A stretch of 40,400 nucleotides of DNA from Verrucomicrobium spinosum. GTDB lineage: Bacteria > Verrucomicrobiota > Verrucomicrobiia > JADLBR01 > JAIBCM01. Below the pieces are notes generated by a model that was not told the DNA's origin, ran no database searches, and saw only the letters and a program-made list of their open reading frames with translations. A program made the position numbers and the translations under genes. The DNA is taken from positions 18,090 through 58,489 of the forward strand of contig DYRQ01000003.1 in the NCBI GenBank assembly GCA_020718645.1, written 5' to 3'. Every line of letters starts with the position of its first letter. Position 1 is the first letter of the stretch. Positions 1-40,400 of the stretch are shown here, one piece after another.

Positions 1-2
1 TA

Positions 3-1586
3 GCCCCCGCAGTCTCGCACCAGTTCTACGACCTCACGGGTGATGGACAAGAGACATTTCAAATGGATTCGATCAGATACCTTACGGGCTTGAATCGTCG
101 TGTTGGTTGTAACTTTCATGTGCGAGAAAACCGGTCACAGGATTCCATCAAGTTCTTATCGAGCTTTAATCCAATTCGCAATGCTAGATATTCTGACAAC
201 TGGCTCTGGGGCTCAAAAATCCTAAATGCGCCAGTTGCAGAGGCATCGGGCTCAGTTGAGGCTGGCAAAGCTATAAACTGGCTGGCGCTGGCCGCCGCTG
301 CACTGCTCTTGCATGCAGCGCTCAGATCTCGTCGGATAGGACCTAGGACATCCTTTGTCCTAGCTGCGTGCGGCGCCCTGAATCCCATTGCTCTCAACTG
401 GACCAATTCGTATATGGCCGACAGTCAGCTCACCTCATTTTTCCTCTGCTCACTCTCTGCGTGGTTGCTTGGAATCAAACGCTGGACACAGTGGCGTGCT
501 GTCGTTCTCGGCGCATCGCTCCTGCTTTTGGCGGGCTCGAAAATGAGCGGGACTGGTTTTGCCGCCGTGCTCGCCGCAGCGGTTGTCGTTTGTGAATTCA
601 CCATCCGCAGGCACCATCCCAAAGCTCTTTCGATCCTCGCTGTCTCCGTTGTCGGAGTAACCCTGCTCATCGCTACCCTCGCAGCAAGAACCTCATGGAA
701 GAACCCCGAGATGGCATGGCAGGTAGTAAAAACGCAAGTGGAAAACCGCCTATTCTCCAACACGCTCTTCGCCTACGAACACGAAAACCTCCGCCCGTGC
801 GCCATGACGGAAATTTCCAACAGCGACCGTTTCTGGGTCAGCCTGTTCAACGAGACAACGATTAAATATTACGACTTCAAACCCAAGATCCCACTGGCTG
901 TAACGGAAAAGGAGATCCGAAAGATTTTTCACGGCGCACAAGTTTACATGCTCGGCGGTTTTGGCCCGTGGTTCAGTGCCGCGTGGATTGCGGGCTGTAT
1001 CTGTCTGGGACTCTCCGTTCTGCGCTGGCACTCGCAGGGACGCCCGTTTCTGCTGGCCGCGCTCTGCTGTATTGTCACCGCACTATCTGTGCCGCTCTGG
1101 ATGGCTCGATACGCGCCTCAACTCTGGTTGATCCCGTTATTCGCGGCGGCAGCCTGTCTTGTTTCAGCAAGAAAATCGCATGTCTGGTTCGGTCGCCTCA
1201 CCCTTGCTCTTCTCGCTGGCAACACACTCCTCTGGCTGGTCATCTGGATCCCTGGACAATTTTATAACCGATCGCTTGTGGAGAGACAATTTGCCATATT
1301 ACAAAAATTACCACAGCCCCTTGCTGTTTATTACGGCAGCCACATCGCCAACCACCAGTGGTTTGATAGGTTCGGCATCCGGGTGACCGTATCTGCCGAA
1401 CCCTTTGATGAAACTTGCGTGCAGCTCCATCGGTCCAACACGGTGGTTCGCATACCCGGCACCGAAGTGGGGCAGAAGGTGCTGTCAGAATTTTATGTTT
1501 TCCAAGAAGAGCTGCGAACAAAACGCATTCGCGACTGGGAATTCATCATCAACCCCAAGCAGCGTGCAGAAGGCAAAGACGAGTAG
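3..1586 (+). CDS. Polytopic membrane protein, possibly glycosyltransferase/mannosyltransferase-like (5' truncated by the window edge)
   Basis: ORF track starts at 63, but the same frame is open back to base 3 (APAVSHQFYDLTGDGQETFQ-MDSIRYLTG...), so the true start is probably outside the window; many hydrophobic segments. Confidence 0.6.
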   Translation, partial: APAVSHQFYDLTGDGQETFQMDSIRYLTGLNRRVGCNFHVRENRSQDSIKFLSSFNPIRNARYSDNWLWGSKILNAPVAEASGSVEAGKAINWLALAAAALLLHAALRSRRIGPRTSFVLAACGALNPIALNWTNSYMADSQLTSFFLCSLSAWLLGIKRWTQWRAVVLGASLLLLAGSKMSGTGFAAVLAAAVVVCEFTIRRHHPKALSILAVSVVGVTLLIATLAARTSWKNPEMAWQVVKTQVENRLFSNTLFAYEHENLRPCAMTEISNSDRFWVSLFNETTIKYYDFKPKIPLAVTEKEIRKIFHGAQVYMLGGFGPWFSAAWIAGCICLGLSVLRWHSQGRPFLLAALCCIVTALSVPLWMARYAPQLWLIPLFAAAACLVSARKSHVWFGRLTLALLAGNTLLWLVIWIPGQFYNRSLVERQFAILQKLPQPLAVYYGSHIANHQWFDRFGIRVTVSAEPFDETCVQLHRSNTVVRIPGTEVGQKVLSEFYVFQEELRTKRIRDWEFIINPKQRAEGKDE

Positions 1587-1624
1587 CCGCTTCGCCAACA
1601 TCGGGGCTGTGCACTGAGTTTTTG

Positions 1625-2242
1625 CTAACGCGTTTCTGCTTGAGTTTGTTTTTCGAATTTATCGAGTTTAGGGCGTATGACGATTTGGCAATAGGCCTCG
1701 TTGGGATTTTTGGCGAAGTAATCCTGGTGATAATCCTCAGCTGGATAAAATTTCTGGAGTGGTGCTACTTGGGTGACGATGGGTTTGGATAACCCTTTCT
1801 GCGCCTCTTGCAGCGATTGTTTTATGACTAACTCCTGTTCAGCATTTTCATGAAAAACGACAGAGCGGTATTGTGTGCCAGTATCGGGACCTTGGCGATT
1901 GAGGGTCGTAGGGTCATGAATTTTCCAGAAGATACCCAGCAATTTTTCCAAAGATACCTTGGAGGGATCGAATTCGATCTGGACCACTTCTGCATGACCC
2001 GTATTCGCGTGACAAATTTTGTCGTAGGTGGGATTTTCAGTGTTGCCACCTGCATAGCCCGAGACTGCGGATTTAACACCGGGCAAACCATCGTAAACAG
2101 CTTCGATACACCAGAAACAGCCGCCGCCGAGGGTGATTCGTCCTGATGATATATTTGGTGTTTCAGCCATACTGGAAAGTCTAGTGCTCAACAGTAGGAA
2201 TGCAAAAAACACCCTGTAAGTAACAGATCTTGTCATGACCAC
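1625..2242 (-). CDS. msrA: Peptide methionine sulfoxide reductase MsrA, with putative N-terminal signal sequence
   Basis: GGCFWCIEAVYDGLPGVKSAVSGYAGG active-site motif, GHAEVVQIEFDP and GTQYRSVVF motifs of the MsrA family. Confidence 0.95.
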   Translation of the reverse strand: MVMTRSVTYRVFFAFLLLSTRLSSMAETPNISSGRITLGGGCFWCIEAVYDGLPGVKSAVSGYAGGNTENPTYDKICHANTGHAEVVQIEFDPSKVSLEKLLGIFWKIHDPTTLNRQGPDTGTQYRSVVFHENAEQELVIKQSLQEAQKGLSKPIVTQVAPLQKFYPAEDYHQDYFAKNPNEAYCQIVIRPKLDKFEKQTQAETR

Positions 2243-2309
2243 ACTCTAGCCTGATAGGCAAATAATACAAATGCCAGCACCACTCATTGGCAGGACTCCT
2301 AGAACCAGT

Positions 2310-3455
2310 CTAGGCGAGCATTTTTTTCAGGTTCACCACCGAGTCGAAACAGGAGCAAGCACAGGCCCGGGCATGGCGGGAATGGAGCTGCCAGTCGAGG
2401 GTGGCTTGGCGGGCGGCCTCGCCGGCTTCCTCCAGCGATGAGACAAAAAAGTAGCCGCTCTGCTTCGGCAGGTAAGGCTCTGCGCCCGTGGGCTCGGTCA
2501 AGATGGGGCGACCCATGGCAAGATAGACGGCGGAGCGGTCGCTGAGCCATCCAGATTTGGCATAGCCCTCTAGTTTCACCGGTGAAAATTCTCCGGTAGA
2601 ACCCGCGATGTAGCGATAGTATTTCTGTGGCGTGGCGGCGATGTCGTGAGGCACGGCCGTGCGCCAGCCGAGACCGTGCAGGCGTTCTGCCTCGCCATCG
2701 CCATGGGCAAAATTCATGGCAGCCTCAAAACTGATCTTGGGGCAAGCTGTGGGCAAGTCGTGAAATTTTTCGAACGCTGCTTTTTTCGAGAAATCGCGCC
2801 ACTCCCCTTCCCACTGCACCATGCCATCCCAATACCACTGGCCGATGGTGGTGAACCTGTCGAGGAGCGGGCGCGGGGCAACAGCAAAGGTGGCTGTATC
2901 CACGAGAGGGAAATAGGTCTGCCAACGCACGGGCGCATCAGGCACTTTGGAGTCTGGCCCGTAGGTATTCAGCCCGATGCTCCAGAACTCATGGTGCGAG
3001 TGCTGCCCCATATCCATCTGACGCATCCAAAAACAGATTTCCGTGGGGTCGAGACTGCACAATTTGCGACAGGAAAAAAGTGCGAGCAAAGGATCTTTGA
3101 AAGAATAGCTCAGGTTGAGCAAGGTGCAGGGTCCCGCCACCATGTCGAGAAACTGGCGACGCGTGCGCCCAAAAAATTGAACCTGCTCGAGAGTCGGAGC
3201 AGAAACCCCCGGTGGGGCAAGGAGGATACAATAATCTTTTTCCAACCCGAACTTGCTCAGACGACGCCGGAAGGTGGCGATATTTCTGCGATCTTTTGCA
3301 GGGTCACCCGTCGAGGGGAGTAATTCGAGCCATAGCGAGCGCCTGCCCATGCGGCGCAAACCGAGCACATATTGCAGAGGCACGGAGAAGTTTCCCCCAC
3401 CCTCGGGATACTTCGCCGCGAAGCCGCAGCCCACGATAGTCCACTCACCGGACAT
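2310..3455 (-). CDS. Glycosyltransferase-like (GT-B C-terminal type) protein
   Basis: 381-aa ORF; C-terminal GEFSPVKLEGYAKSGWLSDRSAVYLAMGRPILTEPTGAEPYLP resembles the donor-binding half of GT-B glycosyltransferases; function not certain. Confidence 0.5.
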   Translation of the reverse strand: MSGEWTIVGCGFAAKYPEGGGNFSVPLQYVLGLRRMGRRSLWLELLPSTGDPAKDRRNIATFRRRLSKFGLEKDYCILLAPPGVSAPTLEQVQFFGRTRRQFLDMVAGPCTLLNLSYSFKDPLLALFSCRKLCSLDPTEICFWMRQMDMGQHSHHEFWSIGLNTYGPDSKVPDAPVRWQTYFPLVDTATFAVAPRPLLDRFTTIGQWYWDGMVQWEGEWRDFSKKAAFEKFHDLPTACPKISFEAAMNFAHGDGEAERLHGLGWRTAVPHDIAATPQKYYRYIAGSTGEFSPVKLEGYAKSGWLSDRSAVYLAMGRPILTEPTGAEPYLPKQSGYFFVSSLEEAGEAARQATLDWQLHSRHARACACSCFDSVVNLKKMLA

Positions 3456-3520
3456 AGCTCTGGAGAGAGAGGTGATCCTCCGGGTTCAACAACTCAGCGT
3501 AGCGACCCGAGAGGGAGCGC

Positions 3521-5698
3521 TCATCCCCCTTTCACCAGATGGAAGATGTGCGCCGGGCAGACATGCGGGTCGAGGCGGATGAAGTTGCGAGCCCCCTGCC
3601 AGAGGTATTTGCCACCTGCGAGCATGTCGTGAACGGTGTAGGTCTCAGAAGATCCGATGCCGAGGGACTCCAAGGGGAGATTGATATGACCCGATTGAGC
3701 CCAATAGTAATCGAGGTTCACCACGGTGAGCACGATGTCAGAACGGTCGTCGGTGGCCTTGATGTAAGAGATCAGCGACATGTTATCGTTCGAGACAAAC
3801 GAGAGGTTGTTCGTGTGGTGCAGAGCGGGATGGCGTTCGCGGATGTGGTTGATACGGGCGATGATCTCACGCAAGTTGCCATGGGCATTCACATCCCACC
3901 ATTTGAGCTCATATTTCTCAGACCATGCATACTCCTCTTTGCCGTGATACAGGTCGCTCACACAGAGTTCGTAAGCAGGACCGTAGATGCCGTAGTTCGA
4001 AGAGAGCGTGGCGGCAAGAATCAGGCGTGCGATAAAGGCTGGCCGCCCGGCGTGGGCGAGTTCCGGCATGAGGATGTCGGGAGTGTTGGGCCAGAAGTTG
4101 GGGCGGAAATAATCCTTCACCTCGGAGCGGGTCAACTCGGTGAGGTAAGTCTGGATTTCCTCCTTGTGGTGACGCCATGTGAAATAGGTGTAGCCTTGGG
4201 AAAAACCGTTTTTAGCGAGGCGATATTTCAGGCGGGGACGCGTGAAAGCTTCCGAGAGGAAAAGGGTGTCAGGGAACTCTTCTTTCAAGGACTGGATGCA
4301 CCAGCGCCAGAAATCGATGGTCTTGGTGTGGGGATTGTCCACGCGGAAAATTCGGACTCCTTGCTCCGCCCAGAATTGGAAGACGCTTCTGAGTTCGAGC
4401 CAGAGCGCTTCCCAGTCCTCGGTTTCAAAGTTGAACGGAAGGACATCTTGGTATTTTTTAGGAGGGTTTTCCGCATATTGCACGGTGCCATCGGGGCGCC
4501 ACTTGAACCACTGCGGATGCTCTTTGACATAGGGGTGGTCAGGCGAGCACTGGAAGGCAATGTCGAGAGCGATCTCGAGACCAAATTCCTTGGATTTTTT
4601 GATGAACTTTTTGAAGTCAGCCAGCGTGCCCAACTCGGGGTGGACGGCTTTGTGACCGCCCTCGGCAGAACCGATAGCCCACGGGCTTCCCACATCGCCA
4701 GGCTCGGTGACGAGGGTATTGTTTTTGCCTTTGCGATAGGCGACGCCGATCGGATGGATGGGAGGCAGGTAGAGCACATTGAAACCCATGCGAGCCACAT
4801 CCGGCAACACGCGCTCGCAGTCTTTGAAGGTGCCGTGCTTGCCCGGCTCGGAGCCCCATGAGCGAGGGAAAAGCTCATACCACGCACTGTAGCGGGCACG
4901 CTCTCGTTCCACGATCACCGAGGGAATCGGAGAGTAAGTCGCCTCGTGGTTTCTGTCGGGAAGAGCGGCAGCGAGCTGGGCAAATTCGTTGCTGAGGGCA
5001 AGATTCTTGCGCTCTTCCTCGGGTAGTTCAGCGTTGCGGAGCCGGAGGACGAATTCCTCGATTTTATCAGCCACTTCTTTCGAGGCACGAGGAGCTGCTG
5101 ACTCGAGCAAGTTAGCACCGATGAGAAGTTCGACGCCCAGCTCGGCTTGGCTTTCGGCTTTTTTCCTGAAGCCCGAGAGCCAGCTCAACAGATGATCCAC
5201 CCAAGCAACCACAGTGTAGTCATAGATACCTTCTTGATCGAGCTTGAAGGTAGCGCGCCAGTGGTCATTACCCAAGAACTCCATCGGAGTCTCTGTCCAA
5301 GCCTGATGGCTGCGGTGTTTGTAGCGCAAGAGAGCGATCACAGTGTCATGGCCATCGGAGAAGACATCGGCTTCAGCAATGATCGCTTCACCAACGATTC
5401 GCTTCAGAGGGAAAAGACCGGCATCCACACTGGGGCGGATATTTTCGATGAGAACACGAACGGATCCACACGAGGGGAGTGTAGCTTTCGGGAAAGAGGT
5501 AGTGCAGAGCATGGGGGATTGTGCCACTGATGCAGCGGTGGGTTCAACTGCTGTTTTTTTGGAAACTTTTTTTCCAGTGGGTGCAGTTTTTTGGGGTGAG
5601 GTTTTCTTCACGCTTTTGTTATCGGCGGCGGGCACGGCTACAGTGGCAACGGCTACTGGTTTCGCTTTTTCGTCAGACTTCTCGGCTTTATTTTTCAT
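3521..5698 (-). CDS. glgE: Alpha-1,4-glucan:maltose-1-phosphate maltosyltransferase (GlgE, GH13)
   Basis: ERERARYSAWYELFPRSWG, GFNVLYLPPIHPIGVAYRKGKNN, GVRIFRVDNPHTKTIDFWRWCI and FLSEAFTRP motifs. ORF is open to 5737; the Met at 5698 (MKNKAEKSDEK) is the more likely start. Confidence 0.92.
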   Translation of the reverse strand: MKNKAEKSDEKAKPVAVATVAVPAADNKSVKKTSPQKTAPTGKKVSKKTAVEPTAASVAQSPMLCTTSFPKATLPSCGSVRVLIENIRPSVDAGLFPLKRIVGEAIIAEADVFSDGHDTVIALLRYKHRSHQAWTETPMEFLGNDHWRATFKLDQEGIYDYTVVAWVDHLLSWLSGFRKKAESQAELGVELLIGANLLESAAPRASKEVADKIEEFVLRLRNAELPEEERKNLALSNEFAQLAAALPDRNHEATYSPIPSVIVERERARYSAWYELFPRSWGSEPGKHGTFKDCERVLPDVARMGFNVLYLPPIHPIGVAYRKGKNNTLVTEPGDVGSPWAIGSAEGGHKAVHPELGTLADFKKFIKKSKEFGLEIALDIAFQCSPDHPYVKEHPQWFKWRPDGTVQYAENPPKKYQDVLPFNFETEDWEALWLELRSVFQFWAEQGVRIFRVDNPHTKTIDFWRWCIQSLKEEFPDTLFLSEAFTRPRLKYRLAKNGFSQGYTYFTWRHHKEEIQTYLTELTRSEVKDYFRPNFWPNTPDILMPELAHAGRPAFIARLILAATLSSNYGIYGPAYELCVSDLYHGKEEYAWSEKYELKWWDVNAHGNLREIIARINHIRERHPALHHTNNLSFVSNDNMSLISYIKATDDRSDIVLTVVNLDYYWAQSGHINLPLESLGIGSSETYTVHDMLAGGKYLWQGARNFIRLDPHVCPAHIFHLVKGG

Positions 5699-5820
5699 GA
5701 CTCTACAGCTTTCGCAGGAGTGCCTAGGGCAAGTCAATCCCGTTCTGTCTGTAAGAAGAGAGCTCTGGACACCGAAAAAAAATCATCCTATAGCTGAGTA
5801 ACACCCCAAATGCATAAAGT

Positions 5821-7740
5821 ATGAGCGCTACCGAAGGCCAGGCTCCATCGCAGGAGCCATCTGCCACCCCCACACCCCACACCAATAATCACAATTCTTG
5901 GGCTCTGACCTTGGGCGCCCTAGGCGTGGTCTATGGTGATATTGGCACCAGCCCGCTCTATGCTTTGAGGGAATGCATGAAAGCGCTGCCCGGCGTGGAT
6001 CCACAACTGGCGGTGCTGGGGAGTCTATCCCTCGTGTTTTGGTCCTTGGTCTTTGTAATCTGTTTTAAATATCTCTCCCTAATAATGCGGGCGGATAATC
6101 GTGGCGAGGGCGGCATTTTTGCACTGCTGGCCTTGGGCGGACATACGACCAAAGGATTGGGAATAGGGTTTAAAATCATTATGATTCTTGCTGGTGCCTC
6201 CCTACTGTTTGGAGAGAGCGTCATTACTCCCGCCATTTCTGTGCTGAGTGCTGCCGAAGGTCTCGAGGGACTCAACCCCGCTCTGGAGTCTTGGGTTGTC
6301 CCAGTGGCTGCTCTCGTTTTACTCGGACTATTCCTTGTTCAGAAACACGGCACAGCAATCATCGGAGGCGTCTTTGGACCTATCATGCTTGTCTGGTTCA
6401 GTGTGATTGGGCTTCTAGGTTTGATGCAAATATTTCAACAACCTTCAGTCCTACAAGCCATCAATCCATGGATGGGCATTCATTTGCTGATGGAAAATCC
6501 GATGCTCTCAGCCGCTCTGATCGGTGCTGTCGTGCTCTCGATAACAGGAGCCGAAGCCCTGTATGCTGACATGGGACACTTCGGGCGCCCCGCCATAGCC
6601 CGCGGCTGGTTTTACATCGCGTTTCCAGGTCTTTTGCTCAACTACTTCGGCCAAGGCGCCTATTTCTTATCCCACCCGGGCTCCCAAAAACATCTATTCT
6701 ACGCACTGGCACCCTCTCCATTCTGGGAAGCGTGCCTCGTCGTGCTCTCCTTTGCAGCCACAGTGATCGCCAGCCAAGCTTTGATCAGCGGTGCCTATTC
6801 CCTAGCCAGCCAAGCAATGAACCTCGGCTATTTCCCTCGTTTGCGCGTCATCCACACCAGCGAAGATATGCATGGCCAAATTTATGTGCCTGGGGTCAAC
6901 GCAGCTTTGGCTGTCGGCTCGATCGCCTTGGTGTTCAGTTTTGGCTCCAGCGAAAAACTGGCAGCAGCCTATGGTCTGGCTGTAACGGGCACGATGATTG
7001 TCAGCACGATTGCTTTCTCGTTCGTTGCTCGATCCAATTGGAAATGGAATACCACCAAGCTTATCCCACTTCTCATGGTGCTGCTGCCACTGGATATCAT
7101 CTTCCTCGTGTCGAATTTTCATAAAATTGCCGAGGGCGGATGGTTTCCTCTCCTCATGGGTGCCGTGCTGTTGGCTATCATGGATGCGTGGAAACGGGGA
7201 CGCCTTTTCATCGTGAAAAAACTCTACGAGAACGCCCTCGAACCCATGGATGTCATCCAAGATCTGAAACGATCGAACATCTTCCGATCACCGGGTGCCG
7301 CAGTGTTCATGGCAGGTCGTGCCGAGGGCATGCCCATCGTCCTCATCCACCATCTCAAATGCAACCGCTGCATCCACTCTACCGTCATCTTACTCAGCTT
7401 CACCACCGAGCAAGTTCCCTTCGTGGACAGCCGTAAGCTTATGGGCGTTATAGATCTCAGTGAGGGATTTTGGAGAGTCATCATCCCGCACGGCTACATG
7501 CAAACGCCCGATGCCCAGCAAGTCATGCGTTGGCTACGCGACGAGGGCATCCCTGTCAGAGACCATGCTGTGACCTATTTTTTCAACAGAGAAGTCGTCA
7601 TCCCCAGCGGCAAATCGGGATTATGGCCTTGGCAAAAAGCACTCTACTCTTTCTTGAGCCGCAACGCCCTACCTGCCAGAGAATTCTTCCGCATCCCTTC
7701 CAATCAAATTGTCGAGATGGGGTTGCCCGTCCAAATCTAA
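5821..7740 (+). CDS. kup: Low-affinity potassium transporter Kup
   Basis: LTLGALGVVYGDIGTSPLYALRE N-terminal signature, 639 aa polytopic protein, typical Kup C-terminal domain. Confidence 0.95.
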   Translation: MSATEGQAPSQEPSATPTPHTNNHNSWALTLGALGVVYGDIGTSPLYALRECMKALPGVDPQLAVLGSLSLVFWSLVFVICFKYLSLIMRADNRGEGGIFALLALGGHTTKGLGIGFKIIMILAGASLLFGESVITPAISVLSAAEGLEGLNPALESWVVPVAALVLLGLFLVQKHGTAIIGGVFGPIMLVWFSVIGLLGLMQIFQQPSVLQAINPWMGIHLLMENPMLSAALIGAVVLSITGAEALYADMGHFGRPAIARGWFYIAFPGLLLNYFGQGAYFLSHPGSQKHLFYALAPSPFWEACLVVLSFAATVIASQALISGAYSLASQAMNLGYFPRLRVIHTSEDMHGQIYVPGVNAALAVGSIALVFSFGSSEKLAAAYGLAVTGTMIVSTIAFSFVARSNWKWNTTKLIPLLMVLLPLDIIFLVSNFHKIAEGGWFPLLMGAVLLAIMDAWKRGRLFIVKKLYENALEPMDVIQDLKRSNIFRSPGAAVFMAGRAEGMPIVLIHHLKCNRCIHSTVILLSFTTEQVPFVDSRKLMGVIDLSEGFWRVIIPHGYMQTPDAQQVMRWLRDEGIPVRDHAVTYFFNREVVIPSGKSGLWPWQKALYSFLSRNALPAREFFRIPSNQIVEMGLPVQI

Positions 7741-7822
7741 ACCGAAACAGCCCCAAGCTTTTTATCACAAAACAATTCCCGCCCTTGATTCCTTACAGTT
7801 TTTGTCGTAGAAATCTAATTGA

Positions 7823-8335
7823 ATGAAAATTGCATGTATAGTTGCTACCGTCGCTCTGAGCCTTCTGGCCATGCCAGCTTTTGGCAATCCTGATGAGGCT
7901 ACCCCTTTCCAAGAATTGCCTATCTCTCTGGATGCCAAAAATTACAAAGTCGGCAAGGTATTCGACTACCTCAACGATGACAAACTCAACCGTGGTGGCG
8001 GCGGTGACGCCAGCCTGCAAATGGAAGAGATGTATCGCAACTACGGTGCAGTCACCTCCAAGCAGAGAGAGGTTCTCAAAGGTCATTACTACACCATCAG
8101 CTACTGGTGCAAACAGCCCTCCGATGTCATCGTGCGCTTCGAATACAGGCAGCAAAAAACCCGCGATCAGATCCGGGTGCTCGAGATCCCTGTCAAAGGT
8201 GCCAAAGGCTGGAACGATGCCCAGTTTGAGATTGTCGGCAAAGCCTACACCGAGCAAGGCTTGGTCAACGCTTTCCGCGCCCGTGTGATCAAAAACGGCT
8301 CAGTGGTAGCCGAGCGTCGCTCTTTCGTCTGGTAA
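7823..8335 (+). CDS. Secreted protein of unknown function at the head of the ExbB/ExbD cluster
   Basis: Signal peptide MKIACIVATVALSLLAMPAFG; 170 aa; same strand and 29 nt before the exbB-like gene. Confidence 0.7.
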   Translation: MKIACIVATVALSLLAMPAFGNPDEATPFQELPISLDAKNYKVGKVFDYLNDDKLNRGGGGDASLQMEEMYRNYGAVTSKQREVLKGHYYTISYWCKQPSDVIVRFEYRQQKTRDQIRVLEIPVKGAKGWNDAQFEIVGKAYTEQGLVNAFRARVIKNGSVVAERRSFVW

Positions 8336-8364
8336 TACCCGAGATTCACACCGAGAAATCCCCT

Positions 8365-9060
8365 GTGCTCGAACTGATACAAAAAGGAGGCCCACTGATG
8401 TGGCTGCTACTAGCGGCCAGCTTCATAGCCTCGACGGCATTCCTCGAGCGCATATTTTTCTACCGCCGCCAAGAAATGCGCGTGCCAGATTTTCTCTCGG
8501 GCATCCTCAATCTTGTCAGGCGAAAAAACTACCCTGAGGCACTGGACCGCTGCGATGAAGCCCACGGTCCTGTGGCTCAAGTCGTGCACGCAGCCATCCG
8601 ACACCACGACCTGCCCAAACCCGAATTGAGGGAACTCTTGCAGGAAGTGGCGCAACTCCAAGTGCCCCGCCTCGAGCAGCACCTGCCGCTGTTGGCGACC
8701 ATCGGTTTTCTCAGTCCTATGATCGGCCTCCTCGGCACCGTCATGGGGATGATCTCCATATTTGTCCGACTCCAAGACAAGGCTGGCACGGCCACTGTGG
8801 CCGACTTGGCTGGTGGTATTTGGGAAGCGCTGATTACCACAGCCGCTGGCCTCGCTATCGCCATCCCCTGCTACGCCGCCTACAACTACCTTCTCAGCCG
8901 CATGGGCCGCATCATACGCGACATGGAACGAGCCGGTATCGAGACTCTCCACGCACTCTCTGAAAAAGTGAGCATAGTCGAATTCGAAGACTCCCGCCGC
9001 ACCCAGCCCACCCAAGTGATCCCCATCGAGTCTTCCCCCTCTGCACATAAGCACTCTTAA
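8365..9060 (+). CDS. MotA/TolQ/ExbB proton channel family protein
   Basis: HLPLLATIGFLSPMIGLLGTVMGMISIF and GIWEALITTAAGLAIAIPCYAAYNYL motifs. Confidence 0.93.
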   Translation: MLELIQKGGPLMWLLLAASFIASTAFLERIFFYRRQEMRVPDFLSGILNLVRRKNYPEALDRCDEAHGPVAQVVHAAIRHHDLPKPELRELLQEVAQLQVPRLEQHLPLLATIGFLSPMIGLLGTVMGMISIFVRLQDKAGTATVADLAGGIWEALITTAAGLAIAIPCYAAYNYLLSRMGRIIRDMERAGIETLHALSEKVSIVEFEDSRRTQPTQVIPIESSPSAHKHS

Positions 9061-9069
9061 GTCACTAGG

Positions 9070-9462
9070 ATGAAAATCCAGACCAACCTCCGCCTGTTGC
9101 ACGGCCCTATAGATGCGGCTCCTCTGGTAAATGTGCTCTTCTTGCTGATGATCTTTTTCCTGCTCGGCTCCTCCATCGTTCTCCAGCCAGGTGTCGAAGT
9201 CAAAATGCACGAACGGATCGTGGGTGGCGGAGTCCCGGCTGGCCTTGAAATCCTGACCATCGCCCGCTCAGGCGAAATCTACTTTCGCAACCAGAAGACC
9301 GATAAAGCCTCACTCAAAAAAGCCCTGACTGAAGTTTCCGCCCGATCCCCACACTCCTCCGTCATCCTCAAATCGGACAACTCTGTGCCTAATGGGGATC
9401 TGATCAGCATCATGGACATCATCCTCGAAAGCGGCCTCGATGTCGTGCTCGCAACCCAGTGA
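9070..9462 (+). CDS. ExbD/TolR family biopolymer transport protein
   Basis: IDAAPLVNVLFLLMIFFLLGSSIVL N-terminal TM segment with the conserved Asp, followed by an ExbD-like periplasmic domain; directly after the ExbB gene. Confidence 0.88.
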   Translation: MKIQTNLRLLHGPIDAAPLVNVLFLLMIFFLLGSSIVLQPGVEVKMHERIVGGGVPAGLEILTIARSGEIYFRNQKTDKASLKKALTEVSARSPHSSVILKSDNSVPNGDLISIMDIILESGLDVVLATQ

Positions 9463-9469
9463 GATCCCT

Positions 9470-10246
9470 ATGGATTTCGAGCTACCCAACCTGCACACCC
9501 TGAACTTCAACCGCTGGCTTCCGCCCCAACACAGGGCGCTCAGTTCCTGCGCCCTCCTTTGCCTCGTCCTCTATACCGCTGCCTTCGCCCTAGTCAGGTT
9601 AGACATCTCGACCCAGTCGCACCCATCCAACTACCCCCCCACAGTGGCACTCCTCAAAAACACCAGCACCGTCACTGACTCGCCGCTCGCCTTCACCCTA
9701 TCCATCTCAGACCCCTCCATGATCGCCGTCCCCTCTCCTGCTGCACTACCTTCGGTATTTCCCCTTGCCCCAGTCGGCTGGGATGGCGGCGTCGCTAGAG
9801 AGTTGCAAACACTCCTATCTCAAAGCGGATCTTTTGAAGGCACCCCCGTAGCCGCTGCTCAAATCGCCTCCGAGATGCTCCAGCACCGGCCTGACACCAC
9901 CATCGCACAGCAGCCTCTGGAAACCTCCGAAGAACCGACCCCACCCCCCAGTCGGATACTCCTCCCTGCATCCCTAGCCAAACACCTTCGATCCCAGCTT
10001 CCTTCACTCCCATCACTTTCCACAGATCGCCCCATGACCGATACCACCCTCAGGCTCATCATTGGAGAGGGCGGCCTCCCAATGGCTGTTATAACCGAAG
10101 TCTCTAGTGGTAATTCCGAACAAGATCGCATAGCTGCTCGCGCTACTTCCCTGCTCCGGTTTTCTCCTGAAGCTTCCGGCACATCCGCTATCCTATCAGT
10201 GGAGTGGAACCAAATCCCCTCACCCACCAAAGAGGCCAAACCATGA
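9470..10246 (+). CDS. TonB-like protein (single N-terminal TM, Pro-rich linker, divergent TonB C-terminal domain)
   Basis: N-terminal TM (LSSCALLCLVLYTAAFALVRL), Pro-rich middle, C-terminal LRLIIGEGGLPMAVITEVSSGNSEQDRIAARATSLLRFSPEASG resembling the TonB SSG...D.aA...rF.P pattern. Track ORF starts at 9440; Met at 9470 preferred. Confidence 0.6.
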   Translation: MDFELPNLHTLNFNRWLPPQHRALSSCALLCLVLYTAAFALVRLDISTQSHPSNYPPTVALLKNTSTVTDSPLAFTLSISDPSMIAVPSPAALPSVFPLAPVGWDGGVARELQTLLSQSGSFEGTPVAAAQIASEMLQHRPDTTIAQQPLETSEEPTPPPSRILLPASLAKHLRSQLPSLPSLSTDRPMTDTTLRLIIGEGGLPMAVITEVSSGNSEQDRIAARATSLLRFSPEASGTSAILSVEWNQIPSPTKEAKP

Positions 10247-10536
10247 AAATGGACATTCGCACCTTTTTTGAAATCTGGCTGATCTTGGGCCTTTCCGCGA
10301 TAGCCTTCTTGTGGGGACTCGACATCCTAACCACCGTGCGCAGACGCCTGAAAGATCGCCGCACCTGCCTCTGCCCCAACTGTGGCTCCACCAGCCACCC
10401 CGCTCCATCAGTGCTCCGCCACCGCTGCCGACAGTGCGGACTCTTATTCGAAATACACTCTGATTTGGGACAACAGCCCCAAGTCAGACCCACCGCACCA
10501 AGTTCTCACTTACAGAGCAAGCATTTCCATAGCTGA
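10243..10536 (+). CDS. Small membrane protein with zinc-ribbon motif
   Basis: ATG overlaps the TGA of the upstream gene; one TM segment, then CPNCGSTSHPAPSVLRHRCRQCG (CxxC...CxxC). Confidence 0.55.
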   Translation: MKMDIRTFFEIWLILGLSAIAFLWGLDILTTVRRRLKDRRTCLCPNCGSTSHPAPSVLRHRCRQCGLLFEIHSDLGQQPQVRPTAPSSHLQSKHFHS

Positions 10537-10581
10537 GCGAAGACCCGAGACATCCTAAGCCTAAAAACGGTAATAGCGTTC

Positions 10582-10678
10582 AACCTAAATTCCGCAGTTG
10601 GCCTATTAGATGAGGAGGATATGAGCATGAGAGTTTGGGGTATATGTGCGGATAAAATCCAACTGCGGAATTTAGGTT
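10582..10678. repeat. 97-bp element bounded by a perfect 20-bp inverted repeat (MITE-like)
   Basis: aacctaaattccgcagttgg at 10582-10601 and its exact reverse complement ccaactgcggaatttaggtt at 10659-10678. Confidence 0.75.
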
Positions 10679-10768
10679 TATAAAAAAACTCGGGGTTCTG
10701 GACGGCTTGGGATCAAGTTGCCCGGTAGAGCGCAAGAGTCCCAACGCGAGTCGGGCAGGAGATGTGAG

Positions 10769-10804
10769 CCAAAATTCCGCAGTATAAGTGGGAGCTAAAT
10801 TCCG
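10769..10804. repeat. Two further partial copies of the inverted-repeat end sequence
   Basis: ccaaaattccgcagt at 10769-10783 (14/15 identical to cctaaattccgcagt) and ctaaattccg at 10795-10804. Confidence 0.6.
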
Positions 10805-10805
10805 A

Positions 10806-10837
10806 CAAAAAAAATCCCGCTTTGCAGCGGGTTTTTC
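10806..10837 (-). terminator. Rho-independent terminator of the rpoBC operon
   Basis: Minus strand: CCCGC-TGCAAA-GCGGG (10816-10831) followed by ATTTTTTTT, 26 nt after the rpoC stop. Confidence 0.92.
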
Positions 10838-10857
10838 GTGATTAGTTATCGCGACTA

Positions 10858-15123
<4,266 letters not shown>

Positions 15124-15196
15124 ATCAATGACTCCTTTGGTATCCTCTGCAATGTCTCTGTGACAAAAAATGTGTTAACTGGGCGAGGGCTGGGCA

Positions 15197-18100
15197 TTAG
15201 CCCAACACCTTGCGCAAGTCGGCGGTGGCTACGCTGACCTGTGCAGCAGCCTCCTCGACCATCATGCTCTCGTCCTTGCTCCGGTCGCCTACCTTCACAT
15301 CGAGACAAAGCGCCTGCATTTCTTTGATCAACACATTGAACGATTCCGGCGTGCCAGCCTGGAGCGAATTATCGCCCTTGACGATGCTCTCATAGATACG
15401 AGTGCGACCGCTGACATCATCCGATTTAACGGTGAGCAACTCTTGCAGCGTGTAGGCCGCACCGTAGGCTTCGAGCGCCCAGACTTCCATCTCACCGAAA
15501 CGCTGGCCGCCGTATTGGGCTTTACCGCCCAAGGGCTGTTGCGTGACGAGCGAGTAAGGTCCGACCGCACGGGCATGGATCTTATCTGCAACCAAGTGAT
15601 TCAGCTTCATCATGTAGATGTAACCGACCACGACGCGCTGATCGAATGGCTCGCCAGTGCGACCGTCGGAAAGCTTGGATTTGCCGTCTTCACCAATGGA
15701 GAAGTCGGCGCCAATCTGCTTGTGCGCCTCGCGCAGGAACCCGTGGATCTGCTCCTCTTTGATACCGTCGAACACCGGGGTAGCTACCTTGAAACCGAGC
15801 ATCTTGGCCGCAATACCCAAGTGGGTTTCCAGCACCTGCCCGACATTCATACGAGAAGGCACGCCGAGCGGGTTGAGCACGATTTCTACGGGGGTGCCAT
15901 CCGGCAGGAACGGCATGTCTTCCTCGGGCACGATCTTGGCTACGACACCTTTGTTACCGTGGCGACCTGCCATCTTGTCACCGACACTGAGCTTGCGCTT
16001 GCTGGCGACATAGACCTTGACTTGCTTGATGATACCAGGATCCACCTCATCGCCGCTCTCGATCTGTTCGAGCTTCATCACGCGCTCATTGTCGAGCTGC
16101 TCGAACTTGCTCTCGAACTGCGCGATGATTTCGCGAATCTTGATGCGGATAGGGCTGGGGTCAATCTCGATGTGGTTGTAGCAATCCGCCAACTTACGCA
16201 GCAGTTGCTTGGTGATCTTGCGATTGGCGGGGATGATAATTTCACCGCTCTCGCCATTGACCACATCCAGAGGAATTTTCTCACCGAGGAGTATGTTCGA
16301 CAGCGCTTCGGTCAGCTTGCCTTTCATCTCCGTGGTTTTCTTCTCGTGTTCCTCCTCGACCTGCTTCTGCATGCGCTTGGCCTCGGTGGCGGAGAGTTTC
16401 ATGCGCTCGGTCTTCTTGTTGTTGGAAGAGACCTTGGCGTCCATGACAATGCCATAAACACCGGAAGGCACGCGGAGGGAAGAATCCTTCACATCGGCGG
16501 CTTTCTCACCGAAAATCGCACGGAGCAAACGCTCTTCGGGAGCTAGTTCCGTTTCGGATTTTGGAGTGATTTTGCCCACGAGAATATCCGTAGGGCGCAC
16601 TTCTGCACCGATGCGAACCACACCGTCGTGGCTCAGGTTTTTGAGAGCTTCTTCACCGACATTGGGAATGTCACGAGTGATTTCCTCAGGTCCGAGCTTG
16701 GTGTCACGGGCGCTGATTTCAAACTCCTCGATGTGAATCGAAGTGTAGATGTCTTCTTTGACGATTTTCTCACTGATGAGAATAGCGTCCTCAAAGTTGT
16801 AGCCGTTCCATGGCATGAACGCCACCAGCACATTGCGTCCGAGCGCGAGTTCACCGAGTTCGGTGCAGGGACCGTCAGCGATCACCTGTCCTTTCTTGAT
16901 GCTCTGGCCTCTGTGGACGATAGGTTTCTGGTTGATGCAAGTGCCAGCATTGCTGCGCATGAACTTGCGGGTCTCGTAAACAAATACACCCTTCTCCGCA
17001 TCGGTCTTGAGTTCCTTCTTGGACTCAGGGACGACACCATCGGGAGTGATGATAATTTTGTTGGCGTTGACAGAAGCGACTTTGCCATTCGAATCCGATA
17101 CGATCACTGCACGGGAATCGCGGGCCACGCGGCCTTCCATACCCGTGCCGACCAGCGGCGAATCTGTGCGAATCAACGGCACACCCTGGCGCTGCATGTT
17201 CGAACCCATGAGCGCACGGTTAGCGTCATCGTGCTCCAAGAATGGAATCAGGCTCGCAGCGACAGACACTAGTTGTTTCGGCGAAACATCCATGTAGTCC
17301 ACGCCATCGGGCTGAACTTCGATAAACTCGCCTCTGCAGCGAGAGATCACCTTTTCAACTGTGAACTTTCCTTTGGAATCAAAAGGAGTGTTTGCCTGTG
17401 CAACTGTGTATTTCTCCTCTTCGTCCGCAGTCAGATAATCAATTTTATCCGTGATGCGACCTTTTTCGATTTTGCGGTAAGGGCTCGATATGAAACCGAA
17501 CTCGTTGATGCGCGCAAAGCAGCTCAGCGACGAGATCAGACCGATGTTCGGGCCTTCCGGCGTCTCGATGGGACAAATACGGCCGTAGTGCGAGGTGTGC
17601 ACATCGCGCACCTCGAAGCCTGCACGATCACGGGAGAGACCTCCGGGTCCGAGAGCCGACAAGCGGCGCTTGTGGGTCAGCTCAGAGAGCGGGTTGATCT
17701 GATCCATGAACTGCGACAACTGACTCCGCGAGAAAAAGTCGCGGATGGCGGCGGAAAGAGCCTTCGGATTGATGAGCTTCTGGGGCATCATGCCCTCGAG
17801 ATTCACATCAAACAGCGTCATGCGCTCTTTGACGAGACGCTCTGTGCGAGCCAAACCGGTGCGGCACTGGTTGGCCAACAGTTCACCAACCGTTCTGACG
17901 CGACGGCTGCCGAGATGATCAATGTCATCCACAGCACCCTCACCCTTGCGGAGGTTCAGGAGGTAGCGTGTAGCGCCGACGATGTCGTCGTTAGTGATCG
18001 TGCGGACATCAATGTCCACGGAGATCCCGAGTTTCTGGTTGATTTTATAGCGACCGACCTTGCTGATGTCGTAGCGTTTCGGATCAAAGAAAAGCCGTTT

Positions 18101-19081
18101 GAGCAAAGCCTTGGCGTTCTGCACGGTCGGGGGATCGCCAGGACGCAGGCGCTTGTAAATTTCTTTGAGAGCCTCATCGCTGTCGCGGGTAGGATCTTTC
18201 TTGAGAGATTTGATGATCGCATCGTCATCTTTAATGTCCACGACTTGGACTTCTTTGAGTCCTAAGTCGAGTAGCTGGCGCACAATGGTTTTTGTCATCG
18301 GCTCAAAGGAACGAGCAATGACCATCTCAGCGTTGCCTGGATCGCGGACATCCGCCACCAGCACCTTGGTCGCCACCTCTTCATCATCAACGCCCTCATG
18401 GAGCTTGAGTTTCTCGATCTTGTAGAACAGCGAGATAATATCACTGTCCAGTGAGTAGCCGAGCGCACGGAGGAAGGTGGTGATCAGGAATTTCCGGCGT
18501 TTTTTCCGGCGATCCAGATAGACATAGAGCAAGTCGCTCGTATCGAACTGCACTTCCATCCAGTTACCGCGATCAGGGATGATGCGGAAGGAGTAGAGTG
18601 TCTTACCATTGGCGTGCAAAGAGCTTTCAAAGCAGATACCGGGACTACGGTGGAGCTGGCTGACTACAACGCGCTCAGCACCATTGATGACGAATGTGCC
18701 AGAGAGTGTCATCATGGGCAGCTCGCCCATATAAACTTTCTCTTCTTTCGTGCCATTCTCGTCAATCAAACGGAAAGTGACATAGAGAGGTGCAGAGAAG
18801 GTCTGACCTTCACGCATAGACTCGAGCCAGCCGACTTTGGGTTCGCCGATATCGTAGCTGACATAGTCAAGTTTGACTTTGCCATCATAGCTCTCGATGG
18901 GGAACACCTCGAGGAACACGGCTTGGAGCCCCTCAGGCTTACGCTTTGAGGGCGTCAACTCACGCTGCAAAAACTCCACATAGGAGTTGAGCTGGATTTC
19001 GATCAGATTGGGAGGCTCGAGAGCCTCATTCAAACGACCAAAATTATTTCTTTCCCCTACTTTATAGGATGCCTCAGACAT
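15197..19081 (-). CDS. rpoB: DNA-directed RNA polymerase subunit beta
   Basis: 1294 aa; [88 protein letters not shown]. Confidence 0.98.
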
Positions 19082-19138
19082 TGCCTTATCCTTCCTCTCT
19101 GGTTACTACACTCAACATTCCGATATCTGGCCCAGCCA

Positions 19139-19179
19139 GGAATCTTCCACTGCCGCAGAGAGCGGCAGCGAGGGATTCC
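19139..19179 (-). promoter_or_regulatory. Composite stem-loop in the rplL-rpoB intergenic region (candidate attenuator or RNase processing site)
   Basis: Inner perfect stem CTGCCGC/GCGGCAG (19150-19156 / 19162-19168, 5-nt loop), outer pairing GGAATC/GATTCC (19139-19144 / 19174-19179). Confidence 0.55.
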
Positions 19180-19206
19180 AACAGCGGGACCAGTGCATCG
19201 AAACGC

Positions 19207-19596
19207 TTACTTGATTTCGACTTTGGCGCCAGCGGCTTCGAGCTTCTTCTTGATCTCTTCGGCCTCTTTCTTTTCCACGCCTTCTTTGACTGCTTTGGGA
19301 GCGCTCTCGACGAGGGCTTTGGCATCGGCCAAACCCAGGCCCGGCACAACCGCACGGACTTCTTTGATGACGGCGATTTTATTCGCGCCACTGTCCAAGA
19401 GCATCACATCGAACGAGGTTTTTTCCTCGACGGCGGGAGCGGCGGCGGCACCAGCGGCAGGCGCGGCGGCGGCCATGGCCACAGGAGCGGCGGCGCTGAC
19501 GCCCCACTTCTCTTCAAGTTTCTTGACGAGTTCAGCGGCTTCCAACACGGTCAACGCGCTGAGGTCTTCGACGATTTTTTCTAAATTAGCTGCCAT
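19207..19596 (-). CDS. rplL: 50S ribosomal protein L7/L12
   Basis: [33 protein letters not shown], Ala-rich hinge, C-terminal [45 protein letters not shown]. Track ORF starts at 19623; start at 19596 preferred. Confidence 0.96.
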
Positions 19597-19691
19597 AGTT
19601 TTTTCTGAATTCTGTTCCCTCAATTTTTGCTGGAACAGTATTTCACCTTTCTTCCGTGTTTCCTGGTGGCTCGCACCCGCGACCCGATTGT

Positions 19692-19709
19692 TCCCGAAGG
19701 GCTTCGGGA
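19692..19709 (-). promoter_or_regulatory. Hairpin in the rplJ-rplL intergenic region
   Basis: Perfect palindrome arms TCCCGAAG / CTTCGGGA with 2-nt centre; no following U-tract. Confidence 0.45.
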
Positions 19710-19795
19710 CCAGAAAACAACAGTTATTATAATATTTGCCCTTTCCCTAGCGATTTCCACCAATGGGAATCCGCCAGAAATTTTTATTTCTCCAA

Positions 19796-20308
19796 TTACT
19801 CGCCTTTGTCGGCTTTGGCTTGCAATACGCGAGCCAGCATTTCGCCTGGAGTTGAAGTCATACGCACCAGCTTGGTAGCCGGGGCATTGAGCAGCCCGAG
19901 AATCTGCGCCAGCAGAGCTTCGCGCGAAGGCAAATCGGCCAACGCCTTGACTTGCTCTTGGTTCAGGAGTGCCCCATCAAGGATAGCACCGCGAACTTCT
20001 GGTTTCTTGAACTCGGCACTGAAAGATTTCAGCACCTTGGCCGCTGCACAAACATCCTTGGACCCGGAGATGATCGCGGTCTGACCGGCGAGCAGTTCCG
20101 AGGCGTCAGGCAGACCCAAAGATTTGGATGCGACGCGCAGGATGGTGTTTTTGACCACCGTGAACTTGGCCCCGCTGCTGCGGAGGCGTTTGCGGAGTTC
20201 AGAAAACTGGGGCACATTCATCCCAGTATAATCGGTGATGATTACATAGGGATAGCCATCAATCTTCTTCTTGACTTCATCAACTAAAATATTTTTTTCA
20301 GCTCTCAT
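19796..20308 (-). CDS. rplJ: 50S ribosomal protein L10
   Basis: MRAEKNILVDEVKKKIDGYPYVIITDYTGMNVPQFSELRKRLRSSGAKFTVVKNTI. Confidence 0.95.
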   Translation of the reverse strand: MRAEKNILVDEVKKKIDGYPYVIITDYTGMNVPQFSELRKRLRSSGAKFTVVKNTILRVASKSLGLPDASELLAGQTAIISGSKDVCAAAKVLKSFSAEFKKPEVRGAILDGALLNQEQVKALADLPSREALLAQILGLLNAPATKLVRMTSTPGEMLARVLQAKADKGE

Positions 20309-20325
20309 GGTGTGTGTGTCCCCTA

Positions 20326-21033
20326 TCAGTTATTAGCTTTGTTATATTCAGACAGGTCGAGCACCACGCCAGGGCTCTGCGTTGCGCTGATAACGGCGCG
20401 TCTTACATAAGCGCCTTTGGCGGCCGCGGGACGGGCTTTCAAAATGGCTTCAATAACCGCACGCCCGTTTTCGGCCAGCTTGTCTTCTTCGAAATTCAAT
20501 TTGCCGATCGGCACATGCAGATTGGCGGCTTTATCCAGCTTGAACTCGACGCGGCCTGCTTTGCACTCATTGACCGCCTTGGCTGTATCATCGGTGACCG
20601 TGCCTGTTTTCGGGTTTGGCATCAGACCGCGAGGTCCGAGGACTTTGCCCAACTTACGGACTTCGGTCATGGCTTCGGGAGTCGCCACGGCAACATCGAA
20701 ATCAGAAAAGCCATCGGTGCATTTCTTGATCAAGTCTTCGAATCCAACATAATCAGCGCCTGCTGCCTTAGCGTCATCGGCTGCTTTGCCTTTGGCAAAA
20801 ACGAGCACGCGAACCTCTTTGCCGCTGCCATTGGGCAAACGGACTGTGCCACGGATCATCTGATCGCTCTGTTTGGGATCTACGGTGGTCGCAAAGGCGA
20901 TAGACACCGTCTGTTCGAATTTCGGAGCCGGCATTGATTTCAGCGTTTTCAGCGCCTCTTCCATGCGGTAGGTTTTTTTGGAGTCCACCTTCTTGATGGC
21001 CTCCTTATATCGTTTACTTCTTTTTACTGCCAT
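20326..21033 (-). CDS. rplA: 50S ribosomal protein L1
   Basis: [14 protein letters not shown]..., [47 protein letters not shown]. Confidence 0.97.
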
Positions 21034-21117
21034 TTTTATCTCCTTGTAGTCAGCGACCTTTGTAGGGTCTCCTACCTTGGGTTTATTTTGTTGTTACGGA
21101 AAAATTTCCAGAAATCA

Positions 21118-21543
21118 TCAACCAATGATTTCAATGCCAGCTTGACGAGCGGTGCCTGCGAGCATGCGGAAAGCAGCTTCCTCGTCGGTGGTATTCATAT
21201 CTTGGATCTTGATTTTGACGATTTCCATAACTTGAGCCTTCGTCAATTTTGCGACCTTTATCTTGTTCGGCTCTTTGGAAGCTGAGGCGATTTTAGCCGC
21301 TTTCTTCAGGAGCACACCCGACGGGGGCGACTTAGTGATAAAGGTGAAGCTTTTATCTTTGTAAACCGTGATGATCACGGGGAGGATATCGCCGGCCTGC
21401 TTTTGAGTGGCCGCGTTAAACTCCTTACAAAACGCCATGATATTCACGCCCTGCTGACCCAGCGCGGGACCAACGGGGGGTGCAGGGTTGGCCTGACCGG
21501 CCGGAATCTGCAATTTGATCTTACCAACTACTTCTTTCGCCAT
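21118..21543 (-). CDS. rplK: 50S ribosomal protein L11
   Basis: [52 protein letters not shown]. Confidence 0.97.
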
Positions 21544-21586
21544 ATGAACTCCTGTCGCCTAATTGCGAGCCTCTGTGTTAAAAAAA

Positions 21587-22222
21587 TTATACCTTCTCGA
21601 CTTGCCAGAACTCGAGATCCACGAGCGCGTTGCGCCCGAACATGCTGACTGAAACCATGAGACGCCCTTTCTCGGGCATAGTATCTTCCACGACACCGTC
21701 TTGATTCATGAACGGTCCGTCGCCGACTTTGACTTTGTCGCCTTTGGTGAAGGCTGTCTTGGGGATGATCTTGTCCTCGCCAGTCTTCATCTGGGCGAGC
21801 ATGGCCTCAACTTCCTTTACTCGCATGGGCATGGGGCGTTCGCCGTCTGCAAAGCCAATGACGCCTGGAGTCTCGCGGAGGTAATACCAGACACGCTCTT
21901 GGACTTCCGCTTCTTCATCGAGGAGATTAGCCAAGACGAATACATAACCCGGGTAGAGTTTGCGCTCGGTCTCGACTTTTTTATTGCGCTTCACCTCGCT
22001 GACGCGTTCGGTGGGCACTACTACCTCGTGGACAACATCCCCCATCTCCTCGGCTTTGAGGCGTTTGAGCAAGCTGTCGCGCACTTTGCTTTCCTGTCCG
22101 CTGAGGGAGTGCAGGGCAAACCATTGCGCCGTTTCGTAATTGGGGTGCTTCGGGGTTTCTTCGACCCCATCCACTGCCTCGGCGCTTTCGCGCCCTGCTT
22201 TGATGTCGTTCACTTCACTCAT
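21587..22222 (-). CDS. nusG: Transcription termination/antitermination protein NusG
   Basis: QWFALHSLSGQESKVRDSLLKR, LYPGYVFVLANL, FTKGDKVKVGDGPFMNQDGVVEDTMPEKGRLMVSVSMFGR (KOW region). Confidence 0.96.
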   Translation of the reverse strand: MSEVNDIKAGRESAEAVDGVEETPKHPNYETAQWFALHSLSGQESKVRDSLLKRLKAEEMGDVVHEVVVPTERVSEVKRNKKVETERKLYPGYVFVLANLLDEEAEVQERVWYYLRETPGVIGFADGERPMPMRVKEVEAMLAQMKTGEDKIIPKTAFTKGDKVKVGDGPFMNQDGVVEDTMPEKGRLMVSVSMFGRNALVDLEFWQVEKV

Positions 22223-22226
22223 TATT

Positions 22227-22571
22227 TCAAACCAAATTCAATTTGATAATCCATCCGACCACTTTGATCAGGATGTAATCGAAGGCACTGGTATAGGCAC
22301 CCAAGAGCAGCATGGACACTATGACGACCACAGTGGAGTCAATGAGTTCCTTGTAGCGGCGCATCCCCTTTTGCATGGGATCCCATGGCCAAGTGCATTT
22401 GGCAAGTTCTGTGCGAACTTCGCCCACGAACTTGGAAACGGGCTTGCGTTGCACCACGAGCCAGAAAGTCAGGCCGATGATCGTAACATGCCAGAAAATC
22501 GCAGAAACCCAGTGTTCCGAGAACCACCGGGCATACGAATCTAAACTGACCGCAGCGAGGACTATGACCAT
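22227..22571 (-). CDS. secE: Preprotein translocase subunit SecE
   Basis: KFVGEVRTELAKCTWP motif followed by a C-terminal TM; located immediately before nusG as expected. Confidence 0.88.
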   Translation of the reverse strand: MVIVLAAVSLDSYARWFSEHWVSAIFWHVTIIGLTFWLVVQRKPVSKFVGEVRTELAKCTWPWDPMQKGMRRYKELIDSTVVVIVSMLLLGAYTSAFDYILIKVVGWIIKLNLV

Positions 22572-22609
22572 GTTAACTATACTCTCTCTATACTCACACT
22601 AATAAGATG

Positions 22610-22682
22610 CAGGAGAGACAGGAATCGAACCTGCAACCCGCGGTTTTGGAGACCGCTGCTCTACCAGTTGAGCTACTCTCCT
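22610..22682 (-). tRNA. tRNA-Trp (CCA anticodon)
   Basis: Minus strand AGGAGAG TA GCTC..GAGC A GCGGT-CTCCAAA-ACCGC ... GCAGG-TTCGATT-CCTGT CTCTCCT G; 7-bp acceptor stem and full cloverleaf. Confidence 0.95.
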
Positions 22683-22702
22683 AGAAATCCAGCGGGACAA
22701 TA

Positions 22703-22731
22703 CGCCCAGCCCCCTTGCGGCGGGCTGGGCG
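22703..22731 (-). promoter_or_regulatory. Strong stem-loop between tuf and tRNA-Trp
   Basis: CGCCCAGCCC (22703-22712) pairs perfectly with GGGCTGGGCG (22722-22731); no U-tract on either side. Confidence 0.5.
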
Positions 22732-22753
22732 AGTCTCCCTGTGAACTGTCTTT

Positions 22754-23947
22754 TTATTCGATGATTTCGGACACGCGACCCGCACCCACCGTCTTACCAC
22801 CCTCGCGGATAGCGAAGCGGATGGTCTTCTCCATGGCGACGGGCTGGAGCAACTCGACCTCTACGGTCAGGTTGTCACCCGGCATCACCATTTCGACATT
22901 CTCGGGCAACTTGATCGTGCCGGTCACATCCGTGGTGCGGAAGTAGAACTGCGGACGGTAGTTGGTGAAGAACGGGGTATGACGGCCACCTTCTTCTTTA
23001 CTCAGAACATAAACCTCTGCCTTGAATTTTTTGTGAGGCTTGATCGAACCAGTCTTGGCAAGCACTTGGCCACGCTCGATGTCGGTCTTCTTGACGCCGC
23101 GCAGTAGCACGCCGACATTGTCGCCGGCTTCAGCGCTATCAAGGAGCTTGCGGAACATTTCGATGTCTGTGACGGTGGTCTTGACCGTGGGACGAATGCC
23201 GACGATCTCGATTTCTTCCATTTTCTTGAGGACACCACGCTCGACACGGCCAGTGGCGACAGTGCCACGACCTTCAATGTTGAACACATCTTCGACAGCC
23301 ATCAAGAACGGCATGTCTTTCGGACGCTCAGGCATCGGAATGTAGCTGTCAACAGCTTCCATCAGATCGTGGATGCACTTGGCTTTGCCTGCTGTATCAT
23401 CAGGGGCGGAAAGCGCTTCGGTGGCGGAACCTTTGACAATGGGGATTTTGTCGCCAGGGAACTCATACTGAGTGAGAAGTTCGCGAACTTCCATCTCGAC
23501 GAGTTCGAGGAGATCTTTGTCATCCACCATGTCGCATTTGTTCAAAAATACAACGAGGGCAGGCACACCTACTTGGCGGGCGAGCAGGATGTGCTCACGC
23601 GTCTGAGGCATCGGGCCGTCGGCCGCGCTCACCACGAGGATGGCGCCGTCCATCTGGGCTGCACCTGTGATCATGTTCTTAATGTAGTCAGCATGACCCG
23701 GGCAGTCCACATGCGCGTAGTGTCGCTTGTCGGTCTGGTATTCCACATGCGCGGTGTTAATTGTGATACCGCGCTCCTTCTCTTCGGGTGCCGCGTCAAT
23801 TTGATCGTAGGCACGGGCTTCGGCCATACCTTTTTTCGACAACACCGTAGTGATGGCGGCCGTGAGGCTGGTTTTACCGTGATCCACGTGGCCGATGGTT
23901 CCGATATTGACATGAGGCTTATCCCTCTTGAACTGCTCCTTAGCCAT
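22754..23947 (-). CDS. tuf: Translation elongation factor Tu
   Basis: [96 protein letters not shown]. Confidence 0.98.
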
Positions 23948-24043
23948 ATTCTCTCAAAACTCCTGTTTGCTGCTATGTAATAGTTTTCCGCTCATTTTTT
24001 CCATGTCTGAGGCCGCTTTTTAAGCTGTGTCAGCTGAAAAAAC

Positions 24044-24116
24044 AGCCCACGATCGGGTTTGAACCGACGACCTCGTCCTTACCAAGGACGTGCTCTGCCA
24101 ACTGAGCTACGTGGGC
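24044..24116 (-). tRNA. tRNA-Thr (GGT anticodon)
   Basis: Minus strand GCCCACG TA GCTC AGTTGGCA GAGC A CGTCC-TTGGTAA-GGACG ... GTCGG-TTCAAAC-CCGAT CGTGGGC; cloverleaf complete. Confidence 0.95.
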
Positions 24117-24458
24117 AGACCTACATTTCCACCACCTCCGCTTGTGCGGTATAAGCGACGAATAACAAGCCGCCCTGCGATTCCCCCCTGTCTCTCGACG
24201 GAAGATTGCCCAGGTTGAACATGGTTCGCTGCCTAGTGCGATAAAAATGTCTGGTTAGCAAAGAGGATGCCGAAACTTTGTCAAGGATTTTATCTAGTTT
24301 TTCTCAAAACAGTGTTCCTATGGGTATGGCAATCGGGCAGCAGAGGTTCTAGCACCCGTTGCTGAGTGCGTGGTGAGCTTGTTGGCAGACAGCAACAGAG
24401 ACGGCTATGAGGATATTGTTGGCAACAGACAGAAATACCATTAATATGTCGGCCAATC

Positions 24459-26645
24459 ATGATGTTTGTGCGCACTTATTGCCGCCTCCTTTCGGGGCTG
24501 ATGTTCGGGGTGTTCGCCCTCTTGGTTCCCTGCCTATCGGCGCACGCTGACCTCGGCAAAAAAGCCGAGCCTACTAAAGTGCGTTTGCAACTGAAATGGA
24601 AGCACCAGTTCCAGTTTGCTGGTTATTATGCAGCGATTGAAAACGGCTACTACAAAGAGGCTGGCCTAGAGGTGGATCTCATCGAGGCAGCAGAGTCTGT
24701 CCCCCCGCATAAAAATGTGCTGACTGGGAGAGCTGACTTTGGGATCGAGGGAATCGAACTCCTGAAGCTCTATTCTTCTGGGCACGATGTGGTCATGCTC
24801 GCCCCCATATTCCAGAGCACCGCCCATGTCATTATCGCCCGAACGGACAGCCAGATCCACTCTTTGCAAGATCTCGCAAAAAAGCCTGGCATGATCAACA
24901 TTGCTGTGGCTGAAGAACTTTTTCTCCTCCGAAACGGTGATGCTTTTAACCAGCCTGATCGAACGCGGAACCACTCCTACACCCTCGACCCTTTCATTAG
25001 CGGTGAGGTTGCTTACATGTCAGCTTACACCTCGAACGAACCGTTCTTGCTGCAACAGCTCGGTATCCCTTTCCGCATATTACCCAATCCCAGCACCATG
25101 AGCAGCTTCTACGGGGATTGCCTTTATACCACTGGGCGGTTCCTGCAAGCCAACCCTGAGCTGGCTCACCGCTTTGTGGAAGCCAGTCTCAAGGGCTGGA
25201 GGTTCGCTCTCGAAAACCCTGACGAAGTCTTGCAGATCATCCAGCGAAAATACCAGACTCACAAGAGTCAGGAACACCTCCTGTTTGAAGCTCAGGAGTT
25301 ATCTCGCCTCATCAACCCCACCCTGGTTCCCGTAGGATTCTCGAACCCTGATCGCTGGGAGGCAACCGCCGATGCCTTACTGAAAGCTGGCGTGCTCCAC
25401 GCCCCTTTAGATTTGACAGGGTTTCTCTATGTTCCCACCAGCTATGTGATCCCCCCATGGGCCATCCCCATTACCGCTGCCAGTGTTTTGGCGGCGACTG
25501 TCATGGGCATTATTGTGCGCAAGCACCAAACCGTAGGGCGCCTGCTCCGCAGGGAGATTGCGGAGCGCAGCGCTGCTGAGGACAAACTACGGCAGAGCGA
25601 GCTGCGGTATCGTCTGTTGGCAGAGAACGCCTCTGACCTCATCTGGACGACCAATACTGCTGGCCAGATCACCTATGTGAGCCCTTCTCTTTTTCCTCTG
25701 CTCGGATACACGCAAGAACAGGGGCTGCAGATGGCATGGAAAGATCTGGTTTCCCAACATTCTCTCGATGCTGTGGAAACCCATTTTCACCAAACGCAAT
25801 CGCCCGACGCCAACTCGCCGCGAACCCACCATAGCATCGAGGTGCTCATGAAACGATGCGATGGCACTGGTGTCTGGACCGAGTGGATAGCCCACCTCTA
25901 CCACGACGCTGTCGGGGATGCCCAGGGCATCCTGTGTGTCGCCCGCAATATCGAGGAACGCCGGCGCGACGAGAAACGACTCTGGGCGAAGCTCCGCTAC
26001 GAGCAGGGTTTGTCCGATTTCGCCAAGGCACTCCAGTTGGTCGAATCGGGACGCTCGCCGATTGAAGAGTCTCTCCAGCACCTCCAGTCCACCCTACATG
26101 TCAGCAGGGCTTATATCTTCGATATCATCGAGCACCCTGACAGTGGCCCGTGTTGGCGGCACCTCCATGAAGCCTGCGCGGCTGATATAGAGCCGCATAT
26201 ACAGAATCCCGATCTTCAGGCTGTCCCATTCTCCGCATTGCCCCACTGGCTCCAAACCATGAAATCTGGCAGGTGCGTCCAAGGCCCAGTCGCCTCACTT
26301 CTTGACCCAGAAAAAACCATGCTGGACAGACTGGGTATCCTCTCGATCTACTGCCTCCCGATCATGGTGGACGGCACTTGGTTTGGGTTCCTGGGCGTGG
26401 ACGAATACACAACCGCCCGAGTCTGGAATGATGCCGAGAACCGGCTCCTGCAGACAGCTACAGACATGTTGCAGCTCTACTACAGCCGCAGGCGGGCCAA
26501 CAAGGAAATGATGAAAGCTCTCGAAGATCTGCGCGAGAATAACAGATTCATGACTGGGCGCGAGCTGCGCATCCTCGATCTCAAACAAGAAATCAACAGC
26601 CTGATGTCCGAGCTGGGGCGACCGAAAAAATACGATGAAGCCTAG
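24459..26645 (+). CDS. Receptor-like protein: signal peptide, NMT1/THI5-like substrate-binding domain, TM, PAS, GAF-like; no histidine kinase domain
   Basis: KVRLQLKWKHQFQFAGYYAAIENGYYKEAGLEVDLIEA (NMT1/THI5-like), TM (IPITAASVLAATVMGIIV), PAS (RLLAENASDLIWTTNTAGQITYVSPSLFPLLGYTQEQ), GAF-like region, ends RELRILDLKQEINSLMSELGRPKKYDEA-stop. Confidence 0.85.
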   Translation: MMFVRTYCRLLSGLMFGVFALLVPCLSAHADLGKKAEPTKVRLQLKWKHQFQFAGYYAAIENGYYKEAGLEVDLIEAAESVPPHKNVLTGRADFGIEGIELLKLYSSGHDVVMLAPIFQSTAHVIIARTDSQIHSLQDLAKKPGMINIAVAEELFLLRNGDAFNQPDRTRNHSYTLDPFISGEVAYMSAYTSNEPFLLQQLGIPFRILPNPSTMSSFYGDCLYTTGRFLQANPELAHRFVEASLKGWRFALENPDEVLQIIQRKYQTHKSQEHLLFEAQELSRLINPTLVPVGFSNPDRWEATADALLKAGVLHAPLDLTGFLYVPTSYVIPPWAIPITAASVLAATVMGIIVRKHQTVGRLLRREIAERSAAEDKLRQSELRYRLLAENASDLIWTTNTAGQITYVSPSLFPLLGYTQEQGLQMAWKDLVSQHSLDAVETHFHQTQSPDANSPRTHHSIEVLMKRCDGTGVWTEWIAHLYHDAVGDAQGILCVARNIEERRRDEKRLWAKLRYEQGLSDFAKALQLVESGRSPIEESLQHLQSTLHVSRAYIFDIIEHPDSGPCWRHLHEACAADIEPHIQNPDLQAVPFSALPHWLQTMKSGRCVQGPVASLLDPEKTMLDRLGILSIYCLPIMVDGTWFGFLGVDEYTTARVWNDAENRLLQTATDMLQLYYSRRRANKEMMKALEDLRENNRFMTGRELRILDLKQEINSLMSELGRPKKYDEA

Positions 26646-29600
26646 CCACATCTCCCCTGAGAGTCCCAAGCACCGAGCCGACCCTAGGGTAGTGGTTGCG
26701 GTTTGCGCTGCCTTCCTCACTGTCGCCGCCCTCGTATCTGTGACCGCCTCAGCTACTCTTTGGCAAATGTCGCGGCAGTTGCTTGATAAACATTTTTCCT
26801 CATCCACCCTGCTCACACGCCTAGCTGTTGAGCACTCGAAAAAACAGCTTTCCGAGAGCGCCGACGCTCTAGCCAAACACCTTTCCTTACCCCGCCTACC
26901 CGACAAGACTCCACGGGTGTCCACCCCCCCTTTCCCTCCCGACCTACCTGAATTGTCCGTGCATATGGTGGCTTGCATTAATAGCGAAGGCTCTCTGCTT
27001 TTCTGCCACCATGTAGATCCTGATACACGGGAGGTTTACCCCGCGCCTACCACCCTGCTCGATCAATCCATCTCCCGAGCCAGAGAGATGATCTCCCAAG
27101 GCATATTCTCGCCGATCAGCTTCGCCGTGTGGGAAAACAGGATTCTGGCATTCGCCGTGCGAGAAATACCCGCCAAACCCGGCATAGATCCGAGTTACTG
27201 CATCGTGTTACGCTGGTTCAGCAGCAGAGATTTTCCTGTGCTCGAACAGGTGACCGGCATCTTGATCCAACCCGAGAGCCTCTCCTCTGTTTACCCCAGC
27301 AAATACAGCGTCACCTACCCAGACGAATTTCACCCGGGACGCATTATCGCCTTCCGCTCTTCGCAAACGAGAGTGTCGTTTACCCACACTCGCCATCTGG
27401 GGCTGCTCTGGTTATTGAGCATGGTCTCTGCTCTCCTATGTGCCGCCGGGACGCTCTACTGCCTGCATCGGTTCGTATGGCAGCGGGTGGAACGCCTCGT
27501 AGCCGCCAAGATTTCTTCCGGCTCTGTTTTCCTCGATACCTGTCGGATGGAATCAGCAGGCTCGGATCCCATATCTCGTTTGGCTGCTTCCTTGGCGACT
27601 GGTTCTACATCCGCTCCGAACACCTCTTCTCAGTCTGTAGTCCGAGACGACCTTTACCGGCGTTTTTTTCAATCAGCCCCCGTGATGTTGCTGGTTCTGG
27701 ATCGCACGGATCGCATTCTCCAGCTTAACAGACCACTCTTGGCCGAACTCACGGCTGACCCGGATGAACTGATCGGCAAAAAACTCACTGATCTATTTAC
27801 CACCGCGAGTGTCCAGCTATGGCAAGAGGACACACGCAGTCGGTTCTGGAGGCTGGGCACTATCCGGGATGCAAAGCTGACCGTGACGCGCAGAGATGGC
27901 ACCTCTTTTCCTGCCATACTCGACGGCGATACGGCACTGGGCTCAGAAGGAGAAATGGTTGCCCTTTTATCCATCAGGAACATGGCGGGTAAAATCGAGG
28001 AAGAAGAAGAACTTAAGATCAGTGAGCAGCGGCTGCGATTTTTCTTCGATCTCCCGTTTATCGGCATGGCTATCACCACGCCACTGATCCACTCTTGGGT
28101 GCAGTTCAACCCGCGGCTGCGGGAGATGTTTGGCTACTCAGCCGTTGAATTGGTTCGCTTGACTTGGGAGCAGCTCACGCATCCGGACGACCGTATGGCA
28201 GACCAGTTGGCTCGGGAACAAATGCTCGCTGGACAGGCTGAGGCGCATCTTTGCGACAAACGATTTATCAGGAAAGACGGTTCCACATTCCACGCTATGT
28301 CGCATACCCGCGTCATCCGAAGACCAGATGGCTCCGTGCAGTTTTTTGCCACCATCATTCAAGACATCAGCGAACAAAAAGAACGAGAGAGACAGCTCCG
28401 GGATTTACTCCAGACCAATGAGAATAACCGCAAAGCCATGCTGAACCTGATACGAGACTCCGAGAGAGCCCGTGAAGAACTCCAAGCCGCCAAAGAGACC
28501 GCGGATAAAGCCAGCCGAGCCAAAGGGGATTTCTTGGCCGTGATGAGCCACGAAATCCGGACTCCGATGAACGGCATACTCGGCATGACCCAGGCGCTCC
28601 AGCGCTCCGTGCTCACTCCCGCGCAACAGTCATTGGCAAACACTCTGTGTGAAAGCTCTGAGTCTCTCCTCTCCATCCTCAACGATGTCCTCGACCTCTC
28701 GAAAATTGACGTTGGCCGTGTCATTCTGGAAGCAATTCCTTTCCCGCTCTCCGAGCCGGTCTCTCTGTGTACCGATTTTTTCAGAACCAAAGCCATTGAG
28801 AAAAACCTCTCCCTCCAATTGAGCCTTGATCCTTCCCTGCCAGACACCGTCGTTGGGGATCCAGCGCGCTTGAGACAGATTTTACTGAACCTCATCGGCA
28901 ATGCCGTCAAATTTACCCATGCAGGCTCTGTCACTATCTCAGCCAAGAAAAAAGCTGAGGGCGCTGGGTGGATCTCAATCCTATTTTCAGTAAAGGACAC
29001 CGGGATCGGAATCCCAGCTGAAGCCCTAGAACGCATCTTTCAGAAATTTGAACAAGCAGACGCCTCGACCACTCGTTCATTCGGCGGCACTGGTCTTGGT
29101 CTCGCCATTTGCAAAAATCTCGTCGAACTCATGCAGGGGAGCATCAGTGTGGAAAGCCAGCTTGGTGCCGGATCCAACTTCCAATTCCATGTCACGCTCG
29201 GCACGGCACCCCACGACACAGAAACTCCTCCTCCTATTCGAAAAAGCCGGACCTTCGAAATACTACAACCCTCAAAAAAACTCAAAATCCTCTGCGCTGA
29301 AGATATCCCCACCAACCAGAGAGTGGCTCAACTCCAAGTCGAATCTATCGGCCATGAGATACACTTGGTAGCAAACGGTGCAGAAGCCATCCGTGAACTC
29401 TCAACTAACCGCTATGATGTCGTTCTGATGGATATCCGAATGCCCGAGTTGGACGGCGTAGATGCCACGCGTATCATCCGCGACCCTCAGTCGCCAGTGC
29501 TCGATCACAACATTCCGATTATAGCTCTGACAGCAAACACCTCCACCGAAGAAAAAAACACTTTTTTTGAGGCGGGCATGAACGACTTTCTCCCCAAGCC

Positions 29601-29994
29601 AATCAGGGAGGAAGACCTATTCCTCTGCCTCGAGCGTATCGCCACTCCGAGCGGTCCAGATTCTCTGTGCGATCATGAAGCCACCCCTATGGATCAGCTC
29701 GATGAGGAGATTGCTCAAGAAGTGGCACAGGTTTTCGAAGAGACGGTGCCGGACACCCTGTCGCAATTCTGCCAAGCCATCACTGAATCTAGTTGGAAGG
29801 AGGCTGCCAGATTGGCTCACGGGCTCAGATCTCCCTGCGCCATGTTCGGGTTCCAAGCCGCAGCAGCCCTGTGTAAAAAAGTCGAACTGCTCTGCGACAC
29901 CCAACCGCCAGAGGGTATCGGCACATTATCTTCGGAGTTTTGCTCTGCGATCACGGATTGTGTAAAACAGCTCAAGCTCCGAGGCTCTCCATGA
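26635..29994 (+). CDS. Hybrid sensor histidine kinase: two TM, PAS-PAS, HisKA, HATPase_c, receiver, Hpt
   Basis: KGDFLAVMSHEIRTPMNGILGM (H-box), GGTGLGLAICKNLVELMQG (G-box), receiver KILCAEDIPTNQRV...DVVLMDIRMPELDG...PKPI, Hpt-like AARLAHGLRSPCAMFGF. Confidence 0.93.
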   Translation: MKPSHISPESPKHRADPRVVVAVCAAFLTVAALVSVTASATLWQMSRQLLDKHFSSSTLLTRLAVEHSKKQLSESADALAKHLSLPRLPDKTPRVSTPPFPPDLPELSVHMVACINSEGSLLFCHHVDPDTREVYPAPTTLLDQSISRAREMISQGIFSPISFAVWENRILAFAVREIPAKPGIDPSYCIVLRWFSSRDFPVLEQVTGILIQPESLSSVYPSKYSVTYPDEFHPGRIIAFRSSQTRVSFTHTRHLGLLWLLSMVSALLCAAGTLYCLHRFVWQRVERLVAAKISSGSVFLDTCRMESAGSDPISRLAASLATGSTSAPNTSSQSVVRDDLYRRFFQSAPVMLLVLDRTDRILQLNRPLLAELTADPDELIGKKLTDLFTTASVQLWQEDTRSRFWRLGTIRDAKLTVTRRDGTSFPAILDGDTALGSEGEMVALLSIRNMAGKIEEEEELKISEQRLRFFFDLPFIGMAITTPLIHSWVQFNPRLREMFGYSAVELVRLTWEQLTHPDDRMADQLAREQMLAGQAEAHLCDKRFIRKDGSTFHAMSHTRVIRRPDGSVQFFATIIQDISEQKERERQLRDLLQTNENNRKAMLNLIRDSERAREELQAAKETADKASRAKGDFLAVMSHEIRTPMNGILGMTQALQRSVLTPAQQSLANTLCESSESLLSILNDVLDLSKIDVGRVILEAIPFPLSEPVSLCTDFFRTKAIEKNLSLQLSLDPSLPDTVVGDPARLRQILLNLIGNAVKFTHAGSVTISAKKKAEGAGWISILFSVKDTGIGIPAEALERIFQKFEQADASTTRSFGGTGLGLAICKNLVELMQGSISVESQLGAGSNFQFHVTLGTAPHDTETPPPIRKSRTFEILQPSKKLKILCAEDIPTNQRVAQLQVESIGHEIHLVANGAEAIRELSTNRYDVVLMDIRMPELDGVDATRIIRDPQSPVLDHNIPIIALTANTSTEEKNTFFEAGMNDFLPKPIREEDLFLCLERIATPSGPDSLCDHEATPMDQLDEEIAQEVAQVFEETVPDTLSQFCQAITESSWKEAARLAHGLRSPCAMFGFQAAAALCKKVELLCDTQPPEGIGTLSSEFCSAITDCVKQLKLRGSP

Positions 29995-32465
29995 TACGAC
30001 GCTGGGCCACTCATTGCATGGCCACAGCCTTCCATCGGGTTTTTACTTGGAGGTGGACTATCGTATTTGCCCCCACTTTTTTACTGCTGGCGGGTGCCGC
30101 TCTAGCCCTCATCGTCTGGATCGAAATCCAACTCGCCCAATGGGGAGCCAGCCAGTCTTTGGACTTCCACGGAGAGTGGCAGCTCATCACCCCTATTTCC
30201 CTCACGCTATCGCTGACTCTGACGGCGATCTTGGCCGCTGCCTTCTCGACTGTCGTATCCTCACTTTGGTCTTGGGCTCACTACGAACATGCCGAGCGCC
30301 TTGAGTCCGACCACACCCTCTCAGTATATTTTGAAAACGGGTGGACCTGCTCAGCTATAGTCGGAACTGGTGATGATCAAAGAGGAGTGGTGCTGAAAGC
30401 CAACGATGCGTTCTGCCTATTGCTCAATTCGCCACCAGAAAGCGTGGTAGGCAGGAGGTTGGAGGCTCTCGCCCCACCTACCCAAGGCTACATTTTATTA
30501 AGAGCTATCCAAACGACCCTCGACACAGGACATGCAGCATGCCTAGCGAAACTATCCTGTGGGAACGGGCGCGTCGCCGCCCTTGAAGTCGAGATGTTTC
30601 TCTCGAATTCTACCAGCGATCACCATCTGCTGATACACGCCCGACAAGCCTATACAGATCCGAACAATTTCGAGGAAAACCTGCGCGCCAGACAAATCGT
30701 GGACAACTGCTCTGACGGCATCGCCTTTCTCGACCTCCAAGGCTCTTGCCTCTACGCTAATCCTGCTGCCTGCCGACTCACGGGCTGGTCCACTGAAGAA
30801 ATCCGGGGCAAACGCCTATTCGACGCTCATTCCTCGCTCCCCAACAGCCCGTGGCACGAGATCGCCGAATCTCTTAGACTAGGGGTCTGCAGATCATTTG
30901 AAACTGTGGCTAAACGGAAGCAGGGCGGCACTCTCGATGTCGAGATACGGCTGGTGCGAGTAAGCGAAGACCAGTCAAGCCTGCTGCTGGCCTGCTTCCA
31001 CGACATCGGCGAGCGCAAACAATTTCTCGAGCAAAATCGCATCTCTCGAGAAAGAATGCAGATGGCCTTGGCGGGTGCCAACCTCGGTTGGTGGGAATAC
31101 GACTTGGGTCGGAGCCACATGGAAAGCAGTGATCGATGCTACGAAATTACTGGACACGAGCAACAGCAGCTCACCAATAAAAACGAAGGGTGGAAATCTC
31201 TCATCCACCCCCAAGACACCCACAGGTTCGACGCCTCCCTCGACGCCACCACCAAAGGGCTTACCCCCCATTTCTCCTCCACTGTCCGACTCTGGCACCG
31301 CTCAGGTAAATGGATCTGGGTCTCGTGCAGAGGGAGAGTCACCCGCCGCAATCTCGAAGGCTTGCCCCTCGTGATCTGTGGCACCATGCACGATGTGAGC
31401 GAATCCAAAGATCTCGAGGACGCCCTCCAAGCCAGCGAATCCCTCTTCCGCAGCCTAGCCCTCTCCTCAGGTGAAATTTTGGTCTTGCTTAACTCAGACG
31501 GCAAAGTCTCCTTCTGGAACCAATCAGCCACCCGCATCCTCGGCTACCCCATGGAAGACATGCTCGACCTCCCCATCACCGACATCCTGCGCGACACTGA
31601 AGGGAATCCCTTGGGCATCCTCGATAACCCCGCCCTACTTTTCAGCCAACCCCCAGGCAAACCATTGGAACTCTCGTGCTCCGCTATCCATAAAAATTGC
31701 TCCACAGTCACACTCGAAGCTTCTCTCTCATGGCTAGACTACCATTTCGGACGCTCGCTGGTGCTCGTGGCACGCGATGTCAGCGAACAGCGACGACTGG
31801 AACAGGAATTCCTCTCCCTCACCGAATCCGAGCAGCGGCGCATGGGCCACGAGCTGCACGACACTGTCTGCCAAGACTTAGCTGCTCTGGCCCGAGCCGC
31901 GGAAGTCTCCATGCTCAGGCACAAGTCCCTCGACCCCTCCGTCCGTCATGACTTAGAAAAAATCCACGCCACTGGACTCGCCTCGCTCCGGTCGGCTCGC
32001 AGCTTGGCCCATGGGCTTTCGCTGATGGAAAAGGACATAGCCTCCCTTGAAAAAAGCCTAGTCCAGCTAGTGGAAAATGTATCTAGTTTGACCGGCGTCC
32101 AATGCTCCATCTCATGCCAACCCAGCATCTCTCATCCGAACAGCGAGGTTTTCGCCCAGCTCTACCGCATTGCAAAAGAGGCGGTCAACAACGCCCTCAG
32201 ACACTCGTGCTGCGAGTCCATTCATATCTCCTTATCCGTCCAGACTGGCGCCATCTGCATGGAGATCACCAACGATGGAAACATCTACAAAGTCCCCGCC
32301 CAAACCGATAATAGCGGTTTAGGATTGAAATTAATGAACTACCGCGCCAGAAGCATCGGAGGGACTTACCGGATACAACCAGGCCAATCATCGGGAGCCA
32401 CCGTTTCCGTCAGGATTCCTGGTGCGGGTCGGCAAGAAGATTACCAAGAAAAACAGACTGCATGA
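29991..32465 (+). CDS. Membrane PAS sensor histidine kinase of the HisKA_3 (NarX/UhpB-like) type
   Basis: N-terminal TMs, multiple PAS domains, ESEQRRMGHELHDTVCQDLAALARAAE (HisKA_3), RIAKEAVNNALRHS, NSGLGLKLMNYRARSIGGTYRI. ATG at 29991 overlaps the upstream TGA; track ORF starts at 29940. Confidence 0.9.
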   Translation: MIRRWATHCMATAFHRVFTWRWTIVFAPTFLLLAGAALALIVWIEIQLAQWGASQSLDFHGEWQLITPISLTLSLTLTAILAAAFSTVVSSLWSWAHYEHAERLESDHTLSVYFENGWTCSAIVGTGDDQRGVVLKANDAFCLLLNSPPESVVGRRLEALAPPTQGYILLRAIQTTLDTGHAACLAKLSCGNGRVAALEVEMFLSNSTSDHHLLIHARQAYTDPNNFEENLRARQIVDNCSDGIAFLDLQGSCLYANPAACRLTGWSTEEIRGKRLFDAHSSLPNSPWHEIAESLRLGVCRSFETVAKRKQGGTLDVEIRLVRVSEDQSSLLLACFHDIGERKQFLEQNRISRERMQMALAGANLGWWEYDLGRSHMESSDRCYEITGHEQQQLTNKNEGWKSLIHPQDTHRFDASLDATTKGLTPHFSSTVRLWHRSGKWIWVSCRGRVTRRNLEGLPLVICGTMHDVSESKDLEDALQASESLFRSLALSSGEILVLLNSDGKVSFWNQSATRILGYPMEDMLDLPITDILRDTEGNPLGILDNPALLFSQPPGKPLELSCSAIHKNCSTVTLEASLSWLDYHFGRSLVLVARDVSEQRRLEQEFLSLTESEQRRMGHELHDTVCQDLAALARAAEVSMLRHKSLDPSVRHDLEKIHATGLASLRSARSLAHGLSLMEKDIASLEKSLVQLVENVSSLTGVQCSISCQPSISHPNSEVFAQLYRIAKEAVNNALRHSCCESIHISLSVQTGAICMEITNDGNIYKVPAQTDNSGLGLKLMNYRARSIGGTYRIQPGQSSGATVSVRIPGAGRQEDYQEKQTA

Positions 32466-33115
32466 AAATACAGATTATGATCGTGGACGACCATCCAGTC
32501 GTCCGTAAGGGGATAACCGAAATGCTCGGCCTCTGGGATGACTTCGAAGTCATCCGCGAGGCAGGCTCGATCTTGGAGGCCACCCGTGCCCTCGACTCAG
32601 GTGTGAACCCCTCTGTCATCATGCTCGACTTAAACTTGCGCAATGGTAGCGGACTCGAGTGGATCAAAAACCGAGCCGCTCTCGGACGCCTCCCCACCGT
32701 CTTGGTGATGTCCGTCAACGACGAAGAGGTCTATGCCGAACGCTGCCTCAGAGCAGGTGCCCGTGGCTATATCATGAAAGACGCTCCCGCGGAGGATATC
32801 GCCACCGCCATCCGGAAAGTCCACTCCGGTGAGATCGCCGTCTCCTCAGGCATCGCCTCCAAACTCATCGCCTACCAGCACCCGCCCACCCGCAACAACG
32901 AACCTCTCAACCGCTCCCTCTCCCTCCTCAGCGACCGCGAGATGGAAATCTACCAGCAACTCGGCACCGGAAAAAATACCAAGGAAATTGCTGACCTCCT
33001 CCACATCAGCCCAAAGACCGTGGAGACGCACCGGATCCACATCATTGATAAACTCAACCTGACTGGCGCAGTAGAGCTGGTTCGCCATGCCACAGCTTGG
33101 CAAGAAAGCCAATAA
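32462..33115 (+). CDS. NarL/FixJ-family response regulator (REC + LuxR-type HTH)
   Basis: IMIVDDHPVVRKGITEML, SVIMLDLNLRNGSGLEWI, HTH LSDREMEIYQQLGTGKNTKEIADLLHISPKTVETHRIHIIDKLNL; ATG overlaps the upstream TGA. Confidence 0.95.
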   Translation: MKIQIMIVDDHPVVRKGITEMLGLWDDFEVIREAGSILEATRALDSGVNPSVIMLDLNLRNGSGLEWIKNRAALGRLPTVLVMSVNDEEVYAERCLRAGARGYIMKDAPAEDIATAIRKVHSGEIAVSSGIASKLIAYQHPPTRNNEPLNRSLSLLSDREMEIYQQLGTGKNTKEIADLLHISPKTVETHRIHIIDKLNLTGAVELVRHATAWQESQ

Positions 33116-33135
33116 TTTCCCAGTCTGCCCCCCGC

Positions 33136-34170
33136 ATGAAGCTCGACGACCTTTCCCAATGGCCACCCCGCAGGCGGATGCGCCGCTCCCGCTCCGGCCC
33201 TTCGATCCGCTCGGTATTGCAGGAGACACACCTCTCTGCCTCCGACCTGATCGCTCCGCTTTTCGTCAAGGAATCCGCCACTACCCCCGAGCCGATAGCC
33301 TCCATGCCCGGGGTCTTCCGCCTCGGCATCCGCTCTGTGGTGGATGAGTGCCGCACCCTCCACACTCTAGGCGTGCGCGGCGTCGCCCTTTTTCCCTGCA
33401 CAGATCCCTCCCTGAAAAACCCCAAAGGTAGCGGCGCCCTCGACCCGCAAGGCCTCATCCCGCGCACGCTGGCCGAGATTAAATCATCCGTGCCAGGCCT
33501 CCTGGTTTTTTGCGATGTCGCCCTCGACCCCTACACCGACCACGGCCACGACGGCGTGCTCGATGCCAGTGGCACCGTGGACAATGACGCCACCGTCGAG
33601 ATCCTCTGCCACATGTCCCTCTGTCTGGCACAGGCAGGGGCAAATTTCGTAGCGCCCTCCGACATGATGGACGGCAGAGTCGGCGCCATCCGAGACACCC
33701 TCGACCACTCGGGCCACCACAGCACAGGCATCCTCGCCTATGCCGCCAAGTTCGCCTCTGCTTACTACGGACCCTTCCGAGATGCCGTAGGCAGCGCCCG
33801 CCCCTCCTCCGAAGGCTACCTCGACAAGCGCGGCTACCAACTCAATCCAGCCAACCCAAGAGAAGCCCTGCTCGATGCCCTGCTCGACGAGGAAGAAGGA
33901 GCCGACATCCTCATGGTCAAACCCGCCGGCCCCTACCTCGACATCCTCACCCGATTGCGGGAGCATACCCTCCTGCCCTTGGCCGCCTACCAAGTGTCGG
34001 GGGAATACTCCATGATCCATGCCGCCGCCGAACGCGGCTGGACGGATCTCCCCCGCACCAGACTCGAATCGTTACTGGCTATCAAACGCGCCGGCGCCGA
34101 TATCATCCTCAGCTACTTTACAAAAACTGTTGCCGAGGAGTTGTCCCGCCCAAGTTTTAGCATAGACTGA
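33136..34170 (+). CDS. hemB: Delta-aminolevulinic acid dehydratase (porphobilinogen synthase)
   Basis: CDVALDPYTDHGHDGVLD, FVAPSDMMDGRVGAIR, ILMVKPAGPYLDI, YQVSGEYSMI. Track ORF starts at 33097 inside the response regulator gene; Met at 33136 preferred. Confidence 0.95.
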   Translation: MKLDDLSQWPPRRRMRRSRSGPSIRSVLQETHLSASDLIAPLFVKESATTPEPIASMPGVFRLGIRSVVDECRTLHTLGVRGVALFPCTDPSLKNPKGSGALDPQGLIPRTLAEIKSSVPGLLVFCDVALDPYTDHGHDGVLDASGTVDNDATVEILCHMSLCLAQAGANFVAPSDMMDGRVGAIRDTLDHSGHHSTGILAYAAKFASAYYGPFRDAVGSARPSSEGYLDKRGYQLNPANPREALLDALLDEEEGADILMVKPAGPYLDILTRLREHTLLPLAAYQVSGEYSMIHAAAERGWTDLPRTRLESLLAIKRAGADIILSYFTKTVAEELSRPSFSID

Positions 34171-34222
34171 ACGCCGTGCTTGGTTTAGATCATCCACGCC
34201 CCAAGCAGAGCTGGAGGGCACC

Positions 34223-35689
34223 GTGCAGGCTCGTATCCACGAGCCCCAGCATACACGTGTTTTAGCGATGGACCTACTGCTTTTTCTGTTTGCTGTTGCG
34301 ATCGTGCTCTTGGCCTGGAAACTGCGCCAGATGCTCGCCGCTGCCGCGTGCGCCCGCCGCGAGGCTCAGACACTACGCGAGGAAAAGACCGCTATCTACC
34401 GCCTGCTCCACGACCTCGGCGAAGCCTTCACCCGTTCCCCTGACATAGCCGCGCTCATGGGCATCGTAGCCCGTTCTTCCATGGAGATCACCCGCGCTCA
34501 AGGCGCTGCTGTCCTCGAGCTAAAACCCGGACAAAAACAGGCACTCATCCTCGCCACCTCCGGACGATTCCCCCCGCTCTCCCCCATGTCCCGCGAGGTT
34601 TTAGCCAAACTGGCCGACCACCCAGAATTTCTGGACGCCCAACTCCGCGCCACTCCACTCTCTTCCGACACCGACCTCATCGTCACTGTCCTCGACAGCG
34701 GCGCACTCTACCTGCCAGACGCCACGCGAAGCCGGCTGCTCCCCGTATTGGAGCACCCCCTCATCCGCTGGATTTCCTGCCTCGCAGTGCCCCTGCGCTA
34801 CCGCGGGGAAAACTACGGCGTGCTCATGGTGGCCAACTCCACGGACATCACCTCGTTTTCACAGGCCGACCTCGACACCTTGCACTCCATAGGCACCCAA
34901 GCCACCTACGCCATGCACAACACCCGCGTTTACGGCGAACTCCTAGCCAAACGCGAACTCGATCACGAAATCGAAGTAGCCAAGGAGATCCAGCGCATCC
35001 TACTCCCAGACACCTGCCCTGAAATCGAGGGTTGGGACATCGAGGCCGTCAACCTCCCTGCCCGCGATGTCAGCGGAGACTACTACGATTTTATCCCCCT
35101 GCGCGACGGCAAACTCGGCATCGTCATCGCCGATGTCTCCGGCAAAGGCATTCCCGCCTCCCTAGTCATGACCATGTGCCGTGCCGCCCTGCGGTCGCAC
35201 GCCGAACGACTGGATTCACCAGCCGCCGTGCTCTGCGCCCTCAACCGCCAGCTCTACCCAGACATCCGCGAGGACATGTTCGTCACCCTCACCTACGCCG
35301 TGCTCGACCCCGCATCCAGACAAGTTTCCATGGCCCGGGCCGGCCACGAAGCCCCACTGTTTTATCGCGGTGGCAAAATCGAACTGATCCGCTCGCCGGG
35401 CATGGCCATTGGCATTGACAGCGGGGAGGTCTTCGATACTGTCATTGCCGAAACCTCCTTCCAGTTCGAGCTAGGAGACGCCTTCGTCCTCTATACCGAC
35501 GGTGTCACCGAAGCCCTGAACCCCGAAGGTAAGGAATTTGGCAGGGAATGCCTCATGGAGACTGTCCAGCGCTCGGCCCGCCACGGGGGCGAGTCTATTC
35601 TCCGAGAAATACTGGAGCAGCTTGACAGCTTCAGGAGCACCGCCGACAAATACGATGATATTACTTTGATTACAGCCTATGCACAGTGA
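34223..35689 (+). CDS. Membrane-anchored GAF-PP2C (SpoIIE/RsbU-like) serine phosphatase
   Basis: N-terminal TM, GAF-like domain, EVAKEIQRILLPDTCPEIEGWDIEAVNLPARDVSGDYYDFIPLRDGKLGIVIADVSGKGIPASLVM, YTDGVTEALNPEGKEFG. Start at 34268 also possible. Confidence 0.9.
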   Translation: MQARIHEPQHTRVLAMDLLLFLFAVAIVLLAWKLRQMLAAAACARREAQTLREEKTAIYRLLHDLGEAFTRSPDIAALMGIVARSSMEITRAQGAAVLELKPGQKQALILATSGRFPPLSPMSREVLAKLADHPEFLDAQLRATPLSSDTDLIVTVLDSGALYLPDATRSRLLPVLEHPLIRWISCLAVPLRYRGENYGVLMVANSTDITSFSQADLDTLHSIGTQATYAMHNTRVYGELLAKRELDHEIEVAKEIQRILLPDTCPEIEGWDIEAVNLPARDVSGDYYDFIPLRDGKLGIVIADVSGKGIPASLVMTMCRAALRSHAERLDSPAAVLCALNRQLYPDIREDMFVTLTYAVLDPASRQVSMARAGHEAPLFYRGGKIELIRSPGMAIGIDSGEVFDTVIAETSFQFELGDAFVLYTDGVTEALNPEGKEFGRECLMETVQRSARHGGESILREILEQLDSFRSTADKYDDITLITAYAQ

Positions 35690-36314
35690 GGATAAAAAAC
35701 AGGGTCACCACCACTCCGGTGGAGACATAAAAAACACACACGGCACCCGTGCCGACGCGCCCGCGCCCCAAGACAAAGCTCAGGCGCCTGCCGACAAAGC
35801 CACGCCCACCCCGCCCCGCCACGAGTTGAGCTTGATCGGCACCTCCTACTTGGAAAAAATCGAAACCCTAGCCGGCCAAGCCGTCCAGCTCCAAGAACGC
35901 CTCATTCGCTGCTCTGCCGACCTCGACAACTACCGCAAACGCGCCGCCCGCGAAAAAGAAGAAGCCGTCAAATATGCCGGCGAAGGATTCCTCGAATCCC
36001 TCCTCCCCGCCATTGACAGCTTCGAGCTGGGCATCCAATCGGCAGCCACCACCACCGACGCTGCCGCTATCGCCCTCGGCATGAAGATGGCCATGACCCA
36101 GCTTTTCCAGATACTCGAACAACACGGCATTTCTGCTATAGACGCCAAAGGCCAAAAATTCGACCCGAACCTCCACGATGCAGTCAGCCACGCCGAGGTC
36201 CCCGACACCGAAGAAGGAACCGTCGTCCAGCAGATCCGCAAAGGCTACAAAATCAAAGGCCGCCTGCTACGCCCCGCCAGCGTCGTGGTCGCCAAAGGCA
36301 AATCCGTTTCGTAA
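35679..36314 (+). CDS. grpE: Nucleotide exchange factor GrpE
   Basis: CSADLDNYRKRAAREKEEAVKYAGEGFLESLLPAIDSFELG, KFDPNLHDAVSHAEVPDTEEGTVVQQIRKGYKIKGRLLRPASVVVAKG. Confidence 0.93.
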   Translation: MHSEDKKQGHHHSGGDIKNTHGTRADAPAPQDKAQAPADKATPTPPRHELSLIGTSYLEKIETLAGQAVQLQERLIRCSADLDNYRKRAAREKEEAVKYAGEGFLESLLPAIDSFELGIQSAATTTDAAAIALGMKMAMTQLFQILEQHGISAIDAKGQKFDPNLHDAVSHAEVPDTEEGTVVQQIRKGYKIKGRLLRPASVVVAKGKSVS

Positions 36315-36341
36315 TCCCCCTCTCCCCCCTCCAATAACGCC

Positions 36342-37505
36342 ATGTCCACCAAACGCGACTATTACGAAGTGCTCGGGGTTCCCAAGACCGCGACAGACGA
36401 CGACATCAAAAAAGCCTACCGCAAGATGGCTGTCAAATTCCACCCGGACAAAAACCCCGGCGACAAGTCTGCCGAGGAGAAATTCAAAGAACTCGGCGAA
36501 GCCTACGAAGTCCTCGGCAACCGCGATAAACGCGCCGCCTACGACCGCTACGGCCACGCCGCTTTCGCCCACGGCGGCCCAGCCGGAAACCCCGGCGCAG
36601 CAGCCTACGGAGCCGCAGGCATGGACCCCTTCGAAATCTTCCGCGAAGTCTTCGGCGGCGGGCAGGGCGGCGGCATCTTCGACGACTTTTTCTCAGGCTC
36701 CACAGGCACCCGCCGCGGCGGTGCCCGACGCGGCGCCGACCTGCGCTACGACCTCGAGCTGAGCTTCGAGGAAGCCGTCTTCGGGTGCAGCAAAGAAATC
36801 AAGCTCCGCAAGCTCAGCGAATGCGAACACTGCACCGGCAGCGGCGCAGCAGTAGGCGCCAAAACTACCCCGTGCCCCACCTGCCGGGGCACAGGCCAAG
36901 TGCGCGCCTCCGTCGGCGGGTTCATCTCCATGATGCAGACCTGCCCGAAGTGTCAAGGCGCAGGCACCGTCATTGACAAGCCCTGCCCCAAATGCGAGGG
37001 CTCAGGCCGCATGGAAAAAACTTCAAGCGTCACTCTCCGCATCCCAGCCGGCGTAGAAAATGGCACCCGCCTCCGCTCCACGGGTAACGGCGAGGCCGGT
37101 TCCAAGGGCGGCGAACCCGGCGACCTCTATGTCGTCCTCCATGTCCAAGACCACGCCATCTTCCAGCGCGAAGGCCAGGATCTCTGGTGCGAAGTGCCCA
37201 TCCCCTTCCCCACCGCCGCTCTCGGTGGCGAGGTCAAAGTCCCAACCCTTGAAGGCGCCTCCCTCATCAAAATCCCCGCCGGCACACCAGGCGGAAAAAT
37301 CTTCAGACTCAAAGGCAAAGGCGTCCCCAGCCTCAAAGGCAAGCTCGTCGGCGACCTCAATGTCCGCGTTTACATCGAAGTCCCCACCCGCCTCTCAGGC
37401 GAGGAACGCAAAAAACTCGAAGAGTTCGCCCGCGTCAGCCTCTCAGATAATTACCCCGAACAGCGTTCATTCTTGGAAAAAGCCAAGTCCTTCTTCAACC
37501 GATAA
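36342..37505 (+). CDS. dnaJ: Chaperone protein DnaJ
   Basis: J domain [53 protein letters not shown]; four zinc-finger CxxCxGxG-type repeats. Confidence 0.97.
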
Positions 37506-37526
37506 CCCAACTACCTCTACACCGCT

Positions 37527-38267
37527 ATGGCCATTGACCGTTTCTATCTCGAAAACCTCGACACCGACACCCTCTCCGGCGACGAAGCCCGCCACTGCAT
37601 CCAAGTCCTCCGCCACGGCGCAGGCGACAAAATAGTCCTGTTCGACGGACACGGCAAAGAAGTCATGGCCGAGATCATCACCCCCTCTCGCGACTCCCTT
37701 TCTTTCAAGAAAATCAACGAGGCCAAAACCGCACAACCCGACTTCCGCCTCGTCTTAGCCCAAGCCGTGCCCAAGGGCAAAAACATGGATCTCATCATCC
37801 AGAAAGCCACCGAACTCGGCGTGGCTGAGATTCACCCCGTCCTCTCCTCACGCACCGTCGTGCAGGTGGACGATGAACGCGCTGACGCCAAAACCGACAA
37901 ATGGCGCCAGACCGTCGTGGAGGCCTGCAAACAATGCGGCCAGAACTGGCTGCCCACCCTCCATACGCCCAAGAGCGCGGACGACTTCCTAGCCGCCCCA
38001 CCCAAAAGTGATCTCCTCCTCGTCGGCTCCCTCCAGCCCGGCGCCCGCAGCATCAAACAAGCCTTCTCTGACTTCGAATCTGAGAAAGGCCGCCGTCCCC
38101 AGAGCATCACCATGCTGATCGGACCCGAAGGCGACTTCACCCCAGCCGAACTCAGCCGCGCCAACAGCGCAGGCTTCCAGCCCGTCACTCTCGGGCGCAT
38201 CATCCTCCGCTGCGAGACCGCTGCCATCTACTGCATGAGCGTCCTCTCCCACGAATTGCAAGGGTGA
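37527..38267 (+). CDS. rsmE: 16S rRNA (uracil(1498)-N(3))-methyltransferase RsmE
   Basis: QKATELGVAEIHPVLSSRTVV, QCGQNWLPTLH, LIGPEGDFTPAELSRANSAGFQPVTLGRIILRCETAAIY. Confidence 0.92.
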   Translation: MAIDRFYLENLDTDTLSGDEARHCIQVLRHGAGDKIVLFDGHGKEVMAEIITPSRDSLSFKKINEAKTAQPDFRLVLAQAVPKGKNMDLIIQKATELGVAEIHPVLSSRTVVQVDDERADAKTDKWRQTVVEACKQCGQNWLPTLHTPKSADDFLAAPPKSDLLLVGSLQPGARSIKQAFSDFESEKGRRPQSITMLIGPEGDFTPAELSRANSAGFQPVTLGRIILRCETAAIYCMSVLSHELQG

Positions 38268-38429
38268 CGCCGAAAAAACTCCCAGAAGCGGGGTTACGCC
38301 TCCACTGACTATCTGAAGAAGGTGTCACACCATCTGAAGACAACCCCATCTGACGGCCACTAGAATTCCTCCATCTCTCACCAGAGATAACCCTAAAAAC
38401 AGGAACAGCGTGAGAGGTCTGGGGCTACA

Positions 38430-38450
38430 AGGCGCAGGCTCGCCTGTTCA
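38430..38450. repeat. Dispersed intergenic repeat, copy 1
   Basis: aaggcgcaggctcgcctgttca; near-identical to the copy at 39033-39054. Confidence 0.5.
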
Positions 38451-38516
38451 CTCATAGGTAAGTTGGACACCTATCGAATAAGAACCACTTTGACACCACC
38501 CTCGGTTCGCAGCAGT

Positions 38517-38969
38517 TCATTGGGGATCTTGTGTCCAAAGTAATGCACCGGACGGGTTCCTGGTTGAGACACGACCATTGTAATCGAAAGTCTCCACCCG
38601 TTCCAATTGCCCACTAGGGCTTCGCACCTCGATGCGCTTGCCCACAGTGGTGCGGGTTTCGAGCAGCGCCCCGTTGGGCAGTCGCACCTCTGTGCGTCCA
38701 GGTGCCACAGTCTTTTCTGTCCTGAGCAGCATGCCGTTGGGGGCACGCACCTCGGTGCGCCCTGTTTGGTGAGTTCGCACCTCCTCGAGTTGGCCATTGG
38801 GTTTGCGGACTTCTGTGCGGCTCGGCGAGGTGTTGTAGGTCCGGGAAACCAGTGTTCCGTTGGGACTCCGCTTCTCATCGGTCTGGCCGTAACTGATAGT
38901 GGTAATCCAGAGCAAGGCGCTGAGCGCAGCAACCCCCAAGGTCCTTACGCCGTTTTTACAATTATGCAT
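38517..38969 (-). CDS. Small secreted protein built from six ~20-aa repeats (RTEVRxPNGxL type)
   Basis: Signal peptide-like N-terminus (MHNCKNGVRTLGVAALSALLWITTISYGQ), then repeated RTEVRKPNGQLEEVRTHQTG / RTEVRAPNGMLLRTEKTVAPG / RTEVRLPNGALLETRTTVGK / RIEVRSPSGQLERVETFDYNG. Confidence 0.7.
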   Translation of the reverse strand: MHNCKNGVRTLGVAALSALLWITTISYGQTDEKRSPNGTLVSRTYNTSPSRTEVRKPNGQLEEVRTHQTGRTEVRAPNGMLLRTEKTVAPGRTEVRLPNGALLETRTTVGKRIEVRSPSGQLERVETFDYNGRVSTRNPSGALLWTQDPQ

Positions 38970-39032
38970 AAATCAATTATCTCCCTGATTTAGCCATAGC
39001 ACTTGAAGGAGATAGAGGCAAGGCACAGGTGC

Positions 39033-39054
39033 GAGGCGCAAGCTCGCCTGTTCT
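39033..39054. repeat. Dispersed intergenic repeat, copy 2
   Basis: gaggcgcaagctcgcctgttct, matching 38430-38450 and lying on the other side of the repeat-protein gene. Confidence 0.5.
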
Positions 39055-39137
39055 CATGGGTGCCGCTGTAGTAATCTACTGCAAACCCCGAGCAACCCAG
39101 CAGATGTGCCACATTGCGGGCTATTGTATAATCTGGG

Positions 39138-39647
39138 TTAAAGTTGTTGGACTGCGACGGCAACATCCCGCATCGGGATGAACATCCGCCCACCTAACGA
39201 TGGAAAATCCACGAATCCGTATTTTTTATAAAACTTTTTGGCGGTCTCATCTTTTGCATCCACAACAATCGCGGCTGATGCCACTTGCATCGAGTGGGCA
39301 AGAACCCGTTTCATGGCGTCTGCCAGCAAAAGTCCACCGGTGCCCGGATAATGCAAATCTCTGGCCAACCTGCCGATCAGCGTTGCGGGTATAAGCGGAT
39401 AGCGCGGGAGCTTTTTCTGTGTTGCTTCGGGCAAGGCGCACATTTCGACCGCAAAGGAGGAAAGTGTGTAAAAACCAGCGATTCTCGATGGTTCAGATAC
39501 AGGTGACATCACATAGACCGCCGCCACTTTGCGGCGCATGTCCTGCGATGCTTGACCGAGGAAATAATCGTCCAAGGCAGGATGGCCACACCGGAACGCA
39601 GCCCTGTCGTGGGTGCCAGCCAGAGGAACCGTGATAAATTCGGTCAT
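39138..39647 (-). CDS. GNAT-family acetyltransferase toxin of a type II TA system (TacT/AtaT-like)
   Basis: FRCGHPALDDYFLGQASQDMRRKVAAVYV, IPATLIGRLARDLHYPGTGGLLLADAMKR, VVDAKDETAKKFYKKYGFVDFP; overlaps the upstream antitoxin by 4 nt. Confidence 0.9.
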   Translation of the reverse strand: MTEFITVPLAGTHDRAAFRCGHPALDDYFLGQASQDMRRKVAAVYVMSPVSEPSRIAGFYTLSSFAVEMCALPEATQKKLPRYPLIPATLIGRLARDLHYPGTGGLLLADAMKRVLAHSMQVASAAIVVDAKDETAKKFYKKYGFVDFPSLGGRMFIPMRDVAVAVQQL

Positions 39648-39925
39648 CCCACGCCAACGGTCTTCTTGTGTCTGGCTAGAGCTTTTTTGAGTGCAGAGGA
39701 CGGCTTGCGCCCAGAAATCAAGGCTGCTGCAAAAGCCTCACTGTCTTTCAAGGACAGACTCATGATCCCATGTTCGCGGATTGTATCGGTGGCGGTTTTT
39801 TCGAGGCTTTCTACCACAAAGTCTGTGATGGTGCGCCCCTGTAGGCTAGCGGCTTTGGCGATGGCGCGCTTGAGTGTGTCCGGGATGCGTGCATCCAAAC
39901 GCGCAGTTTTCATCATAGTTGCCAT
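39644..39925 (-). CDS. DUF1778 (TacA-like, ribbon-helix-helix) antitoxin
   Basis: KTARLDARIPDTLKRAIAKAASLQGRTITDFVVESLEKTATDTI; paired with the GNAT toxin. Confidence 0.9.
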   Translation of the reverse strand: MATMMKTARLDARIPDTLKRAIAKAASLQGRTITDFVVESLEKTATDTIREHGIMSLSLKDSEAFAAALISGRKPSSALKKALARHKKTVGVG

Positions 39926-39932
39926 ATTTCTA

Positions 39933-39960
39933 AGAATACGGCGGATTGCCGTATAGTCAA
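39933..39960 (-). promoter_or_regulatory. Promoter and palindromic operator of the TA operon
   Basis: Minus strand TTGACT (39955-39960), 16-bp spacer, TATTCT (39933-39938); perfect palindrome ATACGGC-N5-GCCGTAT (39936-39954) fills the spacer. Confidence 0.75.
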
Positions 39961-40400
39961 TAATTCTCGAGCAACATCACCGTCGTCGTGCTCCTGTCCC
40001 ATTCGGTGATGATGTAGAAGAAGAAACACCGCTGGATAACCGGGCAACCTCGGCTGCATCCTAGGCTGTTTATAGGGAGACACCTCTGATTGGTGACTCG
40101 GGGTAGGCAGTAGTTCACCACACAACGGCACCTATAAGAACAGGCAACATTGAGATAACATAGCTCTTCCACCATTCCACGATGTTATCGAATGCTGCAT
40201 GGAGGATGGCGCAACATCTCACGCCACCGAGCCTCCGAGGCCGTATAGAAGTCAAGCTCGTTTCTATAAGTCATTGCATGTTTTTTTCTTGCAAACAAGT
40301 AACATATCCCCTATATTAGATGACCATGCGCAAGGTAAGTTTAGACTCTAGTGCATCGTAACCTTGATATTGGATACACAATGGTTTATATTGGATGAGT

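Follow-up and report, generated by a model that had tools for sequence, protein, structure and literature searches.

The question raised by this locus is whether four adjacent signalling genes form a single multi-input complex, as a sequence-only reading had proposed, and, if so, what could hold such a complex together. Within the 40,400 nucleotides of DNA that were analysed (the window), the ORF listing places these genes on the plus strand between 24459 and 33115, in the order and with the overlaps of 11, 4 (ATGA), and 4 (ATGA) nt that had been described for the junctions 1/2, 2/3, and 3/4. Our domain calls also agree with the earlier ones (NMT1 + PAS + GAF; PAS-PAS-HisKA-HATPase-REC-Hpt; PAS repeats-HisKA_3-HATPase; REC-GerE):

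24459..26645, plus strand: gene 1, membrane receptor without kinase (728 aa; signal peptide, periplasmic NMT1/THI5, transmembrane helix, PAS, GAF, tail T)
26635..29994, plus strand: gene 2, unorthodox hybrid kinase (1119 aa; two transmembrane helices, PAS, PAS, motif M, HisKA, HATPase, REC, Hpt)
29991..32465, plus strand: gene 3, HisKA_3 kinase with two transmembrane helices, multiple PAS domains, and HATPase (824 aa, counted from ATG 29991)
32462..33115, plus strand: gene 4, NarL/LuxR-type response regulator (REC-GerE; 217 aa)

For gene 3, we took ATG 29991 as the start, while the automatic ORF listing had chosen an alternative upstream TTG at 29940. Catalytic motifs are intact at the phospho-acceptor and ATP sites of both kinases, in the REC and Hpt domains of gene 2, and in the REC domain of gene 4.

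Stop/start overlaps of 4 and 11 nt are common, and the PP2C and GrpE genes of the same window likewise overlap by 11 nt (34223-35689 / 35679-36314). Since no obvious Shine-Dalgarno sequence is seen upstream of genes 2-4, translational coupling of genes 1-4 is plausible and no firmer than that. The start of hemB lies only 20 nt past gene 4 with no plus-strand terminator-like site seen in between, and the transcript may therefore continue past gene 4 and read on into hemB, so that the unit need not stop at gene 4. The stretch from 33116 to 36314 carries hemB followed by genes for a GAF-PP2C protein (RsbU/SpoIIE-type), GrpE, and DnaJ, and the signalling genes may thus be co-transcribed with haem and stress genes. 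A conserved synteny of the cassette with hemB was considered and rejected: In six relatives, hemB has no cassette genes directly beside it.

Much of this would be expected from an ordinary two-component cluster, i.e., two separate kinases and one regulator with a co-transcribed receptor that makes no dedicated contact to a kinase. Two-component genes cluster strongly in any case, short overlaps of these lengths are widespread, and the hemB genes of relatives lack an adjoining cassette. Neighbourhoods of an HKRRHPt gene beside a response regulator and of the HKRR-HK2-RR2 type have already been catalogued, with a response regulator next to 9 of 12 verrucomicrobial HKRRHPt genes (PMC4558063). The conservation of the four-gene order was checked at the loci that encode the C-terminal tail of gene 1 (tail T, see below), and the exact order was found at no other T locus examined. 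Nearest to it come L064 (T, HisKA_3 kinase, NarL-type response regulator) and L241/L242 (T, HisKA kinase, REC in L241, HisKA_3 kinase with M, divergent REC-GerE). The four-gene run is a new arrangement of parts that are already known. However, an ordinary cluster leaves unexplained both the near-invariant tail of kinase-less receptors and its exclusive association with kinases that bear motif M, and we regard this explanation as unlikely.

Gene 1 had been taken for a soluble receptor, which is wrong: With a signal peptide at aa ~10-28 and one transmembrane helix it is a membrane protein, which places its NMT1 domain in the periplasm and its PAS and GAF domains in the cytoplasm. Its features are:

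24606..25226, plus strand: NMT1/THI5 periplasmic binding domain (PF09084, 2e-33)
25461..25517, plus strand: transmembrane helix, aa 335-353 (hydropathy 2.16)
25605..25952, plus strand: PAS (PF00989, 4e-11)
26067..26471, plus strand: GAF (PF01590, 2e-6)
26502..26633, plus strand: tail T, aa 682-725, conserved C-terminal helix of kinase-less receptors and candidate kinase-docking element

The NMT1 match lies above the Pfam cut-off (116.5 bits) and covers the full length of the profile (positions 1-215/216), and the nearest solved structures among PDB sequences are 4nmy (4e-16) and ThiY (3ix1, 2e-9). The domain thus has the NMT1/THI5 binding-protein fold, and by sequence similarity its ligand may be of the thiamin-pyrimidine type. 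Homologues of the N-terminal 347 residues occur in 46 of 197 genomes of the phylum, and most of the 20 long NMT1 homologues that we annotated combine NMT1 in a single chain with optional PAS, HisKA, HATPase, and sometimes REC. Because the NMT1 homologues of the phylum are mostly such single-chain kinases, the window by its domain composition holds a split form of this common sensor kinase. The same genome encodes a second NMT1 protein (L031, G000:C65:4222-4842) of about 385 aa without the receptor part, which is 39% identical to the N-terminus of gene 1 and could be the transport counterpart for its ligand. L093 was rejected as a second NMT1 receptor with T, since the local NMT1 profile had drifted and the protein is actually a tandem SBP_bac_3 receptor. 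An AlphaFold2 model of gene 1 computed from the single sequence reached a pLDDT of 35 and was set aside.

The C-terminal end of gene 1, ALEDLRENNRFMTGRELRILDLKQEINSLMSELGRPKKYDEA, contains no known domain. A search with its last 47 residues recovered this module from 10 of 58 class-level relatives, whose translated loci share the C-terminal sequence NRxMVGRELRMIELKKEINxLCxxxGQPxRY; it was not found in the nearest relative examined (same family, 85% complete). This tail T spans ~44 residues with the pattern NRxxVGRELRMIELKxEINxLxxxLGxPxRY. At least 507 stretches encode it when one genome per species is considered, and the best 80 of these come from Verrucomicrobiota, Planctomycetes, Lentisphaerae, Nitrospirae, Fibrobacteres, Bacteroidetes, Ignavibacteria, Chloroflexi, Elusimicrobia, Omnitrophota, Aminicenantes, Acidobacteria, Geobacter and other deltaproteobacterial lineages, and Alpha- and Gammaproteobacteria. 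T lies within 45 aa of the stop in 163 of 165 distinct tail genes, with a median of 10 aa following it. Its core RE..R..ELK...N.L....G.P..Y is near-invariant (R 99%, E 100%, K 99%, Y 96%), and R19, E20, R22, E25, L26, K27, N31, L33, and Y43 are each conserved in at least 92% of 164 unique tails. AlphaFold2 predicts one continuous helix of 44 residues with a mean pLDDT of 92 (PAS-T segment, 52 sequences).

The receptor parts in front of T vary widely. Among 77 T receptors chosen for having no HATPase match, we found PAS in 65, REC in 17, GAF in 9, and a few cases of dCache, SBP_bac_3, CHASE, PocR, Amt, and CheB/CheR, and none of the 25 commonest families is a kinase family; across the full set, a HATPase match occurs in frame with 6 of 165 tail genes. 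With sensors this different and no kinase, the common element of T proteins is therefore the tail and not the sensor. Judged by these sequences, T is a conserved module at the extreme C-terminus of kinase-less receptors across many bacterial phyla, and gene 1 belongs to this group by its T profile match at the extreme C-terminus without a kinase or any other output domain. This bears on the idea that gene 1 arose from an NMT1 hybrid kinase by decay or truncation, i.e., a non-functional remnant that lost its catalytic part and now lies beside an unrelated kinase. Single-chain NMT1 kinases are indeed the common form in the phylum and gene 1 lacks a kinase domain, but its end is not ragged and instead consists of a conserved 44-residue module found in hundreds of other stretches, and its NMT1, PAS, and GAF domains are intact, which makes decay highly improbable.

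A kinase with M does not stand behind every T gene: The gene directly downstream encodes a kinase in 77 of 156 cases and a second T protein in 18 of 156. In Paroceanicella profunda, for example, the gene behind an SBP_bac_3-PAS-T gene encodes a HisKA-HATPase-REC-Hpt kinase, and in Vitreoscilla filiformis a PAS-T gene precedes one for a PocR-type hybrid kinase; in both cases the two genes overlap by 4 nt. The kinases behind tail genes often share a motif before HisKA, which we call M and which has the consensus [SR]R[RK]AALN[LM]MEDAxxAR. In gene 2, where the motif takes the form SRRAALNMMEDAxxAR, it matches with an E-value of 8e-8 and lies 1778 nt downstream of T, which makes gene 2 an M-bearing kinase:

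28402..28491, plus strand: motif M of gene 2, aa 590-619, NRKAMLNLIRDSERAREEL, helical linker directly before HisKA and proposed receptor for T
28519..28710, plus strand: HisKA of gene 2, SHEIRTP at aa 638
28855..29199, plus strand: HATPase_c of gene 2
29287..29622, plus strand: REC of gene 2, LMDI at aa 931
29719..29973, plus strand: Hpt of gene 2, AHGL at aa 1061

With HisKA, HATPase, REC, and Hpt in one chain and the H, D, and H residues intact, gene 2 is an unorthodox hybrid kinase. It also has a transmembrane pair and PAS domains of its own, and gene 1 is therefore not its sole input.

T and M were sought separately over the same 197 whole genomes of the phylum, which yielded 58 T sites in 31 genomes and 40 M sites in 27. 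On the strand of T, 34 of the 40 M sites follow it at a distance of 111-3218 nt, and T is present in 24 of the 27 M genomes (p=1.6e-21 for co-occurrence). Well under one adjacency would be expected by chance, by our own estimate from about two T sites per 4-5 Mb genome and windows of 6 kb. The source genome has one T and one M, adjacent to each other, among 36 HisKA matches. Beyond the phylum, M follows T at 29 of 32 sites in 29 genomes picked for T and at 14 of 22 sites in 149 genomes not picked for T from the phylum of a Geobacter (p=6e-8 for co-occurrence). In 22 genomes chosen for holding T and M, we compared the 150 best HisKA sites: M is present in 15 of 15 sites within 6 kb downstream of T versus 0 of 135 others (p=6e-21), with an M model that was built from kinases beside T, some of them from test-set genomes, and a scan that was itself blind to T. 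The association goes beyond a mere kinase-neighbour effect, and the choice of genomes and the training set of M do not dictate where M lies.

T might nevertheless be a homodimerising, S-helix-like coiled coil that sets the dimer geometry of the receptor, with M playing a similar role in the kinase and their co-occurrence reflecting another contact such as PAS-PAS. Both elements look helical and adjoin PAS domains, and signalling helices are frequent between PAS and output domains. Yet charged residues of T are invariant and its end reads G-x-P-x-x-Y, T is almost always C-terminal and followed by no output domain, and M, in contrast to a generic signalling helix, is specific to the kinases beside T. 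We consider this reading quite unlikely.

Docking of T on M is our preferred explanation for genes 1 and 2 because the two elements co-localise across phyla far beyond chance. Some partner kinases (L066-L068, L097) lack any sensor domain and comprise only M-HisKA-HATPase(-REC), and in natural fusions (L158, L149) T lies inside the kinase chain before HisKA; both observations fit docking.

The loci vary in their layout. The fusion at L158:5469-11114 reads PAS-PAS-PAS-T-HisKA-HATPase-REC-REC, L149:4746-12218 is also a fusion, and at G338:C33:6041-6880 T and M each match within an open frame of 1592 aa, probably one and the same. Numbers of T and M do not always agree: Two T sites accompany one M in L245/L246, while in L240 (G200:C1:17265-17591) a PAS4-T receptor precedes a kinase of about 367 aa with five successive M-like matches upstream of HisKA. 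Four genomes of one genus (L221, L225, L226, L258) have two tandem T sites followed by a kinase with two M (M-PAS-M-HisKA), which is suggestive, though only that, of a separate docking site for each tandem receptor. At L088, L107, L110, and L156, a PAS-T gene (CheB-CheR-PAS-T in L088 according to Pfam) is followed by a separate gene for ~340 aa that matches the local binding-protein profile, a profile that had drifted, and in L088, L107, and L156 an M-bearing kinase comes after it; these are possibly receptors with a detached periplasmic binding protein.

Genes 1 and 2 thus probably form one sensor kinase distributed over two proteins that are joined by T-M docking and relay to gene 4, with gene 3 as a second input. 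Our inferences on the physical contact, the way control runs, the ligand, and the partners in phosphotransfer are as follows. A small molecule would bind the periplasmic NMT1 domain of gene 1, and the resulting change would pass via the one transmembrane helix, PAS, and GAF to the C-terminal helix T. T would dock on M, the helical linker that immediately precedes the DHp (HisKA) of gene 2, and alter the coiled-coil state of this linker, by which the kinase would be switched. Gene 2 would then relay His-Asp-His from HisKA over REC to Hpt, and from there most likely to the REC domain of the NarL-type regulator encoded by gene 4. The membrane HisKA_3 kinase of gene 3 would serve as a second input, most likely by phosphorylating gene 4.

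The proposal of a single multi-input complex therefore needs to be divided. A shared complex of genes 1 and 2 is well supported as a prediction by tail T, motif M, and their cross-phylum co-localisation, and it would gain a mechanism if T docks on M. One physical complex including genes 3 and 4 is not supported: With a HisKA_3 and HATPase kinase adjoining a REC-GerE regulator, these genes look like an ordinary HisKA_3/NarL-type two-component pair, in an order unseen at the other T loci examined. Neither T nor M is recognised in them. Genes 2 and 3 probably converge on the gene 4 regulator, as gene order and knowledge of these families suggest.

In more general terms, T and M may together make up a dedicated docking code by which, in many bacterial phyla, receptors of any kind are plugged into a separate histidine kinase at the pre-DHp linker. 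Genes 1 and 2 would then exemplify a general class of split sensor kinases that has not been described as one, an idea that we put forward tentatively and hold to be somewhat short of probable. Neither T nor M gave anything above the cut-offs in Pfam, NCBIfam, or PDB sequences, the letters of T were not found in open-access papers, and literature searches returned precedents but no description of T or M. The pair appears to be a variant of histidine-kinase signalling that is uncatalogued in the libraries searched, and such absence is no proof of its being undescribed. Of the run that had been suspected to be an under-described system, the part that looks under-described is the T/M pair, which the sequence-only reading had missed. 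For hundreds of receptors that lack a kinase and carry PAS, GAF, Cache, binding-protein, or CheB/CheR domains, no output is recognised. Should T dock on M, these receptors would act through the adjoining kinase, and the motif pair would assign receptor to kinase by sequence alone. It would also provide a ready connector by which selected sensors could be wired to selected kinases, as well as an easy way of testing linker-coil control in histidine kinases.

EvgS/EvgA and BvgS/BvgA combine a periplasmic binding-protein-type sensor, a transmembrane segment, PAS, and HisKA-HATPase-REC-Hpt with an adjoining NarL-type regulator, and genes 1, 2, and 4 together have the same sensor type, kinase layout, and adjoining NarL-type regulator. 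The chain of gene 2 holds no SBP domain that could serve as a periplasmic VFT sensor and scores 185.6 bits against the EvgS profile (cut-off 1995), and gene 2 would thus work like EvgS, but is not EvgS. At this locus, sensor and kinase are separate proteins, NMT1 takes the place of a tandem VFT as the sensor, and a second kinase stands in the run; the tandem SBP_bac_3-PAS-T receptor L093 is a closer split analogue of the BvgS/EvgS sensors than gene 1. Kinases of the BvgS family are switched by linker coils before the DHp (PMC5829827), and RsbT switches RsbU by ordering the coiled-coil linker of RsbU (PMC12143880). The latter resembles the action proposed for T on M in that a separate protein acts on a helical linker controlling a dimeric catalytic domain, but it is a phosphatase system of a different family in which T and M are not expected. 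In LuxP-LuxQ and TorT-TorS, a soluble periplasmic protein meets the periplasmic domain of the kinase. The likeness lies in a separate binding component with a hybrid kinase, and the transmitter of gene 2 scores well against the TorS and LuxQ profiles of NCBIfam, whereas the proposed contact of genes 1 and 2 would be cytoplasmic, from helix to linker. Profiles of the MctS/MctR, UhpB/UhpA, and NarX/NarL kind give the best matches to the gene 3 kinase core and gene 4 (PAS-type, MctS, UhpB, and NarQ in NCBIfam for gene 3; MctR, NarL, and GacA for gene 4). All full-length profiles score far below their curated cut-offs, however, so that there is no equivalence, and gene 3 differs by its multiple PAS domains and its position behind a hybrid kinase. 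Finally, in the LadS/RetS-GacS/GacA network a hybrid kinase with Hpt channels the signals of several kinases to one NarL-type regulator, and the locus studied here is similar in having several kinases, one NarL-type regulator, and a hybrid kinase with Hpt. The genes of that network are dispersed, all its sensors have kinase domains, and it includes no kinase-less tailed receptor, whereas in this window the genes are adjacent and the receptor of gene 1 lacks a kinase but bears a tail.
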